NCBI RefSeq assembly: GCF_018139485.1
Contig: NZ_JAGSNF010000024.1
Location: 1-64,000, forward strand
Length of the DNA: 64,000 nucleotides
Reading direction: 5' to 3'
Source: Phycicoccus avicenniae
Lineage (GTDB): Bacteria > Actinomycetota > Actinomycetes > Actinomycetales > Dermatophilaceae
The position numbers and the translations under genes were made by a program. Shown here one piece after another: positions 1 through 64,000 of this stretch (the stretch's first letter is position 1; every line of letters begins with the position of its first letter). The notes beneath the pieces were generated by a model, which saw nothing but the letters and a program-made list of their open reading frames with translations, was not told where the DNA came from and did not search any database.

Positions 1-540
1 TCCGAGGGCGAGGGGTCGCGGGATCCGGCTGCGGGGGAGGCGCACGATGCGACGTCGAACGATGCGTCGATCCCGGTGCCGGCCTCGGGTGCGGAGGTGG
101 CGGCGGGGGATCGTCCGGTGGAGGTGGTGATCCCGGCGATCGGGGTGCGGTCGTCGTTGGTGGACCTGGGGATCGCGGGGGACGGGACGATGCAGGTGCC
201 GTCGGACTTCGCGAGGGCGGGGTGGTTGACGGCTGCTCCGGCGCCGGGGCAGCGGGGTCCGGCGGTGATCGCGGGGCACGTGGACTCGCACGAGGGGCCG
301 GCGGTGTTCTTCCGGCTCTCGGAGCTGGTGGCGGGGGACGAGGTGCGGGTGGTGCAGGCCGATGGTGACGTGGTGTCGTTCACGGTGCGGGGGAAGGAGT
401 CGTTCGCCAAGGACGAGTTCCCGACCGACCGGGTGTACGGGCCGGTGCCGGGTCCGGTGCTGCGGTTGATCACGTGCAGTGGTGAGGTCGACCCGGTGTC
501 GGGCCACTACGTCGACAACACCGTCGTCTTCGCCTCCTGA
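1..540 (+). CDS. Class F sortase, 3' part (5' end outside window)
   Basis: The reading frame is open from the first base and gives 179 residues matching residues 62-240 of the complete sortase at 3449-4171. Sortases are membrane-anchored cysteine transpeptidases that attach or process surface proteins outside the cell. The His of IAGHVDS and the Cys of LITCSG are visible. The N-terminal membrane anchor is cut off. Over 540 bases the gene differs from the second copy only at 504 (C/T) and 528 (C/G), and homology ends at the stop codon. Codons often end in G (gtg, tcg, ggg), unlike the C-ending codons of most neighbours. If the window starts at a contig edge, the repeat could itself be why the assembly stopped here. 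Confidence 0.9.
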   Translation, partial: SEGEGSRDPAAGEAHDATSNDASIPVPASGAEVAAGDRPVEVVIPAIGVRSSLVDLGIAGDGTMQVPSDFARAGWLTAAPAPGQRGPAVIAGHVDSHEGPAVFFRLSELVAGDEVRVVQADGDVVSFTVRGKESFAKDEFPTDRVYGPVPGPVLRLITCSGEVDPVSGHYVDNTVVFAS

Positions 541-610
541 CCTGCGGCGACACCACGCCCAAGACGCAGGAAATCCGTCCGACCCCCTCGTCACGGCGTC
601 GATCCGCGTC

Positions 611-616
611 TAGAGT
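611..616 (+). promoter_or_regulatory. Possible -10 element upstream of the membrane protein gene
   Basis: TAGAGT lies in the 541-721 gap between the first sortase and the next gene. The TAG also closes the reading frame of the downstream gene, so that gene cannot start earlier. No good -35 box is visible. Nothing else is recognisable in this gap. Confidence 0.3.
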
Positions 617-721
617 CCCTCGACAGGGGATCCACCGCGGACCCCCGAGACCTGGAGCAGCAGGGCACGGCGCCCCCCTCCGGCCACGGGCCGGGACGGC
701 GACGTGGCGAAGGGTGGGCAC

Positions 722-2476
722 GTGCGGCCGATCGGGCTTGCCGTCGACGCGTTGCGGGGCAGCGCGCCGCTGCTCGACGCGTCCACGACCGCCGCCGACC
801 CCGGCTTCCTGCACGTCCCCGCCCGCGGGTGGGTGTTCGCCGTGCTCCTCGTCCTCGGGCTCGCGGGCGTCGGCACGGTGCTCGCCGGCACCTACGCCCT
901 GCTCGAGCAGCGACCCCGGGTGCCCGCCCGGACCCGCCTCGCCCGGTCGGTCCGCGCCGTGCGGGCCGCGCCCTCCCGTGACCGACTCGGGTCCTGGGCA
1001 CGTCACGACCTCGTCGTCCTCGCCCCGGCCGTCGTCCTCGTCCTGGCCCTGCGGCTCGCGGCCGGAACGGACGCCACCGGTCCGATCGTCGGTCTCGTCG
1101 TGGGGACCCTGGCCTGGTTCGTGGCCCGGCGGACGGGCGCCCCGCGCTGGGCCGCTGCTGTCGCAGTCCTGCTCGCGGGTGCGGCCCCGCTCGCCGTCGA
1201 CGGGCTCGCCGTGCCCCCCGCGGCGGCGGTCCCGGCCCTGCTCGCGCTCCTGCTCCTGCTCCGCGCCGACGGCGGCGCCACGCAGTCCCTGCTCGGGACG
1301 GCCGTCGCGGGGGTCATGGTGCTCCTCGCGCCGCCCCTCGTGCTCCTGGTCCCCGCGCTCGTCCTCCTCCTCGTCCGACGTCACGACGGCGAGGGGCGGG
1401 CGTCCGCGCTCGTCGCCCGCCTCTGTGCGGTCCTCACCGTCGTCCTCGGGGCCGGTGTGCTCCTGACCGCCCGCAGCGCCGACGTCTCCTGGACGAGCGC
1501 CGGTCTGCGGCTGCCCCCCGCTCCCGTGACGGCTCTGGGCCTGCGCGACCTCGTCGGGTCCGCCCCCCTCCTGCTCGCCGTCGTCGCCGTCGCGGTCGTC
1601 CTCGGAGCGGGGCTGCGCAGCGTCCGCCCGCTCTCCGTCGTCGTGCTGCTCGGGGCCGTGGCCGCGGCCGCGGGCGGACCGGACCGGGCCCGGGTCGTCG
1701 CCTCGGTCCTGCCGCTCGTGGCCGTCCTCGTCGCCGGGGTCGCCGCGGGGGTCTGGCGCTACCGGCCGACGCGCCTCGCCGGTCGTGACGTGCACCGGTC
1801 CGGCGGGATGCTCCTCGTCGGGGCCGCGGGGGTCGTCGTCGGTCTCGCCGTCGCCACCTGGGCCCCCGCCCCCGGCGACGGCACGTCCCTCGTCTCCGCG
1901 ACGTCGCGCGGCACGGAACCCTCCGCCGCCGGTCCGTCGCCGTCCTCGACGTCTCCGGCGAGCCCGACGCCCGAGGTGACGTCCACCCCGCAGGCCACGC
2001 CGGAGCCGCAGACCACGCCCGAGCCGCGCCCGACGGCCTCGACGGACCCGGGGCCCGGGAGCGGGGAGCCCTCGCCCGGCCCGCTCATGACCGCGAGCCC
2101 CGACGGGCAGGAGCCCATGGCCGCGGCGGAGGCCGGACGCCAGCTCGCCGAGAACCCGGCGATCACGACGACGACCCAGGCGCGTCGCACGCTGCGGGCC
2201 GGCGAGGTCGACCCTCGCGTGCTCGTCGTCCTCGCGACCCTCGCGGCCCGCTACGAGCTGACGGTCGAGGACTTCGCGGACCCGTCCGCCGACGGGCGCC
2301 GGTCGGTCCGGATCGGCACGGTCGACGGCCGTCTCGCGCTCGCGAGCTCGCCCGAGGCCGGGGACCTGGCCCGGTCCGCGACGGCGTTCAACGACCCCTT
2401 CCGCCCGCGGGCGAGCTACGAGCCGATCCCGGGCGGCCTGCGCCTGCTCACCCTCACCTTCCCCGAGCCCACGTGA
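722..2476 (+). CDS. Polytopic membrane protein with Pro/Ser/Thr-rich linker and soluble C-terminal domain
   Basis: About 584 residues. The first 380 or so contain roughly ten or eleven hydrophobic segments rich in Val, Leu and Ala. A linker dense in Pro, Ser, Thr and Glu-Pro follows, then a C-terminal domain of about 120 residues that is probably outside the membrane. GTG 722 is preferred over GTG 704 because GAAGGG ends nine bases before it. The gene is the first of a three-gene unit with the DUF4397 protein (19 bases downstream) and the sortase, so a role in cell-surface assembly is inferred from position. I recognise no catalytic motif and assign no function. Confidence 0.8.
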   Translation: MRPIGLAVDALRGSAPLLDASTTAADPGFLHVPARGWVFAVLLVLGLAGVGTVLAGTYALLEQRPRVPARTRLARSVRAVRAAPSRDRLGSWARHDLVVLAPAVVLVLALRLAAGTDATGPIVGLVVGTLAWFVARRTGAPRWAAAVAVLLAGAAPLAVDGLAVPPAAAVPALLALLLLLRADGGATQSLLGTAVAGVMVLLAPPLVLLVPALVLLLVRRHDGEGRASALVARLCAVLTVVLGAGVLLTARSADVSWTSAGLRLPPAPVTALGLRDLVGSAPLLLAVVAVAVVLGAGLRSVRPLSVVVLLGAVAAAAGGPDRARVVASVLPLVAVLVAGVAAGVWRYRPTRLAGRDVHRSGGMLLVGAAGVVVGLAVATWAPAPGDGTSLVSATSRGTEPSAAGPSPSSTSPASPTPEVTSTPQATPEPQTTPEPRPTASTDPGPGSGEPSPGPLMTASPDGQEPMAAAEAGRQLAENPAITTTTQARRTLRAGEVDPRVLVVLATLAARYELTVEDFADPSADGRRSVRIGTVDGRLALASSPEAGDLARSATAFNDPFRPRASYEPIPGGLRLLTLTFPEPT

Positions 2477-2495
2477 CCCTCCGAGAGGACCCCCG

Positions 2496-3452
2496 ATGAC
2501 CCCCACGACCGCAGCACGCCGTCGCAGCCCGATCCGCCGGCTCGCCGCCCTGGCCACGGTGCCGCTCCTCGCCCTCGCCGGGGCCGCGACCGCGGTCGCG
2601 GCCCCGGCCCTACACGCCGAGGCCGTCGAGACCGCCTGGGTCCGCGCGGTCCACCTCGTCCCCGAGCTCGGGGCGATGACGATCGGCCTCGCACCCTTCG
2701 CCGGGGACGGGGAGAACGAGCTGCCGCCCGGTGACGTCCCGGACGCCCCGGTCGTCGCCGGTGAGCGAGTGCTCGCGACCGCCGCGTCGTACGGCACGGC
2801 GGGTGAGTACCGGCAGGTGCCGGTGGGCGTCTACACCGTGACGGTGCGCCCGGCGGACGCCGACCCGACGTCCGACCCCATCCTCACCGGGACCCTCGAG
2901 GCCGAGGCGGGCAACGCCTACACGCTCGCCGGGCTCGGGACGAAGGACGACCCGCAAATCGCCTCGCTCGGCGACGACCTCGCCCCGCCGGACCAGGGCA
3001 GCGCGAAGGTGCGCCTGCTCCCCGCGGCCTCGGCGGCGGCGAGCGTCGACGTCGTCGCCCAGGACGGCCCGACCGTCGCGACCGACGCGCGGTTCGCGAC
3101 GCCCACCGGCTACGCCACCGTCCCCGACGGGCCGTGGACCCTCCAGGTCTCGCAGGCCGCGGACGAGGGCGGCGCCGACCTCACGACCGCCGACGTCGAC
3201 CTCGCGAGCGGCGCCGTCTACACGGTCCTGCTGCTCGACGGTGACGGCGGCTCGGTGCGCCTGGAGCCGCTCGTCGACGCCGTCGGCATGGGCACCCCGC
3301 CGCGGGACGGTGTCCAGACCGGTGGCGGCTGGGCCGCGGGCCGGGACGTGCCCGCCGGTGTCCCCGCCGGGCTCGGCCTCGCCCTCGCCGGGGGTGTCGC
3401 CCTGCTCGTCCTGCGTCGGCGGGAGCCGTCGGCGGTGCCCACCCGTCGATGA
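2496..3452 (+). CDS. DUF4397 domain-containing surface protein
   Basis: 318 residues. An Arg-rich N-terminus is followed by a hydrophobic stretch ending AVAAPA near residue 36, a typical signal peptide. The following region fits DUF4397, an extracellular beta-rich family (AWVRAVHLVPELG at its start, then VRLLPAASAAASVDVV). Residues of about 285-312 form a membrane segment followed by RRR. This resembles a sortase sorting tail, but no LPxTG precedes it; the nearest motif is VPAGVPAG. The start has AGAGGAC seven bases before the ATG in the wider context CCGAGAGGACCCCCG. Its stop overlaps the sortase start (ATGA), so it is the likely partner or substrate of that sortase. Confidence 0.88.
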   Translation: MTPTTAARRRSPIRRLAALATVPLLALAGAATAVAAPALHAEAVETAWVRAVHLVPELGAMTIGLAPFAGDGENELPPGDVPDAPVVAGERVLATAASYGTAGEYRQVPVGVYTVTVRPADADPTSDPILTGTLEAEAGNAYTLAGLGTKDDPQIASLGDDLAPPDQGSAKVRLLPAASAAASVDVVAQDGPTVATDARFATPTGYATVPDGPWTLQVSQAADEGGADLTTADVDLASGAVYTVLLLDGDGGSVRLEPLVDAVGMGTPPRDGVQTGGGWAAGRDVPAGVPAGLGLALAGGVALLVLRRREPSAVPTRR

Positions 3453-4171
3453 CCCGCACCGACCTGGCCCAGGTGGCCGCCGGGGTCGCCGTCGTGCTGG
3501 GTCTGGGTATCGCGGCTGCGGCAGCCGCCGGTCGTGGCGAGCCGGTGGCGATGCCGACGCCCGAGGTGTCGTCGTCGTCCGTGCCGTCGGCGAGTGCGTC
3601 GCCGTCCCCCGAGGTGTCCGCGGACGGGCCCTCCGAGGGCGAGGGGTCGCGGGATCCGGCTGCGGGGGAGGCGCACGATGCGACGTCGAACGATGCGTCG
3701 ATCCCGGTGCCGGCCTCGGGTGCGGAGGTGGCGGCGGGGGATCGTCCGGTGGAGGTGGTGATCCCGGCGATCGGGGTGCGGTCGTCGTTGGTGGACCTGG
3801 GGATCGCGGGGGACGGGACGATGCAGGTGCCGTCGGACTTCGCGAGGGCGGGGTGGTTGACGGCTGCTCCGGCGCCGGGGCAGCGGGGTCCGGCGGTGAT
3901 CGCGGGGCACGTGGACTCGCACGAGGGGCCGGCGGTGTTCTTCCGGCTCTCGGAGCTGGTGGCGGGGGACGAGGTGCGGGTGGTGCAGGCCGATGGTGAC
4001 GTGGTGTCGTTCACGGTGCGGGGGAAGGAGTCGTTCGCCAAGGACGAGTTCCCGACCGACCGGGTGTACGGGCCGGTGCCGGGTCCGGTGCTGCGGTTGA
4101 TCACGTGCAGTGGTGAGGTCGACCCGGTGTCGGGTCACTACGTCGACAACACCGTCGTGTTCGCCTCCTGA
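3449..4171 (+). CDS. Class F sortase (complete copy)
   Basis: 240 residues: N-terminal membrane anchor (about 8-28), a Ser/Pro-rich linker to about 95, then the sortase barrel. His154 (IAGHVDS) and Cys220 (LITCSG) are the visible catalytic residues. The third sortase residue is an Arg near the end of the barrel, often in the context YRDN in this class as I recall it; here the sequence is YVDN, with Val232 at that place. ATGA overlap with the DUF4397 gene implies coupled translation. The gene starts with neighbour-like C-rich codons and shifts to G-ending codons in the part shared with the copy at 1-540. Confidence 0.92.
   Translation: MTRTDLAQVAAGVAVVLGLGIAAAAAAGRGEPVAMPTPEVSSSSVPSASASPSPEVSADGPSEGEGSRDPAAGEAHDATSNDASIPVPASGAEVAAGDRPVEVVIPAIGVRSSLVDLGIAGDGTMQVPSDFARAGWLTAAPAPGQRGPAVIAGHVDSHEGPAVFFRLSELVAGDEVRVVQADGDVVSFTVRGKESFAKDEFPTDRVYGPVPGPVLRLITCSGEVDPVSGHYVDNTVVFAS
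3632..4171 (+). repeat. 540-bp direct repeat of positions 1-540
   Basis: Base-by-base comparison gives 538 identities. The two mismatches are 4135 versus 504 and 4159 versus 528, both in the last 37 bases. The sequences are unrelated after the stop codons. The left limit is unknown because the first copy runs off the window. Confidence 0.97.
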
Positions 4172-4257
4172 GGCCGGGTCGCGGGTTCGGTCCGGTGCCG
4201 GCCGTGTGGGATCCTGGACGGCCGAGCCACCCGCCCGCCCGAGCCCGGAGGAACCGC

Positions 4258-5496
4258 GTGCCCGCAGCCCCCGCCCAGGACTTCCGTCCGGTCATCCTCG
4301 GGGGTGACATCACCGCCTACACGCTCGTGCGCACGTTCCACGAGGCCTACGGCGTCCGCCCGCTCGTCGTCAACATGACCGACGGCGGACCGATCGCCCT
4401 CTCCCGGGTCTGCGACCACGAGTACGTCCCCGGCCTGGAGGACGCGGCAGTGTTCGTCGACGAGCTCGAGCGGGTGGGCCGCGAGCACGGGGGCGAGGGG
4501 CGTCCACCGCTGCTGCTCGTCGCCGCGGGGGACTGGTACGTCCGGATGATCATCGAGCACAAGGACCGGCTGGGCGCCTGGTTCGTCATCCCGTACGTCG
4601 ACCTCGGGATGCTCGACCGGATCGTCCGCAAGGACGTCTTCTACGGGATCCTCGACGAGGTCGGGGTGCCCTACCCGGCGACGGTCGTCGTCGACATGGC
4701 GGGCGACGCCGGCGAGGAGGACGACCTGCCGTTCGGCTTCCCCGTCGTCGCCAAGCCCGCCGACAGCGCGCTGTACCATTACGCCTCGTTCGAGGGGAAG
4801 AAGAAGGTCTTCGTCTGCGACACCCCGGACGAGCTCGCCGACACCCTGCGACGGGTCCGGGCGAGCAGCTACGACGGCAACTTCCTGCTCCAGGAGTTCG
4901 TCCCCGGCGACGACACGAACATGCGGGTCCTCACGTGCTACTCGGGTCGCGACGGGAAGGTCCGCTTCGGCTCCGTCGGGCACGTCCTCCTCGAGGAGCA
5001 CCACCCGCTCGCGATCGGCAACCCGTGCGTCATCGTCCACACCGAGCTCGACGAGGTGATCGAGCAGGCGCGCCGGTTCCTCGAGCACATCGGCTACGTC
5101 GGCTTCAGCAACTTCGACCTCAAGTACGACCGCCGTGACGGCACGTACAAGTTCTTCGAGATCAACGTCCGGCTCGGCCGCTCGAACTTCTACGTCACGG
5201 CCGCCGGCCACAACGTCGCCGAGTGGTACGTCCGCGACTGGGTGCGCGACGAGCCGATGGAGGGGTTGACGATCGCCCGCGGCGAGCACCTCTTCGCCTT
5301 CGTCCCGAGGTACGTCGTGAAGCACTACGTCCTCGATCCGGTCCTGCGGGACAAGGCTCTGGGGCTCATGAAGTCCGGCCGGGCGAGCGACCCGAACGTC
5401 TACGGCCCCGACCTCACCCTCACGCGGCGCGCCTACAACCTCGCCTACCACGTCAACCAGGTGCGCAAGTTCCGCGCGCACTTCGTCGCCCGATGA
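4258..5496 (+). CDS. ATP-grasp carboxylate-amine ligase
   Basis: 412 residues from GTG 4258, chosen because GGAGGA ends five bases before it; an ATG at 4195 is in frame but lacks a ribosome site. ATP-grasp ligases join a carboxylate to an amine using ATP. Visible features: VILGGDITAY at the N-terminus, FPVVAKPADS (ATP-binding Lys), LLQEFVPGDD, and FFEINVRLGRSN, the metal-binding end of the fold. The gene overlaps an Asp/Glu racemase by ATGA. Pairing a D-amino-acid-producing racemase with such a ligase suggests addition of D-Asp or D-Glu to a peptidoglycan stem peptide, as known for the D-aspartate ligase of enterococci; that role is inferred. Confidence 0.85.
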   Translation: MPAAPAQDFRPVILGGDITAYTLVRTFHEAYGVRPLVVNMTDGGPIALSRVCDHEYVPGLEDAAVFVDELERVGREHGGEGRPPLLLVAAGDWYVRMIIEHKDRLGAWFVIPYVDLGMLDRIVRKDVFYGILDEVGVPYPATVVVDMAGDAGEEDDLPFGFPVVAKPADSALYHYASFEGKKKVFVCDTPDELADTLRRVRASSYDGNFLLQEFVPGDDTNMRVLTCYSGRDGKVRFGSVGHVLLEEHHPLAIGNPCVIVHTELDEVIEQARRFLEHIGYVGFSNFDLKYDRRDGTYKFFEINVRLGRSNFYVTAAGHNVAEWYVRDWVRDEPMEGLTIARGEHLFAFVPRYVVKHYVLDPVLRDKALGLMKSGRASDPNVYGPDLTLTRRAYNLAYHVNQVRKFRAHFVAR

Positions 5497-6218
5497 GCGA
5501 GGTGCCGGTGCACGGCGAGCCGGGCGGGGTCCTCGGCGGGCTCGGGCCGGCCGCGACCGTCCACTACCTGCGCCGGGTCGTCGAGATGACCGACGCCGAG
5601 CGCGACCAGGACCACGTCGAGCTGCTCGTGTGGCAGCGCGGCTCGGTCCCGGACCGCACGGCGTTCCTGCGCGGCGAGGGGGAGTCGCCCGAGGACGCGC
5701 TCGTCGCCCACGTCGTCGACCTGGAGCGGGCCGGGGCGACCTTCGTCGCCATCCCGTGCAACACGGCCGTCGTGTGGGTCGAGCAGATGCGCGCCGCCGT
5801 CGACATCGAGGTGCTCGACACCGTCGACGAGACCGTCGCCGAGGCGATCCGGCTGGTCCCGGGGCTGCGCCGGCTCGGGCTGCTCGCGACCGACGGGACG
5901 ATCTCCGCCGGGACGTACGCGCGGTCGGCGGAGCGGGCCGGGGTGGAGCTCGTGCTGCCGGACGACGACGTCCAGCGCGAGGTCATGTCGGTCATCTACG
6001 ACGGGGTCAAGGCCGGGCGGCCGGTCCCCCGCGAGCGGTTCGACGCCCTCGTCGCGCACCTGAAGGACAAGGGCGCCCAGGGGGTCGCGCTCGGCTGCAC
6101 CGAGCTGTCGGTCCTGCACGGCGAGCAGGGGGTCGACGACCCGACGGTCGTCGACTCCATCGACTCGGCGGCCCGCGCCACGGTGCTGCGCTCCGGCCGG
6201 CCGCTGCGTAGGTCCTGA
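5493..6218 (+). CDS. Aspartate/glutamate racemase family protein
   Basis: 241 residues. PLP-independent amino-acid racemases use two cysteines as acid/base pair; here these are Cys89 in AIPCNTA and Cys202 in ALGCTEL. The N-terminus GGVLGGLGPAATV is the usual first strand and loop. Length and layout match the aspartate racemase branch. ATG 5493 overlaps the stop of the ATP-grasp gene, so the two proteins are probably made together. Likely role: supply of D-Asp or D-Glu to the upstream ligase. Substrate cannot be decided from sequence. Confidence 0.88.
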   Translation: MSEVPVHGEPGGVLGGLGPAATVHYLRRVVEMTDAERDQDHVELLVWQRGSVPDRTAFLRGEGESPEDALVAHVVDLERAGATFVAIPCNTAVVWVEQMRAAVDIEVLDTVDETVAEAIRLVPGLRRLGLLATDGTISAGTYARSAERAGVELVLPDDDVQREVMSVIYDGVKAGRPVPRERFDALVAHLKDKGAQGVALGCTELSVLHGEQGVDDPTVVDSIDSAARATVLRSGRPLRRS

Positions 6219-6230
6219 GGGACCCGACCG

Positions 6231-6839
6231 TCAGGGCGCCGGGTAGTTCTTCGCCGAGAGGTGGCGCGCGAGGTGGACGGCGTTCGCCGCTGCCATCGAC
6301 GTCGCGGAGGCGACGGCGTCGGGCGTCGTGTCGAGGTCCTTGTAGTCCGTGCCGGTCATCGCCTCGCCGTTCCAGAACGTGCACCCGTTCGCCGGAACGG
6401 TGAAGCCGACGTCGTTGAGGCACTGGAAGGTCATCGCGCAGATGTGGTGGGCGCCGTCCTCGTTGCCGACGACGACGGCGAGCGCGACCTTGCCGTGCGT
6501 GAGCATCCGGCCCTCGTCGTCGGTCTCGGCGAGCTCGGCGTCCAGCCGCTCGAAGACCCGTTGGGCGACGCTCGAGTGCTGCCCGAGCCAGGTCGGGGTC
6601 GCGAGGACGAGGATGTCGGCGCCGAGGATCCGCTCGCGGATCGCGGGCCACGCGTCGCCGTCCCCCATGTCGGTCTCCACCCCCGGCCGGACGTCGTGGT
6701 CGACGACCCGGATGGTCGACCCGGTGACCCCGTGGGAGGAGAGTGCCTCGAGGAGCTGACCCGAGAGCACCTCGGTGCTGGACGGGCCGGGCGAGGGCGT
6801 GAGCGAGCAGTTGAGGACGAGGGCGCTGAGGTCGGGCAC
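6231..6839 (-). CDS. Flavodoxin-fold NAD(P)H-dependent oxidoreductase
   Basis: 202 residues from a GTG preceded by GGGAGG. The fold starts with LSALVLNCSLTPSPGPSST, the phosphate-binding loop for FMN, followed by ADILVLATPTWLGQHSSV and VVVGNEDGAHH, as in FMN reductase/flavodoxin-like proteins. Expected to be a soluble FMN protein using NAD(P)H; the physiological acceptor is unknown. It converges on the racemase gene with a 12-base gap. Confidence 0.85.
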   Translation of the reverse strand: MPDLSALVLNCSLTPSPGPSSTEVLSGQLLEALSSHGVTGSTIRVVDHDVRPGVETDMGDGDAWPAIRERILGADILVLATPTWLGQHSSVAQRVFERLDAELAETDDEGRMLTHGKVALAVVVGNEDGAHHICAMTFQCLNDVGFTVPANGCTFWNGEAMTGTDYKDLDTTPDAVASATSMAAANAVHLARHLSAKNYPAP

Positions 6840-6940
6840 GGGGGCCTCCCGGGGGTCGACGGGCGTGCGAGGTACCCGGTGCGCTACCCGCGAGGTGGTG
6901 GGCTCACACCGTCCGAGGTCGACCGGAGGTGTGTCCGTCG

Positions 6941-7588
6941 TCAGCAGGAGGCGTCGAGCATCCCGACGAGCGCGCTCCTCTCGGTGGCGTCGACCTCGAG
7001 GTCGTACTGGTGCTTGACCTGGATCCAGGAAAGGGCGTACTCGCAGTGCCACCCGGTGCTCGGGGGCTGCCAGTCACCCGGGTCGCGGTCGCCCTTCGAG
7101 CGGTTGCTCGACGCCGAGACGGCGACGAGCTGGGGGATCGCGAGGTCGTTCGCGAAGGCCCTTCGCTCGTCGTCGTCCCACAGGTTCGCGCCCGAGCGCC
7201 ACGCCTCGGCGAGCGGCACGACGTGGTCGATGTCGAGGTCGGAGGCGTCGGTGAAGCTCGTGTCGTCGTAGACGCTGTCCCAGGTGCCGCTCGTCGCCCG
7301 GCACGAGGAGTCGAGAACGACGTCGCGGCCGTCCCGCTCGACGACCGTCTCCCGCGTCGTGCAGCCGTCGACGGTGATCCAGTGCGTGAACGCGTCCCGG
7401 TCGTAGCCGTCCGGGTCCTCGTACCCGACGTGCAGGCCGTCGAGCATCGTCCGGGACTCGGCGACCCCCGGGGGCGCCGGCGGCAGGGCCTGTGCGACGC
7501 CGACCGTCGCGGGCGTGGCGACGAGGGCGAGGAGGGCGGCGGCGACGAGACGGAGCCGGGTGCGGTGGCGCGGGGCGGGGAGCGTCAT
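6941..7588 (-). CDS. Secreted HNH endonuclease family protein
   Basis: 215 residues. Residues 1-35 form a signal peptide (Arg-rich start, LVAAALLALVA core, AQA cleavage site). The nuclease core is DIDHVVPLAEAW (Asp121, His122) and SSNRSKGDRDP (Asn162, Lys165), the DUF1524/HNH arrangement of secreted actinobacterial nucleases. Four Cys residues may form disulfides outside the cell. Probably a non-specific extracellular nuclease for nutrient recovery or competition; no immunity gene is seen beside it. Confidence 0.88.
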   Translation of the reverse strand: MTLPAPRHRTRLRLVAAALLALVATPATVGVAQALPPAPPGVAESRTMLDGLHVGYEDPDGYDRDAFTHWITVDGCTTRETVVERDGRDVVLDSSCRATSGTWDSVYDDTSFTDASDLDIDHVVPLAEAWRSGANLWDDDERRAFANDLAIPQLVAVSASSNRSKGDRDPGDWQPPSTGWHCEYALSWIQVKHQYDLEVDATERSALVGMLDASC

Positions 7589-7693
7589 GGCCCCGACGAT
7601 GCCGAAGGGTCGGTCAGGGGCGGGTCAACACCGCGTCCGGACTCCGTGTCCTTCCGGCCGCGGGGGGCCGCGCGTGACCGCTCGTGACTGGTG

Positions 7694-7704
7694 TATCGTT
7701 TAAC
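7694..7704. promoter_or_regulatory. Putative LacI-family operator (TATCGTTTAAC)
   Basis: AT-rich 11-mer 23 bases before the glycerate kinase start. The wider ATCGTTTAACCAT is symmetric at ten of thirteen positions. The identical 11-mer occurs at 20967-20977 in front of the long leftward operon, and a LacI gene lies between. Confidence 0.65.
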
Positions 7705-7726
7705 CATGAGCGTTGGAGCCCGTGCG

Positions 7727-8827
7727 ATGACGGTCGTCATGGCACCGGACTCCTTCAAGGGCACCCTCGACGCCCCCGAGGTCGCCGCGGCTCTCGGCGC
7801 CGGGTGGTCCGACGTCCGCCCGCAGGACCGGGTCGTGACGTGCCCCATGGCGGACGGGGGAGAGGGCACGCTCGCGGCCGTCGCCCGGTCCGGTCGTGGG
7901 ACGGTGCACCACCCGGTCCTCGTCCACGGTCCCCTCGGCGAGCCGACCACGGCGGCCTGGCTCGAGATGGAGGAGGACGGGGCGCGAGTCGGGCTCGTCG
8001 AGGTCGCGTCGACGAGCGGCATCACGATGGCGGACCCGCTCGACGGCCTCCGGGCATCCTCGCGAGGGTTCGGCGAGGCCGTCGTCGCCGCTCTCGACGC
8101 GGGGGTCGACCGTCTCGTGCTGGCCCTCGGGGGCAGCGCCTCCTCCGACGGGGGCGCGGGTCTGCTCACCGCCCTCGGCGGGCGGCTCCACGACCGTCTC
8201 GGCCGACCCGTGGCGCCGGGCAACGCCGGGCTCGAGGGGATCGCCGGTCTCGACCTCTCCGGGCTGCGCTCACTGCCGGCCGGCGGCGCCGTCGTCCTGA
8301 GCGACGTCCGTAACCCGCTGCTCGGCCGATCGGGTGCGGTCCGGACCTACGGACCGCAGAAGGGCATCCGGCAGGCGGACCTGCACCGGGCGGACGAGCG
8401 GGTCGGCCGTCTCGCCGGGCTCGTGCGGGACCGGCTCGGCGGTGACGAACACGCCCCGGGATCGGGTGCCGCGGGTGGCCTCGGTTTCACCCTCGCCGCC
8501 TGGGGTGCGCGGCTCGTCCCCGGGGCCGAGGCGGTCGCCTCCGTCGTCGGGCTCCCCGGGTTCGTCGATGAGGCCGACGTCGTCGTGACGGGGGAGGGCC
8601 GGTTCGACGCCACCTCCGCGCAGGGCAAGGTCGTCGGGACCGTGTCCGGTCTGTGCGACGCCCGGGCAGTCGAGCGGATGCTGGTGGCCGGGAGCGTGGA
8701 GGACACCCCGACGGGGTTCCGGGCTGCGGTCTCGCTCGTCGACCTGGCCGGAGCGACGGGAGCCATGTCGGCCCCCGGACGGTGGGTCCGTGACGCCGGC
8801 GGGCGACTGGCCGCCGGCGTTACGTGA
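7727..8827 (+). CDS. Glycerate kinase (GlxK/GarK family)
   Basis: 366 residues. Phosphorylates D-glycerate with ATP, feeding glycolysis as 2-phosphoglycerate in this family. Signature segments: APDSFKGTL at the N-terminus, MADGGEGT, LGGSASSDGGAGLL, YGPQKG and VTGEGRFDATSAQGK. ATG 7727 is chosen because GGAG lies eight bases upstream; ATG 7706 is in frame but has no ribosome site and would nearly touch the operator. The LacI gene follows after 64 bases. With the reductase at 20077-20946 it probably completes a tartronate semialdehyde, glycerate, 2-phosphoglycerate route. A second glycerate kinase lies at 41950-43125. Confidence 0.92.
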   Translation: MTVVMAPDSFKGTLDAPEVAAALGAGWSDVRPQDRVVTCPMADGGEGTLAAVARSGRGTVHHPVLVHGPLGEPTTAAWLEMEEDGARVGLVEVASTSGITMADPLDGLRASSRGFGEAVVAALDAGVDRLVLALGGSASSDGGAGLLTALGGRLHDRLGRPVAPGNAGLEGIAGLDLSGLRSLPAGGAVVLSDVRNPLLGRSGAVRTYGPQKGIRQADLHRADERVGRLAGLVRDRLGGDEHAPGSGAAGGLGFTLAAWGARLVPGAEAVASVVGLPGFVDEADVVVTGEGRFDATSAQGKVVGTVSGLCDARAVERMLVAGSVEDTPTGFRAAVSLVDLAGATGAMSAPGRWVRDAGGRLAAGVT

Positions 8828-8891
8828 CGATGGGAGCCGACCCGATCGGGGACCGGTACGGTACGGCAGTCCGACCTGGAAGGGGTGGGGA

Positions 8892-9935
8892 ATGACGACG
8901 CGTCGCGGAACGAGATCCGGTCGTCCGACGATCTCGGACGTGGCGGCCCTCGCCGGGGTGTCGCCCGCTGCCGTCTCGAAGACGTTCAACGGCACGGGGT
9001 CGATCTCGGCGGCGACGGAGGCACGGATCCGTGAAGCTGCGCGGAAGCTGCACTGGACCCCGAGCGCCTCCGCGGTCGCCCTGCGCCGAGCGCGATCACA
9101 GACCGTCGGTCTGGTCCTCAACCGTCAGTCGTCGTCGTCGTCGCTGTCGGCCACGAGCGCCGACCTCATCACCGGTCTCGAGTCCGTCCTCGCCGAGCAC
9201 GACTACGGGTTGCTGCTTCACCTCTTCACCCGGGAGGGGGGCGAGGAGGCCACGGTCTACCGCAAGCTCTCCGACTCGCGGCGTGTCGACGGTGTCGTCC
9301 TCACCGACAGCACGATCGGGGACCAGCGGTACGGGCTCATGCGCGAGCTCGGGCTTCCTGCTGTGCTCGTCGGGGTGCCATGGGGTGACGACCCGATCCC
9401 ACATCTCCCGTCGGAAGGCGACGGCGGCATCGACGAGGTGGCGCAGCACCTGTTGTCCCTCGGCCACCACCGGATCGCCTACGTGGGCGGCCCGGCCGAG
9501 CGGGTCCAGGCGACGATCCGTCGGACCGCCTTCGAGCGCACGCTGCGCGAGGCCGGGGCGGACCCCCGCCCGGTCCTCTCCGCGGCGAGCTACTCCGCGG
9601 CGGAGAGCGCTGCCCTGACACGGTCGGTCCTCGCGGCCGAGGACCGACCGACCGCCGTCGTCTACGGCAACGACGTCATGGCCATCGCCGGCATGCGGGT
9701 CGCCCGGGAAGCAGGACTGCGCGTGCCGGAGGACCTGTCGATCGTCGGGTACGAGGGGTCGGTCTTCTCGGAGTGGACCGAGCCCCAGCTGACGACGGTG
9801 CAGCGCAACGTTGTCCAACGAGGACGCGCGGCCGCGGCGATCCTGCTGCAGCAGCTGGGCGAGAAGGACGTCGCGCCCGTCGAGCTCGTCCCGCCGCACC
9901 TCGTCGTCCGAGGGTCGACCGCCCCGCGAGGCTGA
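8892..9935 (+). CDS. LacI family transcriptional regulator
   Basis: 347 residues. The N-terminal helix-turn-helix PTISDVAALAGVSPAAVSKTFNG is followed by the hinge helix (SASAVALRRARS) and a periplasmic-binding-protein-like sensor domain (VDGVVLTDS, GHHRIAYVGG, TAVVYGNDVMAIAGM, SIVGYEGS). Such proteins normally repress sugar genes and release DNA on binding a sugar. ATG 8892 has GGAAGGGG before it. The gene lies between the two copies of the 11-mer, which argues that it controls the glycerate kinase, itself and the divergent-facing ten-gene operon. Confidence 0.93.
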   Translation: MTTRRGTRSGRPTISDVAALAGVSPAAVSKTFNGTGSISAATEARIREAARKLHWTPSASAVALRRARSQTVGLVLNRQSSSSSLSATSADLITGLESVLAEHDYGLLLHLFTREGGEEATVYRKLSDSRRVDGVVLTDSTIGDQRYGLMRELGLPAVLVGVPWGDDPIPHLPSEGDGGIDEVAQHLLSLGHHRIAYVGGPAERVQATIRRTAFERTLREAGADPRPVLSAASYSAAESAALTRSVLAAEDRPTAVVYGNDVMAIAGMRVAREAGLRVPEDLSIVGYEGSVFSEWTEPQLTTVQRNVVQRGRAAAAILLQQLGEKDVAPVELVPPHLVVRGSTAPRG

Positions 9936-9945
9936 TCTCTCAGCC
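9930..9945. terminator. Short hairpin spanning both convergent stop codons
   Basis: GGCTGA-TCTC-TCAGCC. The six-base stem contains the stop codons of the LacI gene (+) and the Gfo/Idh gene (-), which are only four bases apart. No T-tract, so termination is uncertain. Confidence 0.35.
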
Positions 9946-11073
9946 GGAGGTCCGCGGCGTCCCGGGGCGGGTGCCCTCCTGGGCCTCCTCGACCGACGGC
10001 CAGCTCGCGAGGCGGTCCGCGACGTCCTCACCCATCGACCACTCGTGCACGCGCTCGCGGGCGACGGACAGCGCCTTGGCGTAGAGGTCGGCGAAGGCGA
10101 CCCGGGCACCGGCGCGGGACGAGCGCAGGACACCGTCGACCATCGCGAGTCCGTGCAGGTTGTCGTGGATCTCGTTCTCCACACGAGTTCGTCCGGACCG
10201 GGCCGCGAGGAAGGCCGACAGCGAGGCCGGCAGTCCTCCGGCCTCGCCCTCTGTCGGGTCGAGCACGGTCGTCGCTCCCCGGGGAGCGGAGGTGTGGAGC
10301 ACCGCCGGGTCGTCGCCCGACCACGTGATCGTCCCCGCGTCCCCGGCGATCCGCCAGGCGCCGTTCCACGACGTGTCGGCCCCGGTGGCCACCCACGACC
10401 CCTCGAACGTGAAGCGAGCGCCGTTGCCGAACTCGAAGACCGCGGTGCACGAGGCGGCCCCCTCGAACCAGCTCCACCGCGGGTTGAACTCGACGGCGGT
10501 GACCGCCACCGGGTCGGACCCGACGAACCACCGCGCCATGTCGAAGAGGTGGATCGCCATGTCGACCGTCAGGGGGGAGGGCATCTCCTCGCGGAACCCC
10601 CCGAAGCGAGGACCGCGGTGGAACGAGGAGGTGGCCTGTCCCACGCGACCGATCTCACCGACGCGCCTCCGCAGGGCGGTGAGCTGGGGGTTGAAGCGTC
10701 GGGACTGGCTCACGACGAAGGTCCGCCCTGTCACCTCGGCCAGCGCGGCCAGCGCGACGGCCTCCGCGAGGTCGGCGGCGGCCGGCTTCTCGCCCAGGAC
10801 GTCGAGGCCGGCGGTCATGGCGGCCGTCGCCACCCCTCGGTGGGCCGCCGGGACCGTCGCGTCGAGGACGGCGTCGGCGCCGACCTCCCGCAGCACCTGT
10901 CGCAGGTCGGCGCCAGTCGTGACATCGGGCACCTCCTCGTCCCGGGTGACCGCCCGGGCGCGCTCCACGTCCACGTCGACGAGGCCGAGGAGCCGCGCGT
11001 CCGGGTGGTCCCGGACCGTGCGGAGCCACTTGCGCCCCATGTTGCCGGCGCCGACGACGACGATGCCCGTCAC
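9940..11073 (-). CDS. Gfo/Idh/MocA family oxidoreductase
   Basis: 377 residues. NAD(P)-dependent dehydrogenases of this family oxidise sugars, inositols or their derivatives. N-terminal Rossmann loop VVVGAGNMG, the LGEKPAA motif with the catalytic Lys, and DMAIHLFDMARW with the conserved Asp/His pair are all present. It is the last gene of the leftward operon; its GTG start overlaps the ThuA gene stop (GTGA). ThuA plus Gfo/Idh neighbours are common in catabolism of disaccharides and oxidised sugars. Substrate unknown. Confidence 0.92.
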   Translation of the reverse strand: MTGIVVVGAGNMGRKWLRTVRDHPDARLLGLVDVDVERARAVTRDEEVPDVTTGADLRQVLREVGADAVLDATVPAAHRGVATAAMTAGLDVLGEKPAAADLAEAVALAALAEVTGRTFVVSQSRRFNPQLTALRRRVGEIGRVGQATSSFHRGPRFGGFREEMPSPLTVDMAIHLFDMARWFVGSDPVAVTAVEFNPRWSWFEGAASCTAVFEFGNGARFTFEGSWVATGADTSWNGAWRIAGDAGTITWSGDDPAVLHTSAPRGATTVLDPTEGEAGGLPASLSAFLAARSGRTRVENEIHDNLHGLAMVDGVLRSSRAGARVAFADLYAKALSVARERVHEWSMGEDVADRLASWPSVEEAQEGTRPGTPRTSG

Positions 11074-11807
11074 AGATTCCAGTCCTCTCGGGTGTCGATC
11101 CGCCGGTTCCGCAGCTCCTCGCCGTGCCGGCGACCCGCCACGTACCCCGAGGCGTTGGCGACGACCCGGAGCACGTCCGGGTGCCGGTAGACGGGGAAGT
11201 GCTGGTCACCCGGCGAGAAGTAGAAGACCGTGCCGCGACCCCTGCGGAAGGTGCAGCCGCTGCGGAACACCTCCCCGCCGGAAAAGCTGCTGAGGAAGAC
11301 GAGCTCGTCCGGGGCGGGGATGTCGAACCGTTCGCCGTACATCTCCTGGGCCGGGATCCGGATCGGGTGCGGGACGCCCTGCGCGACGGGGTGGTCGGGC
11401 TCGACGGTCCAGACGAGCTCCTCGTCGCCCGTCGCCCGCCAGTTGAGCGTGCACGAGGTCCCCATGAGGCGGCGGAAGATCTTCGAGTAGTGCCCCGAGT
11501 GGAGCACCACGAGGCCGAGTCCGTCGAGGACGTGCCGATGGAGACGGTCGACGACCTCGTCGTCGACGTCGCCGTGTCGTTTGTGGCCCCACCAGGTCAC
11601 GACGTCCGCCGATGCCAGCCGCTCCTCGGACAACCCGTGCTCGGGGTCGTCGAGGGTGGCGGTCGTGATGCGGGCGCTCTCGCCGAGCACCGACCGGAGG
11701 CCGGCGGCGATGGCCTCGTGCATGCCCTCGGGGTAGATCTCACGAACGTACTCGTCCACCTTCTCGTGGTGGTTCTCGCCCCAGACGATGATGTCGATCG
11801 GTTTCAC
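11070..11807 (-). CDS. ThuA domain-containing protein
   Basis: 245 residues. A glutamine-amidotransferase-like fold first linked to trehalose use in rhizobia. Starts IDIIVWGENHHEK, then ADVVTWWGHKRHGDV, GLVVLHSGHYSKIF and FYFSPGDQHFPVY, as in ThuA proteins. Overlaps the Gfo/Idh gene and follows the ABC ATPase gene after seven bases. Probably works with the Gfo/Idh enzyme on the imported sugar; the reaction is not established for the family. Confidence 0.88.
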   Translation of the reverse strand: MKPIDIIVWGENHHEKVDEYVREIYPEGMHEAIAAGLRSVLGESARITTATLDDPEHGLSEERLASADVVTWWGHKRHGDVDDEVVDRLHRHVLDGLGLVVLHSGHYSKIFRRLMGTSCTLNWRATGDEELVWTVEPDHPVAQGVPHPIRIPAQEMYGERFDIPAPDELVFLSSFSGGEVFRSGCTFRRGRGTVFYFSPGDQHFPVYRHPDVLRVVANASGYVAGRRHGEELRNRRIDTREDWNL

Positions 11808-11814
11808 GGTGTCC

Positions 11815-12597
11815 TCAGAGGTGGGGGGATGCGGCCAGGAGGCTGCGGGTGTACTCGTCGCGCGGGTCCTCGAAGACCCGCTCGGTCGTGCCGGTCTCGA
11901 CGAACACCCCGTGGTGCATGACGATGACCTCGCTCGCGACGAGCCGAACGAGGGCCAGGTCGTGCGAGATGAACAGGTAGGTCAGCCCGAGGGACTGCTG
12001 GAGCTCCATGAGCAGGGCGATGACCTGGGCCTGGATCGACACGTCGAGGGCGGAGACGGGCTCGTCGAGCACGAGGACGTCCGGTTCGAGACCGAGCGCT
12101 CGTGCGATCGCGACCCGTTGGCGCTGTCCGCCCGAGAGCTGGGTCGGGTGCATGTCGATGACGGCCGGCGGCATCCCGACCTGCTCCAGCAGCTCCGCGA
12201 CCCGTGCGCACGGGTCCTCGGGCATGAGGTCCCGGTGGATGCGCCACGGCTCGGAGACGAGGCGCAGGACGCTCTGCCGGGGGTGGAGCGAGGCGTACGG
12301 GTCCTGGAAGATCATCTGGAGATGGCGGCGGTAGGGACGCAGGGCACGCCGGTCGAGGGCCGTGAGGTCGGTGCCCCGGTAGCGAACCCGTCCCGCGGTC
12401 GGCTCGACGAGCCGGAGCACGGAGCGGGCGAGCGTGGACTTCCCGCTCCCGGACTCCCCGACGACGGCGAGGCACTGTCCCGGCGCGACGTCGAAGCTCG
12501 CGTCGTCGACGGCGACGGTCTCCCGGCCGCCGCGTCCGTCGAAGACGGTCCGCAGCCCACGCACCTCGAGGACGGGTCCCGGCTGGTCAGCCTGCAC
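11815..12597 (-). CDS. Peptide/oligosaccharide ABC transporter ATP-binding protein (DppF-like)
   Basis: 260 residues. Complete ATPase: Walker A GESGSGKST, Q-loop MIFQDPYASLHPRQ, signature LSGGQRQRV, Walker B VLVLDEPVSALD, H-loop ISHDL. It lacks the usual C-terminal extension of DppF, ending soon after DEYTRSLLAASP. Its start overlaps the preceding ATPase gene by 11 bases. Energises the importer encoded by the next four genes upstream in the operon. Confidence 0.93.
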   Translation of the reverse strand: MQADQPGPVLEVRGLRTVFDGRGGRETVAVDDASFDVAPGQCLAVVGESGSGKSTLARSVLRLVEPTAGRVRYRGTDLTALDRRALRPYRRHLQMIFQDPYASLHPRQSVLRLVSEPWRIHRDLMPEDPCARVAELLEQVGMPPAVIDMHPTQLSGGQRQRVAIARALGLEPDVLVLDEPVSALDVSIQAQVIALLMELQQSLGLTYLFISHDLALVRLVASEVIVMHHGVFVETGTTERVFEDPRDEYTRSLLAASPHL

Positions 12598-13444
12598 GAT
12601 GGGTCTCCTCGCCGTCGTCGTCCCGGGCCTCGCCCTTGGTCAGGTCCCGCCAGTGCCGCGCCCTCCCGGGGTGCGCGGACAGCAGGCGGCGCGTGTACGG
12701 GTGCGACGGCGCCGCGAAGACGTTCCCGATCGACCCCTCCTCGACGGCGCGACCGTCGAACATCACCATGACGCGCTCGGCCACCTGCTTGGCGACGGCG
12801 AGGTCGTGGGTGACGAAGACCATCGCCATGCCCGTGTCCTCGGTGAGGCCGCGCAGGAGACGCAGGATCCCGGCCTGGACCGTCACGTCCAGGGCGGTCG
12901 TCGGCTCGTCGGCGATGAGCAGCCGCGGCCGGAGGGCGACCGCCATGGCGATGCAGACCCGCTGCCGCATGCCTCCGGAGAACTGGTGGGGATACGCGTC
13001 GACCCGTTGCTCCGCATCCACGATCCCGACGGCCTCGAGCAGCTCCACGGACCGGGACCTGGCGTCCGCGCGGGTCATCCCCATCCGGACCTGCAGGGCC
13101 TCCGTGAGCTGCGCACCGACCGTGTAGACGGGGTTGAGGCTGTCGAGGGAGTCCTGGAACACCATCCCGATGCCCGTGCCCCGGACGCGACGCAGGGTCC
13201 GGTCCGGTGCGTCGACGAGCTCGGTGCCGTCGAAGCGGATGCTCCCCCGGACGACGCCGGGGAAGTCGACGAGGCCCATGAGGGCGCGGCTCGTGACGGA
13301 CTTGCCGGATCCGCTCTCGCCGAGGAGGGCCAGGGTCTCACCGGCACCGAGCCGGAGGTCGACACCGTTGACGGCGGGACGGGCGGGTCCCGCGTCGGTG
13401 AGGAACTCGACGCGGAGGTCCTCGACCTCGAGCAGCGTGGTCAT
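12587..13444 (-). CDS. Peptide/oligosaccharide ABC transporter ATP-binding protein (DppD-like)
   Basis: 285 residues from ATG 13444, which overlaps the permease stop (ATGA). Walker A GESGSGKS, Q-loop MVFQDSLDSLNPVY, signature FSGGMRQRV, Walker B LLIADEPTTALD and H-loop VTHDL are intact. HPYTRRLLSAHPG near the end is the typical DppD/F oligopeptide motif. Forms a heterodimer with the DppF-like protein. Confidence 0.93.
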   Translation of the reverse strand: MTTLLEVEDLRVEFLTDAGPARPAVNGVDLRLGAGETLALLGESGSGKSVTSRALMGLVDFPGVVRGSIRFDGTELVDAPDRTLRRVRGTGIGMVFQDSLDSLNPVYTVGAQLTEALQVRMGMTRADARSRSVELLEAVGIVDAEQRVDAYPHQFSGGMRQRVCIAMAVALRPRLLIADEPTTALDVTVQAGILRLLRGLTEDTGMAMVFVTHDLAVAKQVAERVMVMFDGRAVEEGSIGNVFAAPSHPYTRRLLSAHPGRARHWRDLTKGEARDDDGEETHRAG

Positions 13445-14397
13445 GCCGCCCTCCGTCCGCCGCGGGGCCGGCGGACGAACCGGGCGGCCTGCGCCGGGTC
13501 CTCCGCGGCACGCAGCCAGTTCGAGAGGAGGTTGGCGGCGAGCGCGGTGAGGACGATGGCGACGCCGGGGAGCACCGTCACCCACCAGGCCGAGGCGAGG
13601 TACGCACGCCCGTCGGCCACCATCATCCCCCAGTCGACGTCGGGACGCTGGAGTCCGATGCCGAGGAAGCTCAGGCCGGCCGCGGCGAGGAGCACGCTCG
13701 CGAGCTCGAGCATGGCGACGGTACGGATGGTCGGGACGACGAGCGGAGCCAGGTCGGTCCGGATGATCCGCCAGTCGCGCGCCCCGACGGCCCTGGACGA
13801 CTCGACGAAGACGCGCTCGCGCAGTGCCAGCGCCTCCGCCCTCGCCGTCCGCAGGTACACCGGGACGCGGGTCACGGCGAGGACGATCACGAGGTTCCCG
13901 ACGGACGGCTGCAGGACGTACAGGACGGCGAGCGCGAGGAGCAGGGACGGAATCGTGTGCATGACGTCCGCGATGCGCATGAGGATCTCGTCGACCCATC
14001 CGCCGAAGTATCCGCTCACGAGGCCGAGGGCCATCCCGACGACCGCCGCGGCCGCGACCGCGGTGACGGCCACGAGCAGCGAGGACCGGGTGCCCATGAC
14101 GAGCTGGAGCAGCTCGGGGCGGCCGAGGCTGTCGGCTCCGAGGACGAAGGCGAAGCCCTCGTCGAGGGAGAAGGGTGGGAGCAGGCGCAGCGACAGGTCC
14201 TGCCGGTTGGCGGCCGTCTCGACGAACGGGGGGAGAGCGACGGCCACGACCACGAGGAAGGCCAGCCACGACGCCGACAGGAGGGCGGAGGGGGACCGCA
14301 GCAGACGGTGGACGGTGAGGCGCCCACCGGTGGGCCGGGGGTCGGCGGCCGGGACGACCTCGAGCTCCGAGGCCGCGGGAACGGACGACATGGTCAC
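13441..14397 (-). CDS. ABC transporter permease (DppC-like)
   Basis: 318 residues. After a long cytoplasmic N-terminus there is one membrane segment (LSASWLAFLVVVAVALPP) and then the permease domain with about five segments. The EAA loop reads RAVGARDWRIIRTDLAPLV. GTG 14397 overlaps the DppB stop; ATG 14391 is an in-frame alternative. Pairs with the DppB-like protein. Confidence 0.9.
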   Translation of the reverse strand: MTMSSVPAASELEVVPAADPRPTGGRLTVHRLLRSPSALLSASWLAFLVVVAVALPPFVETAANRQDLSLRLLPPFSLDEGFAFVLGADSLGRPELLQLVMGTRSSLLVAVTAVAAAAVVGMALGLVSGYFGGWVDEILMRIADVMHTIPSLLLALAVLYVLQPSVGNLVIVLAVTRVPVYLRTARAEALALRERVFVESSRAVGARDWRIIRTDLAPLVVPTIRTVAMLELASVLLAAAGLSFLGIGLQRPDVDWGMMVADGRAYLASAWWVTVLPGVAIVLTALAANLLSNWLRAAEDPAQAARFVRRPRGGRRAA

Positions 14398-15326
14398 GAG
14401 CTCCTTCCGGCGCCGAGGCGCACCCGGGGGTCGATGAGCGCGTAGACGGCGTCGACGACGATGTTGACGAGGATGACCCCGACCCCGACGACGAACACGC
14501 TGGCCTGGATGACGGAGAAGTCCCGGTTGAGCACGGCGCCCAGGATCACGGTGCCGATGCCGGGGAAGGCGAACACGCTGCCGACGATGATCGACCCGTT
14601 GACCATCCCCGCTGCCCGGTCACCCGCGACCGAGACGATGGGCAGGGCGGCGTTGCGCAGGGCGTGTCGTGCGACGAGCCGGACCCGTCCGTACCCCCGG
14701 GCCCGCGCGTTCTGCACGAACCCGGCCCCGAGCGCGTCGATCATGGCGCCGCGCACGACCTGGGTGAGCACTCCGACGGGGGCCAGCATGAGCGTGGCCG
14801 TGGGGAGGATCCAGGCCTCGGGCGTGGCGTATCCCGAGGTCGGGAGGACGCGCAGGTTGACGGCCAGGACGAGGATCCCGACGAGGGCGAACCAGAAGTC
14901 CGGGATGCTCGAGATCGTCAGTGTCGTCACGGAGATCACCCGGTCCGGGCCACGGAACCGGAACAGTGCCGCGACGGACCCGGCGACGAGCGCGATGACG
15001 ATCGACAGTGCGAGGGCGATACCGGCGAGGGAGAGGGTCGGTGGCATCGCCGACAGTGCGACCTCGAGCGCGGGCCGGCGCTGCCAGATGGAGTCACCGA
15101 AGTCGAGCCGGACGGCCCCGACGAGGAAGTTCCAGAACTGGACGAGGACGGGATCGTCGAGGCCGTTGAGCCGGTTGAACTGGTCGATCTGTTCCTGGGT
15201 GGCGCTCTCGGGGAGGTAGAGGCTGGCTGGGCTCCCGGTGATGCGGGCCAGGAAGAAGACGACGACCACCACGCCGACCAGGCTGATGCCGCTGGTCAGC
15301 AGGCGTCGACGGAGGAACGTCCACAT
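14394..15326 (-). CDS. ABC transporter permease (DppB-like)
   Basis: 310 residues, six predicted membrane segments. The N-terminus FLRRRLLTSGISLVGVVVVVFFLARITG and the EAA loop ARARGYGRVRLVARHALRN are typical of DppB/OppB. Lies 57 bases after the binding-protein gene in the same transcription direction. Confidence 0.92.
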   Translation of the reverse strand: MWTFLRRRLLTSGISLVGVVVVVFFLARITGSPASLYLPESATQEQIDQFNRLNGLDDPVLVQFWNFLVGAVRLDFGDSIWQRRPALEVALSAMPPTLSLAGIALALSIVIALVAGSVAALFRFRGPDRVISVTTLTISSIPDFWFALVGILVLAVNLRVLPTSGYATPEAWILPTATLMLAPVGVLTQVVRGAMIDALGAGFVQNARARGYGRVRLVARHALRNAALPIVSVAGDRAAGMVNGSIIVGSVFAFPGIGTVILGAVLNRDFSVIQASVFVVGVGVILVNIVVDAVYALIDPRVRLGAGRSS

Positions 15327-15383
15327 CGTCGCGTCCTTTCCTCGGGTGCGGGCCGCACGGGGGCGGCCCGCACCCGTGCGTCG

Positions 15384-16940
15384 TCAGTCGGTGAAGGTGA
15401 TGTCGCCGATCCGGAGCTCGACCCCGGTCAGCCCGTTGGGCTCGTACTCGACGCCCGGGCCTAGCTGCAGCAGCTTGGTCTGCAGGGCGACGGGCACGAT
15501 CGCGAACTCCTCCTCGTACAGGACCCGCGCGGCCTCCTGGTACTCGGCGGCGCGCTCCTCCCCGGACAGCGTCTCCGCCTCGGCGATGTGCTCGTCGATG
15601 GCGTCGCTCTGCAGCGTGGAGTTCGTCCCCGACGACGCGACGTACTTCGGGAAGGTGAAGCTCGCGTCACCCGAGATGTTGTCGTGGGAGATGGCGAGGA
15701 TGTTCGGCGTCTGCTCCGGGGGGAAGGGCTTGCGCAGGAGCTGCAGCCAAGCGTCGGTGTCGAGGCTGCGGAACTGGATCGTGAATCCCGCGTCCGTGAG
15801 GTTCTGCGCGATGGACTGCATGACCTCGTCCGAGCCGGGGAAGAGGTCGGGGCGGGTGACGAGCTCGACGGGGGTGTCGACGGCGGTGCCGTCCGCCGCG
15901 GCCTCGGTCAGCAGCTGCTGCGCGAGCTGCGGGTCGTACGCGGGGCCCTCGAACCCGTCGAGGTAGGCGTTGACGGTGGGCGCGACGATCTGGTCGTAGG
16001 GGCGGCCGGCCCGCTCCATGAGGGTGCCCACGATGGTCTCGCGGTCTATCGCGTGGTGGACCGCCTCCCGGACGCGCGGGTCGTCGAACGGCGCCTTGTT
16101 CGTCTGTGTCCGCAGGAAGAACACCCGGTTGTCCGAGTACTCACGGGTGCGGTCGTCGTCGGTGGCGTCGGCCGCCGAGACGGGGACGGCGATGTCGGCC
16201 TCACCGGTCGTGACCATGCTCGCGCGGACGGTCGGCTCCGTGCGGTAGAGGTAGGTGACCTCGGACGCCTGGGGCGCGTCTCCCCAGTAGTCCTCGAAGG
16301 GGGTGAGGGTGATCGACTCGCTGGGGACGACCTCGCCGAGGGTGAAGGGCCCGGTCCCGACCGGGCTCTCGGTCTTGGCGTCCGTGGGGGTGGCCGGCGA
16401 CGCGAGGTCGATGTAGGTCATCCGCAGCGGGAAGATCCCGTCCGGCTGCTCGGACACGAGCCGCAGGGTCGAGTCGTCGACCACCTCCGTCGTGACGCCG
16501 TACGGGAACTGGTCGGTCGTGCCGTTGCCGCAGCCGATGTCGGAGTTCACGACGCGGTTGACCGCCGCGGCAGCCGCCTCGGCGTCGAAGGTCTCCCCGT
16601 CGTGGAAGGCCACGCCCTCCTTGAGGCGGAAGGTCCACGTCGTGTTGTCCTCGGACCCCTCCCACGACTCCGCGAGGAGCGGCACGACCTCGCCGCTCTC
16701 GGCGTCGATGCGGGTCAAGGACTCGAGGACGTTGGCGCGGAGGATCTGCGCGTTGGCCGCGTCCTGGGTGTCGCAGGGGTCGAGCGACACCGGTTCGGTC
16801 GCGAGGACGATCGTCAGGCCGTCGTCGGTCCCGCCGGAGCCCGTGGGATCCCCGCCGGCGCATCCGGCGAGCAGGGCGGTCAGGCAGGCGGTGGCGACGA
16901 GCAGGCGCCGTCGTGGGGGGTGGGGGCGTAGGGCGGTCAT
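15384..16940 (-). CDS. ABC transporter substrate-binding lipoprotein, family 5
   Basis: 518 residues from ATG 16940, which has GGAG eight bases upstream; a GTG at 16958 lacks a ribosome site. Signal peptide ends LTALLAGC, a lipobox, so Cys is lipidated. The body fits family 5 solute-binding proteins (ATEPVSLDPCDTQDAAN, WTFRLKEGVAFHDGETF, HAIDRETIV). Family 5 proteins bind oligopeptides, nickel or, in several actinobacteria, oligosaccharides. Context of GHL6, ThuA and Gfo/Idh genes favours a carbohydrate-like ligand here. Confidence 0.92.
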   Translation of the reverse strand: MTALRPHPPRRRLLVATACLTALLAGCAGGDPTGSGGTDDGLTIVLATEPVSLDPCDTQDAANAQILRANVLESLTRIDAESGEVVPLLAESWEGSEDNTTWTFRLKEGVAFHDGETFDAEAAAAAVNRVVNSDIGCGNGTTDQFPYGVTTEVVDDSTLRLVSEQPDGIFPLRMTYIDLASPATPTDAKTESPVGTGPFTLGEVVPSESITLTPFEDYWGDAPQASEVTYLYRTEPTVRASMVTTGEADIAVPVSAADATDDDRTREYSDNRVFFLRTQTNKAPFDDPRVREAVHHAIDRETIVGTLMERAGRPYDQIVAPTVNAYLDGFEGPAYDPQLAQQLLTEAAADGTAVDTPVELVTRPDLFPGSDEVMQSIAQNLTDAGFTIQFRSLDTDAWLQLLRKPFPPEQTPNILAISHDNISGDASFTFPKYVASSGTNSTLQSDAIDEHIAEAETLSGEERAAEYQEAARVLYEEEFAIVPVALQTKLLQLGPGVEYEPNGLTGVELRIGDITFTD

Positions 16941-16986
16941 GGGGTGCTCCATTCTCACGTCGTCGGAAGAGGGGGCTCGATGGGTC

Positions 16987-18000
16987 TCAGCGAGGGTGGG
17001 TGGCGCCGTGGTAGACGTCGGCTTCGGTCAGCTGGTTGAGCAGGGTCTCGCCGGATCGGAAGCGACGGACGTTCTCGACGATGATGTCGATGGAGCGTTG
17101 CGTCTTGTCCGGCATGCGAGGCGTCATGTGCGGGGTGAGGTAGAAGTTCGGCGCGTCCCACAGACCGGAGTCGGCAGGGAGCGGTTCCGTGGCGAAGACG
17201 TCGGACGCCGCCCCGGCGATCCGGCCCGTCCGGAGAGCCTCCTCGAGGGCGCGTTCGTCGACGACCGGGCCGCGGGAGATGTTGACGAGGACGGCCGAGG
17301 GGCGCATCCGCTCGAACTGCTCGGTCGAGAAGAGGTGGTGCGTGGCGTCGGTCAGCTGCGTGGCGAGCATGATGACGTCGCACCGGTCGGCCAGGTCCAT
17401 GACGCTGTCGCCCGAGTCGGTCGTGAGCATCTCGTCGACGAAGTCCGGCACGCCACCGTCCTGCTTCCTCCGGAGCACGACGACGTGCATGCCGAAGGCG
17501 CGGCCGAGGCGCGCCATCTCCTGGCCCGTGCGTCCGAAGCCGACGACCCCGAGGGTCTGGCCCCACAGCGCGGGCCGGTGGAAGTAGTCCGGGATGCCCC
17601 GCCACGTGCGGTTCGCCTGGTCCCGCTGCAGCTCCTTCGCCTGGTAGGTGAGGCTGAGGGCGAAGAAGAAGCCGTGCTGCGCCAGCGCCGGGGCGGAGCG
17701 ACCGGCCGAGCCGGAGACGAGGAGTCCCTTCTCGAAGACCTCGGGTCGCGCGGACTTGTTGAGCCCCGAGTGGTCGCAGTGGACCCATGCGAGGTTCGGG
17801 GCGTCGAGGTGACGCTGGTCCAGGTCGCCCTCGAGGACGGCGACGTCCGCGGTCCGGAGCACCTCCTCGATCCGGGCGTCGTCCGAGGAGTCCACCCGGA
17901 CGAGCTCGGCGGGCGCGAAGGCCTCCCGCAGCTGGTCCACCTCGTGCTCCTCGAAGGGGACCGTCGCGAGGACGGTGGTGATCGGACGCTCAGTCGGCAT
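16987..18000 (-). CDS. D-2-hydroxyacid dehydrogenase (NAD-binding)
   Basis: 337 residues; ATG 18000 has AGGAGGAG a few bases upstream. NAD-binding loop VVGFGRTGQEMARLGRAFG, then ISRGPVVDERALEEAL and LTPHMTPRM, where the catalytic His of this family is expected. Oxidises or reduces a 2-hydroxy acid such as glycerate, hydroxypyruvate or glyoxylate. In a cluster with glycerate kinase and a tartronate-semialdehyde-type reductase, hydroxypyruvate reduction is the simplest guess. Its start overlaps the hydrolase gene by 11 bases. Confidence 0.9.
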   Translation of the reverse strand: MPTERPITTVLATVPFEEHEVDQLREAFAPAELVRVDSSDDARIEEVLRTADVAVLEGDLDQRHLDAPNLAWVHCDHSGLNKSARPEVFEKGLLVSGSAGRSAPALAQHGFFFALSLTYQAKELQRDQANRTWRGIPDYFHRPALWGQTLGVVGFGRTGQEMARLGRAFGMHVVVLRRKQDGGVPDFVDEMLTTDSGDSVMDLADRCDVIMLATQLTDATHHLFSTEQFERMRPSAVLVNISRGPVVDERALEEALRTGRIAGAASDVFATEPLPADSGLWDAPNFYLTPHMTPRMPDKTQRSIDIIVENVRRFRSGETLLNQLTEADVYHGATHPR

Positions 18001-20080
18001 GGGACTCCTCCTCGGGCGGGGCGTCGAGCCCCTCGATACGGATGACGGACAGGGTGTCGATGTCCGGGACGCGGATCTCGAGGCCGCCGTCGGCGTCGCG
18101 CTCCATCGGGAGGAGGCGGTCGGTGCGCAGGTCGTGGGCGCGCACCGGACGGCCGACGCGGATCGCGCCACCCGTCACCGGGACGGTGTCGACGAAGTTG
18201 TTGCCCAGGATGCCCCCGAGGTTGACGAGATGCACGAGCGTCCCCGTGCGGCCACGTTGGACGGTCACCTCGACGTGCCGGGGCAGGCTGAACCCGAGGG
18301 GCACCCGACCTCGGCGCCCGGCGTCGACCGCCAGGGCCACGGCGTCACCGATGACGGAGAGCCCCGTCTCGAGGAAGCCGCGACCGGCCGTCCACGGCAG
18401 GACCGTCACCGACCCTCCGCCCTCGGGACGGCTGCGAGCGACGGCGGCGGAGGACCCGACGAGGTTGCCGTGCGCCTTCTCCGGGGGCCCGAAGGGCGCC
18501 GGCGGGACGAGGGACATCACGGTCGTCGCGTCGGCGTGGACGTCCATCGGGGACCACGTCCCGACGAGAGGGACGACGGGGGCGCGTGGCGCGCTGCCGG
18601 CCGGTGCCGGTCGGACGGCGTACGTCGCGAACGTCTCGGGAGCGGCGAGGGGTGGTCCGAGGAGGCGGGCGGGGTACGACGCCAGCTGCGGGGAGCCGTC
18701 GGAACGCACCGCGCTCCGGCCGGTCGTGACGACGGCCCCGCCGGTGCTGACCCACCGGTCTAGGACGGTGACCGTCCGATCCTCCAGTGGGCCGAGGTCC
18801 GGGAGCACGACGACGTCGTACCGCTCGAGCAGGTCGTTCGCGTCGGCCGCGCCCAGGTCCCGGGCGCGGAGGACGTCGAACGGGATGTGGCTCTGCTGGA
18901 GGGCCAGGTGGATCCCGCGGTACTCGAGGGGGTCCGGACCCTCCTGTCCCCGCTGGGGCACGTCGGGGCGGACGAGGAGGACGTCCGCGGCGGGGACGAG
19001 ACCGTCGTAGTCCTCCGTGTGCTGCCGGTGGAGGTGGAAGAGCGGTGACACGGCGTCGACGTTGGGGTAGTCGATCGCGCCGGGCTCGCCCATGATGTAG
19101 ACGGACGGGGTGCCCCCGCGCGCGAGTGTCTGGGCGATGTACTGGCGGTAGTGCGCCGGCTGCTCCGCGGCGAGGCGGTAGGGCATGTCGTAGAACGCCA
19201 CGGAGTTCGAGAAGACGGGGCGCTCGGGGTGGGCCGTGCGCGCGGCACTGACGTTCTCGGACGTCGCGGACGGCCAGAGAGTACGACCGAGCTCGTTGTT
19301 GGCCTCGTGGAAGTAGACGTCCGCGCCGTCACCACGGATGAAACACGCCTCGGGGCGCAGGGAGGAGATGTGCTCGCGGAAGCGCCGGGTCAGGTCCTCG
19401 ATGGTCGCGGACGCGTACGCGAGCCACGTGCCGTAGGTCGGCGAGGTCCAGTCTGTCGGCATCTCGGTGCCGGGGGCGTAGGCGGAGAACGCGCGTCGGG
19501 ACGCGTCGTTCTGCGAGACGCCCCGGTAGCGGCCTGCGTAGTCGACCTCGTTGAAGCCGAACCAGTTGAAGAAGAACCCGTCGACGGGGTACCGGGTCGC
19601 GACCTCCGTCAGGGCCTCGAACGCCGCCTCCTGGTAGTAGCCCGCGCTGGGGCAGGTGCTCGCGAGCCCCTCGAAGACCTGGTGCTCCCCTTGCGGGTCG
19701 ACGTACAGCCACTCCGGGTGCCGTGCGGCGACCTCGGGGCCGATCTTGGAGAAGTCCATGCGGGCCACGACCCGGATGCCGCGCTCGTGGGCTGCCGTCA
19801 CCGCGTCGCCGAGGAGGTCGCCGGAGGGGCGTCCTTCGAGGTGCGGGTTGCGGGTCTGGTGAGGGAGGTCCGTCGGGTAGAAGGACAAGATGCCACCGGC
19901 GTTCACGAGCCAGGTGTCCGCGCCGTGGCGCTCGATGGCGTCGAGGGTCGCGTCGACGTCCATCGTGGCGTCGGTCTCGCGCAGGTTCGTCTGGAACACA
20001 CGGAAGGGATGGCTCCACCACGGCCCCGGGCGGGGGAGGTCGGTCACGGCCGCGGTCGCGGTCGGGGCGGCCGACATCAT
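17990..20080 (-). CDS. GHL6-type putative glycoside hydrolase with glutamine-amidotransferase-like domain
   Basis: 696 residues, no signal peptide, so cytoplasmic. The first 350 residues form a TIM-barrel-like region (FQTNLRETDATMD, DTWLVNAGGILSFYPTDL, VVARMDFSKIG, VDGFFFNWFGFNEVDY) resembling the hypothetical glycosyl hydrolase 6 family. The middle (LLVRPDVPQRGQ to VVTTGRSAV) resembles the trimerisation/amidotransferase-like domain of beta-galactosidases. Overlaps the upstream reductase gene (ATGA). Probably hydrolyses the imported glycoside; bond and sugar unknown, catalytic acids not assigned. Confidence 0.75.
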   Translation of the reverse strand: MMSAAPTATAAVTDLPRPGPWWSHPFRVFQTNLRETDATMDVDATLDAIERHGADTWLVNAGGILSFYPTDLPHQTRNPHLEGRPSGDLLGDAVTAAHERGIRVVARMDFSKIGPEVAARHPEWLYVDPQGEHQVFEGLASTCPSAGYYQEAAFEALTEVATRYPVDGFFFNWFGFNEVDYAGRYRGVSQNDASRRAFSAYAPGTEMPTDWTSPTYGTWLAYASATIEDLTRRFREHISSLRPEACFIRGDGADVYFHEANNELGRTLWPSATSENVSAARTAHPERPVFSNSVAFYDMPYRLAAEQPAHYRQYIAQTLARGGTPSVYIMGEPGAIDYPNVDAVSPLFHLHRQHTEDYDGLVPAADVLLVRPDVPQRGQEGPDPLEYRGIHLALQQSHIPFDVLRARDLGAADANDLLERYDVVVLPDLGPLEDRTVTVLDRWVSTGGAVVTTGRSAVRSDGSPQLASYPARLLGPPLAAPETFATYAVRPAPAGSAPRAPVVPLVGTWSPMDVHADATTVMSLVPPAPFGPPEKAHGNLVGSSAAVARSRPEGGGSVTVLPWTAGRGFLETGLSVIGDAVALAVDAGRRGRVPLGFSLPRHVEVTVQRGRTGTLVHLVNLGGILGNNFVDTVPVTGGAIRVGRPVRAHDLRTDRLLPMERDADGGLEIRVPDIDTLSVIRIEGLDAPPEEESHAD

Positions 20081-20946
20081 CCGAGGCCGTTCGTGCGCCG
20101 CGCGTGGCGGTAGAGCGTGCCGTGGTCGTCGTCGCCGCCGCCCTGTGCCACGGCCGCGCGAACCACCTGGGTCACGGCGGAGGACAGCGGGAGCGAGAGG
20201 GAGGACGCGGCGTCCTCGGCGATGGCGAGGTCCTTGCGGTGCAACGCGAGGCGGAAGCCCGGCGTGACGTCGTCGGCGAGCATCGCCGTCGACTTCCGCT
20301 CCAGGACGGTGCTGCCCGCGAGACCCCGCGACAGCACCTCGACGGCCGTCGCGCGGTCGACCCCGTGGTGCTCGAGGAAGACCAGGGCCTCGGACACGAG
20401 CTGGATCGTGCCGGCCACGATCATCTGGTTGGCGGCCTTGGTGACCTGGCCCGACCCGGCGTCCCCCATGCGCACGACGGTGCCCATCGCGCCGAGGACG
20501 TCGGAGACGGCCTCGATCGTCCGGTCGTGACCGCCGGCCATGACGGAGAGGGTTCCCGCCTCTGCGCCGGACTCGCCGCCGCTGACCGGGGCGTCCACGA
20601 CCTCCCGGCCCTCCGCGACGAATGCGGCGTGCACCCTGAGCCACTCGGAGGGGGCGATCGTGCTCATGTCCACGTACACGGCGCCCGGGTCGGCCGCCGC
20701 GAGGATGCCGTCCTGCCCGAGGGCCACCTCGAGAACCGCCGGGCCGTCGGTGAGCACCGTGACGACGACGTCCGCCCCGGAGACCGCGTCGCGCACGGTG
20801 TCGACGACCTCGATCCCACGGGACCGCGCCTCGGCGGCCCGCTCGGGGCGACGGACGTAGGCCCGGACCGGATGGCCGGCCTCGACGACGTTCGCCGCCA
20901 TGGGTAGGCCCATAACGCCGAGCCCGATGAATCCCACGGAGCTCAT
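20077..20946 (-). CDS. NAD(P)-dependent oxidoreductase, 3-hydroxyisobutyrate/tartronate semialdehyde reductase family
   Basis: 289 residues from ATG 20946 with AGGAGG upstream. N-terminal VGFIGLGVMGLPMAANV is the dinucleotide loop; DAPVSGGESGAEAGTL is the substrate loop; GSGQVTKAANQMIVAG holds the catalytic Lys; HRKDLAIAEDAA ends the fold. Members reduce tartronate semialdehyde to glycerate or oxidise 3-hydroxyisobutyrate. The glycerate kinase in the same regulon favours the first. It is the first gene of a ten-gene leftward operon reaching 9940. Confidence 0.9.
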   Translation of the reverse strand: MSSVGFIGLGVMGLPMAANVVEAGHPVRAYVRRPERAAEARSRGIEVVDTVRDAVSGADVVVTVLTDGPAVLEVALGQDGILAAADPGAVYVDMSTIAPSEWLRVHAAFVAEGREVVDAPVSGGESGAEAGTLSVMAGGHDRTIEAVSDVLGAMGTVVRMGDAGSGQVTKAANQMIVAGTIQLVSEALVFLEHHGVDRATAVEVLSRGLAGSTVLERKSTAMLADDVTPGFRLALHRKDLAIAEDAASSLSLPLSSAVTQVVRAAVAQGGGDDDHGTLYRHARRTNGLG

Positions 20947-20966
20947 GCACCCTCCTCGTTGAGGTA

Positions 20967-20977
20967 TATCGTTTAAC
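20967..20977. promoter_or_regulatory. Putative LacI-family operator (second copy of TATCGTTTAAC)
   Basis: Identical to 7694-7704. It lies just downstream of the predicted transcription start of the leftward operon (about +4 to +14), a position suited to repression. Confidence 0.65.
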
Positions 20978-20987
20978 TGATTCGAGG

Positions 20988-21016
20988 ACAGTACCTTCTT
21001 GGCCCTGCATCTGCAA
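20988..21016 (-). promoter_or_regulatory. Predicted promoter of the leftward catabolic operon
   Basis: On the minus strand TTGCAG (21016-21011) and TACTGT (20993-20988) are separated by 17 bases, a good vegetative promoter. The operator copy follows directly. Confidence 0.55.
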
Positions 21017-21114
21017 GGGATCTGTATAGATCGTTCGATTTCCTTCACGGACTCCGGCGGCCGGTGCCGGGCCGGCCGCTCCTGCGGTCGCCGTGTCGAC
21101 CGTGGCCATCGGGC

Positions 21115-21120
21115 TAGGCT
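21115..21120 (+). promoter_or_regulatory. -10 element of a probably leaderless transcript
   Basis: TAGGCT ends seven bases before ATG 21128, so transcription would begin at about the start codon. No ribosome site is present. Confidence 0.45.
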
Positions 21121-21127
21121 CGGCGCC

Positions 21128-22108
21128 ATGACGGACCCCGCCGCCTCGCCCGCCCGCACGGACGTCCCGACCCGGTCGCGGAAGGTCGCCCCGCTCGACG
21201 TCCTCCGGGGGTTCCTCATCGGGATGGCCGAGCTCGTCCCCGGGGTCTCGGGCGGGACCGTCGCCCTCGTCACCGGGGTCTACGAGCAGCTCATCGCCTC
21301 CGCCTCGCACGTCGTCGGCGCCGCCCGGATGCTCGTCACCGGGCCGGACCGGCTGCGCTCGGCGCGCGAGGAGCTGCGCCGCACCGACTGGTGGCTCATC
21401 GTCCCGGTGCTCGTCGGGATGGGGCTCGCCGTCGTCACGATGGCCGGGGTCATGACCTCCTTCGTCGGGGGACATCCCGAGCTCGCCCGAGGCCTGTTCC
21501 TCGGGCTCGTCGCCGCGAGCATCGCCGTCCCGGTCCGGATGCTGCCGCCCGGCACCCGCCCTCTCGCCGTCGACCTCGTCGTCGTCGCGGCCGCGGTGGC
21601 CCTCGCATGGCTGCTCATCGGCCTCGCGGCCGGGGGCGGCAGCCTCGACGCCGCCCCGCCGGTGGTCTTCCTCGTGGCCGCGATCGCCGTGTGCGCGCTC
21701 GTCGTGCCGGGGGTCTCCGGCTCCTTCTTCCTCCTCGCCGTGGGGCTCTACACCGTGACGCTCGCCGCCGTCGACGAGCGGGACCTGGGCTACATCGCCG
21801 TGTTCGCGCTCGGCGCCGTCGCCGGGCTCGCGAGCTTCGTCCAGCTGCTGCGCTGGTTGCTCGTGCGGCACCGGCGCACGACCCTGCTCGTCATGACGGG
21901 CCTCATGATCGGCTCGCTCCGGGCGCTGTGGCCGTGGCAGAGCGGCGGCGACGAGGAGGTCGACGGCCCGGGCTCGCTCGTCGCGCCCTACGCCCCGGTG
22001 CTCGGCCCGGTCCTGCTCGCCCTGCTCGGGGTCGCCGTCGTCGGTGTCCTCGTGGCCGTCGAGATCCGCAGCGAGCGCCGCGCCGCCGAGCGGTCCGACA
22101 CGCACTGA
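21128..22108 (+). CDS. DUF368 domain-containing membrane protein
   Basis: 326 residues with about eight to nine membrane segments. Hallmarks are the two near-repeated glycine motifs AELVPGVSGGTVALVTGVYEQLI and LVVPGVSGSFFLLAVGLY, typical of DUF368 (related to the DedA/PopT group recently linked to polyprenyl-phosphate recycling). Stands alone between the catabolic operon and the ROK gene. Not part of the sugar regulon by any visible sign. Confidence 0.9.
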   Translation: MTDPAASPARTDVPTRSRKVAPLDVLRGFLIGMAELVPGVSGGTVALVTGVYEQLIASASHVVGAARMLVTGPDRLRSAREELRRTDWWLIVPVLVGMGLAVVTMAGVMTSFVGGHPELARGLFLGLVAASIAVPVRMLPPGTRPLAVDLVVVAAAVALAWLLIGLAAGGGSLDAAPPVVFLVAAIAVCALVVPGVSGSFFLLAVGLYTVTLAAVDERDLGYIAVFALGAVAGLASFVQLLRWLLVRHRRTTLLVMTGLMIGSLRALWPWQSGGDEEVDGPGSLVAPYAPVLGPVLLALLGVAVVGVLVAVEIRSERRAAERSDTH

Positions 22109-22152
22109 GTGCTCGACGGGGCGTGAGCAGTACCCCACGACCCGTCGAGCAC
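22109..22152. terminator. Inverted repeat between convergent genes
   Basis: GTGCTCGACGGG (22109-22120) and its exact complement CCCGTCGAGCAC (22141-22152) with a 20-base loop. It lies between the ends of the DUF368 and ROK genes and could serve both. No T-tract. Confidence 0.6.
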
Positions 22153-22196
22153 CGGGCCGGTCGGGCCGCCGACAGCGTGGCCGTGCCGACCCGGCG

Positions 22197-23438
22197 TCAG
22201 GGGTGCTCGGCCTGCCAGCGGGTCAGGAGCAGGTCGATGTGCGCCGCCGAGAGGACGTCCTCGGTCGTGCTCACCGCGGCGCCCCGGACGCCGGCGTCGG
22301 CGCCGAGCCGGGTGTACTCGATCGTCACGTGGCGGGTCGCGGCGGGCACACCCATCCGGTAGAGGCTCTCCTGGAGCCCCGCGAAGAGCTGGTCGCCGCT
22401 GTCGGCGAGGTAGCCCCACACGACGATGACGTCCGGGTTCAGCAGGTTCACCGTGCCGGCGAGCACCGCCCCGATGTGCCGGCCCGCCTCGCGGACCTGT
22501 CGACCCGCCTCCACGACACCCTGCTGCGCCAGCTGTGCGACGCCGCGGGCGGAGTCGACCTCGTGGCCGAGGAGCCGGAGGCGCTCCGCGATGGCGCCGC
22601 CCCCGGCGACGGCGTTGAGGCAGCCGGTGTTGCCGCACACGCACACGGCGTCGGCCCCGGGCACGGGGGTGTGCCCGATCTCCCCCGCGAGGCCCGACCC
22701 GCCGTCGACGATCTTCCCGTCGATGACCACCCCGCACTCCACGACGGTGCCGACCTTGAGCCCGAGGAGGACGCTTGCGTCGGGGTGGAAGGCCCGCTGC
22801 TCCGCCATGGCGAGGAGCCCCATGCCGCGGCCGACGGAGACCGGGACGTCGTAGATCTCGCCGAGCCGTTCCGCGACGGGGAAGTCGATCCAGGGTCGGG
22901 CCGCCGCGGAGCCGCCCTCGCGTGCGGTCTCGAGCTCGATCCGCCCCGGGACGCCGATCCCGAGCCCGAGGACGTCCGCGCGAGCGCGTCCGGCCGCGAC
23001 GAGCTGGGCGTCGAGCGCCGTGACGAGGGCTGCCAGCACGCGGTCCGGACCGGCCGTGACGGGGATGTCGGTCGACTCCTCGGCGGCGAGCGGTGCTCCG
23101 GCGAGGTCGTAGGCGCCCACCCGGAGCCCGCTCATCCCGATCTGCGCCGAGAGCACGACACCGGCCGCCGGGTTGAAGGCGAGGACGGTGGCCGGACGGC
23201 CGCGGCCGGAGACGATCTCGCCGCGGCTGCTGAGCAGGCCGCGGTCGGTGAGGGCCTCGACGCGTTCGGTGACGGTCGAGCGGGCGACGTTCATCGCGGT
23301 CGCGAGCTCGGTGATGGTGCTCGCGCGACCGGTCCGGACGAGCTCGAGCACCTCACCCGCGCGGCTCAGCCGGGGTGAGACGACCGGCCGGAGCGGGGAG
23401 GGTCCGTCGGTCAGTACCGACGCAGGCGCACTCGCCAT
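22197..23438 (-). CDS. ROK family transcriptional regulator
   Basis: 413 residues from ATG 23438 with GGAGG upstream. N-terminal winged helix (STITELATAMNVARSTVTERVEAL) precedes a ROK sugar-sensor domain: GVVLSAQIG, LGIGVPGRIE, GLAGEIGHTPV and the zinc motif CVCGNTGCLNA. Transcribed away from the sugar ABC operon at 23579, which it most likely represses until its sugar ligand binds. Confidence 0.92.
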   Translation of the reverse strand: MASAPASVLTDGPSPLRPVVSPRLSRAGEVLELVRTGRASTITELATAMNVARSTVTERVEALTDRGLLSSRGEIVSGRGRPATVLAFNPAAGVVLSAQIGMSGLRVGAYDLAGAPLAAEESTDIPVTAGPDRVLAALVTALDAQLVAAGRARADVLGLGIGVPGRIELETAREGGSAAARPWIDFPVAERLGEIYDVPVSVGRGMGLLAMAEQRAFHPDASVLLGLKVGTVVECGVVIDGKIVDGGSGLAGEIGHTPVPGADAVCVCGNTGCLNAVAGGGAIAERLRLLGHEVDSARGVAQLAQQGVVEAGRQVREAGRHIGAVLAGTVNLLNPDVIVVWGYLADSGDQLFAGLQESLYRMGVPAATRHVTIEYTRLGADAGVRGAAVSTTEDVLSAAHIDLLLTRWQAEHP

Positions 23439-23532
23439 CGACGGGCCTCCGCTCGTTCGGCTGCATATCGGTCGGGCAACGATGCTACTCATCCCCATTG
23501 ACGAGCGCCACCGACGTAAATACGATGATGAG

Positions 23533-23549
23533 CGATCTAAATAGGATCG
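23533..23549. promoter_or_regulatory. Inverted repeat in the ROK/ABC divergent promoter region
   Basis: CGATC-TAAATAG-GATCG, perfect 5-bp arms around an AT-rich centre, 30 bases before the binding-protein start. Plausible ROK operator; the AT centre may also be a -10 region. Confidence 0.4.
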
Positions 23550-23578
23550 ACACCTCAACGCAAAGGAGCGTGGGCGCG

Positions 23579-24835
23579 GTGTTGCGACCAAGAGCACAGG
23601 CGGCCGGTGCCGCCGCCATCGGCATGCTCGTCCTGTCGGCCTGCGGCGACGGGTCGGACACGGGATCGGGTTCCGCCGACGGCCAGCAGACCCTCACGGT
23701 CTGGACCTACTACACGGCCGGCGGTCAGAACGACGCGCTGGAGCAGCAGAACGCCCTGTGGGCCGAGTCCCACCCGGACGTGACGATCGAGACCGTGCAG
23801 ATCCCCTTCGAGCAGCTGCCGAGCAAGCTGCTCGCGACGGCCACGACCCAGGACGGCCCGGACGTCGTCCTCGACAACGTCGTCGTCGACTTCCCCACCC
23901 TCGCCTCGTCGGGGGTGCTCGCCGACCTCACCGGCTACTGGGACGGCTACGCCGACAAGGACCTCTTCCCCGACTCCGCGGTCTGGAGCTACGAGGACAA
24001 GGTCTACAACGTCATGAGCTACACGAACCTCCTCGGGCTCTACTACAACGCCGACATGCTCGAGGAGGCCGGCATCGAGCCCCCCGAGACGATGGAGGAG
24101 TTCCAGGCGGCGCTCGAGCAGCTGGCCCCCGACAACGAGGGCAGTGTGCTCGCCGAGTCCGGGGCCCCCACCGTCGAGGGCGCGTGGATGTTCATGCCGC
24201 ACCTGCTCGGCCAGGGCAAGGACTACTGCACGATGACGGAGGCCGACCTCACGACGAACCTGCAGACCGTGCAGGGCTGGTCGCAGGACGGGGTCATCCC
24301 GCGGGAGACCGCGACCTGGGACCAGGCCGACGCGTGGCAGGCGTTCATGAGCGGCGACTACCCCTTCGGCATCAACGGCAACTGGAACCTCGCCGATGCG
24401 CGGGGCGCCGACTTCACGATCGGCACCACCCGGTTCCCCGCGGGCCCGGAGGGCAGCCACGTGTTCCCCGGTGGGGAGGCCATCGGCATCGGCGCCTTCG
24501 CCGAGGACAAGGACCTCGCCTGGCAGTACGTCGAGGAGGCCTGGATGTCCCAGGAGGCGAGCCTGATCAACTTCGAGGCGTCCGGCCAGATCCCGACCCG
24601 GTCCGACCTCGCCGACGACGAGACGATCACGAGCGACGAGCTCGTCCAGCCCTTCGTCGAGGCCGCGAGCGAGACCGGCGCCTGGCCGCTGAACCAGGAG
24701 ACCGCCGCGATGCAGACCGCCGTCGGTGAGGCCCACAGCGCCGTCATCTCCGGCCAGTCCGAGCCCGCGGACGCGGCCCGGACCGCCATCGAGGCCGTCA
24801 CCGCGGCGCGCGAGGACGGCGGCGGGTCCTGCTGA
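23579..24835 (+). CDS. Sugar ABC transporter substrate-binding lipoprotein (family 1)
   Basis: 418 residues from GTG 23579, ten bases after AAAGGAG; GTG 23570 is too close to that site. Lipobox LVLSAC. Family 1 features: LTVWTYYTAGGQND, QDGPDVVLDNVVVDFPTLA, GLYYNADMLEEAGIEPPETMEEF. First gene of a 13-gene operon to 36833, divergent from the ROK repressor. Binds a sugar or glycoside outside the membrane; identity unknown. Confidence 0.93.
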   Translation: MLRPRAQAAGAAAIGMLVLSACGDGSDTGSGSADGQQTLTVWTYYTAGGQNDALEQQNALWAESHPDVTIETVQIPFEQLPSKLLATATTQDGPDVVLDNVVVDFPTLASSGVLADLTGYWDGYADKDLFPDSAVWSYEDKVYNVMSYTNLLGLYYNADMLEEAGIEPPETMEEFQAALEQLAPDNEGSVLAESGAPTVEGAWMFMPHLLGQGKDYCTMTEADLTTNLQTVQGWSQDGVIPRETATWDQADAWQAFMSGDYPFGINGNWNLADARGADFTIGTTRFPAGPEGSHVFPGGEAIGIGAFAEDKDLAWQYVEEAWMSQEASLINFEASGQIPTRSDLADDETITSDELVQPFVEAASETGAWPLNQETAAMQTAVGEAHSAVISGQSEPADAARTAIEAVTAAREDGGGSC

Positions 24836-25776
24836 TGACGGCTCCCCCCGAGACGACCGTCCGACCCGGCGCGGAGGGCTCGGTCGAGTCCCCCGCGCCG
24901 GGGCGGTGGCGCCGTTCCCGGGTGCACCTGGGCCCCTACCTGGTGCCCGCCGCCGTCGTCTGCGCCCTGCTCTGCGTCTACCCGCTCGTCCAGATGGGCC
25001 GGATGGCCTTCAGCGACGTCGGACCGGCCAACCTCATCGGCGAGTGGACCTTCAGCGGGACGGAGAACATCCGCGAGGTGCTCGGCTCCGACGGCTTCTG
25101 GGAGGCGACCCGGGCCACCGGCGTGTTCACCGCCGTCCTCCTCGTCGTCGACCTCACGATCGGCTACGTGGCGGCCCAGGCGCTCGCCCGGCGCGGACGG
25201 CTCAGCAGCATCGTGCTGTCGCTCATGGTCTTCGTCTGGGCACTGCCGCCGCTCGTCAGCGGCAGCGTGTGGAAGTTCCTCCTCGCCGGTGACGGGGCGA
25301 TCAACGCCGTGCTCCAGCTCGTGGGGATCGGCCGGGTCGACTGGCTCAGCGACCCCTCGCTCGCCCTGTGGGCCGTGAGCGGCGTCGCCGCGTGGGCGAG
25401 CCTGCCGTTCGCCATCCTCATCATCCGCGGAGGGCTGCTCTCGATCCCCACCGAGGTGCTCGAGGCGGCGTCCATCGACGGGGCCGGACCGATCCGGCGC
25501 GCGGTGTCGGTCGTGCTGCCGCTCCTGCGACCGACGCTCATGGTCCTCGTGATCCTCATCGTCCTGTACGCCTTCCGCAGCTTCGACTTCGTCTACGTCA
25601 TGACGAGCGGCGGACCCGGGACGGTGACGACGACCTTGCCGTTCCTCGCCTACCGCGAGGCCTTCACGACCTACTCGTTCGGGACCGGTGGCGCCATCGC
25701 CAGCCTGTCGATGCTCGCGGTCGTCGTCCTCGCGATCCCCTACGTCCTCGGGGTGCGCAAGGAGGAGGGCCAGTGA
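24835..25776 (+). CDS. Sugar ABC transporter permease (MalF-like)
   Basis: 313 residues, six membrane segments. EAA loop EVLEAASIDGAGPIRRAVSVVLPLL is clear. Start overlaps the binding-protein stop by one base. Pairs with the next gene. No ATPase is encoded in this operon. Confidence 0.93.
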   Translation: MTAPPETTVRPGAEGSVESPAPGRWRRSRVHLGPYLVPAAVVCALLCVYPLVQMGRMAFSDVGPANLIGEWTFSGTENIREVLGSDGFWEATRATGVFTAVLLVVDLTIGYVAAQALARRGRLSSIVLSLMVFVWALPPLVSGSVWKFLLAGDGAINAVLQLVGIGRVDWLSDPSLALWAVSGVAAWASLPFAILIIRGGLLSIPTEVLEAASIDGAGPIRRAVSVVLPLLRPTLMVLVILIVLYAFRSFDFVYVMTSGGPGTVTTTLPFLAYREAFTTYSFGTGGAIASLSMLAVVVLAIPYVLGVRKEEGQ

Positions 25777-26600
25777 CGAACACCCGCCACTCCGTCGGCA
25801 CCCGCGTCGTCGTCGTCGCCCTGGGCCTGACCTACCTCCTGCCGCTGCTGTGGATCGTCCTCACCTCGTTCAAGTCGGACCAGGAGGTCCGCTCCAGCCC
25901 CAACTCGATCCTGTTCAGCCCGTCCCTCGGCACGTTCACCGACATCGTCGACGCCGCGAGCAGCTCCGTCGTCACGTCGGCGAAGATCGCCGTCTCGGTC
26001 ACCGTGCTCGTCCTCGCCCTCGCCGTGCCCGCGGCGTACGCGCTCGGTCGGCGCCTCACCTCCCGGTGGAGCCGGGCGAGCGCGTGGTTCCTCGGGATCT
26101 TCCTCGTGCTCCAGATGGTCCCTCAACCGATGGCCGTCATCCCGCTGTACGGGATCCTCGCCGACTGGGGGCTCGTGGGGAGCATCTACGGGCTGATCCT
26201 CGCCGACGTCGCCCTCATGGCGCCCTTCGCGATCATGCTCATGCGCCCCTTCGTGCTCGCGATCCCGAAGGAGCTGTACGAGGCGGCGGAGATCGACGGG
26301 GCGTCGGGCCTGCGGACCTTCCGCAACATCGTCGTCCCGCTGCTGCCGAACGGCATCGCGACCGTCGGCGCGATCGTCTTCATCATCACGTGGGGCGAGT
26401 TCATCTACGCGACGACCCTCATGACCGACCCGGCCAACCTGCCGGTGAGCGGCCTGCTCGCGCAGCAGACGTCGCTGTACTCCGTGAGCTGGAACCGGCT
26501 CATGGGACTGGCCCTGCTCACCTCGCTGCCCCTGCTCGCCGTCTTCGTCCTCGCCAAGAAGCGGCTCGTCGAGGGGCTGTCCGTCGGGAGCGTCAAGTGA
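25773..26600 (+). CDS. Sugar ABC transporter permease (MalG-like)
   Basis: 275 residues from GTG 25773 (GTGA overlap, GGAGGAG upstream). Six membrane segments and the EAA loop ELYEAAEIDGASGLRTFRNIV. The missing ATPase is probably a shared MsiK/MsmX-type protein encoded elsewhere, as is usual in actinobacteria. Confidence 0.93.
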   Translation: MTNTRHSVGTRVVVVALGLTYLLPLLWIVLTSFKSDQEVRSSPNSILFSPSLGTFTDIVDAASSSVVTSAKIAVSVTVLVLALAVPAAYALGRRLTSRWSRASAWFLGIFLVLQMVPQPMAVIPLYGILADWGLVGSIYGLILADVALMAPFAIMLMRPFVLAIPKELYEAAEIDGASGLRTFRNIVVPLLPNGIATVGAIVFIITWGEFIYATTLMTDPANLPVSGLLAQQTSLYSVSWNRLMGLALLTSLPLLAVFVLAKKRLVEGLSVGSVK

Positions 26601-26631
26601 GCACCACCACGCGACCCGGAAGGGGACCCTC

Positions 26632-26949
26632 GTGCACCGCATGACCATCCTGTACGGCCGGCCGGACGACCCGGCCGAGTTCGACCGGTACTACCGCGAG
26701 GTCCACATCCCCATCGCCCGCGGCATGCGCGGGCTCAGCCGGTGGACCCTCACGTGGACCGACACGCAGAACGGCGGGTTCGCCGGCCCCGTGCACCTCG
26801 TCGTCGACCTCTGGGCCGAGAGCAAGGAGGCGATGGACGCGGTCCTCGCCTCCGAGGCCGGGCGGGCCGCGTCCGCCGACGTGCCGAACTTCGCCACGGG
26901 CGGCGTGACCTTCCTCGAGGGGACCGAGGAGGAGGTGCCCACCGCATGA
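26632..26949 (+). CDS. EthD family reductase-like protein
   Basis: 105 residues, a dimeric ferredoxin-like alpha/beta-barrel fold. MTILYGRPDDPAEFDRYYREVHIP is the family start, with the conserved HIP. GTG 26632 is preceded by GGAAGGGGA. EthD-like proteins often accompany oxidative degradation genes, without a settled reaction. Overlaps the Gfo/Idh gene (ATGA). Confidence 0.87.
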   Translation: MHRMTILYGRPDDPAEFDRYYREVHIPIARGMRGLSRWTLTWTDTQNGGFAGPVHLVVDLWAESKEAMDAVLASEAGRAASADVPNFATGGVTFLEGTEEEVPTA

Positions 26950-28112
26950 GCGAGCCCTCCGGGATCTCCGTCGCCGTCGTCGGTCTCGGGTTCGGTGAGG
27001 ACTTCCTGCCGGTCTACCTCGCCCACCCGCAGGTCCGTGAGGTCGCCGTCGTCGACACCGACGAGCGTCGCCTGACGACCGTCGCCGACCGGTTCGGGGT
27101 CGAGGCGCGCTACACCGACGTCGCCGAGATGCTGGCGGACGACCGGTGGGACGCGGTGCACGTCCTGGTCCCCGTGCCGCTGCACGCCGACGTCGCCGTC
27201 GCCGTCCTCGAGGCCGGCAAGCACTGCGCCTGCGCGGTCCCCATGGCGCTCGAGCTCGACGACCTCACCCGGGTCGTCGAGGCCGAGCGGGCCAGCGGCA
27301 AGCGGTACATGATGATGGAGACGACCGTGTACGGGCGCGAGTACCGGTACGTCCGCGACCAGCTCGACTCGGGGCGGCTCGGCACGGTCACCGGGTACCG
27401 GGGGTTCCACCACCAGAACCTCGACGGATACCCCGAGTACTGGCGCGGGTACCCGCCGATGAAGTACTCCACCCACGCCCTCGCCCCGCTGCTCGCCCTG
27501 ACCGGGACCACCGTCGAGAGCGTCGTGGCCCACGGCTCCGGGACCCTCACCGAGGACCGCCGCGGACGGTTCGACAACCCCTTCCCCGCGGAGAAGGGCC
27601 TGTTCACCCTGCGGGGGAGCGACGTCCTCGGGGAGGTCGAGATGTCCTTCTTCCAGGTCGCGAGGCCGTACATCGAGGGCTACGACGTCCACGGCGACCG
27701 CGCCTCGGTCGAGTGGCCGGCCGACCACGAGGGACCGCTCGTCGTCCACGACCTGCTCCCCCTCGAGGAGGTGCAGCCGGAGACCGGGCTGCGCGGTCGT
27801 CGTGCTCGCACCGACCTCGTCGTGCCTCCCGACGACGTCTCCGACCTCCCGCGCGAGCTCGCTCGCTTCGTCGCCGACTTCGAGGTCGTGCCCGCCGACG
27901 GTGGCCCCGCCCTCCACCGCGAGGCGGCGCACGGCGGGTCGCACCCGCACCTCGTCCACGAGTTCGTCAGCGCCATCGTCGAGGACCGTCCCACGGCGAT
28001 CGACGCGCCGACGGCCGCGGCGTGGACCGCGCCCGGCATCTGCGCGCACGAGTCCGCCCTCGCGGGCGGGGCCCGCGTCGAGGTCCCCCAGTTCCCCACC
28101 GGTCGCTCCTGA
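26946..28112 (+). CDS. Gfo/Idh/MocA family oxidoreductase with altered EKP motif
   Basis: 388 residues. Rossmann loop VAVVGLGFGEDFL and the substrate domain (MMMETTVYGREYRYVRDQ, YSTHALAPLLAL) place it in the family. The usual catalytic EKP is replaced by AVP (HCACAVPMALE), so the Lys normally used in hydride transfer is absent at that place. It may act as an isomerase-like or lyase-like relative, or use another base. In operon with the sugar importer and the Tm-1-like genes. Confidence 0.88.
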   Translation: MSEPSGISVAVVGLGFGEDFLPVYLAHPQVREVAVVDTDERRLTTVADRFGVEARYTDVAEMLADDRWDAVHVLVPVPLHADVAVAVLEAGKHCACAVPMALELDDLTRVVEAERASGKRYMMMETTVYGREYRYVRDQLDSGRLGTVTGYRGFHHQNLDGYPEYWRGYPPMKYSTHALAPLLALTGTTVESVVAHGSGTLTEDRRGRFDNPFPAEKGLFTLRGSDVLGEVEMSFFQVARPYIEGYDVHGDRASVEWPADHEGPLVVHDLLPLEEVQPETGLRGRRARTDLVVPPDDVSDLPRELARFVADFEVVPADGGPALHREAAHGGSHPHLVHEFVSAIVEDRPTAIDAPTAAAWTAPGICAHESALAGGARVEVPQFPTGRS

Positions 28113-28137
28113 CGGCCATCGAGAGAAGAGGTATCGC

Positions 28138-28980
28138 ATGTACTCGAGAGACGAGGTCCTCGCCCGGCTGCGCGCCGAGGTCGAGGAGAGCCGGCCCGTC
28201 GTGGGCGCCGGGGCCGGGACGGGGATCTCCGCCAAGTTCGCCGAGCGGGGCGGGGCCGACCTGATCCTCATCTACAACTCCGGCCGGTACCGCATGGGGG
28301 GCCACGGCTCGAACGCCGGGCTCCTCGCGATCGGGGACGCCAACGCGATCGTCCTGGAGATGGGGGAGCGTGAGGTGCTTCCGGTCGTGCAGGACACGCC
28401 GGTGATCGCGGGGGTCAACGGGACGGACCCGACGCGGGTGATGCCCCGCTTCCTCGAGACCCTGCGAGCGGCCGGTTTCGCGGGCGTCATCAACTTCCCG
28501 AGCCACGGCATCATCGACGGCCGCTGGCGGCAGAGCCTGGAGGAGACCGGGTTCGGCTACGACCGTGAGGTCGAGATGATCCGGCAGGCCTCGGACCTCG
28601 GGCTCTTCACGATGGCGTACTCCTTCACGCCGGACGAGGCCTGCCGCATGGTCGAGGCCGGGGTCGACGTCGTCGTCGCCCACATGGGCCTCACGACGGG
28701 CGGGTCCATCGGCGCCAAGGACAGCTTCGCGCGCTCGCTCGACGAGTGCGTCGAGGTCGTCAACGCCATCTCCGACGCCGTCGTCCAGCTGCGACCCGAC
28801 GTCATGGTCGTGAGCCACGGAGGGCCGATCGCGACCCCCGACGACGCGGGGTACGTCCTCGAGCACACCCGCTCGGTCGGCTTCATCGGCGCCTCGAGCA
28901 TCGAGCGGATCCCGATCGAGGAGCCCATCCGTGAGGTCGTCGCCGCCTTCAAGGACCAGAAGCTCGGGACGGCCCCGTGA
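28138..28980 (+). CDS. Phosphoenolpyruvate hydrolase family TIM-barrel protein (Tm-1 C-terminal-domain-like)
   Basis: 280 residues. GAGAGTGISAKFAERGGADLILIYNSGRYRM, VVQDTPVIAGVNGTDP, GVINFPSHGIIDG and HMGLTTGGSIGA are characteristic of the family whose plant fusion partner forms the Tm-1 resistance protein. ATG 28138 follows the Gfo/Idh gene after 25 bases and its end overlaps the UPF0261 gene. The enzymatic role in bacteria is not settled to my knowledge. Confidence 0.88.
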   Translation: MYSRDEVLARLRAEVEESRPVVGAGAGTGISAKFAERGGADLILIYNSGRYRMGGHGSNAGLLAIGDANAIVLEMGEREVLPVVQDTPVIAGVNGTDPTRVMPRFLETLRAAGFAGVINFPSHGIIDGRWRQSLEETGFGYDREVEMIRQASDLGLFTMAYSFTPDEACRMVEAGVDVVVAHMGLTTGGSIGAKDSFARSLDECVEVVNAISDAVVQLRPDVMVVSHGGPIATPDDAGYVLEHTRSVGFIGASSIERIPIEEPIREVVAAFKDQKLGTAP

Positions 28981-30206
28981 CCGGTCCCTCGGCGCCGACC
29001 GTCGTCGTCGCGGGGGCCTTCGACACCAAGCGCGAGGCCCTGGACCTGCTGTGTGCGCGGCTCCGGGAGCTCGGGTGCGCAGTCCACCGGGTCGACTTCG
29101 GCGTGGCGGACCACGCGTCGGACGCCGAGACCACGCCCGAGCGGCTCGCCGCGGCGACGGGCACGACCATGGAGGCCGTCCGGGCCTCGGGCCGGGCCTC
29201 GGCCCTCGACACGATGGGGACCGCCGTGGCCGCCGAGGTCGAGCGGCTGCACGGTGCCGGGTCGCTCGACGCCTTCGTCGCCATCGGTGGCTCGGGAGCG
29301 GGGACGGTCTTCGGGGCCGTCGCGCCGCGTCTGCCGTTCGGGGTGCCCAAGGTCCTCACCTCGACGATCGTCGCCGGGGACACCCGCGGGTACCTCCAGG
29401 GCACCGACGCCGTCCTCGTCTACCCCGTCGTCGACGTCGAGGGGACGAACGGCGTGCTCCGCGACGTCCTGGGGCGGACCGCGGCGACCGCTGCTGCGCT
29501 CGCCCACGCCCATCGGACGCGAGAGCCCGCACCGGATCCCGTCGGCGGTCACGTCGCCATGACGATGTTCGGCATCACGACGCGCTGCGTCTCGGCGGCT
29601 CGGGAGCGCCTGGAAACGGGTGGCGCCGAGGTGTCCGTCTTCCACGCCAACGGGACCGGCGGAGCCACCCTGGAGCGGCTCGTCTCCGAGGGGCGTGTCG
29701 ACGCCGTCCTCGACGTCACGACGACCGAGCTCGCCGACCTCGTCGCGGGAGGGACCCTCTCGGCGGGCCCGGACCGGCTCACGGCCGCCGCCCGGCACGG
29801 GGTCCCGCAGGTCGTGGTCCCCGGCGCCCTCGACACCGTGAACTTCGGCGCCCCCGCGACGGTGCCCGAGCGGTTCGCGGGCCGGGTGCTGCACCGCCAC
29901 AACGAGCACGTGACCCTCATGCGGTCCGACGCCGCGGAGAACCGCCGGCTCGGTGAGCTCGTCGCGGAGCGGGTCGGCCTCGCGCCGTCGAGCAGCACCG
30001 TCGTCCTGCCGATGGGCGGGTTCTCCGAGCTCGACGCCCCCGGGATGCCCTTCTGGTCCCCCGAGGCCGACGCCGCCTTCCGCGAGGCGTTCCTCTCCCA
30101 CGTCGACCCGGCCGTCCGGGTCGTCGAGAGCACCGACCACGTCGACGACCCGGCGTTCGCCGCGTTGCTCGTCGCCGAGCTCGACGCCGTCCGGGACCGA
30201 CGATGA
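28977..30206 (+). CDS. Tm-1-like ATP-binding domain protein (UPF0261)
   Basis: 409 residues. Begins VVVAGAFDTKREALDLLCARL, then AIGGSGAGTVFGAVAPRLPFGVPKV, AMTMFGITTRCVSAARERL and MGGFSELDAPGMPFWSPEAD, all typical of UPF0261. GTG 28977 overlaps the TIM-barrel gene (GTGA). The two adjacent genes correspond to the two halves of plant Tm-1, supporting a physical or functional pair. Confidence 0.9.
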   Translation: MTGPSAPTVVVAGAFDTKREALDLLCARLRELGCAVHRVDFGVADHASDAETTPERLAAATGTTMEAVRASGRASALDTMGTAVAAEVERLHGAGSLDAFVAIGGSGAGTVFGAVAPRLPFGVPKVLTSTIVAGDTRGYLQGTDAVLVYPVVDVEGTNGVLRDVLGRTAATAAALAHAHRTREPAPDPVGGHVAMTMFGITTRCVSAARERLETGGAEVSVFHANGTGGATLERLVSEGRVDAVLDVTTTELADLVAGGTLSAGPDRLTAAARHGVPQVVVPGALDTVNFGAPATVPERFAGRVLHRHNEHVTLMRSDAAENRRLGELVAERVGLAPSSSTVVLPMGGFSELDAPGMPFWSPEADAAFREAFLSHVDPAVRVVESTDHVDDPAFAALLVAELDAVRDRR

Positions 30207-32173
30207 CGGCCGCCGCACGGCCGGCCCGCGCAGGGTCCGGGACGGCGACCTGGTTCCCGAGCGACGCCGTCGTCGCGGGAAGCCGCCTGGCTGACCTCTG
30301 CCGCCGTGCGGGCGTGCCGGACCGGGCGGCGTTGGACGTCTGGGCACGCGAGGACCCGGTCCGCTTCTGGGACCTCGTGACGTCGTGGATGGGACTGCGG
30401 TGGACCCGCGAGCCCGACGTCACCGTCGTCGGGCTCGACCGGCCGGAGGCGGCGCGGTGGTACCCGGGCGGCCGGTTCTCGCTCGTGGACAACACCCTCC
30501 AGCGGTGGGCCGAGGACGGCCGCGGCTGCCGTCCGGCCCTCGTGTGGGCCGGGGAGGACGGTGCCGTCGGGCGGATGGACCGGGCCACCCTGCTCGCGGA
30601 GTCCGCCCGGGTCGCCGCCGGCCTGCGGACCGCGGGCGTCGCCGTGGGTGACCGGGTCGGGGTCCAGCTCGCCATGACCCCTGAGGTCGCCGTCGTCCAG
30701 CTCGCCCTGGCCTGGGTCGGGGCGGTCGCCGTCCCGGTCTTCTCGGGGTTCGGGGCGAGCGCCGTCGCCGACCGCCTGCGCCTCGCCGAGGCACGGGCGC
30801 TCGTCGTCGCCGACGGGGTCGTCCGGCGCGGTCGGGTCCGCGACCTGCGGGGGCAGACGGCCGAGGTGCTGGCGGAGGTCGCCTCGCTCGACCTCTGCGT
30901 CACGGTCCCGGTCCCGGTCCCGGGCCGGGAGCCGCCGGACCGGCTGCCGCACGAGGTCACCTGGGCCGAGCTGCGGGCCCTGGGGGACGGGGCGGACCCC
31001 GGGCCGTCGAGCCACCCGGCCGACCACCCCCTCATGGTCGCCTTCACCTCGGGCACGACCGGACGGCCGAAGGGGATCACCCTCGGGACGGCCGGGTTCT
31101 GCGTCAAGGCCGGCAGCGACGCCGCGCTCCTGCTCGACGTCGGCGCCGGCGACGTCGTCGGGTGGGTCACCGACCCCGGGTGGGTCATGCACCCCATCAC
31201 CCTCCTCGGCGGGCTCCTCGCCGGGGCCACGGTCGCGCTCGTCGACGGTGCGCCCGACCACCCGCACCCGGCCAGGCTCTGGGAGACCGTCGACGCGCTC
31301 GGGGTCACGGTCCTCGGCGTCTCGCCGACCCTCGTCCGGGGTCTCGCGGCGTGCGGCGGCGAGCCCCGGGCGGTGCCCGGAAGCCTGCGGGTGCTCGCCT
31401 CGAGCGGTGAGCCGTGGACCGAGGACGCGTACGCCTGGCTCTTCGAGCGGGTCGGCGGAGGGCGGCTCCCGGTCGTCAACTACTCCGGCGGCACCGAGGT
31501 CTCGGGCGCCATCCTCAGCAACACGGTGACCGAGCCGATCGAACCGTGCGCGTTCGCGGGACCCGTCCCCGGGATGGGGGCGGCGCTCGCCGACACCGGG
31601 GGGAACCCCGTCGTGTCGGGTCCCGGGGAGCTCGTCCTGACGTGTGCCTCACCCGGGATGCCGCTGGGCTTCTGGGGCGAGCCGGGGCGCTACGAGCGGA
31701 CCTACTGGGCCGACTGGCCCGGACGCTGGCGGCACGGGGACTGGGCGGAGGTCACCGAGGGCGGCCCGTGGCTCATCCACGGTCGCAGCGACGACACCCT
31801 GAAGATCGCGGGCAAGCGGATCGGGCCCGCCGAGGTCGAGAACGTCGCCAACGCCGTGGACGGCGTCCTCGAGTCGGCCGCCGTCGGCGTGCCGGACCCG
31901 GTCAAGGGGAGCGCGCTCGTCGTCTTCGCGCGCACGGCCCTCGACACCGAGCCGGACCCGGTCCGTGAGGCGGTCCTCACCGCCGTCGGCGCACGGCTCG
32001 GCCGTGCCCTCACGCCGTCCGCGGTCCACGTCGTCGAGGACCTCCCACGCACCCGGAGCGGCAAGATCCTGCGCCGACTCGTCCTCGACGCGTACCTGGG
32101 TCGTGCCGTCGACGCCGACCAGCCGAGCCTCGCCAACCCCGGGGCCCTCGACGCCGTGCGGGGCCCGCGATGA
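30203..32173 (+). CDS. AMP-dependent acyl-CoA synthetase (acetyl/acetoacetyl-CoA synthetase type)
   Basis: 656 residues. ATP loop FTSGTTGRPKG, acyl-site region NYSGGTEVSG, hinge RSDDTLKIAGKRIGPAEVE and the catalytic Lys in RTRSGKILRR are present. Length and N-terminal extension match the acetyl/acetoacetyl-CoA synthetase branch. Activates a carboxylic acid as CoA thioester for the following thiolase and MaoC genes. ATGA overlaps at both ends. Confidence 0.93.
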   Translation: MTAAARPARAGSGTATWFPSDAVVAGSRLADLCRRAGVPDRAALDVWAREDPVRFWDLVTSWMGLRWTREPDVTVVGLDRPEAARWYPGGRFSLVDNTLQRWAEDGRGCRPALVWAGEDGAVGRMDRATLLAESARVAAGLRTAGVAVGDRVGVQLAMTPEVAVVQLALAWVGAVAVPVFSGFGASAVADRLRLAEARALVVADGVVRRGRVRDLRGQTAEVLAEVASLDLCVTVPVPVPGREPPDRLPHEVTWAELRALGDGADPGPSSHPADHPLMVAFTSGTTGRPKGITLGTAGFCVKAGSDAALLLDVGAGDVVGWVTDPGWVMHPITLLGGLLAGATVALVDGAPDHPHPARLWETVDALGVTVLGVSPTLVRGLAACGGEPRAVPGSLRVLASSGEPWTEDAYAWLFERVGGGRLPVVNYSGGTEVSGAILSNTVTEPIEPCAFAGPVPGMGAALADTGGNPVVSGPGELVLTCASPGMPLGFWGEPGRYERTYWADWPGRWRHGDWAEVTEGGPWLIHGRSDDTLKIAGKRIGPAEVENVANAVDGVLESAAVGVPDPVKGSALVVFARTALDTEPDPVREAVLTAVGARLGRALTPSAVHVVEDLPRTRSGKILRRLVLDAYLGRAVDADQPSLANPGALDAVRGPR

Positions 32174-33330
32174 GCCTGCGGGGGGTCGCCGCCGTCGTGG
32201 GCGTCGCCGAGCTGCCGCCCCGTCGGGAGTCGCCGGGCGAGACGGGGCTGGGGCTCATCGGTCGGGTGGCGGCCGAGGCCGTGCGCGACGCGGGTCTCGA
32301 GCCGGGCGCCGTCGACGGGCTGTTCGTCGGCACCCAGGTGGGCGAGACCCCGCAGCACGTCGGGGTGACCGTGGCCGAGTACCTGGGGCTGGCGCCTCGG
32401 GTCGCCGAGCTCGTCGACCTCGGCGGGGCGAGCGGGCCCGGGATGGTCTGGCGCGCGGCCGCTGCGATCCAGGCCGGGATGTGCACGACCGCCCTGTGCG
32501 TGCTGTCGGCCGCCCGGGACCCCGGCCGTCCCCTCCGCGCGACCAACCGCAACCCGATCCGGGAGCACGACGTGCCCCACGGGGCGAGCGGGGCGAACAC
32601 CTCCTACGCGTGGATCGCGCAGCGCTACCTGCACGAGTTCCGCCGGTCGCCCGCGGACCTCGCGCTCGTCCCGGTGCTCGAGCGCCGCAACGCGATGCTC
32701 AACCCGGACGCGATCTTCCACGGCCGCGAGATCACGGTCGAGGACGTCCTCGCCTCGCCGATGATCAGCGACCCCCTGCACCTGCTCGACATCGTCATGC
32801 CGTGCGCCGGGGCGGCCGCGGTCGTCGTCACCTCCGCGGCCGCGACCCGGTGGTCCCCTCACTGGCCGGTCCTGCTGCGCGGGGCCGGCGAGCGTGTCAC
32901 GCACCGGGCGGTGAGCCAGGCGCCGACGCTCACGAGCTCCCCGCTGCGCGCCGCGATCGCGGACGCCTACGCCATGGCCGGCGTGGGGCCCGGCGACCTC
33001 GACGTGCTCTCGCTCTACGACTGCTACTCGGTCCTGGTCCTCGTGACGCTCGAGGACGCCGGGCTGTGCGCTCCCGGCACCGCCGCGGACTGGTTGGCGG
33101 ACCACGACGTCTCGCACCGGGGCGAGGTCTCGCTCAACCCCCACGGAGGTCAGCTGGCCTGCGGGCAGGCGGACCTCGCGGGCGGGATGGGCCACGTCGT
33201 CGAGGCCGTCCGCCAGCTGCGCGGCGGCGCCGGTGAGCGGCAGATGGCAGACCCCCGGCTCGCGCTCGTCACCGGGAACGGGGCGACGATGGGTGAAGAG
33301 GTCGCGCTCGTCCTGGAGGCCGCCGGATGA
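32170..33330 (+). CDS. Thiolase-like protein (SCP-x/Ltp type) lacking the nucleophilic Cys
   Basis: 386 residues of thiolase fold. The N-terminal nucleophile region reads VDLGGASGPGMVWRAAAA, with Gly where a thiolase has Cys. The C-terminal LNPHGGQLACGQADLAGG retains His and Cys. Cys-less relatives paired with DUF35 proteins act as retro-aldolases on CoA esters (Ltp2 with ChsH2 in steroid side-chain loss). The DUF35 and MaoC genes directly follow, so a similar C-C cleaving complex is inferred. Confidence 0.87.
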   Translation: MSLRGVAAVVGVAELPPRRESPGETGLGLIGRVAAEAVRDAGLEPGAVDGLFVGTQVGETPQHVGVTVAEYLGLAPRVAELVDLGGASGPGMVWRAAAAIQAGMCTTALCVLSAARDPGRPLRATNRNPIREHDVPHGASGANTSYAWIAQRYLHEFRRSPADLALVPVLERRNAMLNPDAIFHGREITVEDVLASPMISDPLHLLDIVMPCAGAAAVVVTSAAATRWSPHWPVLLRGAGERVTHRAVSQAPTLTSSPLRAAIADAYAMAGVGPGDLDVLSLYDCYSVLVLVTLEDAGLCAPGTAADWLADHDVSHRGEVSLNPHGGQLACGQADLAGGMGHVVEAVRQLRGGAGERQMADPRLALVTGNGATMGEEVALVLEAAG

Positions 33331-33755
33331 GCGATCCCGCCCGCCCGTCGAAGCCCGGGCCGACCCCCAACCCCGAGTCCGCGCCGTTCTGGGACGGGCT
33401 GGCCGAGGGTGTCGTGCGGGTGCAGCAGTGCGACGCCTGCGGCCGGCGCCAGCACTACGCCCGCTCCGTGTGCTCGCAGTGCTGGTCCGAGGACCTCACG
33501 TGGGTGGAGGTCGCCGGCACCGGACGGGTCCACACGTGGACGGTCGTGCACCGTGCGGGGCACCCCGCCTGGGCGGGAGACACCCCGTACGCGGTCCTCG
33601 TCGTCGAGCTCGACGCGGGCCCCCGCCTCGTCACCGCCCACGAGGGAGACCTCGACGCCCTGGCCGTGGGGATGCCCGTCCGCCTGCTCGCCCGCCCCCG
33701 GGGGGAGACCCACGTCGTCGTCGCCGTCACCACCACCGAGAAGGAGCCGTCATGA
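33327..33755 (+). CDS. OB-fold/zinc-ribbon DUF35 protein
   Basis: 142 residues. N-terminal rubredoxin-like zinc ribbon CDACGRRQHYARSVCSQC, then an OB-fold (GRVHTWTVVH, PYAVLVVELDAGPRLVT). DUF35 proteins bind acyl-CoA and partner with thiolase-fold proteins. Overlaps both neighbours by ATGA, fitting a stoichiometric complex with the preceding thiolase-like protein. Confidence 0.92.
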   Translation: MSDPARPSKPGPTPNPESAPFWDGLAEGVVRVQQCDACGRRQHYARSVCSQCWSEDLTWVEVAGTGRVHTWTVVHRAGHPAWAGDTPYAVLVVELDAGPRLVTAHEGDLDALAVGMPVRLLARPRGETHVVVAVTTTEKEPS

Positions 33756-34171
33756 CCGCATGGACCGACAGGATGCCCGCCGTGGGCGACCGCGCCTCGC
33801 TCTCCCGCGAGGTCGGCCCGGACGACATCGGGCTGTTCACCCGGATCAGCGGGGACCGCAACCCGCTGCACTACGACGAGGAGGCGGCGCGGAACAGCCG
33901 GTTCGGCGAGATCGTCGTCCAGGGCGGCGTGACGAGTGCCATCCTCAACGCCGTCGTCGCGGAGGAGCTGCCCGGGCCCGGGACGGTGTTCCTCGAGGTC
34001 GCCTGGTCCTTCAAGGCCCCCGTGCGCCCCGGTGACACGATCACCGGGGAGGTCGAGGTGTCCGCGGTCCGCGACGACAAGCCGATCACGTCGCTGCTCA
34101 CGAGGGTCCTGCGGGGCGACGGCACGGTCGTCCTCGAGGGCACGGCGGTCTGCTACACGATGGACGTCTGA
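33752..34171 (+). CDS. MaoC family dehydratase
   Basis: 139 residues of hot-dog fold. The hydratase motif is FTRISGDRNPLHYDEEAARNSRFGEIVVQG, with the catalytic Asp and His spaced as in (R)-specific enoyl-CoA hydratases. Adds water to an enoyl-CoA, giving a 3-hydroxyacyl-CoA that the thiolase-like/DUF35 pair could cleave. Confidence 0.92.
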   Translation: MTAWTDRMPAVGDRASLSREVGPDDIGLFTRISGDRNPLHYDEEAARNSRFGEIVVQGGVTSAILNAVVAEELPGPGTVFLEVAWSFKAPVRPGDTITGEVEVSAVRDDKPITSLLTRVLRGDGTVVLEGTAVCYTMDV

Positions 34172-35292
34172 TGCGCGCGGCCACGGACGAGGACGTCGTG
34201 CTCCTCGGCGGGGCGCGCACGGCGGTCGGCCGCATGGGTGGCCGGCTGGCGGACGTCGGGGCGACCGCGCTGGGGGCCCGGGCCGTCCGTGCGGCCCTGA
34301 CCCGGCTCGGGGACCCCGAGGTCGACTCCGTCGTGCTCGGCACGGTCGTGCAGGGCGGGACGGGTCAGAACCCCGCGCGCATCGCCGCGACCGCGGGTGG
34401 GGTGCCGCGGACCGTCCCGGGCATCACGCTCAACGACGTCTGCCTCGCGAGCATGAGCGCCGTCGCGTACGGCGCCCACCAGCTGAGGGCGGGGGAGGCC
34501 CGCCGGGTGCTCGTCGGAGGGTTCGAGTCGATGAGCCGCGCCCAGCGATCCCCGGTCGACCTCCTCGTCCGTGACGGCTTGTGGTGCGCGCTCGAGGACG
34601 TCGGGATGGGGGAGCTGAGCGACGCGGAGAACCGCCGGCTCGGTATCGACCGGCCGGCGCAGGACGAGGTCGCGCTCGCGAGCCACGAACGTGCGGCGGC
34701 CGCGACGGACTCCGGCCGGCTGGGCGAGGAGATTCTCGACGGCTCCGGCGGCGAGGCCGACGAGGGGATCCGGAGGGGAACCTCGGCGACGGCGCTCGCG
34801 GGACTGGCGCCCGTCTTCGGTGAGGACGGCACGATCACGGCCGGCAACGCGTCGCAGATGTCGGACGCGGCCGCGGTGGGGGTGCTCGGCACCGCCGGAC
34901 GGTCGCGGGCCGACGGGCACACCCCCCTCGCGCGCGTGGTCGGCTCCGCCGTCGTCGCCGGTCGCACCTCGAGCCTCCACGAGCGCCCGGCGGAGGCGGC
35001 TCGTCTGCTCCTCGAGCGAGAGGGGCTGACGCCGGGGGACGTCGACGTCTGGGAGGTGAACGAGGCGTTCGCGGGCGTCGTGGTCGCCACCGAGCGCTCG
35101 CTCGGCGTCGAGCACGACCGGGTCAACGTCAACGGTGGGGCGATCGCGCTCGGGCATCCCCTCGGGGCCAGCGGCTTCCGCCTCGTGCTCACCCTCGCGC
35201 ACGAGCTGCGCGCCCGGGGGGGCGGCCTCGGGGTGGCGACGATCTGCGGCGGCGGCGGGCAGGGGCGCGCCGTCCTCCTCGAGGGGACGTGA
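34171..35292 (+). CDS. Thiolase (acetyl-CoA C-acyltransferase)
   Basis: 373 residues with all three catalytic elements: Cys in LNDVCLASMSAV, His in GHPLGASG and Cys in TICGGGGQG. Performs thiolytic release of acetyl-CoA or the reverse condensation. Somewhat shorter than the usual 390 residues. Start shares one base with the MaoC stop. Unlike the thiolase-like protein at 32170 this one should be catalytically complete. Confidence 0.93.
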   Translation: MRAATDEDVVLLGGARTAVGRMGGRLADVGATALGARAVRAALTRLGDPEVDSVVLGTVVQGGTGQNPARIAATAGGVPRTVPGITLNDVCLASMSAVAYGAHQLRAGEARRVLVGGFESMSRAQRSPVDLLVRDGLWCALEDVGMGELSDAENRRLGIDRPAQDEVALASHERAAAATDSGRLGEEILDGSGGEADEGIRRGTSATALAGLAPVFGEDGTITAGNASQMSDAAAVGVLGTAGRSRADGHTPLARVVGSAVVAGRTSSLHERPAEAARLLLEREGLTPGDVDVWEVNEAFAGVVVATERSLGVEHDRVNVNGGAIALGHPLGASGFRLVLTLAHELRARGGGLGVATICGGGGQGRAVLLEGT

Positions 35293-35333
35293 CCACCGTG
35301 GGGCTGTCGGGCGGGTCGGACGGAGGAGGAGAC

Positions 35334-36833
35334 ATGGACGTCGACGTGATCGTCGTCGGGGCCGGGATGGCCGGGCTCGTCAACGCCCGCTGGCTGCGGG
35401 CGTGCGGCTTCGAGGTGCTGGTCCTGGAGTCGCACGAGGACCTCGGGGGCCAGTGGAACCGGGACAACCCGAACAGCGGCGTCTGGCCCGCCATGCGGAC
35501 GAACACCGCGAAGTTCCTCACCCGGTTCTCCGACCTCGACTACGACGAGGGGACCGCGATGTTCCCCCGCAACGGCGAGGTGCTGGAGATGCTCCGCCGC
35601 TACGTCGAGGCGTTCGGCCTCGGCCCCTCACTGCGGTTCGGCTGCCGGGTGGTCGCCGTCGAGCGGCGCGACGAGGGGTACGAGGTGCGGTGGCGTGACG
35701 ACGAGGGCGAGCACGCCGTCGTCGCGCCGCGGGTGGTCGTCGCCTCGGGCCGCTACAACCTGCCGGACGTCCCGCCGATCGAGGGCCTGGAGTCCTTCAG
35801 CGGAGCGGGAGGGGTCAGCCACGCGTTCCGGTACAAGGACCCCGACCGGTACCGCGGCCAGACGGTGGTCGTGTGCGGGGGCAGCATCTCCGCCCTGGAG
35901 ATCGCCAGCGACCTCGCGATGATCGGGGCCGAGGTGCACCTGGCCCAGAGGCGCCAGCGCTACGTCATGCCGAAGATGGTCGCGGGAACGCCCATCGAGT
36001 CCTACGTCTTCTCCCGGTCCTGGGCCCTCGCGCAGCAGGAGCTGCCCGTCGAGGAGGTGCACCGCATCACCGCGGAGCGCGTGCTCCGGCTCGGTGGCGA
36101 CCCGGTGCGCTACGGGGCCCCGGCACCGCACGAGGACATCGCGCGGGCGGGCGTCACCGGCAGCCCCCACTACCTCAACCTCGTGGCCGAGGACCGGGTC
36201 ACCCCGCACCCGTGGGTGCGCTGTGTCGACGGCGGTCGGGTGGAGTTCACCGACGGTGCCTCGGTCGACGCGGACGCGGTCGTCGTGGCGACGGGCTTCC
36301 ACCTCAACCTGCCGTTCCTGTCGGAGGGGATCCGGCGGACGGTCCGGCTCACCCCCACGTCGATGGAGGTCGCCGACTTCACCTTCCACGCCGACCTGCC
36401 GGGGTTCGCCGTCGCCGGCCTGTGGTCGCAGCTCGGTCCCTACGCCGTGCCGCTCGAGCAGCAGGCCCGCTACATCGCCTACACCTGGTCGGGGGCGGTC
36501 CCGGCGGCGAGCGAGGAGCGGCTGCGCACCGCCGCCCTGCGCTCGGTCGAGGAGGGTCACTACGAGGGCTACCGCGAGCAGCACGAGATGGCGATCCGGT
36601 TCGGTCGGCTCGCGGCGGTGGACCCCGAGGACGTCGACGACCCCGAGCTCGCCGTCGTCCTGCCGCTGGCCACGGTGACCGCCGACACCTTCCGGCTCGT
36701 CGGGCCGGACGCGGACCCGGCGGCCCGGGACCGGGTGCTCCGCGACTTCCGGCGCTACGGCACCCCTGAGGACCGCGCCGCGGCCCGGGAGGCCCTCGAC
36801 GGACGAGCCGTCGAGCCGACCTCCACGGGCTGA
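35334..36833 (+). CDS. Flavin-containing monooxygenase-like FAD/NAD(P) protein
   Basis: 499 residues from ATG 35334, with GGAGGAGGA upstream; a GTG at 35289 overlapping the thiolase stop is the alternative. FAD loop VIVVGAGMAGLVNARWL, LGGQWNRDN, and the second dinucleotide loop VVVCGGSISALEIASDL. FSGAGGVSHAFRY is close to the FMO/Baeyer-Villiger fingerprint but with two extra residues before the His. Likely inserts oxygen into a ketone or heteroatom of the operon's substrate. Ends seven bases before the convergent ROK gene. Confidence 0.87.
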   Translation: MDVDVIVVGAGMAGLVNARWLRACGFEVLVLESHEDLGGQWNRDNPNSGVWPAMRTNTAKFLTRFSDLDYDEGTAMFPRNGEVLEMLRRYVEAFGLGPSLRFGCRVVAVERRDEGYEVRWRDDEGEHAVVAPRVVVASGRYNLPDVPPIEGLESFSGAGGVSHAFRYKDPDRYRGQTVVVCGGSISALEIASDLAMIGAEVHLAQRRQRYVMPKMVAGTPIESYVFSRSWALAQQELPVEEVHRITAERVLRLGGDPVRYGAPAPHEDIARAGVTGSPHYLNLVAEDRVTPHPWVRCVDGGRVEFTDGASVDADAVVVATGFHLNLPFLSEGIRRTVRLTPTSMEVADFTFHADLPGFAVAGLWSQLGPYAVPLEQQARYIAYTWSGAVPAASEERLRTAALRSVEEGHYEGYREQHEMAIRFGRLAAVDPEDVDDPELAVVLPLATVTADTFRLVGPDADPAARDRVLRDFRRYGTPEDRAAAREALDGRAVEPTSTG

Positions 36834-36840
36834 GCGCGGG

Positions 36841-38073
36841 TCAGCCGGCGGGCGTCGCTGTCCGCCGGCGGCCGAGGCGGCGGCCCGGGTCGGCGACGAG
36901 GGCGTGGAGCTCGGCGTAGGCGGCGCCCACCGCCGCGGCGAGCGGTCGCTGCGGGGCCACCTCGACGACCGGGGGCGCCCACCGGGCGGACAGCACGCGG
37001 CGGGTCAGCGTCTCGAGGAGCGTGGGCCGGACGAGGTCCCCGATCTCGCGCAGGTGCCCCGCGAGGACGATGACCGGGACGTCGACGACGTTGACGACCG
37101 CGGAGAGGGCGATGCCGAGGGCCTCGGCCGCGCGCTCGACGGCGGCCGCGGCGGCGGGCTCGCCGTCGCGGGCGGCGCGGGCGATGTCGCTCGTGCGAGC
37201 CGTCGGCTCGAGGCCGGCGGCGACGGCGAGGGCGCGCATCCCGGCGTACTGCTCGAGGCACCCGGTGCTGCCGCAGGCGCAGTCCGGGCCGTCCGGGTCG
37301 ACCGTCACGTGGCCGAGCTCGCCGGCCCAGCCGTGCCGGCCGCGCAGCGGCGCGCCGTCGAGGACGACCGAGCCGCCGATGCCCGCCGCGCCGGAGAGGT
37401 AGACGAAGTCGGCGTGCTCCCCGGGCCGGCCGGGGGCGGGGTAGGACACCGTGACGGCACCGAGGTCGGCCTCGTTGCCGACGACCGGCGCCGGGAGCCC
37501 GTCGACGGGGGGCATGACGGCGGCGACGGCGACGTCCGACCAGCCGAGGTTGGGGGCCCGCAGCAGCACGCCGCGGCCGTCGACGATGCCGGGCAGGGCG
37601 AGCCGCGCCCCGACGACGGTCGCGTCGACCTCGGCGATCGCGCGCCCGGCGACGTCGGCGAGGAGGCCGAGGACGCCCTCCGGGCGTGAGCCGCGGAAGT
37701 CGCCCTCGGTGACGTGGCTCGCCCGGACCGCGCCGGTGAGGTCGGTGACGACCGCGGCGACCCGGTCGACGTCGACCTGGAGCCCGAGTGCTGCCACCCC
37801 GCGCCCCGGGGAGAGGTGGGTGCCCGGGCGTCCGGGCCCTCGGGGGAGCCCGGCGTCCGGCGCGGACTCCTCGAGCAGGCCGCCGGCGACGAGGTCGTCG
37901 ACGAGCCGCGACGCGGTCGCCCGGGTCGTGCCCGTCGCGGTCGCGAGCGCCGCGCGCGTCGGCGGGGTGGGGGCGGCGAGCGCGGCGGCGAGCACCCGGG
38001 CGAGGTTGACCGCGCGCACGCCGCCGACGTCGACGGCGGTCGGACCGATCGGACGGCCGGATGACGGGGGCAC
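36841..38073 (-). CDS. ROK family regulator (XylR-like)
   Basis: 410 residues from GTG 38073. N-terminal winged helix (TRAALATATGTTRATASRLVDDL), then ROK domain with VVGNEADLGAV, GWAGELGHVTV and zinc motif CACGSTGCLEQ. Divergent from xylose isomerase with a 63-base shared promoter region, so probably the xylose-type repressor for that gene. Confidence 0.92.
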   Translation of the reverse strand: MPPSSGRPIGPTAVDVGGVRAVNLARVLAAALAAPTPPTRAALATATGTTRATASRLVDDLVAGGLLEESAPDAGLPRGPGRPGTHLSPGRGVAALGLQVDVDRVAAVVTDLTGAVRASHVTEGDFRGSRPEGVLGLLADVAGRAIAEVDATVVGARLALPGIVDGRGVLLRAPNLGWSDVAVAAVMPPVDGLPAPVVGNEADLGAVTVSYPAPGRPGEHADFVYLSGAAGIGGSVVLDGAPLRGRHGWAGELGHVTVDPDGPDCACGSTGCLEQYAGMRALAVAAGLEPTARTSDIARAARDGEPAAAAAVERAAEALGIALSAVVNVVDVPVIVLAGHLREIGDLVRPTLLETLTRRVLSARWAPPVVEVAPQRPLAAAVGAAYAELHALVADPGRRLGRRRTATPAG

Positions 38074-38076
38074 CCC

Positions 38077-38121
38077 TTGACGTTACCGTGGGGTGCAGAA
38101 TAGTTTTGACATTGAACAAAC
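38077..38121 (+). promoter_or_regulatory. Promoter and probable ROK/XylR operator of xylA
   Basis: TTGACG (38077-38082) and TAGTTT (38101-38106) are 18 bases apart. GTTTTG (38103-38108) and CAAAC (38117-38121) form an imperfect inverted repeat over the -10 box, reminiscent of GTTT/AAAC-type xylose operators. Confidence 0.5.
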
Positions 38122-38136
38122 GTGAGGAGAACGACG

Positions 38137-39318
38137 ATGTCGACGAGGACACCGACCCCGCAGGACAAGTTCAGCTTCGGGCTGTGGACCGTGGGCTGGA
38201 CCGGGACCGACCCCTTCGGCGGCCCCTCCCGCCCGGCGCTCGAGCCGTGGGAGTACGCGGGCCGGCTCGCCGAGCTCGGGGCGTGGGGGATCACCTTCCA
38301 CGACAACGACGTCTTCCCCTTCGACGCCGACGCGGCGACGAAGGCCGACCGGGTCGGCCGGCTCAAGGCGGAGTGCGACGCGTCCGGTCTCGTCATCGAG
38401 ATGGTGACGACGAACACCTTCTCCCACCCCGTCTTCAAGGACGGCGGGCTCACGAGCAACGACCGCGGGGTGCGCCGGTTCGGCCTGCGGAAGGTGCTCG
38501 ACGCCGTCGACGTCGCCGCGGAGCTCGGGGCGACGACCTTCGTCATGTGGGGCGGTCGCGAGGGCTCGGAGTACGACGGGAGCAAGGACCTCTACGCGGC
38601 GTTCGAGCGCTACAAGGAGGGCCTCGACACGGTGGCCGGGTACATCAAGGACTCCGGCTACGACCTGCGGATCGCCCTCGAGCCGAAGCCCAACGAGCCG
38701 CGCGGTGACATCTTCCTGCCGACGGTCGGTCACGCGCTCGCCCTCATCGCCGAGCTCGACCACGGCGACGTCGTCGGCCTCAACCCCGAGACCGGGCACG
38801 AGCAGATGGCGAACCTCAACTACACCCACCAGCTGGCGCAGGCGCTCTTCAGCGGGAAGCTGTTCCACATCGACCTCAACGGGCAGCGCGGGCTGAAGTA
38901 CGACCAGGACCTCGCGTTCGGTCACGGCGACCTGACGTCGGCGTTCTTCACCGTCGACCTCCTCGAGAACGGCTTCCCCGGGCGCCCCGACGCCCCGCGC
39001 TACACCGGGCCGCGGCACTTCGACTACAAGCCGTCGCGGACCGAGCACATGGACGGGGTGTGGGAGTCCGCGAAGGCGTGCATGGGCACCTACCTGCTCC
39101 TCGCCGACAAGGCGAAGGCCTTCCGCGCCGACCCGCGGGTCACCGAGGCGATGGAGTACGCGGGCGTCCCCTCGCTCGCCGAGCCGACGCTCGCCGCAGG
39201 GGAGTCGCTCGCCGACTTCCGCGCCGCCGACGACGGGTTCGACCCCGAGAAGGCTGCCGAGCGCGACTTCGGCTTCGTCCGGCTCAACCAGCTGGCCATC
39301 GAGCACCTCGTCGGCTGA
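38137..39318 (+). CDS. xylA: Xylose isomerase
   Basis: 393 residues, the short actinobacterial type. Converts D-xylose to D-xylulose (and glucose to fructose). Catalytic His/Asp in [12 protein letters not shown], metal sites in [19 protein letters not shown] and [14 protein letters not shown] are all intact. ATG 38137 has GAGGAG upstream. No xylulokinase gene lies next to it. A hairpin follows the stop. Confidence 0.95.
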
Positions 39319-39334
39319 GCGGGGAGGGCGGGCG

Positions 39335-39360
39335 CGGGAGGGGGTGCGCGCCCTCTCCCG
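39335..39360. terminator. Hairpin between xylA and the FGE gene
   Basis: CGGGAGGGGG and CCCTCTCCCG pair with one mismatch around TGCGCG, between convergent stops. No T-tract. Confidence 0.5.
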
Positions 39361-39402
39361 CCCCGACCGGCGGGTGCCGCGGGCCCATGTGGGCGGGTCG
39401 GG

Positions 39403-40362
39403 TCAGGCGGCGACGGTGCGGAAGCCGGTGTTGCCGGAGGAGGAGTCCGGGGTGTTCGCCGTGCGGGCGGCGTTGCGGTACCGGTTGCAGTACGAGTCGT
39501 GGCACAGGTACGACCCGCCGCGCATGACGCGGCCCGGGCCCTGCGCGGGGCCGGTCGGGTCCTGCTCGGGCGAGCGGGCGTACCAGCGCGGGTCGAACCA
39601 GTCGGCCACCCACTCCCAGACGTTGCCGACCGTCTCGTGGAGGCCGTGACCGTTCGCGGGGAAGGTGCCGACGGGGGCGGTCGTGAGCCAGCCGTCCTCG
39701 AGGGTGTTCTCGGTGGGGAAGCGCCCCTGCCAGATGTTCGTCCGCCAGCCGTCGCCGACGTCGAGGTCGTCACCCCACGGGTAGCGGGCGCCCTCGAGCC
39801 CGCCGCGCGAGGCGTACTCCCACTCGGCCTCGGTCGGCAGCCGCCGCCCGGCCCAGCGGCAGTACGCGACGGCGTCGTTCCAGCTGACGTGGGTCACCGG
39901 GTGGTCGGCGAGCCCGTCGAGGTCGGAGCGCGACCCGCCGGGGTGGCGCCAGTCGGCGTGCTGCACCCCGACCCACCACGGGGCGCCGGGCACGCGGCTC
40001 ATGAGGTCGGCCTCCGGAGCGGCGAGCGCGAGGTGGAAGACGGCCGAGAAGCCGAACGACTCCGCCTCGGTGACGAAGCCGGTCGCGTCGACGAAGGCGG
40101 CGAAGGCGGCGTTCGTCACCGTCGTCGTGTCGATCGAGAACGGCGACAGGGTCACCGGGTGGACCGGTCCCTCGCCGTCGCCGGGGTGACCGTCGCCGAA
40201 GGGGTCGCCCATCGCGAACGTCCCGCCGGTCAGGTCCGCCTGCGGGACCGGGTGCAGGGCCGCACCGGCCCCCTCCACGACGCCGTCCACGGCCCCGGGG
40301 GCGGTGTCGGCGCCCCCGTCCGACGCGCGGGACGGGGCGCAGCAGTGACCGGGCTCGTCCAT
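39403..40362 (-). CDS. Formylglycine-generating enzyme (sulfatase-modifying factor)
   Basis: 319 residues. Oxidises the Cys of sulfatases to formylglycine using copper and oxygen. Family features: [51 protein letters not shown] and [20 protein letters not shown]. The copper-binding pair is Cys287 and Cys292. The start has a TAGTCT hexamer eight bases before ATG, suggesting a leaderless message. It is divergent from its obvious substrate, the sulfatase at 40455. Confidence 0.94.
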
Positions 40363-40454
40363 GTCCCGAGACTATCCGCGTGGCCCGTGCCCGGCCCGGG
40401 TCGGCCCGTCGTTGTGGGACAGACTGGCAGGACCGCCGCCGTCGAAGGAGCCGC

Positions 40455-41963
40455 ATGACCCGCCCGAACATCGTCTTCGTCATGTCCGACGACCATGCCG
40501 CCCACGCGATCTCGGCGTACGGCAGCCGGGTCAACCGGACGCCGCACCTGGACCGGATCGCCGACGAGGGGGTGCGGATGGACGCGGTGTTCTGCACGAA
40601 CTCGATCTGCAGCCCGTCGCGGGCCTCGATCCTCACCGGCACGTACAGCCACGTCAACGGTGTCGGGTCGATCTGGACCGAGATGGACTACCGCGTCCCG
40701 ACCTACCCCGAGGTGCTCCAGCGCGAGGGGTATCGCACGGCGCTCTTCGGCAAGTGGCACCTCGGCGAGTCCGACGTGGCGCGCCCGCGGGGTTTCGACG
40801 CCTGGACGGTCTTCCCCGGCCAGGGTGACTACCGCGACCCGCTGATGATCGACGCCGACGGCGAGCGGACGGTGCCGGGGTACGCGACCGACATCGTCAC
40901 CGACATGGCGGTCGACTGGCTCGACGGGCTCGGCGCGGACGAGCCGTTCTGCCTCATGGTCCACCACAAGGCGCCGCACCGGCCGTGGGTGCCGGACGAG
41001 AAGCACGCCCACCTGTACGCCGCTGGCGACGTCCCCGAGCCGGAGACCTTCTTCGACGATCTCGAGACCCGGAGCAAGGCCGTGCGTGGCGTGCACATGA
41101 CCATCGCGGACGACCTCGGCAGCGAGGACCTCAAGACCGAGGTGCCGCCCGAGCTGCGGGGCCCGGAGAACCGTGAGGCCCGGATGCGGTGGAAGTACCA
41201 GATCTACATGCGCGACTACCTCCAGTGCATCCAGTCGGTCGACGACAACGTCGGCCGACTGCTCGACCACCTCGAGGAGAGGGGCCTCGCCGAGAACACC
41301 GTCGTCGTCTACACCTCGGACCAGGGCTTCTTCCTCGGCGACCACGGCTGGTTCGACAAGCGGCTCATGTTCGACCAGTCCCTCCAGATGCCGATGCTCG
41401 TGCGGTGGCCGGCCGAGATCGCCGCCGGCTCGCGGTGCGAGGCGATCGTCACGAACGTCGACTTCGCGGCCACGTTCCTCGACATGTGCGGGGTGGACGT
41501 CGACGAGGCGCTTCCGGCGAACCAGGGCCGCAGCTTCCGGCCGTTGCTGCGGGGCGAGCAGGTCCAGGACTGGCCGGAGGCGATGTACTACCGGTACTGG
41601 GAGCACGACGACCCGATCCACGCCGCGCCGGCGCACTACGGCATCCGGACCGCGACCCACAAGCTCATCCACTACTACGGCGCCGGGCTCGGCGTGCCGG
41701 GTGCCTCCGACCGGGTGTTCGAGCCGGAGTGGGAGCTCTACGACATGGCCGCGGACCCGACCGAGGTCCGCAACGTCGCCGACGACCCCGCGTACGCCGA
41801 CGTGCGTGCGGAGCTCGAGGCGCTGCTGGCCGACTACCAGCGGCACTACGCCGACCAGCCGTACGTCGGGCCCGACACCCCGACCCAGGAGTGGGGACCG
41901 CACGACGAGCGGGCGCTCGCCGGGGTCCACGAGTTCGTCGCGAGTGTCCGTGAGTCCGGCTGA
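40455..41963 (+). CDS. Formylglycine-dependent sulfatase
   Basis: 502 residues from ATG 40455 with AAGGAG upstream. Hydrolyses a sulfate ester. N-terminal metal Asp pair in FVMSDDHAAH, activation motif CSPSR (Cys52 to Arg56), GKWHLGE and YTSDQGFFLGDHG are typical type I sulfatase elements. No signal peptide, so it acts in the cytoplasm on an imported sulfated compound. The FGE gene beside it supplies the modification. Confidence 0.94.
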   Translation: MTRPNIVFVMSDDHAAHAISAYGSRVNRTPHLDRIADEGVRMDAVFCTNSICSPSRASILTGTYSHVNGVGSIWTEMDYRVPTYPEVLQREGYRTALFGKWHLGESDVARPRGFDAWTVFPGQGDYRDPLMIDADGERTVPGYATDIVTDMAVDWLDGLGADEPFCLMVHHKAPHRPWVPDEKHAHLYAAGDVPEPETFFDDLETRSKAVRGVHMTIADDLGSEDLKTEVPPELRGPENREARMRWKYQIYMRDYLQCIQSVDDNVGRLLDHLEERGLAENTVVVYTSDQGFFLGDHGWFDKRLMFDQSLQMPMLVRWPAEIAAGSRCEAIVTNVDFAATFLDMCGVDVDEALPANQGRSFRPLLRGEQVQDWPEAMYYRYWEHDDPIHAAPAHYGIRTATHKLIHYYGAGLGVPGASDRVFEPEWELYDMAADPTEVRNVADDPAYADVRAELEALLADYQRHYADQPYVGPDTPTQEWGPHDERALAGVHEFVASVRESG

Positions 41964-43125
41964 CGGCGGGAAGCGGCAACCCGTCCTTGGGCCGGCCGCA
42001 GCACCGTCCCGGGTCGTCATCGCCCCGAACACGTTCAAGGGGTCCCTCGGTGCGCTCGACGTCGCGCGGGCCGTCGCCGCGGGGATCGCCGCGGTGCGCC
42101 CGGAGGTCGTCCTCGACCTCCTGCCGGTGGCCGACGGCGGCGACGGGACGATCGAGGCCGCCCTCGCCGCCGGGTTCGAGAGCGTGCCCGCTCGGGTCGC
42201 CGGGCCCACGGGGGAGCCGGTCGAGGCCCGCTGGGCACGACGGGGGCCGGAGGCCGTCGTCGAGATGGCGGAGACGTGCGGCCTGGCTCTCCTGCCGGGC
42301 GGGGTACCCGCCCCCAGGACCGCGACCTCGCGAGGACTCGGCGAGGCGGTGCGGGCCGCGCTCGACGCCGGGTGCGCCGAGGTCGTCCTCGGCATCGGCG
42401 GCAGCGCGAGCACCGACGGCGGGACCGGCTTCCTCTCGGCCCTCGGCGCGCGGTTCCTCGACGTCCGGGGTCGGCCGCTGCCGGACGGGGGAGCGGCGCT
42501 CGCCGAGCTCGACGACGTCGACCTCACCGGCCTCCACCCCGGTCTCGGTGCGGCGCGGGTCGTCGTCGCGTGCGACGTCGACAACCCGCTCCTCGGGGCT
42601 GACGGCGCCGCTGCGGTGTACGGACCGCAGAAGGGGGCCACCCCCGACCAGGTCCCGCTCCTCGACGCCGCTCTCGCCCGGCTCGCCGCCCTCGTGCCGG
42701 ACGGCGACGCGCTCGCGGCGCGCCCCGGCGCGGGGGCGGCCGGTGGGGTCGGCTTCGCGGCCCTCCTCCTCGGGGCGGAGCTGGCTCCCGGCATCGACCT
42801 CGTGCTCGACCTCGTGGGGTTCGACGCCGTCGTCGCGGGGGCCGACCTCGTCGTCACGGGGGAGGGCTCGCTCGACGCGCAGAGCCTCCACGGCAAGGCG
42901 CCGGTCGGTGTCGCGACCCGCGCAGCGCGGCACGGGGTGCCCGTCGTCGCCGTCTGCGGTCGCCGCGACCTGCCCGACGCGGACCTGCGCTCCGTCGGCA
43001 TCGAGGCGGCCCACGCCCTCGTCGACGTCGAGCCCGATGTCGCGCGCTGCATCGCGGACCCGGTCCCGCTGCTCGAGCGGCTGGGTGCCCGCCTCGCGAC
43101 CGACCGGCTCCGCGCTCCGCGCTGA
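41950..43125 (+). CDS. Glycerate kinase (second copy in window)
   Basis: About 391 residues if GTG 41950 is used; it overlaps the end of the sulfatase gene by 14 bases and has no clear ribosome site, so translation is probably coupled and the first 20 residues are uncertain. VIAPNTFKGSL, VADGGDGT, GIGGSASTDGGTGFL, YGPQKG and VTGEGSLDAQSLHGKAP match the family. Only moderately similar to the copy at 7727. Coupling to a sulfatase suggests that desulfated products end as glycerate. Confidence 0.9.
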   Translation: MSPADGGKRQPVLGPAAAPSRVVIAPNTFKGSLGALDVARAVAAGIAAVRPEVVLDLLPVADGGDGTIEAALAAGFESVPARVAGPTGEPVEARWARRGPEAVVEMAETCGLALLPGGVPAPRTATSRGLGEAVRAALDAGCAEVVLGIGGSASTDGGTGFLSALGARFLDVRGRPLPDGGAALAELDDVDLTGLHPGLGAARVVVACDVDNPLLGADGAAAVYGPQKGATPDQVPLLDAALARLAALVPDGDALAARPGAGAAGGVGFAALLLGAELAPGIDLVLDLVGFDAVVAGADLVVTGEGSLDAQSLHGKAPVGVATRAARHGVPVVAVCGRRDLPDADLRSVGIEAAHALVDVEPDVARCIADPVPLLERLGARLATDRLRAPR

Positions 43126-43151
43126 CGGAGCGGCCGAGGGTCGCTGGGGTG

Positions 43152-44066
43152 CTACCCGGGCAGGGGAGCCTCGTCGGCGGCGTGGGTCGCGGCCCAGCTC
43201 GCGAGGAGGCTGAGCCGCTCCGCGGTGGCGGTGTCCGGCTCCGCCGTGTAGACGGTGAGGGTGAGCCCGGGGTCCGCCTCGAGCGCCATCGCCTCGAACG
43301 AGAGGTCGAGCCGGCCGACGGCCGGGTGGTGGAAGGACTTGCGCCCGGTCCGGTGCAGGCGGACGTCGTGCGCGGCCCAGCGGGTGCGGAAGTCCTCGCT
43401 GCGGGTGCTCAGCTCGCCGATGAGGTCGGTGAGGTCCTTGTCGTGCGGGGTGCGGCCGGCCTCGGCACGCAGCAGCTGGACGTTGGTGTGGCAGGCGCCG
43501 TCGTGGTCCGGGAAGCAGTCTCGGGCCGCGGGGTCGAGGAACCCGAACCGGGCGAGGTTGGGTGGGGAGACGTCGCTCGTGCGGGTCGGGCTGTCGAACA
43601 CGGGGGAGTAGAGGGCCCGGCCCAGGGTGTTCGTACCGAGGATGTCGAGGCGCCCGTTGCGGACGAACGCCGGCACGTCGCGCATCGAGTCCAGGACCGT
43701 CTGCACGGTCGGCCGCACCTGCGTCGCGCGCCGACGGGTCGTGCCCCGGCGCCCCGGACGTCCGCCCGCGTTGGCGTTGCGGGCGAGGTCGAAGAGGTAG
43801 GCGCGCTCGGCCTCGTCGAGGTGCAGCGCCCCGGCCACCGCGTCGAGGACGCTGTCGGACACCCCGGCGAGGTGACCCTTCTCGAGCCGGGTGTAGTAGT
43901 CGGCCGAGACGCCGGCGAGCATCGCGACCTCCTCGCGGCGCAGGCCCGTGACCCGCCGGTTGCCTCCGTAGGCCGTCAGGCCCGCGTCCTCGGGCGTGAT
44001 CTTGGCCCGACGGGTGGCGAGGAAGTCCCGAGCCGCCTCGCTCCTGTGGCTGCGTGCACCGCTCAT
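43152..44066 (-). CDS. XRE/MmyB-like helix-turn-helix transcriptional regulator
   Basis: 304 residues from ATG 44066. Helix-turn-helix LRREEVAMLAGVSADYYTRLEKG lies at about residues 40-62, followed by the MmyB-like ligand domain (VPAFVRNGRLDILGTNTLGRALYSPVF, FHHPAVGRLDLSFEAM). Members of this group usually repress the divergent gene and respond to small molecules. The divergent DUF2255 gene and the palindromes between them are the likely targets. Confidence 0.92.
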   Translation of the reverse strand: MSGARSHRSEAARDFLATRRAKITPEDAGLTAYGGNRRVTGLRREEVAMLAGVSADYYTRLEKGHLAGVSDSVLDAVAGALHLDEAERAYLFDLARNANAGGRPGRRGTTRRRATQVRPTVQTVLDSMRDVPAFVRNGRLDILGTNTLGRALYSPVFDSPTRTSDVSPPNLARFGFLDPAARDCFPDHDGACHTNVQLLRAEAGRTPHDKDLTDLIGELSTRSEDFRTRWAAHDVRLHRTGRKSFHHPAVGRLDLSFEAMALEADPGLTLTVYTAEPDTATAERLSLLASWAATHAADEAPLPG

Positions 44067-44101
44067 CGCTCCAGGGTAGGTCCGCCGTGCCCGGGGTGAG
44101 G

Positions 44102-44118
44102 GGGTCCTGCCAGGACCC
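44102..44118. promoter_or_regulatory. 17-bp palindrome upstream of the XRE regulator
   Basis: GGGTCCTG-C-CAGGACCC, perfectly symmetric, 36 bases before the regulator start. Candidate operator. Confidence 0.45.
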
Positions 44119-44151
44119 GGAAGGGCGCGGCCTGTCGCGCGAGGGTCGGCG

Positions 44152-44176
44152 GGGTGCACCCTCGGAGGGTGCACCC
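44152..44176. promoter_or_regulatory. Two tandem 10-bp palindromes between XRE and DUF2255 genes
   Basis: GGGTGCACCC occurs at 44152-44161 and 44167-44176 with five bases between. Each copy is self-complementary; the pair is spaced 15 bp centre to centre. Candidate operator pair for the XRE-type regulator. Confidence 0.5.
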
Positions 44177-44261
44177 GGGTGTCGCCGGGCAGCCGTTCGT
44201 CGGCGGTCCGGTCCCTGCCCGCACACGACCGTCCGACCACCACCGACCAGGAGGAGACCCC

Positions 44262-44681
44262 GTGAGCCCCGAGCAGACGTCCGCACCCGGCGGCACGCCG
44301 GCCGAGCGCCTCGCCGCGATCGTCGCGGCGGACGACGTCCACATCGCCCCGACCCGTCCCGCGGGCGGACCTCGTGGGGGTGTGCCGGGGACGCCGACGT
44401 GGATCTGGTCGGTCCTCGTCGACGACGAGGTCCTCGTCCGTCCGTACCGGGGCGAGGCCTCGTCCTGGTACGCCTCCGCGGTCGAGACCGGTCGCGGGGT
44501 CGTCGTGTCCGGGGAGGAGACCATCGAGGTCGTGCTCACACCCGCGGACGAGACCGTGCTCGACGCCGTCGACCGGGCGTACTCCGACACCTACGCGGGC
44601 AGCCCCTACCTGCCGCCCATGCTCGAGCCCGGACCCCGGGCGTGCACGATGCGCGTGAGCGCGGTCGGCGACGACGCGTGA
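44262..44681 (+). CDS. DUF2255 family protein
   Basis: 139 residues from GTG 44262 with AGGAGGAG upstream. Matches the small DUF2255 fold (DDVHIAPTRP, PTWIWSVLVDDEVLVRPYRGEASSWYASAV, a flavin-reductase-like split-barrel look). Overlaps the next gene by GTGA and is divergent from the XRE regulator. Possibly a nucleotide- or F420-binding deazaflavin-type protein; no reaction assigned. Confidence 0.82.
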   Translation: MSPEQTSAPGGTPAERLAAIVAADDVHIAPTRPAGGPRGGVPGTPTWIWSVLVDDEVLVRPYRGEASSWYASAVETGRGVVVSGEETIEVVLTPADETVLDAVDRAYSDTYAGSPYLPPMLEPGPRACTMRVSAVGDDA

Positions 44682-45061
44682 GCGCCCCGTCCCCGGGACC
44701 CGTGACGGTCCGGCTGACGACCGCCGACCACGTCGTCGACGTCGTGCTCGAGGACTCCGCCGCGACGCGGGCCCTCGTCGACCTGCTGCCCGTCGACCTC
44801 GACGTGCGGGACTTCCACGGCATCGAGAAGGTGGCCGACCTGCCACGGCGCCTTCCGACCGACGACGCGCCGGCGGGGTACCAGGCGGCCGCCGGCGACC
44901 TCACGTACTACGCCCCGTGGGGCAACCTCGCCCTCTTCCACCGCCCGTTCGAGCACGCGTCGGGGCTCGTGCCGCTCGGTCGGGTCGTCACCGACCACGC
45001 CGTCCTGGGTGACCTCGAGGGTCCGGCCCGGCTGGTGCTCGTCGAGACGCCGGGATCCTGA
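44678..45061 (+). CDS. Cyclophilin-like fold protein
   Basis: 127 residues. VTVRLTTADHVVDVVLEDSAATRALVDLLP, YQAAAGDLTYYAPWGNLALFHRPF and LVPLGRVV match the cyclophilin-like family of small bacterial proteins, which lacks proven isomerase activity. Co-transcribed with the DUF2255 gene (GTGA overlap) and probably under the same XRE control. Confidence 0.82.
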   Translation: MSAPSPGPVTVRLTTADHVVDVVLEDSAATRALVDLLPVDLDVRDFHGIEKVADLPRRLPTDDAPAGYQAAAGDLTYYAPWGNLALFHRPFEHASGLVPLGRVVTDHAVLGDLEGPARLVLVETPGS

Positions 45062-45076
45062 CCGGGAACACCCGAC

Positions 45077-45092
45077 ACACCACATGTTGTGT
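45077..45092. promoter_or_regulatory. NrdR box 1
   Basis: ACACCACATGTTGTGT matches 12 of 16 positions of the NrdR consensus as I recall it (ACACWATATATWGTGT), keeping ACAC and GTGT at the ends. It starts 31 bases before the second box. Confidence 0.65.
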
Positions 45093-45107
45093 CTTACACG
45101 GATGTGG

Positions 45108-45123
45108 TTCGTGGATATAGTGC
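45108..45123. promoter_or_regulatory. NrdR box 2 overlapping the -10 of the RNR promoter
   Basis: TTCGTGGATATAGTGC; the right half ATATAGTG fits the NrdR consensus, the left half is weak. TATAGT (45116-45121) is also a good -10, with TTACAC (45094-45099) 16 bases upstream as -35. Boxes 15 bp apart match the usual NrdR spacing. Confidence 0.55.
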
Positions 45124-45130
45124 TCACAGC

Positions 45131-45340
45131 AGCTGGTTCGGCGGCTCATCCAGAGCCGTCGTCGCAAGAGGGAAGCCGGTGTGAGTCCGGCACTGCCCCG
45201 CAGCGGTGAGTGGGAACGACCTCCGTCTCCTGGATCGACAGGAAGCACTGGGACCACCGATCACGGTCCCGGGAAGCGACGGACACTAGGCCGGAGCGTG
45301 AGCTCCACCGCCCACGAGTCCGAAGACCTGCCAGCGCCCG
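45131..45340 (+). promoter_or_regulatory. Adenosylcobalamin (B12) riboswitch
   Basis: The leader contains the conserved cobalamin aptamer elements in order: GAGGGAAGCCGGTGTGAGTC, CCGGCACTGCCCCGCAGC, GGTGAGTGGGAACGA, CACTGGG, GGGAAGC, AGGCCGGAGC and GCCCACGAGTCCGAAGACCTGCC-type end (split here only for length). It sits between the NrdR promoter and the RNR genes, 180 bases before nrdB. By the Streptomyces precedent, B12 binding should switch the class I RNR off while a B12-dependent class II enzyme, encoded elsewhere, is active. Confidence 0.93.
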
Positions 45341-45354
45341 CCCGCGAGGGCGGG
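45337..45354 (+). terminator. Hairpin at the 3' edge of the riboswitch (expression platform candidate)
   Basis: CCCGCCC-GCGA-GGGCGGG, seven G-C pairs with a tetraloop, starting where the aptamer ends. No U-tract follows, so it may act by termination or by masking sequence. The remaining leader to 45519 shows no ORF of note. Confidence 0.5.
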
Positions 45355-45519
45355 GTCCGCGACCTCGAGGGAAGGTCAGGGGATCGAGCAGCGCCTGCCC
45401 GTCGGGGTCCACCCGTCGGTGGCCGAGTCGTCTCCCGTCCCCTCGTCGAGGTCGCGGTCCGCACGGACCGCACATCCGAGCGGGCGGCGAGGGCCGGCCC
45501 GCCGACGAAGGGCACACAC

Positions 45520-46518
45520 ATGATCGACACGTCGGGTCTGCCGATCCGCACCGGGAAGTCCGCCTACGTCTTCGACTACCCCGTGGCCGAGGACCTCGCG
45601 AAGAAGCAGCGCAGCATCTTCTGGACCGCCGAGGAGATCCCGGTCGAGAACGACGCGCAGGACTTCCTCGTGAGCATGACCCCCGCCGAGCAGTCGGCCG
45701 TGAGGACGACCCTGAAGCTGTTCACCATCTACGAGCTCATCCTCGGCGGGGAGGTGTGGGGGGACCGCCTCTTCCACGCCTTCCCGCGCCCCGAGGTGCA
45801 GATGATGACGAACGCCTTCTCGTTCGCCGAGCTCAACATGCACGCCCCGTTCTACGCCAAGCTCAACAAGACGCTCATGATCGACACCGAGGAGTTCTAC
45901 GAGTCGTACAAGAACGACCCGGTCCTCGCCGAGCGCATCGAGTTCGTCTGGGACGCGGTCGCCGACGAGGACCTGCTGTACGCCCTCAGCGTCTTCACCC
46001 TCATGGAGAACTGCGTCCTGTACTCGAGCTTCGCCTTCCTCAAGCACTTCCAGTCCGGCGGCAAGAACCTGCTCCAGAACGTCGTGAGCGGGATCAACTT
46101 CTCCGCCCGCGACGAGAACCTGCACGCGACCGGTGGGGCCTGGCTGTTCAGAACGGCGCTCGAGGAGTACCGACGCACGGTCGACGCCGTCACGTTCGAG
46201 GCCGAGCGCGACGACCTCGTCCGCCGGGTCCGCGCGGCCGCGGAGCACGTCCACGCGCACGAGGTACGCATCGTCGAGATGCTCTTCGCCGACGGGCCGA
46301 TCCCGGGCATCGAGCGGGCCGACCTCGAGACGTTCGTCCGGTCCCGGGTGGACCTGACGCTGGCGACCATGGACATGGAGCCGCTCTTCGAGATCGGTGA
46401 CAACCCGATCGCCGACTGGTTCTACAGCGGCGTCAACGGCACCCAGTTCCACGACTTCTTCCAGGTCACCGGCAACGAGTACAACCGCAGCGTCGGCGAG
46501 AAGGAGTTCGTGTTCTGA
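45520..46518 (+). CDS. nrdB: Class I ribonucleotide reductase beta (radical) subunit
   Basis: 332 residues from ATG 45520 (GAAGGG upstream). Holds the dimetal site that generates the radical for alpha. Candidate ligands: Asp in VENDAQDF, Glu and His in FAELNMHAPFY, Glu in LMENCVLY, Glu and His in SARDENLH. The Tyr four residues after the first His is the likely radical Tyr. The Glu-to-His spacing is ExxxH rather than the common ExxH. C-terminal FQVTGNEYNRS should carry the radical-transfer Tyr. Stop overlaps alpha start by one base. Confidence 0.93.
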   Translation: MIDTSGLPIRTGKSAYVFDYPVAEDLAKKQRSIFWTAEEIPVENDAQDFLVSMTPAEQSAVRTTLKLFTIYELILGGEVWGDRLFHAFPRPEVQMMTNAFSFAELNMHAPFYAKLNKTLMIDTEEFYESYKNDPVLAERIEFVWDAVADEDLLYALSVFTLMENCVLYSSFAFLKHFQSGGKNLLQNVVSGINFSARDENLHATGGAWLFRTALEEYRRTVDAVTFEAERDDLVRRVRAAAEHVHAHEVRIVEMLFADGPIPGIERADLETFVRSRVDLTLATMDMEPLFEIGDNPIADWFYSGVNGTQFHDFFQVTGNEYNRSVGEKEFVF

Positions 46519-48227
46519 TGGCCGGCACCGCATGGAAGACGCTCTCCGCCGAGCGCAAGGCCCTCCAGGCGCGGGGCGAGGTGCCCGCCTTCATGACGAC
46601 CGCCGGGTACGCGATGGTCACCGCCAAGTACGTCGTCGGCGGCCAGTCGGTCCGTGAGCGCTACGAGACGATCGCCCGCACCGCCGGGGACCTGGCCGAC
46701 GAGCTCTACGGCCGCGACGACGGCACCTCGTGGACCGGCCACTTCCTCGAGGCGATCTGGAACGGCTGGCTCTCGCCGTCGACGCCGGTCCTGGCCAACC
46801 TCGGGACGGACCGCGGGATGCCCGTCTCGTGCGAGGGGTCGTACGTCGAGGACTCCGTGTGGGGCTTCTACGACACCCTCAAGGAGGCGGCGATCCTGTC
46901 CCAGAACGGGTTCGGCACCTCCGCCTACCTCGGCGACATCCGTCCGCGGGGCGCCCGGTTCAGCGACACCGGCAAGGCCAACGGTGTCGTCCCCGTCTTC
47001 TCGAACTTCGTCGAGATGACGAACCAGATCAGCCAGGGCAGCACCCGGCGCGGGTCGTGGGCGGGGTATCTGCCGGTCGACCACCCGGACTTCTTCGAGC
47101 TCGCCGACCTGGTCTTCCGCGAGCCGGCGAACAAGAACGTCGGGTGGATCTTCACGCAGGCCTTCATCGACCGGATGCTCGCCGGTGACAAGGACGCCCT
47201 CGAGCGCTACCAGCGGGTCCTGAAGATCCGCGTCGTGCTCGGCAAGGGCTACATCTGGAAGGTCGACACCGTCAACGCCGCGCAGACCGAGTCCTACCGG
47301 GCCCACGGCCTGACGAACAAGGCCTCGAACCTCTGCTCGGAGATCACGCTCTTCAGCGACGAGGACCACTCGTACACGTGCGTGCTGTCCTCGCTGAACC
47401 TCTCGACGTACGACGCGTGGAAGGACCGGGACCTCCCGTTCCTCGCCACCGTCTTCCTCGACGCGGTCGCCGAGGCGTTCCTGCGCAGGGCGCGCACGAT
47501 CCGGGGTCTGGAGCGGGCGGTCCGGTACACCGAGAAGGCCCGCAGCCTGGGTCTCGGCGTCATGGGTTACCACGACCTCCTGCAGCAGCGGATGCTCCCG
47601 TTCGCGTCGGACGAGGCGGCGGCGCTCAACGTCGACCTCTTCGAACGGATCAGCCGGGGCGCGGACGCCGCCTCCCAATGGATGGCCGAGCGGACCGAGG
47701 TCCCGCAGTGGTGCGTCGGGCGCCGCAACTCCCACCTCATGGCGGTCGCGCCGACGATGAGCACCGCCGTCGTCGTCGGCGGGACGAGCCAGGGGATCGA
47801 GCCCTACGTCGCGAACGTCTGGAACCAGACGACGTCGGCCGGCGAGATGCCCCGGGCCAACCGCAACCTCGTGCGGCTCATGAAGGAGCGGGACGTCCAC
47901 GACACGGAGCACCTCGACGACATCGTCGACCACGCCGGGTCCGTCCGGCACGTCGACTGGCTCGACGACCACGAGAAGGAGGTCTTCCGCACCGCCTACG
48001 AGATCGACCAGGAGGTGCTGCTGGACCGGGCGTCGGACCGGCAGGTCTTCATCGACCAGTCGCAGTCGCTCAACCTCTTCTTCGAGGCCGACGCGACGCC
48101 GCAGGAGATCAGCCGGGTGCACAAGAAGGCCCTGCTCGACCCCCACCTCAAGAGCCTCTACTACCTGCGCTCGCGCGCCGGTGTCCGGGCGAGCACGCAG
48201 AACCCCACGAAGAACCAGGACAGGTGA
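46518..48227 (+). CDS. nrdA: Class I ribonucleotide reductase alpha (catalytic) subunit lacking the C-terminal redox tail
   Basis: 569 residues, short for an alpha subunit, with no ATP-cone at the N-terminus. Active-site elements are complete: Cys in GMPVSCEGS, NLCSE with the thiyl-radical Cys, the partner Cys in YTCVLSSLNLS, and the Tyr-Tyr pair in LKSLYYLRSR. The chain ends STQNPTKNQDR, without the CxxC tail that re-reduces the active site. A 43-codon ORF five bases downstream encodes such a tail in another frame. Co-transcribed with beta under the B12 riboswitch. Confidence 0.94.
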   Translation: MAGTAWKTLSAERKALQARGEVPAFMTTAGYAMVTAKYVVGGQSVRERYETIARTAGDLADELYGRDDGTSWTGHFLEAIWNGWLSPSTPVLANLGTDRGMPVSCEGSYVEDSVWGFYDTLKEAAILSQNGFGTSAYLGDIRPRGARFSDTGKANGVVPVFSNFVEMTNQISQGSTRRGSWAGYLPVDHPDFFELADLVFREPANKNVGWIFTQAFIDRMLAGDKDALERYQRVLKIRVVLGKGYIWKVDTVNAAQTESYRAHGLTNKASNLCSEITLFSDEDHSYTCVLSSLNLSTYDAWKDRDLPFLATVFLDAVAEAFLRRARTIRGLERAVRYTEKARSLGLGVMGYHDLLQQRMLPFASDEAAALNVDLFERISRGADAASQWMAERTEVPQWCVGRRNSHLMAVAPTMSTAVVVGGTSQGIEPYVANVWNQTTSAGEMPRANRNLVRLMKERDVHDTEHLDDIVDHAGSVRHVDWLDDHEKEVFRTAYEIDQEVLLDRASDRQVFIDQSQSLNLFFEADATPQEISRVHKKALLDPHLKSLYYLRSRAGVRASTQNPTKNQDR

Positions 48228-48232
48228 CGACG

Positions 48233-48364
48233 ATGGACGAGACCACGACGACCGCGACGACGAGCACGGCGATCGACGAGCTCGACTGGGACGGCTGGGA
48301 CCTCAGCCCGGCCGAGGTCTGCTCGATCGAGAACGGCGCCGACTGCACGGCCTGCGAGGGCTGA
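48233..48364 (+). CDS. Small protein resembling the detached C-terminal redox tail of RNR alpha
   Basis: 43 residues: a Thr-rich N-terminus, then LDWDGWDLSPAEVCSIENG and DCTACEG. The Cys-Ser-Ile-Glu-Asn ... Cys-x-x-Cys pattern is that of tails seen at the end of many NrdA proteins (for example forms ending CEACQ). ATG 48233 has AGGTG six bases upstream and lies five bases after the alpha stop, allowing reinitiation. The frame is -1 relative to alpha. No classical slippery heptamer is visible. It could be a real separate peptide, a frameshift product, or the result of a sequence error. Confidence 0.8.
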   Translation: MDETTTTATTSTAIDELDWDGWDLSPAEVCSIENGADCTACEG

Positions 48365-48514
48365 GGCCCGACCCCCGCAGGCCACGTCCGTCGCGACGCG
48401 GGGGTCGGCCGAACGGCCACGGTGCGCCCGACCGCCGGGCGCGGACGGCCGCCGCTCGGGACGATGGGGCGTTTCCTCGGTCCGTGCAGGGGCTGTTCGC
48501 AAAGGTGGGTGGCG

Positions 48515-50656
48515 ATGTCGTCGCTGCGCGCGGCTGTGCTCGTCCTCGGTGTGCTGTGGGCGGCCTTCCCGCTGACCCCGGTCGGTGACGTCCGGGACGG
48601 CTACTACGACGTCCTCGCGGCGATGTGCATCGCGGTCGCCGTCGTCGCGGCCCGTCGGCTGCCGCCGCCGGTGCGGTGCGCGTGGATGCTCGTCGTCCTC
48701 GGCTTCGCCGGCTGGGTCGCGGGCGAGCTCGTCTCCACGGTCGAGCAGCGGGTCCTCGGCCTCGACCTCTTCCCCGCCCCGAGCGACGCCTTCTACCTCG
48801 GCGCGTACGGCCTCCTCGCCGCCGGGCTGCTCCGGCTCGTCCGGGGCCGGCACACCCGTCAGGACCTCACGCCCGTCCTCGACGCGACGATCGTGGCGGT
48901 CGGCTTCGGCATCGTCGTCGGGACCTTCCTCGTCGGCCCCATCGCGGAGGACGCGGGCACCTCGGCGTTGGAGCGCGTCGTCGCCTCGGCCTACCCCGTC
49001 GGGGACGTCCTGCTCATCGGGCTGCTCGTGCGCCTGTGGGCCTCGGTCGGGTCGCGCTCGCCGGCCTTCCGCCTCCTCCTCGTCGCGGTCGTCGCCACGA
49101 CCGCCGCCGACGTCACGTGGAACGTCCTCGCGCTCACCGACCCGCTCGCCGACGACCCCGCGTGGCTCGACATGCTGTGGCTGCTCGCGTACGTCGCGGC
49201 CGCCGCCGCCGTCTGCTCGCGGTCGGCGACCTCGATCGGGGTCGGGACCGTGCAGACCGAGGCGGCCGCCTCGCCGCACCGTCGCCTCGTGGCGCTCGGG
49301 GCCGGCCTCGTCCTGCCGGCCGGGGCACTGGCGTTCAGCGGGCTCCTGGAGCTGGACGTCCCGTGGCGGCTCGTGTCCGTCGGGTCGGTCGTCGTGTCCG
49401 TGCTCGTCGTCGTGCGGATGGCCCTGCTGCTGCGCACCGTCGAGGAGCAGGCCGTCCAGCTCGCCGCGCTCGCCCGCAGCGACGGGCTCACCGGCGCGCC
49501 GAACCGTCGCACGTGGGACCACGAGCTGGGCCGGGCGTTCCAGGCGGCCGAGGAGTCCGGGGGGCCGCTCGCGATCGGGCTCGTCGACCTCGACCACTTC
49601 AAGCGCTACAACGACGAGCACGGTCACCAGGCCGGCGACCTCCTCCTGCGGGAGGCGGTGGCCGCGTGGTCGGACCTGCTCCGCCCGGGAGAGCTGCTCG
49701 CCCGCTACGGCGGGGAGGAGTTCGGGCTGCTCATGCCGGGGTCGACGCCCGAGCAGGCGGCCCAGCGGCTGCAGGTCATGCAGCGGCTCACGCCGCGTGG
49801 GCAGCGGTTCTCGGCGGGGGTCGCGGCCTGGACCCCGTCCGCCGAGCCGGCGGCGGTCGTCGAGCAGGCCGACCGGGCGCTGTACAGCGCCAAGCACGCC
49901 GGGCGGGGGCGCACGCGCATCGCGAACGTCACCCACGACGCTCCCGAGACGCCCGCGGTGCAGGTGGCGCTCCAGCCGATCGTCGACGTCGCGTCGGGTG
50001 CGGTCGTCGGGCACGAGGCGCTCAGCCGGTTCGTCGACGGCGACCCGGAGCGGGTGTTCGCCGAGGCGCACCGCGCGGGCTACGGCCCGGTCCTCGAGGC
50101 GGCGGCCGTCGCCGAGGCACTGGCCCACCGCCCCGCCGAGGGGATCCTGTCCGTCAACGTGAGCGTCGGGGCGCTCGTGAGCGAGGAGATGCGCTGCGTC
50201 CTCGACGCCGACCTCACCGGCGTCATGGTCGAGATCACCGAGCAGACCGACACCGACGCCTGGGACGAGGTCGCGGTCGTCGTCGCCTCGTGCCGCACCC
50301 GGGGTGCGGTCGTGGCGGTCGACGACTGGGGGCGTGGGTACTCCAACGTCGAACGGATCATGCGGCTGCGACCCGAGGTCGTCAAGCTCGACCGCAGCCT
50401 CGTCGCCGACCTGTCCGACCCCGACCGGCTCAGTGCGCTGCGCACGCTCGGCGAGTGGGCCCGCAGCATGGGCGCCCGGGTCTGCGCCGAGGGGGTCGAG
50501 TCGGCCGACCAGTGGGCGGCGCTGCGTGCCATCGGCATCGAGCTCGCGCAGGGCTACCTCTTCGGACGCCCCGCCCTCGCCTCGGACGAGGGCGCCGACG
50601 GTGTCGTCGGCGGCGGGCGTGCCGACACCGCCGTGTCGCCGGTCGGCTCGCTCTGA
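48515..50656 (+). CDS. Membrane GGDEF-EAL protein (cyclic-di-GMP synthase/phosphodiesterase)
   Basis: 713 residues from ATG 48515 (AAGGTGG upstream). About nine membrane segments to residue 310, then a GGDEF domain with an active-type GGEEF (near 398-402) and FSAGVA, then an EAL domain with HEALSR (near 500), VEITEQ, VDDWGRGYSN, VKLDRSLV and AEGVES. Both catalytic sets look intact, so the protein could make and break c-di-GMP. The 150 bases before it hold no recognised element. Confidence 0.92.
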   Translation: MSSLRAAVLVLGVLWAAFPLTPVGDVRDGYYDVLAAMCIAVAVVAARRLPPPVRCAWMLVVLGFAGWVAGELVSTVEQRVLGLDLFPAPSDAFYLGAYGLLAAGLLRLVRGRHTRQDLTPVLDATIVAVGFGIVVGTFLVGPIAEDAGTSALERVVASAYPVGDVLLIGLLVRLWASVGSRSPAFRLLLVAVVATTAADVTWNVLALTDPLADDPAWLDMLWLLAYVAAAAAVCSRSATSIGVGTVQTEAAASPHRRLVALGAGLVLPAGALAFSGLLELDVPWRLVSVGSVVVSVLVVVRMALLLRTVEEQAVQLAALARSDGLTGAPNRRTWDHELGRAFQAAEESGGPLAIGLVDLDHFKRYNDEHGHQAGDLLLREAVAAWSDLLRPGELLARYGGEEFGLLMPGSTPEQAAQRLQVMQRLTPRGQRFSAGVAAWTPSAEPAAVVEQADRALYSAKHAGRGRTRIANVTHDAPETPAVQVALQPIVDVASGAVVGHEALSRFVDGDPERVFAEAHRAGYGPVLEAAAVAEALAHRPAEGILSVNVSVGALVSEEMRCVLDADLTGVMVEITEQTDTDAWDEVAVVVASCRTRGAVVAVDDWGRGYSNVERIMRLRPEVVKLDRSLVADLSDPDRLSALRTLGEWARSMGARVCAEGVESADQWAALRAIGIELAQGYLFGRPALASDEGADGVVGGGRADTAVSPVGSL

Positions 50657-50734
50657 CGTCCCGTCCGGGGCGGTCGACCGGGGTCTTGGCGCCGGTTCAC
50701 CGCCCCGTTCCCGGTCCACCACCGGGCGGCGTCC

Positions 50735-50780
50735 CGCGTGGAGGATCGTCGGGGTGATGACGCCGACGATCCTCCACGCG
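50735..50780. terminator. 18-bp perfect hairpin
   Basis: CGCGTGGAGGATCGTCGG (50735-50752) and its exact complement (50763-50780) around a 10-base loop. It lies after the GGDEF-EAL gene and beyond the 3' side of the tRNA on the other strand, so it may terminate both. No T-tract. Confidence 0.55.
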
Positions 50781-50861
50781 AGCGACGGGACCGCCCCCGA
50801 CCAGGCGCTCGGACGCCGTGCCCCCGTCGGCGCTCTCACTCCGTTCGAGCGCCTGTTGCTT

Positions 50862-50922
50862 CTGCCGGGGGCACGCCCGGAGTGCTTGCTCCGCTGCGCA
50901 CGACCGCGCGTGCCCCCGGCAG
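50862..50922. repeat. 15-bp inverted copy of the tRNA-Arg 3' end
   Basis: CTGCCGGGGGCACGC (50862-50876) is the exact complement of 50908-50922, which covers the 3' end of the tRNA gene and three bases beyond it. The arms are separated by 31 bases. Could be a processing or termination hairpin of the tRNA transcript. Confidence 0.6.
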
Positions 50923-50982
50923 GATTCGAACCTGCGACACCTTCTTTAGGAGAGAAGTGCTCTTCCCCTGAGCTACGGGGGC
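50911..50982 (-). tRNA. tRNA-Arg (anticodon CCU)
   Basis: On the minus strand a full cloverleaf: acceptor GCCCCCG/CGGGGGC, D-arm GCTC/GAGC, anticodon stem CTTCT/AGAAG with loop CTCCTAA (anticodon CCT), T-arm GCAGG-TTCGAAT-CCTGC, discriminator A. CCA is not encoded. Reads the rare AGG codon. Confidence 0.97.
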
Positions 50983-51069
50983 GGGGAAAGGCCGCGGACC
51001 AGACTACGGGACCGCGGCAGTCCTGCCGTCCCGGCGTCGAGGACCATCGCGCGCCGGTAGGTTGAGGAG

Positions 51070-51963
51070 ATGCGCCTGCCCTCCCTGCCCGGTCCGGGCG
51101 ACGTCGTCGACGCCGTGTCGCGGACCGGTGACGCGGTCGACTCCCTCCTCGACGCGCTGCCCCGGGTCCTGCGGATGGTCGGCCAGGCCGAGGAGCTGCT
51201 CACCGACGCCGCCCGTCTCGTCACCCGGATCGAGGGCACCCGCAAACGGGCCGACGAGGTCGTCCGCCGCACCCGGACCACCGTCGACGACGCCGACGAG
51301 GTGCTGCAGCGCGCCATCGTCACCCTCGAACGCACCGAGCAGGTCCTGGCCCGGGCGGTCGTCACGGTCGAGGCCGTCGAGCCGGTCGTCGCGCGGGCCG
51401 GCGACGCCGTCGACACCGGCGAGCGGGTGCTCGCCCGCGCCGAGGCCACCGTCGGCGCGGCCGAGCCCGTCGTCGGGCGCACCGTCGCGACGGTCGAGGC
51501 CGCCGAGGGGGTCCTCACGCGGACCGCGACGACGGTCGACGCCGCGGAGGGGCTCCTCGCCCGCACCGCGACGACGGTCGACACCGCTGAAGGGCTCGTC
51601 ACGCGGACGACGTCGACGGTCGAGCGGGTCGAGCCCGTCGTCGGCCGGATCGCCGACCTCACCGACCGTCTGCACCCCTCGCTCGTCACCCTCCAGCCCA
51701 CCCTGGAGCGGCTCGCCGAGACGACCGACCCGCGCGAGGTCGACGCCCTCGTCCAGCTCGTCGACACCCTGCCGCTCCTCGCCGAGCGGCTCCAGGACGA
51801 CGTCCTGCCCGTCCTCGCGACCCTCGACTCGGTCGGCCCCGACATCCACGACCTGCTCGACACCAGCCGCGAGCTCAACCTCATGCTCGCCAAGCTCCCC
51901 GGCATGCGCTCGATCAAGAAGCGGGTCGACGAGCAGCAGGCCGAGGAGGCCGAGCACGCCTGA
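51070..51963 (+). CDS. Uncharacterised helical protein with nine 14-residue repeats
   Basis: 297 residues, no membrane segment or signal peptide. Residues 71-196 are nine tandem 14-residue units of the type TVEAAEGVLTRTAT, two heptads each, which predicts a long amphipathic helix or coiled coil. The flanks (EELLTDAARLVTRIEG, LLAERLQDDVLPVLATLDSVG) are also helical and resemble methyl-accepting or apolipoprotein-like spacers. TAGGTT (51058-51063) lies six bases before ATG, suggesting a leaderless message, though GAGGAG touches the ATG. Function unknown. Confidence 0.8.
   Translation: MRLPSLPGPGDVVDAVSRTGDAVDSLLDALPRVLRMVGQAEELLTDAARLVTRIEGTRKRADEVVRRTRTTVDDADEVLQRAIVTLERTEQVLARAVVTVEAVEPVVARAGDAVDTGERVLARAEATVGAAEPVVGRTVATVEAAEGVLTRTATTVDAAEGLLARTATTVDTAEGLVTRTTSTVERVEPVVGRIADLTDRLHPSLVTLQPTLERLAETTDPREVDALVQLVDTLPLLAERLQDDVLPVLATLDSVGPDIHDLLDTSRELNLMLAKLPGMRSIKKRVDEQQAEEAEHA
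51280..51657 (+). repeat. Nine 42-bp coding repeats
   Basis: In-frame units encoding T-V-(E/D)-x-A-E-x-(V/L)-(V/L)-x-R-x-x-x, diverged at the DNA level but constant in length. Confidence 0.8.
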
Positions 51964-52020
51964 CCCGACGGCTGCGGAACGCCGGCGCGCCCGAGCGCCC
52001 GCCGTGGGCATACTGACGCC

Positions 52021-53298
52021 GTGACCGCGCCGCCCGCCCCGTTCGTCGCCGAGCGCGCGGCGGCCCAGCGGCGGACCGTCCGCACGCTCGTCTCCTCGCA
52101 GATCCTCGGGGGCGTCGGCCTGTCCTCCGGGATCGCCGTCGGGTCCCTGCTGGCCGAGCAGGTGTCCGGGTCGGCGCGCTACGCCGGGCTCGGCGGCACC
52201 TTCCAGGTCCTCGGCGCCGCGGTCGTCGCCGTCCCGATGGCCCGGGTCATGGCGGCCCGCGGGCGCAGGCCCGGCCTCGTGCTCGGCTACGGCCTGGCCG
52301 CGCTCGGCGCCGTGGGGCTCATCACCGCGGGCGTCGTCGGCAGCTTCGCCCTGCTCCTCACAGCGAGCCTCGTCTTCGGTGGGGCCACCGCCGCGAACAG
52401 CCAGAGCCGGTTCGCCGCAGCGGACCTCGCGGCGCCGGAGCGCCGCGCCCGCGACCTCAGCATCGTCGTGTGGGCGACGACGATCGGCAGCGTCCTCGGG
52501 CCCAACCTCGTCGGACCGAGCGCCCCGGTGGCCCGGGCCCTCGGCCTCCCGCCGCTCACGGGTCCGTTCGTCTTCTCGGTGCTCGCCCTCCTCGTCGCGA
52601 TCACCGTCCTGCTGGTCCGGCTGCGCCCCGACCCGCTCCTCGAGGCCCGCCGGCGCCGGCTCGACGACGGCGAGCCGGACGAGCCGACCCACGGCTCTGT
52701 CCTGCGCGGCCTGCGGGTGGCGTTCGCCTCACCGGTCGCCCGTCTCGGCATCCTCACCCTCGCCCTCGGCCACGCCGTCATGGTCTCGGTCATGGTGATG
52801 ACCCCGCTGCACATGCGGCACGGGCACGCCGACCTCACCGTCATCGGGTTCGTCATCAGCATCCACGTCCTCGGGATGTTCGCCTTCTCACCCCTCACCG
52901 GGATGGCCGTCGACCGCTTCGGCGGCCGGGCCGTCGCAGGCGCCGGGGCGGTCGTGCTCGGGTCGGCGACGTTGCTGGCGTCCGTCTCACCGACGGGGGA
53001 GTCCTGGACCCTGCTCGCCGGCCTGTTCCTCCTCGGTCTCGGCTGGTCGTGCACCCTCGTCTCCGGCTCGACCCTGCTCACGGCGGCTCTCCCGGTCTCC
53101 GAGCGGCCCGGGGTCCAGGGGGCCTCGGACGTGCTCATGGGTCTCGCGGCCGGAGGCGGAGGGGCTCTCGCCGGGGTCGTCGTCGACCAGCTGAGCTTCC
53201 GGGTCCTCGCCCTCGCCGCACTCGTCGTCGCCGCCTCCATCGGGGGCGCGGCGCTCACGACCCGCTCGGCACGTCGCGGCGAGGTCTCCCCGGCCTGA
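52021..53298 (+). CDS. MFS transporter
   Basis: 425 residues with about twelve membrane segments in two halves. Loop 2-3 motif VMAARGRRPGLVLGYGLAA is the MFS signature; the central loop (LEARRRRLDDGEPDEPTHG) is charged. MAVDRFGGRAVAGAGAVVLG repeats the motif in the second half. CATACT lies six bases before GTG 52021, so the message is probably leaderless. Drug- or metabolite-efflux is likely; substrate unknown. A hairpin follows. Confidence 0.9.
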   Translation: MTAPPAPFVAERAAAQRRTVRTLVSSQILGGVGLSSGIAVGSLLAEQVSGSARYAGLGGTFQVLGAAVVAVPMARVMAARGRRPGLVLGYGLAALGAVGLITAGVVGSFALLLTASLVFGGATAANSQSRFAAADLAAPERRARDLSIVVWATTIGSVLGPNLVGPSAPVARALGLPPLTGPFVFSVLALLVAITVLLVRLRPDPLLEARRRRLDDGEPDEPTHGSVLRGLRVAFASPVARLGILTLALGHAVMVSVMVMTPLHMRHGHADLTVIGFVISIHVLGMFAFSPLTGMAVDRFGGRAVAGAGAVVLGSATLLASVSPTGESWTLLAGLFLLGLGWSCTLVSGSTLLTAALPVSERPGVQGASDVLMGLAAGGGGALAGVVVDQLSFRVLALAALVVAASIGGAALTTRSARRGEVSPA

Positions 53299-53323
53299 CC
53301 GGGGGGGCGCCGACCGGCGCGGC

Positions 53324-53365
53324 CCGGCACCGGTCGACCGGGCCGCACCGATCGACCGGTGCCGG
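53324..53365. terminator. 14-bp perfect hairpin after the MFS gene
   Basis: CCGGCACCGGTCGA (53324-53337) and TCGACCGGTGCCGG (53352-53365) with a 14-base loop. No T-tract. Confidence 0.6.
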
Positions 53366-53442
53366 ACCCCCGGGCCGCCCTGGCCCGGCGAGCCGTGCCC
53401 GACCTCCCCGACCGACGCGGTCCCCGTTGCTAGCCTGCGCGG

Positions 53443-56400
53443 GTGAACGCGAGCGGCCCCGCGCGCGAGACACCGCCGCGCGACGGTGCCTCGCGCGACG
53501 CTGGCGAGCCCCGACGCGGAGGACACCTGAGCGTGGCCCCCACGCCCGACGAGCAGCGCGTCGAGCAGGTGCGCCTCGCCCGGCACGCGTGGACCACCCA
53601 CCTCGTCGAGCTCGGCGGCCCCAACACCCTCCTCTGGTACCGGGACCTGCCGGTCGGCACGATCGACCTCACGAACGCGCATCTCGGCGCTCGCAACGCG
53701 CTCGTCACCGGCGCACCCCAGGTCCTCTCCGACCTCGTCCGCGAGCCGCACGCCCTCGAGGACGCCCGGCACCGGGCCGAGCGGATCCACGCGACGGCGA
53801 CCCGCCTCGAGCGCGAGCACGCGATCCGCACCTGCTTCCTGGGGATCGGCACGGCGACGTGGAAGGTCGTGCTGCCGAACGGGAAGGTCGCCCCCCGCCG
53901 CGCCGAGGCCCCGGTCTTCCTGCGGGCCTGCCGCCTCGTCCCGCGGGACGCCCGGCTCAGGGACTGGACGCTCGAGCCGGGCGAGGACCTCGAGGTGAAC
54001 CCGGCCCTCGTGCGCTACCTCGCGACGGAGCACGGGGTCGACCTCGACACCGCCCGGCTGGAGTCCCTCGCGACCGCGGCCGGCGGGGTCGACCCCTACC
54101 CCGCGTACGCCGCGCTGGCGACCGCCTGCCGGGGGGTCCCCGACCTGTCGGTGGTCCCCCGGGTCGTGCTGTCGACGTTCCCCTACTACAAGGCCCCGCT
54201 CGTCGCCGACCTCGCCCCCGCCGACGCGCTCGCGGACGACCCGGTCGTCGCCGCGATGGCCGGGCACCCCGACGCGCTGCCGGCCGTGAGCATCGGCGCC
54301 GACGTGTCGGCACTTGCCGACGACCCCGAGCGCGACGTCCTCGTCCTCAAGGCCGACGCCGCCCAGCGCGAGGCGGTCGAGGCCGTGCGCGCCGGGTCCC
54401 ACCTGCACCTGCGCACCCCGCCGGGAACCGGGGCCTCGCGGACGGTGACGAACCTCGTCGCGGCGCTGGCGGGCGACGGCAAGAGCGTCCTGCTCGTCTC
54501 GCCCAAGCGTGCCTCGCTCGACGCCGTGCGCGACGGCCTCGCGGGCGTGGGGCTCGACGACCTCGTGCTCGACCTCGCCGACGGGGGCCACGGGCGCCGG
54601 GCCGCGGTACGCACGCTCGCCGAGGGTCTCGACCGGGCCGCGCCGGCGGCGCCACCCCCGGCGCGGGGTCGTCGCCGCGACGGCGGCAGGGGCGGGCCCG
54701 ACGCCGCCCCGGACCCGGACAGCCGCACGGACCGTGCCGAGGCGGGGGCACTGCTCGACGCGCACGTCGCCGCCCTGCACGGCCGCCGCGACCCCTGGGG
54801 CACCAGCCTGCACGAGGTGCAGGAGCAGATCTGCCGGCACGCCCGCCTCCCCGCGGCGCCCCGGTCCCGGGTGCGCGTCGACGGGGCGCCCCTCGCCAGG
54901 CTCGACCGCGTGACCCTCGCCGACGCGGCCGAGGTGCTCGGCCGGGTCGCCCGGCTCGCGGCGTGGGACGACGGCGGCGGGGGGGACCCCTGGTTCGGCG
55001 CCCGCATCACCTCGGGCGCCGAGGCGCAGGAGGCCGCCGAGCGCGTGCGCCGTCTCGCCGAGGGTGGGGTCGACGACGCCCGCGCGACCCTCGGCGACGT
55101 CTTCCGGGGCATCCACCTGCCCGCGTCGCCGACGGTGCGCGACTGGCACCGGGTGCTCTCGACGGTGGGGCGGGTCCGGGACACCCTCGAGACGTTCCGG
55201 CCCGAGGTCTTCGACATCCCGCTCGGTGACCTCGTGGAGGCGACGGCGTCGCGCTCGGTCCGCAAGGAGACCGGCAGCGACCTCGGGGTCGCGGACCGGT
55301 GGCGGGTCCGCCGTCAGGCCCGCGCCCTGCTGCGACCGGGTCGCCCACCCGCCGACCTGCACGCCGCCGTCGTCGAGGCCGACGCCCAACGGCACGCCTG
55401 GCGCGAGCTCGCCGGCTCCGGCGGCCGCCCGGAGATCCCCGTCGAGCTCGACCGGGCCCAGGAGGCGTACGACACCCTGCTCGAGGACCTCGTCTGGCTG
55501 GACTCCCGGCTCCCGGACCACCCGGGTGAGGCCGACCTCGTCGAGTGCGACCTCGTGACCCTCGCCGCCCGGATGCGCCGCCTCCACGCGGCGACCGACC
55601 GGCTGACCCCGGCGCCCCAGCTGCGCGCCGGGCTCGACCGGCTCGAGGCCCTCGGTCTCGGGGACCTCGTCGCGGACCTCCGGCGCCGTGAGGTCCCCGC
55701 GGGGTCGGTCTCCGACGAGCTGCACTGGGTGTGGTGGTGCTCGATCGCGGACGAGATCTTCGAGCACGACCACCGCGTCCTCGCCCACGACGGCCCGGCG
55801 CTCACCGCGGCGGTGACGACCGTCCGGGAGGCCGACCGGGCCGCCCTCGGGGACAACGCGGCCCGGACCCGTCGCGCGGTGGCCGCGAGGATCGAGCGGG
55901 TGCGCCGCGACGCCCCGGACCAGGAGGCCGCCCTGCGCGCCCAGGCCGGTCGCACCCGCCGCCCCGACCCACTTCCCGAGGTCGTCGCGCAGGCCCCGGA
56001 CCTCGTCACCGCCCTCCGGCCGTGCTGGATGACGAGCCCGCTCAGCGTCCCCTCGGTGCTGCCACCGGGGCGCACCTTCGACGTCGTCGTCGTCGAGGAG
56101 TCCTCCCTCGTCGCCCCCGCGGAGGCGGTCGCCGCGCTGACCCGCGGGCGGCAGGTCGTCCTCGTGGGCGACCCGCTCCAGCTGCCCCCGGCCCCCTTCG
56201 TCGCGTCCGCCGGGGCCGACGCCCCGGAGGACGAGGAGGCGACGTCGGTCCTCGACGCGCTCGACGACGCCCTGCCGACCCGTCGGCTCACCTGGCACTA
56301 CCGGGCGCTCGACGAGCGGCTCGTGGCCTTCCCGGACGAGGCGCTCTACGACGGCGGGCTCGTCACCTTCCCCGGGACCACGACCGACCCCGTCGTGCGG

Positions 56401-57294
56401 CACGTCCCCGTCGACGGGCACGGTGTCGTCGCCGAGGGGGAGGGCGCCGTCGAGTCCACGACCGCCGAGGTCGACCGGGTCGTCGACCTCGTCCTCGAGC
56501 ACGCGCACACCCGCCGCTCCCGCTCCCTCCTCGTCGTCGCGCTCTCGCCGGGCCACCGTCGCCGGGTCGAGGAGGCGCTGCGCCGGGCCGTAGACACCGT
56601 CGACGACGCGACCGCTGCCCTCTTCGACCCCACGCGCGCCGGGGGGATCACGGTGCGCGACACCGACGAGGTCCAGGGCGAGGAGTGGGACGACGTCATC
56701 GTGACCGTCGGCTTCGGCAAGACCCCCCACGGCCGCGTCCTGCACCGGTTCGGCCCGCTCGCGACGGAGGCCGGGCACCGCCGCCTCGGGGTGGCCCTCA
56801 CCCGGGCCCGGCGCACGCTCACCGTCGTGTCGACGATCACCGCCGACGACCTCGACCCCGCCCGTCTGCGCACCCGGGGGTCGCGGATGCTGCGCGAGCT
56901 CCTCGAGCACGTCGAGACCCACGGTGGGTCCGCCGGCCTGCCGTCCGCCCCGCCCGGCGAGGGCCGGTCCGTCGTCCTCGCCGAGCTCGCCCACCGGCTG
57001 CGCGAGCACGGGCTGACGGTGCACGAGGACGTCGGCACGTCGGCGACGCCGGTGGGCCTGGCCGTCGAGGACCCGGCCCGACCCGGCCGCCTGCTCGTCG
57101 CCGTCGAGACCGACGGTCCCGACTACGCCAGGTCGGCCTCGCGACGGGACCGGGACCGGTTGCGCGCCGAGCAGCTGCAGCGCCGTGGGTGGACCCACCT
57201 GCGGGTGTGGTCGACGGACGTCTTCCGGGACCCGGCCCGGGACGTCTCCCGGGTCCTCGCCGCGGCGGGCGTGCGTCAGAGCGTCGATGACTGA
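53443..57294 (+). CDS. Large SF1-type helicase/ATPase with C-terminal MTES_1575-like nuclease domain; Walker A lysine replaced
   Basis: 1283 residues. Helicase motifs: Walker A-like TPPGTGASRT (residues 325-334) with Ala331 in place of Lys, Walker B-like VVVVEESS (about 880-888), motif III VLVGDPLQLPP, WHYRALDERL, motif V DTDEVQGEEWDDVIV, motif VI GVALTRARR. The last 115 residues (VLAELAHRLREHGLTVHEDVG, LLVAVETDGPDYA, EQLQRRGWTHLRVWSTDVF) match the REase_MTES_1575 nuclease fold. GTG 53443 follows TAGCCT by six bases (leaderless). Such proteins are suspected in DNA repair or phage defence; the role here is not proven. Confidence 0.9.
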   Translation: MNASGPARETPPRDGASRDAGEPRRGGHLSVAPTPDEQRVEQVRLARHAWTTHLVELGGPNTLLWYRDLPVGTIDLTNAHLGARNALVTGAPQVLSDLVREPHALEDARHRAERIHATATRLEREHAIRTCFLGIGTATWKVVLPNGKVAPRRAEAPVFLRACRLVPRDARLRDWTLEPGEDLEVNPALVRYLATEHGVDLDTARLESLATAAGGVDPYPAYAALATACRGVPDLSVVPRVVLSTFPYYKAPLVADLAPADALADDPVVAAMAGHPDALPAVSIGADVSALADDPERDVLVLKADAAQREAVEAVRAGSHLHLRTPPGTGASRTVTNLVAALAGDGKSVLLVSPKRASLDAVRDGLAGVGLDDLVLDLADGGHGRRAAVRTLAEGLDRAAPAAPPPARGRRRDGGRGGPDAAPDPDSRTDRAEAGALLDAHVAALHGRRDPWGTSLHEVQEQICRHARLPAAPRSRVRVDGAPLARLDRVTLADAAEVLGRVARLAAWDDGGGGDPWFGARITSGAEAQEAAERVRRLAEGGVDDARATLGDVFRGIHLPASPTVRDWHRVLSTVGRVRDTLETFRPEVFDIPLGDLVEATASRSVRKETGSDLGVADRWRVRRQARALLRPGRPPADLHAAVVEADAQRHAWRELAGSGGRPEIPVELDRAQEAYDTLLEDLVWLDSRLPDHPGEADLVECDLVTLAARMRRLHAATDRLTPAPQLRAGLDRLEALGLGDLVADLRRREVPAGSVSDELHWVWWCSIADEIFEHDHRVLAHDGPALTAAVTTVREADRAALGDNAARTRRAVAARIERVRRDAPDQEAALRAQAGRTRRPDPLPEVVAQAPDLVTALRPCWMTSPLSVPSVLPPGRTFDVVVVEESSLVAPAEAVAALTRGRQVVLVGDPLQLPPAPFVASAGADAPEDEEATSVLDALDDALPTRRLTWHYRALDERLVAFPDEALYDGGLVTFPGTTTDPVVRHVPVDGHGVVAEGEGAVESTTAEVDRVVDLVLEHAHTRRSRSLLVVALSPGHRRRVEEALRRAVDTVDDATAALFDPTRAGGITVRDTDEVQGEEWDDVIVTVGFGKTPHGRVLHRFGPLATEAGHRRLGVALTRARRTLTVVSTITADDLDPARLRTRGSRMLRELLEHVETHGGSAGLPSAPPGEGRSVVLAELAHRLREHGLTVHEDVGTSATPVGLAVEDPARPGRLLVAVETDGPDYARSASRRDRDRLRAEQLQRRGWTHLRVWSTDVFRDPARDVSRVLAAAGVRQSVDD

Positions 57295-57538
57295 CCTGCC
57301 CGAGAGGGCGCCCGACGACGACGGTGTGCGCGCCGATGGGTCGGACGCCGGCGCGGCGGAGGCCGGCACCTCCCGTGGCCCACGGCGGCGCCGGGGGAGC
57401 CGGCGGGCGCACCGGCCGGCGACCAACCCGGGGGCCGACGACGCCCCGGACGTGCGCGAACCCCGCGACGGCCCGTCCGCCGCGGACACCCCTCACGACC
57501 GCTGGCTGCGCGAGCAGCGCCCGCCGCACTGGGAGTGA
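57287..57538 (+). CDS. Small disordered protein with C-terminal WLREQRPPHWE motif
   Basis: 83 residues, rich in Asp, Arg, Gly and Pro, no fold expected except the end. ATG 57287 overlaps the helicase stop by eight bases, implying coupling. The final HDRWLREQRPPHWE looks like a conserved peptide motif, as I recall from similar small actinobacterial proteins next to this helicase type. Possible helicase partner; function unknown. Confidence 0.75.
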   Translation: MTDLPERAPDDDGVRADGSDAGAAEAGTSRGPRRRRGSRRAHRPATNPGADDAPDVREPRDGPSAADTPHDRWLREQRPPHWE

Positions 57539-57633
57539 CCTCGGCCCCGGGCGGGACGAAGCGTCTGTGGGACTGCTCCTGAGGTGAACCTGCGCGTCGC
57601 CTGAGCGGCGGGGAGCAGCTGTGGGCGCGGAAC

Positions 57634-57669
57634 GCTCCGGAACCGGAGCATGTCCTCCGGTTCCGGAGC
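57634..57669. terminator. 14-bp perfect hairpin after the helicase unit
   Basis: GCTCCGGAACCGGA (57634-57647) and TCCGGTTCCGGAGC (57656-57669). Lies in the 324-base gap before mscL; nothing else but the mscL hairpin is recognised there. Confidence 0.6.
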
Positions 57670-57809
57670 ATCTCGCCGGACACCCCTTTCCCCGCGCCGG
57701 ACGCGTGAGGAGGCGGGTGCACACCGCGACGCGGGCGACCTGGACGAGGAGCCGCTGCGAGCGACGCCGATCAGCTCGACGGGGCGGGTGCGCGCGACGA
57801 GCACGGCGA

Positions 57810-57843
57810 CGGGGCGGTGCCCACGGTCGTGGTCACCGCCCCG
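57810..57843 (-). terminator. Hairpin downstream of mscL
   Basis: CGGGGCGGTG (57810-57819) and CACCGCCCCG (57834-57843), 20 bases beyond the mscL stop. Confidence 0.55.
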
Positions 57844-57862
57844 CCGTGGGCCGGGGGGGTCG

Positions 57863-58234
57863 TCAGACGCCGCGGCCCGTCCGCAGCTCGTCGCGGATCT
57901 CCCGGAGCAGCTCGGTGTTCGGGTCGATGGTCTCGGTGACCGGCTCGGCCGGGAACATGCGGGCCTTCGCGACCTCGTAGGGCCGGACGACGAAGAAGTA
58001 GACGATGAAGGCCATGAGGAGGAACGCGACGAGCGCAGTGAGGAACGGGCCGACCGACGTGAAGCCGCCGGGCTGCCACTCGTCGAAGTTCGGGGCACCG
58101 CCGGCCTTCGCGAGGGCCTCGACGATGATCGCGGTGAACGCGGAGACGACGGTCGCGAAGGCCGCGCCGATGATGAACGCGACGGCGAGCTCGACGAGGT
58201 TGCCCCGCATGATGAACGCTTTGAAACCCTGCAT
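57863..58234 (-). CDS. mscL: Large-conductance mechanosensitive channel
   Basis: 123 residues, normal MscL length. MQGFKAFIMRGNLVELAVAFIIGAAF carries the N-terminal amphipathic helix and first membrane segment; FLTALVAFLLMAFIVYFFVVRPY is the second. The C-terminal helix LLREIRDELRTGR is present. ATG 58234 has GGAAGGA upstream. Releases osmolytes when membrane tension rises. Confidence 0.95.
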   Translation of the reverse strand: MQGFKAFIMRGNLVELAVAFIIGAAFATVVSAFTAIIVEALAKAGGAPNFDEWQPGGFTSVGPFLTALVAFLLMAFIVYFFVVRPYEVAKARMFPAEPVTETIDPNTELLREIRDELRTGRGV

Positions 58235-58387
58235 GACGGTGGGTCCTTCCCGGGTGGCGCACGGTGTGGTCGGCGAGATCCTAGGGCCAGGGCGGGGGTC
58301 CGGCACCCCGGTACGCGACGGTGGGACACGGAGCGGCCGACGCGTGGCGCGGGGCCGGCGCCGGTCAGGGCCCGGTCGGACCCTCCC

Positions 58388-59044
58388 TCAGGTCGCCGTG
58401 ACGACGACGGCCACGACCGGTCCGCCCGACAGGGACCCGTGGCCGGCGAGGACCGCGCGGGCGGACGCGTCCGCCACCTCGAGGACGACCCCCCGGGCAC
58501 GTTGCTCCCCGCCGAGCGGCCCGACGGGCACCGGGGGGTCGACGGCGAGCACGGTGGCGTCGTCGGCGAGCGGCTCGCCACCCTCGGCCGGGTAGACGAG
58601 GACGCGCGCCCCGGAGGTCAGCAGGTCGACCGATCCGGGGTCGACGAGGTGGACGTGCACGGCGACGTGTCCGGACGCCAGGCCGTCGGACGCGGTGCGG
58701 GGGACGAGCCGGGTGCTCGTGAGCGCCTCGCCGGACGCCAGGGCGCTCCCGACCCGGCGTCCCACGGCGTCGGCGAGGACGCTCAGCGCCCCGGGCTGGC
58801 GCGCGGGGTCCGGGACGTCGACGACCGTGAGGTGGCCGGCGTCGAGCACCGAGCCGGCCGGGACGTCCCGGGCCGCGACGAGGACGGGGGAGAGCGGCGG
58901 GGGTGGGGGACGGACGGCGTGGACGACCCCGGCGACGGCTCCGGCGGCGCAGACGGCCGAGAGCAGCCGCCGCAGCACCGAGCGACGCCAGCGGGCGGCG
59001 CGGCCGGGGCCGGTGAGGCCGGGGAAGGGGCGCGGTGGGGACAT
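58388..59044 (-). CDS. SAF domain-containing protein (CpaB/RcpC-like)
   Basis: 218 residues. An Arg-rich start and one hydrophobic segment (LLSAVCAAGAVAGVVHAV) anchor it; the SAF domain (PVLVAARDVPAGSVLDAGHLTVVDVP, ALASGEALTSTRLV) follows. This type is linked to Flp pilus assembly or other surface structures, but no pilus genes lie nearby. ATG 59044 is preceded by CTAGCG, suggesting a leaderless message. Confidence 0.88.
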   Translation of the reverse strand: MSPPRPFPGLTGPGRAARWRRSVLRRLLSAVCAAGAVAGVVHAVRPPPPPLSPVLVAARDVPAGSVLDAGHLTVVDVPDPARQPGALSVLADAVGRRVGSALASGEALTSTRLVPRTASDGLASGHVAVHVHLVDPGSVDLLTSGARVLVYPAEGGEPLADDATVLAVDPPVPVGPLGGEQRARGVVLEVADASARAVLAGHGSLSGGPVVAVVVTAT

Positions 59045-59082
59045 GCCCCGACGCTAGGAGCGGGGCGATACCCCGGCGACGG

Positions 59083-59499
59083 TCAGGACGAGGATGTGGA
59101 CGACGAGCCGCCGCCGGACCCGCCTGTGGGCGACGAGGCGCCCGCGGTCGAGGTGCCGTTCGAGCCCGAGGACCCGCCCGAGCCCGAGGACCCGCCAGAA
59201 CCCGAGGACCCGCCAGAACCCGAGGACCCGCCAGAACCGGACGTGCTCGACGAGGACGTGTCCGACGAGGACGAGGAACCCGAGGCGTCGGACGAGCCGG
59301 ACCCCGAGGACGACCCGGACCCGGCCCGCGAGTCGTTGCGGTAGAAGCCGCCGCCCTTGAACACGATGCCGACGGCGTTGAACAGCTTGCGCAGCCGTCC
59401 GCCGCACTCCGGGCACTCGGTGAGCGAGTCGTCGCTGAACGACTGCACGGCCTCGAAACGGTGGTCGCACGCGGTGCACGCGTAGGCGTACGTCGGCAC
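59083..59499 (-). CDS. FmdB family zinc-ribbon protein with long Ser/Gly tail
   Basis: 138 residues from a GTG with GAGGAGG upstream. Residues 1-55 are the FmdB zinc ribbon (PTYAYACTACDHRFEAVQSF, CPECGGRLRKLFNAVGIVFKGGGFYRND), with two CxxC pairs. The remaining 80 residues are almost only Ser and Gly and contain SGSGGS repeats. Role of FmdB in general is regulatory or unknown. Confidence 0.88.
   Translation of the reverse strand: MPTYAYACTACDHRFEAVQSFSDDSLTECPECGGRLRKLFNAVGIVFKGGGFYRNDSRAGSGSSSGSGSSDASGSSSSSDTSSSSTSGSGGSSGSGGSSGSGGSSGSGGSSGSNGTSTAGASSPTGGSGGGSSSTSSS
59162..59233. repeat. Four 18-bp tandem repeats in the FmdB tail
   Basis: Units of GAGCCCGAGGACCCGCCA type at 59162, 59180, 59198 and 59216; units 3 and 4 are identical. 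Each adds six residues to the Ser/Gly tail. Confidence 0.92.
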
Positions 59500-59614
59500 G
59501 GGGGTCCTCCTCGCTGGGCGTCGGCGCCGCCGGACCCCGGTGGTGGGGGTCTCGCCGCGGCGCGCTCGGCGACCAGGATAGGCGAGACCCGCGGGCACCC
59601 CCACATCGCGACCT

Positions 59615-59656
59615 ACCCTGCAGGACTCGTCGCGATCACGACGAGTCCTGCAGGGT
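59615..59656 (-). terminator. 18-bp perfect hairpin after the ABC exporter genes
   Basis: ACCCTGCAGGACTCGTCG (59615-59632) and its complement (59639-59656) with a 6-base loop, in the 223-base gap between the ABC permease end and the FmdB start. Confidence 0.6.
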
Positions 59657-59722
59657 GGGTGGCAGGACGCCGGGGGTGTCGGAAGCCCGCGGGGACGCCG
59701 CCGGCAGGCCCAGCGGGACGGG

Positions 59723-60541
59723 CTACTTCACCTCGACCCGGCTCGTCAGCCACATCCCGACCGCGAGCGGCAGGACGACCCACGCGGCGACCGACGTCCC
59801 CAGCTGCGCCCACTGCTCACCGCTGATCGACCCGACGAAGAGCGGCTCCATCGTCCGGTTGAGGTCGAGCCACTCCGAGGCGGTCCGCACCTGGCTCACG
59901 AGCGTCCCGAGGATGCTCCACGCCGTCGGCAGGACGAAGAACGCGACGACGGCCGCCGGGGTGTTGCGCAGGAGCATCCCGAAGGCGACGCCCTGGAGCA
60001 GGAAGAGCAGCACGTAGCCGGCCGCCCCGAGCAGGACGGTCGACCCGATCTCCCAGTCGCCCGTGGCGCCGCGCAGCCCGATGGCCGCGGCGTGCGCGAG
60101 CGCGGCGAGCCCGAAGGCGCAGAGCACCGCCCCCGCGGCGACGACGAGCGCCGCGAGCGTCTTGGCCCAGGCGACCCGGGCCCGGCGCGGCTCGAGGGTG
60201 AACGTCGCGAGCGCGGTGCGCTGCGACCACTCGCTCGTCACCGCGAGGATCCCGACGACCGGCAGCAGCACGGCCATCGGCATGGTCGTCGCCTGGAGGT
60301 ACTCCTCGAAGGGGCGGTCTCCGCCGTCGCGGACGAGGAGGATCCCGAGGGCCCCGGCGACGACGACCCCGATCCCGATGACGAGCCAGCGCCCGGCCCG
60401 GGTGTCGAACATCTTCCGCAGCTCCACCCGCAGCAGCCGCGTGAACGGCACGCCGCGGGTCGGCCGCTCGCCCTCGATCGGGGCCGGGAGGCGCACGCCG
60501 CCCGGCGCCGCCGTCGTCGGTGCGTCGGTCGTCGTCGTCAT
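59723..60541 (-). CDS. ABC-2 type transporter permease
   Basis: 272 residues, about six membrane segments after a 40-residue cytoplasmic start. LLRVELRKMFDTRAGRWL and ILAVTSEWSQRTALATFTLEPRR are typical of this exporter family. Overlaps the ATPase gene (ATGA) and forms a two-gene exporter. Substrate unknown. Confidence 0.9.
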   Translation of the reverse strand: MTTTTDAPTTAAPGGVRLPAPIEGERPTRGVPFTRLLRVELRKMFDTRAGRWLVIGIGVVVAGALGILLVRDGGDRPFEEYLQATTMPMAVLLPVVGILAVTSEWSQRTALATFTLEPRRARVAWAKTLAALVVAAGAVLCAFGLAALAHAAAIGLRGATGDWEIGSTVLLGAAGYVLLFLLQGVAFGMLLRNTPAAVVAFFVLPTAWSILGTLVSQVRTASEWLDLNRTMEPLFVGSISGEQWAQLGTSVAAWVVLPLAVGMWLTSRVEVK

Positions 60542-61437
60542 GCCGCCACCTCCTCGCGCGCCGCGTCGGCCGTGAGGTCGAAGAACATCTCCTCGAGCCC
60601 GCGTCCGTCCCCGCTGCGCAGCTCACGCAGGACGACCGCCGCCTCGAGCGCGACGGCGCCGACGACCTCGGGGGTCGCGTCGACGAGCAGCCCACCCGCC
60701 GCGAGCGGGCTGGCCGACAGCCCGGCCGTCCCGAGCGCCGACCGCAGCCGGGCGTCGTCGGCCGAGCGGACCGTCGTCCCGGACCCGGCGAGCAGCTCAC
60801 GGGTCGTCCCACCGGCGACGATCCGTCCGTGCCCGATGACGACGATGTCGTCCGCGACGCGCTCGATCTCGTTCAGCAGGTGCGAGCTGAGCAGCACCGT
60901 CCCACCCCGTGCGGCGTACCCGCGCAGCAGGTCGCGCATCCACCGGATCCCGGCCGGGTCGAGCCCGTTGGCCGGCTCGTCGAGGACGAGGACCTCCGGG
61001 TCGGCGAGGAGCGCGTGCGCGATGCCGAGCCGCTGGCGCATCCCCAGGGAGTAGTTGCGCACCCGGCGCCCCGCCTCCTTCTCCGTGAGGCCGACGAGGT
61101 CCAGGGTCTCCTCGACCCGGCGTCGGTCGACCCCGGTGAGGATCGCCCCGAGGGTGAGGACCTCGCGCCCGGTGCGTCCGGCGTGCTGGGCGGAGGCGTC
61201 GAGGAGCATCCCGACGTGGCGGCCGGGGTTGGGCAGGGTCCCGTAGGGCCGGCCGAGCACGGTGGCCCGGCCGGACGTCGCGGGGGTGAGGCCGGCCGCG
61301 ACGCGCATCGCGGTCGACTTGCCGGCGCCGTTGGGTCCGAGGAACCCGGTGACGCGTCCGGGACGGGCCTCGAAGGAGACGCCGTCCAGCGCGGTGAAGC
61401 CGCCGTAGCGCTTCGTGACGTGGTCGAAGGAGATCAT
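60538..61437 (-). CDS. ABC transporter ATP-binding protein (exporter type)
   Basis: 299 residues. Walker A GPNGAGKST, signature YSLGMRQRLGIA, Walker B VLVLDEPANGLDP and H-loop LLSSHLL are intact. FDHVTKRYGGFTALDGVSF is the usual start. Drives the ABC-2 permease encoded by the overlapping gene. Confidence 0.93.
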   Translation of the reverse strand: MISFDHVTKRYGGFTALDGVSFEARPGRVTGFLGPNGAGKSTAMRVAAGLTPATSGRATVLGRPYGTLPNPGRHVGMLLDASAQHAGRTGREVLTLGAILTGVDRRRVEETLDLVGLTEKEAGRRVRNYSLGMRQRLGIAHALLADPEVLVLDEPANGLDPAGIRWMRDLLRGYAARGGTVLLSSHLLNEIERVADDIVVIGHGRIVAGGTTRELLAGSGTTVRSADDARLRSALGTAGLSASPLAAGGLLVDATPEVVGAVALEAAVVLRELRSGDGRGLEEMFFDLTADAAREEVAA

Positions 61438-61490
61438 GCGGACGAGCCTCCCGTCCGCGCGTCGGCCCCGCCATGAGGGTCGGGCCCCAG

Positions 61491-61548
61491 CCGACCCCGA
61501 CCCGACCCCGACGGCGTCCAGGGGTCGCTGGGGGTCGGTCGGGGTCGG
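61491..61548 (-). terminator. Long hairpin after the antiporter gene
   Basis: The left arm 61491-61509 (CCGACCCCGACC then CGACCCC) pairs with 61531-61548 (GGGGTCGGTCGGGGTCGG) with one bulge. It begins next to the antiporter stop. Confidence 0.6.
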
Positions 61549-63168
61549 TCAGTCAGGGGCGTCGGGGTCGTGCCGCCGGACGGCGGGACGGCCGGGCGGC
61601 CGGGCCCGGCGACGGTCGGGGTCCGGTCCGCCCGCCCACTCCGCGAGGCGGCCGCCGCGGCTCACGAGGTGGAAGCGGCGCTCCACCTGCCGCCGGACCC
61701 CGGCAGGGGCGACGACGAGCAGCTGGTCACCGTGCCGCAGCACGTCGAGGTCGCGGGGGACGAAGGACCCCCCGTCGCGGACGACGAGGGCGACGTTCGC
61801 GCCCGGAGGCAGGCGCAGCTCGAAGACCCGCACGCCGCCGATCCGGGACTGCGGGCCGACGTCGATCTCGAGCAGGTCGGCGCCGAGGTCGCTGAGCGGC
61901 GTCGCGTCGACGGCGAGGTCGACCTGGTGGTGGGCGGCGTCGAGCCCCAGCCGGCGGGCCACCCACGGCAAGGTGGGGGCCTGGATGAGCGTGAAGACGA
62001 CGACGAGGACGAAGACGAGGTCGAACATCCACGACACCCCCGGCGTGCCGGCGGTGACCGGGACCGTCGCGAGGACGACCGGGACCGCGCCCCGTAGCCC
62101 GGCCCAGGACAGGAATGCCTGCACCCGCCAGCCGATCCGGAACGGGGTGCAGGACACGACGACCGACAGCGGCCGGGCGAGCAGCAGGACGACGGCACCG
62201 ACGACGAGCGCGGGGACGACCTGGTCGGCGAAGCCGCTGGGGGAGGCGAGGAGGCCGAGGAGGACGAAGAGGCCGATCTGGGCCAGCCACCCGACGGCGG
62301 TGGCGAAGCCGACGACCGACGGCCGGTGCGGCAGGTCGAGGTTCCCCAGCAGCAGCGCCGCGAGGTAGCAGGCGATGAACCCCGAGGTGTGGACCGAGTC
62401 GGCCGCGGCGTAGGCGAGCACGGCGACCGACAGCACGCCGATGGCGAACAGGGCCGACGAGGTCGTCGCGACGACCCGCAGCACCCGGGCGCCGACCCAG
62501 CCGACGAGCAGCCCGACCACGGTCCCACCGGCGAGCTCGAGGCCGGCCGTCCCGAGCAGCCGCCACCACGGCTCTGCCTCCTGGCCCGGCGCCAGCTGGG
62601 CGGCGAGCGCCGTGACGAGGAGGACGACGGGGGCGTCGTTGAAGCCGGACTCCGCCTCGAGCATCCCGGAGACCCGCCGGGGAAGGGGGACCCGGCGCAG
62701 CACCGAGAACACCGCCGCCGCGTCGGTGGAGGCGACGACGGCCCCGATGAGCAGGGAGACCTCCCAGGACCAGCCGAGGACGAGGTGGGCGACGACCCCG
62801 ACGACTCCGACGCTCACGGCGACGCCGACCGTCGCGAGGACCGCCGCCGGGGCGACGGAGGCGCGGATGCCGGACCACCGGGTCGTGATCCCGCCCTCGA
62901 CGAGGATGAGGACGAGCGCCGCGTACCCGAGCGACTGGGTCAGCTGCTCGGAGTCGTAGCGGATGCCGAGACCGGACTCCCCGAGCGCCAGGCCGAGCCC
63001 GAGGTAGATGAGCAGCGAGGGCAGTCCCGAGCGCAGCGACAGGCGCACGGCGACGACGGCGACGACGAGGACGAGGCTGCCGAGCAGGAGCGCGACGGTG
63101 AGGTCCTCGGGGGTGAACGCGTCGACCGCGTCGCCGGCCGCGGACGTCAGCGCCCGGGTCGGTGTCAC
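61549..63168 (-). CDS. Cation/proton antiporter with RCK_C domain (NhaP2/CvrA-like)
   Basis: 539 residues from GTG 63168. About thirteen membrane segments: SLLIYLGLGLALGESGLGI, STDAAAVFSVLRR, ESGFNDAPVVLLVTALA, WAGLRGAVPVVLATVPV are typical of the CPA1/NhaP2 family. Residues from about 425 on form an RCK_C domain (GVRVFELRLPPGANVALVVRDG, HGDQLLVVAP) that should bind a regulatory ligand. Likely exports potassium or sodium in exchange for protons. Divergent from the acylase gene. Confidence 0.92.
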   Translation of the reverse strand: MTPTRALTSAAGDAVDAFTPEDLTVALLLGSLVLVVAVVAVRLSLRSGLPSLLIYLGLGLALGESGLGIRYDSEQLTQSLGYAALVLILVEGGITTRWSGIRASVAPAAVLATVGVAVSVGVVGVVAHLVLGWSWEVSLLIGAVVASTDAAAVFSVLRRVPLPRRVSGMLEAESGFNDAPVVLLVTALAAQLAPGQEAEPWWRLLGTAGLELAGGTVVGLLVGWVGARVLRVVATTSSALFAIGVLSVAVLAYAAADSVHTSGFIACYLAALLLGNLDLPHRPSVVGFATAVGWLAQIGLFVLLGLLASPSGFADQVVPALVVGAVVLLLARPLSVVVSCTPFRIGWRVQAFLSWAGLRGAVPVVLATVPVTAGTPGVSWMFDLVFVLVVVFTLIQAPTLPWVARRLGLDAAHHQVDLAVDATPLSDLGADLLEIDVGPQSRIGGVRVFELRLPPGANVALVVRDGGSFVPRDLDVLRHGDQLLVVAPAGVRRQVERRFHLVSRGGRLAEWAGGPDPDRRRARPPGRPAVRRHDPDAPD

Positions 63169-63204
63169 GACGGGACCGTCCTCGTGTCGTCGGTGGTGGT
63201 GTCC

Positions 63205-63210
63205 TAGTCT
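63205..63210 (+). promoter_or_regulatory. -10 element of a probably leaderless transcript
   Basis: TAGTCT ends six bases before GTG 63217, with no ribosome site between. Confidence 0.45.
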
Positions 63211-63216
63211 CGCAGG

Positions 63217-64000
63217 GTGCCCCGCCTCGTCGTCGCCCGCCGCCTCCTGCTGGGACTGCTCGCCGTCGTGGTCGTCGTCGCGGTGGTCGCGAGCGTCGTC
63301 GTCGTGTCGGCCGTCCGGGACTCCCTCCCGACCCACTCGGGCGAGGCGAGCCTGCCCGGTCTGGACGGCGAGGTCGAGGTCCTGCGCGACGACTCCGGGG
63401 TGCCGCACATCTACGGCGACAGCATCACCGACCTGGCCCGTGCCCAGGGCTACGTGCACGCCCAGGAACGCTTCTTCCAGATGGACCTGCGCCGTCACAT
63501 CACGGCCGGCCGGCTCTCCGAGCTCGTCGGCGCCGCGGGCCTCGAGACCGACAAGGTCATCCGCACGATGGGCTGGCGCCGGGTCGCCGAGGAGGAGCTG
63601 CCGACCCTCGAGCCGCAGACCCGGCGGATGCTCCAGGGCTACGCCGACGGCGTCAACCGGTACCTGCGCGGCCGCAGCCCCGGTGAGGTCTCCGCCGAGT
63701 ACACGGTCCTCGGGCTCGACCTGCCGCTGCGGGACATCGAGGAGTGGACCCCCGTCGACAGCCTCGCCTGGCTCAAGGCGATGGCGTGGGACCTGCGCGG
63801 CGACTACGCCGACGAGCTCGCCCGCGCCCAGCTGTCCGGCCGGGTGAGCCCGGAGCAGATCGCCGAGATCTACCCGCGCTACGAGGCGAACCTGCGCCCG
63901 CCGATCCTGTCCGCCGACGAGTGGCGGCCCGGCCGGGCCCCCGGGGGCGCCGCCACGCCGACGGCGCTGCGCGAGGACGGGGCCGTGCCGCCGCGTGCGG
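63217..64000 (+). CDS. Penicillin acylase family protein, N-terminal part (runs off window)
   Basis: 261 residues visible, frame open to the window end. After a signal anchor (LLLGLLAVVVVVAVVASVVVVS) come VEVLRDDSGVPHIYGDSITDLARAQGYVHAQERFFQMDLRRH and GRLSELVG, the hallmark of the alpha-chain of penicillin G acylase and related Ntn hydrolases. The autocatalytic Ser that would start the beta chain lies beyond the window. Predicted substrates are N-acyl compounds such as homoserine lactones or beta-lactams. Confidence 0.92.
   Translation, partial: MPRLVVARRLLLGLLAVVVVVAVVASVVVVSAVRDSLPTHSGEASLPGLDGEVEVLRDDSGVPHIYGDSITDLARAQGYVHAQERFFQMDLRRHITAGRLSELVGAAGLETDKVIRTMGWRRVAEEELPTLEPQTRRMLQGYADGVNRYLRGRSPGEVSAEYTVLGLDLPLRDIEEWTPVDSLAWLKAMAWDLRGDYADELARAQLSGRVSPEQIAEIYPRYEANLRPPILSADEWRPGRAPGGAATPTALREDGAVPPRA

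Follow-up and report, generated by a model that had tools for sequence, protein, structure and literature searches.

A minimal class I ribonucleotide reductase operon with a putative redox tail encoded as a separate mini-protein

An operon of Phycicoccus avicenniae probably encodes a class I ribonucleotide reductase (RNR) that is minimal and resembles class Id. Its alpha subunit lacks an ECxACEG tail of its own, and its redox relay would be made separately. The best reading is that a 43-residue mini-protein, encoded just downstream of alpha, would work as the redox tail in trans, which is proposed because of homology, position and selection. The DNA analyzed, here called the window, is positions 1–64,000 of contig NZ_JAGSNF010000024.1 (assembly GCF_018139485.1), forward strand.

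Gene order and the two large subunits

Genes for beta, alpha and the mini-protein follow one another in this order in the window, all on the + strand, and the beta stop and alpha start share one base.

45132..45335, + strand: cobalamin riboswitch (RF00174) in the operon leader (cmscan 77.6 bits, gathering cut-off 31.5)
45520..46518, + strand: nrdB-like beta subunit resembling class Id by its Tyr/Glu pairing; metal-ligand helix with Glu-x3-His (PF00268 at 1.7e-42; alignments to PDB chains and relatives)
46518..48227, + strand: minimal class I alpha without ATP-cone and without C-terminal CxxC (PF02867 at 8.4e-76; TIGR02510 at 576.4 bits; predicted fold of an orthologue, L032)
48225..48235, + strand: junction with alpha TGA (48225-48227), 5-base gap, ATG (48233-48235), and AGGTGA overlapping the stop (sequence; SD-like stretches in relatives)
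48233..48364, + strand: 43-aa candidate redox-tail mini-protein, an acidic/Trp leader (IDELDWDGWD) followed by CSIENGADCTACEG (open reading frame; 37/37 counterparts; purifying selection)

Alpha runs from ATG to TGA over 569 aa and ends in LYYLRSRAGVRASTQNPTKNQDR. It has four cysteines (105, 273, 288 and 399), and when the whole 569-aa chain was inspected, none was found C-terminal of residue 399. The two-cysteine C-terminal motif usual for class I alphas is thus absent from alpha, and sits on the separate mini-protein. Across 42 aligned alphas, Cys105, Cys273, Cys288, Glu275, Tyr548 and Tyr549 never vary. Their roles as cysteine triad, catalytic glutamate and tyrosine pair are taken by us from E. 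coli, and Cys105-Cys288 is presumably the active-site disulfide by homology to the E. coli pair. The triad, the Glu and the Tyr pair, with a ferritin-like beta encoded alongside, place the enzyme in class I. Both the full active site and the missing CxxC had been claimed by a first-pass annotation of this DNA, and both are confirmed. A C-terminal CXXC is usual but not universal, being counted in 1737 of 2022 class I sequences in passages of PMC9531940.

As is a criterion for class Id, alpha lacks an ATP-cone, for which Pfam gave no match. The closest NCBIfam model, TIGR02510 (NrdE-prime), scores below its curated cut-off of 602.25. For the predicted fold of the L032 alpha orthologue, the best structures are the class Id alphas 6dqw and 6dqx (class by PDB title).

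Beta was aligned to PDB chains 9dws, 6cwo and 8dq4. Its Glu falls on Glu and its Tyr on Tyr of 6cwo, which we take to be a class Id beta. Such Tyr/Glu pairing is the class Id criterion for beta in passages of PMC8463856; a Mn2(IV,III) cofactor would be a further mark of that class. The likeness to class Id RNR therefore lies in this pairing and in a minimal alpha without ATP-cone whose best structures are of that class. Unlike in class Id RNR, alpha here has no C-terminal CxxC, and the Glu and His ligands of beta are spaced one residue further apart; the Glu-x3-His spacing is found in 29 of 31 rows of the alignment of relatives.

The mini-protein and its counterparts

The mini-ORF extends from ATG at 48233 to TGA at 48362-48364 in the -1 frame relative to alpha, and encodes MDETTTTATTSTAIDELDWDGWDLSPAEVCSIENGADCTACEG. 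It had been described in the first-pass annotation as a small frame five bases after alpha, in the -1 frame, with a CxxC end and a ribosome site of its own, and it is just that, the SD-like AGGTGA lying 5 nt upstream of the ATG. SD-like stretches precede the starts in relatives too. Alternatively, a 46-aa form could start at a GTG that overlaps with the stop of alpha (GTGA). The mini-protein has three cysteines and an acidic aromatic leader, of which the third cysteine and the leader exceed the lost tail. Some leaders (LEFDF and LDWSNW, for instance) look like the ends of beta subunits (EEFTF, for instance).

The window contains 830 stop-to-stop frames of 20 aa or more, and the mini-ORF is the only one that ends in C-x-[ILM]-x(3-7)-CxxC-x(1-3), against a chance expectation of 0.005 per window from residue-shuffled frames. 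The mini-ORF is under purifying selection. Over the last 24 codons in an ungapped alignment, where the window copy carries a two-residue insert, pN/pS is 0.343 (91 pairs, 14 bacterial copies), and the other two frames give 1.13 and 2.07. No match to the mini-protein was found in Pfam or NCBIfam up to E = 1, and searches of PHROG and PDB gave one chance-level match each (0.18 and 0.66, respectively). When phages were searched with it by tblastn (E up to 10), only 4 records were returned, all Rhodococcus phages. The mini-ORF is unannotated in the Weasels2 record NC_041887.1.

Split and fused arrangements were surveyed over 163 alpha C-termini that could be read. A fused CxxC is lacking in 37 of these, and every one of the 37 has a CxxC mini-ORF directly downstream, encoding 28-52 aa in relative frame 0, 1 or 2 at gaps of -4 to +92 nt. 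With the same criterion, a downstream CxxC ORF occurs in 2 of the 126 fused loci (5 of which have less than 250 nt of downstream sequence), these two being near-copies (L140 and L141) with unrelated sequence. The phage tails read came from 9 of 1313 records with an alpha match (5 split, 4 fused), and the larger viral scan covered the best 80 of 122 loci.

The first-pass annotation had proposed to look in close genomes for the same alpha stop with a downstream CxxC micro-ORF, and this combination recurs in bacterial genomes and phages. Because it recurs with differing gaps and in all three frames, an extra or missing base at the junction, which would have fused the frames, is excluded. Another ground for refutation named there, a fused gene in close relatives, was not found either, as the fused alphas of the tree described below all lie outside the split clade.

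The nearest fused relatives end in ..VQASKGECIACEG and ..VQASKGECEACSG, and split alphas end in ..QASK.. at exactly that point, with varying residues after it. As the fused ends read ..ASKGECxACEG, the break comes immediately ahead of the redox motif. The last 12-14 residues of the mini-protein match fused alpha tails. That this motif genuinely belongs to alpha tails follows from conventional actinobacterial alphas, which carry it in fused form (ACSLENPESCEACQ in several of them and ACSIENGEDCEACQ in L017). In such NrdAs (L010, L017) the tail, CS(L/I)EN..(S/D)CEACQ, is almost identical to the mini-protein ending, although it is fused, through a longer linker, to a larger alpha.

In a tree of 62 alphas selected by us, the 23 split rows form one clade (support 100/98), with bacterial split genes nested among phage genes. 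The best fused alpha scores 599 bits, against at least 675 for split alphas complete in sequence. The split arrangement is carried by Rhodococcus phages and by a limited set of soil bacteria; it would have arisen in phages and then moved into Nocardioides, Intrasporangiaceae and Lentzea.

Alternative explanations and a proposed mechanism

We considered whether ribosomal frameshifting or stop read-through could yield a fused alpha-tail protein, so that the enzyme would not be truly split. Several loci have short gaps, in some cases an overlap of 4 nt, which would suit such an event. However, programmed frameshifting is held very unlikely because the frames and gaps vary, and residues after QASK differ between members while an SD-like stretch precedes the mini start. 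Hardly credible at all is that the mini-ORF is a gene remnant in decay or that the break comes from misassembly. The missing Weasels2 annotation and the lack of recognition by family libraries could be read that way, but the mini-ORF is under purifying selection, and the arrangement forms a single clade and recurs across independent genomes of bacteria as well as across phage records that were submitted as complete. Frameshift and assembly error were both rejected on this recurrence with varied gaps and frames. The gaps also leave no room for an intein, intron or endonuclease at the break, and no intron families were found in Rfam scans of window positions 44500-49500 and 18 loci.

It is improbable, if less so, that the mini-protein is a cysteine helper with another job, such as metal delivery to beta or that of a small redoxin, and that a glutaredoxin-type protein reduces alpha directly. 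Metal binding by its three cysteines together with acidic residues is conceivable, and the Glu-x3-His spacing of the beta subunits is unusual. The ENG..C..CEG pattern was found in viral contigs at five loci (L093-L097), among which L096 is an alpha with a fused glutaredoxin domain followed by an ENGDECxACEG ending. L094 and L095 are of NiceHouse and Trina type, L093, at the start of a contig, looks like a glutaredoxin on inspection but reaches only 0.087 in Pfam, and L097 was judged a chance match. Against another job, the end of the mini-protein matches fused alpha tails, its gene accompanies every tail-less alpha of the survey and almost no fused one, and sister enzymes with the same beta type retain a fused CxxC.

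We therefore prefer a tail working in trans, with which the ribosome-site-like stretch, the purifying selection and the split point before ECxACEG fit. The mini-protein would bind alpha via its acidic aromatic leader. Its CxxC would be brought to the active-site disulfide and reduce it after each turnover, and would itself be reduced by thioredoxin or a glutaredoxin-like protein. In the predicted fold of the joined L032 alpha-mini chain, alpha is well folded and the mini part is predicted to be disordered (pLDDT < 50), as expected for a swinging tail; this fold had no docking of the tail onto alpha, and so lends the binding mode no support. Because the mini motif has one more cysteine than the lost ECxACEG and a different spacer, the tail may stem, by recruitment, from a different type of alpha instead of having been severed from the present one.

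A further idea, which we hold tentatively and with less than even confidence, is that the mini-protein moves freely, as a detachable redox carrier between thioredoxin and alpha, its leader docking perhaps at the beta-tail site. Its dose and redox state would then set the turnover of the sole class I RNR, and it would be an actinobacteriophage invention that later became chromosomal.

Relation to known RNR systems

No earlier description of a split redox tail was found for class I RNR. The first-pass statement that no split of this kind had been described thus stands for class I, but not for class II, where NrdJa/NrdJb and phiYS40 nrdJ are precedents. The closest is NrdJa/NrdJb of Pseudomonas aeruginosa, for which passages of PMC4520616 report that dithiol exchange goes through NrdJb and that NrdJb is required in vivo. 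There too, the catalytic and reducing-cysteine chains are separate genes in one operon, and the mini-protein would supply reducing cysteines to alpha as NrdJb does to NrdJa. On the other hand, that enzyme is class II and B12-dependent, whereas a class I alpha with a beta partner is encoded here. NrdJb is, in passages of PMC5704485 and PMC9669993, a large folded cysteine-rich domain of 229 residues, whereas the mini-protein has 43 aa with three cysteines and is predicted, from the L032 orthologue, to be disordered.

In passages of PMC3653736, nrdJ of Thermus phage phiYS40 is divided over two successive ORFs that lie 12 nt apart, and no element between them is named; the layout is similar, but the enzyme is class II. 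The same passages list phage nrdA genes with inteins or their traces (Aeromonas phage Aeh1, Listeria A511/P100, Campylobacter CP220), where two reading frames of a phage likewise yield a class I alpha together. The breaks in those genes are put down to mobile elements, actual or putative, whereas the break here has no intervening element, lies just before the redox motif, and falls in one clade that bacterial chromosomes share.

When the tail is fused to alpha, it is hard to test whether it needs a tether, on which subunit it acts, and whether turnover can be limited by how much of it is supplied. With a tail seemingly separated by nature, the reductive half-cycle could be titrated, labelled and mutated alone. 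The case adds a class I example, beside class II NrdJb, of an RNR redox part as its own subunit. Conserved proteins of about 30-50 residues adjoin well-known enzymes, unnoticed or uncharacterised.

The third gene of Streptomyces nrdABS is a regulator. That class I operon is likewise under a cobalamin riboswitch (Borovok 2006, cited in PMC4991794), with a class II NrdJ in the same genome, although a mini-protein goes unmentioned for it in passages of the citing paper. Besides the split gene, 14 of 15 bacterial carrier genomes have only one RNR gene (two in total), which is class II in 4/4 tested, and the split enzyme appears to be the sole class I RNR in all carriers except Lentzea. The class II NrdJ of the window's genome is a separate 983-aa gene with its own C-terminal cysteines (MCMTC..CYVCEGC), so that the mini-protein is unlikely to be its tail. 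The cobalamin riboswitch would keep the split enzyme for low-B12 conditions, and + strand equivalents of it precede beta at 9 of the 10 loci from bacterial relatives.

RNR operon in the window and recurrence of the split

The RNR operon in the window contains the following genes.

Features of the RNR operon
45520-46518, beta
46518-48227, alpha
48233-48364, mini-ORF of 43 codons

The first-pass annotation had described an alpha without a C-terminal CxxC, which is borne out, as alpha ends in ..LYYLRSRAGVRASTQNPTKNQDR and its only cysteines are 105, 273, 288 and 399. It had also described a small CxxC-ending ORF with its own ribosome site, and the sequence agrees: the mini-ORF starts 5 bases past the alpha stop in the -1 frame relative to alpha, with AGGTGA 5′ of its ATG, and its product ends in CSIENGADCTACEG. 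A second possible start is a GTG overlapping the alpha stop. Of the 830 stop-to-stop frames in the window that are 20 aa or longer, only the mini-ORF has such a CxxC-type ending, and 0.005 per window are expected by chance from residue-shuffled frames.

Alpha C-termini were scored across all 172 loci of the comparison set. The CxxC is fused in 126 and absent from 37; three run to the locus end (L079, a class II enzyme; L148; L163), and six loci have no alpha C-terminal match. The same arrangement of alpha stop and downstream CxxC micro-ORF, for which a search of other genomes had been proposed, was found directly downstream in 37 of the 37 alphas lacking a fused CxxC. Among the 126 fused loci, this criterion picks out two (L140 and L141, near-copies of each other), and the ORF there is of unrelated sequence.

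Several of the loci duplicate a single genome. The distinct sources of the split are, among bacteria, the window genome, Segeticoccus, Lentzea and 12 genomes from the Nocardioides genus group, and among viruses, Rhodococcus phages Weasels2, Peregrin, Grayson, NiceHouse and Trina and uncultured viral contigs L099 and L168. The gap from alpha to mini-ORF varies between -4 and +92 nt, and each of the three relative frames is found. Sequencing or assembly error is ruled out by the recurrence in 37 of 37, the varied gaps and the three frames. The Peregrin, Grayson, NiceHouse and Trina records list the mini-ORF as a hypothetical protein; in the Weasels2 record (NC_041887.1) it lies between the alpha and metallopeptidase genes (L066:4193-4285) and carries no annotation.

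Break point, descent and enzyme class

The alphas of phages T2S2 and PSA11, among the closest fused ones, end in ..YYVRTQAGVQASKGECIACEG and ..YYMRTKAGVQASKGECEACSG. Split alphas end in ..YYxRSxAG(V/I)QASK followed by a few variable residues, or in ..RAGAKGSNGK.. in the Weasels2 group, and comparison of these ends places the break immediately ahead of the redox motif. A maximum-likelihood tree was built from 62 alphas, hand-picked from the loci and with tails trimmed where the YY motif was found (59 of 62); one branch with support of 100/98 separates its 23 split rows from its 39 fused rows. Trina, NiceHouse, L168 and L099 form one branch within the split clade. The bacterial split rows have the Weasels2 group as their sister, so the bacterial split genes look phage-derived, a direction of transfer that we infer.

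The class I active site is complete in the window alpha, in which no Pfam match to an ATP-cone was found. Its nearest curated family is TIGR02510, with a score below the family cut-off, and the nearest solved structures are 6dqw and 6dqx (class Id alphas by title), both by sequence and by the predicted fold of the split orthologue L032. The best structure alignments of beta are to 9dws, 6cwo and 8dq4, of which we take 6cwo to be a class Id beta. When aligned to 6cwo, the window beta retains the Tyr/Glu pairing that is given as a mark of class Id (PMC8463856). However, it has Glu-x3-His (AELNMHAPFY), one residue more in the metal-ligand helix than the Glu-x2-His of 6cwo and 9dws, and this insertion adjoins a conserved Tyr. 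The insertion is present in 29 of 31 aligned betas, the exceptions being L071 (Thermus) and L116 (a fragment).

The mini-protein and its candidate action in trans

Over its last 24 codons, compared in 91 pairs of 14 bacterial copies, the mini-ORF has a pN/pS of 0.343, and the other two frames of the same DNA give 1.13 and 2.07. A Shine-Dalgarno-like stretch precedes its start in the relatives' loci examined, most clearly in phages (GGAG). Two parts are constant: an acidic stretch that includes Trp or Phe (WDDW, FDF) and, with small departures, C-x-(I/L)-E-N-G-x-x-CxxCEG; Lentzea and L099 have the variant endings CRMEEGCVTCEG and CKLDNPECVACEG. The leader gives the impression, by eye, of resembling beta C-terminal ends.

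Judged by sequence, the motif does belong to RNR. Related actinobacteria carry it fused to conventional class I alphas (ACSLENPESCEACQ in several, ACSIENGEDCEACQ in L017), and a CxxC end is present in all 28 loci whose tails were read for this comparison. Since the mini-protein ending is nearer to these conventional tails than to the ECxACEG that its own sister enzymes carry, the tail, a very short segment, may have come from a different type of alpha.

The cysteine pair at the C-terminus of a class I alpha is described as passing thioredoxin or glutaredoxin electrons to the active-site disulfide (PMC5704485, in part). The simplest reading is that the mini-protein acts on alpha in trans, because the motif is absent from alpha and is carried by a co-encoded mini-protein under selection; its CxxC would then relay electrons to the alpha active-site disulfide. 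When the L032 alpha and mini-protein were joined by reading through the TAG and modelled with AlphaFold2, alpha was well folded (pLDDT of at least 90 for 463 of the 611 residues in the chain), and the tail was disordered from residue 559 on and showed no docking.

Other tail arrangements were seen among viral loci. Two fused alpha tails have an extra upstream Cys (L129:4786-4830, FCGLSKEEGCNVCEG; L128:4807-4854, ACPLIKSDDEVCIPCQG), resembling the three-cysteine mini-protein ending. Viral contig IMGVR_UViG_3300025120_013509 apparently encodes an alpha-Grx-tail fusion (L096:550-2586), in which alpha is followed by an in-frame glutaredoxin domain (Pfam PF00462, 5.9e-11) and the tail IENGDECAACEG; L093 starts with the end of a similar protein.

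Known splits, distribution and B12

The first-pass annotation knew of no described split of this kind. In a largely surface-level search of the open-access literature, no paper was recognised as describing a class I alpha whose redox tail has a gene of its own. Pseudomonas NrdJa/NrdJb is a proven split of class II, and is named in a 2015 text as the only split RNR in a non-viral organism (PMC4520616, in part). In the available text of a 2022 survey, class I tails are disordered C-termini of alpha and class II is the only split named (PMC9669993). The corresponding text of a 2013 survey attributes phage nrdA splits to inteins or their traces, and lists a split class II nrdJ with a 12-nt gap in Thermus phage phiYS40 and an unexplained nrdD break (PMC3653736). 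A 2026 Rhodococcus phage paper mentions that the Peregrin cluster has many functionally unassigned small ORFs and, in its available text, names RNR once, for another cluster (PMC13313380).

The split gene is rare. Within the Nocardioides genus group it occurs in 12 of 215 genomes, and within the window genome's own family in 2 of 186 (itself and Segeticoccus). Samples from Lentzea's family and from across the phylum gave 1 of 249 and 1 of 396 (the window genome), respectively. The split alpha is one of just two RNR alpha genes in 14 of 15 genomes examined; Lentzea has a third, conventional one. The other gene is class II NrdJ in all four genomes tested (the window genome, two Nocardioides and Segeticoccus), so each of the 14 two-gene genomes probably has no class I RNR but the split enzyme. 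NrdJ of the window genome has its own C-terminal cysteines.

A cobalamin riboswitch lies 5′ of beta in the window. One also precedes beta in 9 of the 10 bacterial loci scanned, all except that of Lentzea; the 8 phage loci scanned have none. By analogy with Streptomyces nrdABS (PMC4991794, in part), the split enzyme likely takes over in B12 shortage. Just upstream of the RNR-operon riboswitch, three loci have a second one on the opposite strand (L034:1367-1549, L035:1361-1544, L037:1361-1543), so the divergent gene there may be B12-controlled too. Upstream of the window riboswitch, at 45070-45120, the stretches ACACACCACATGTTGTGT and ACACGGATGTGG resemble NrdR boxes and are putative sites of that kind.
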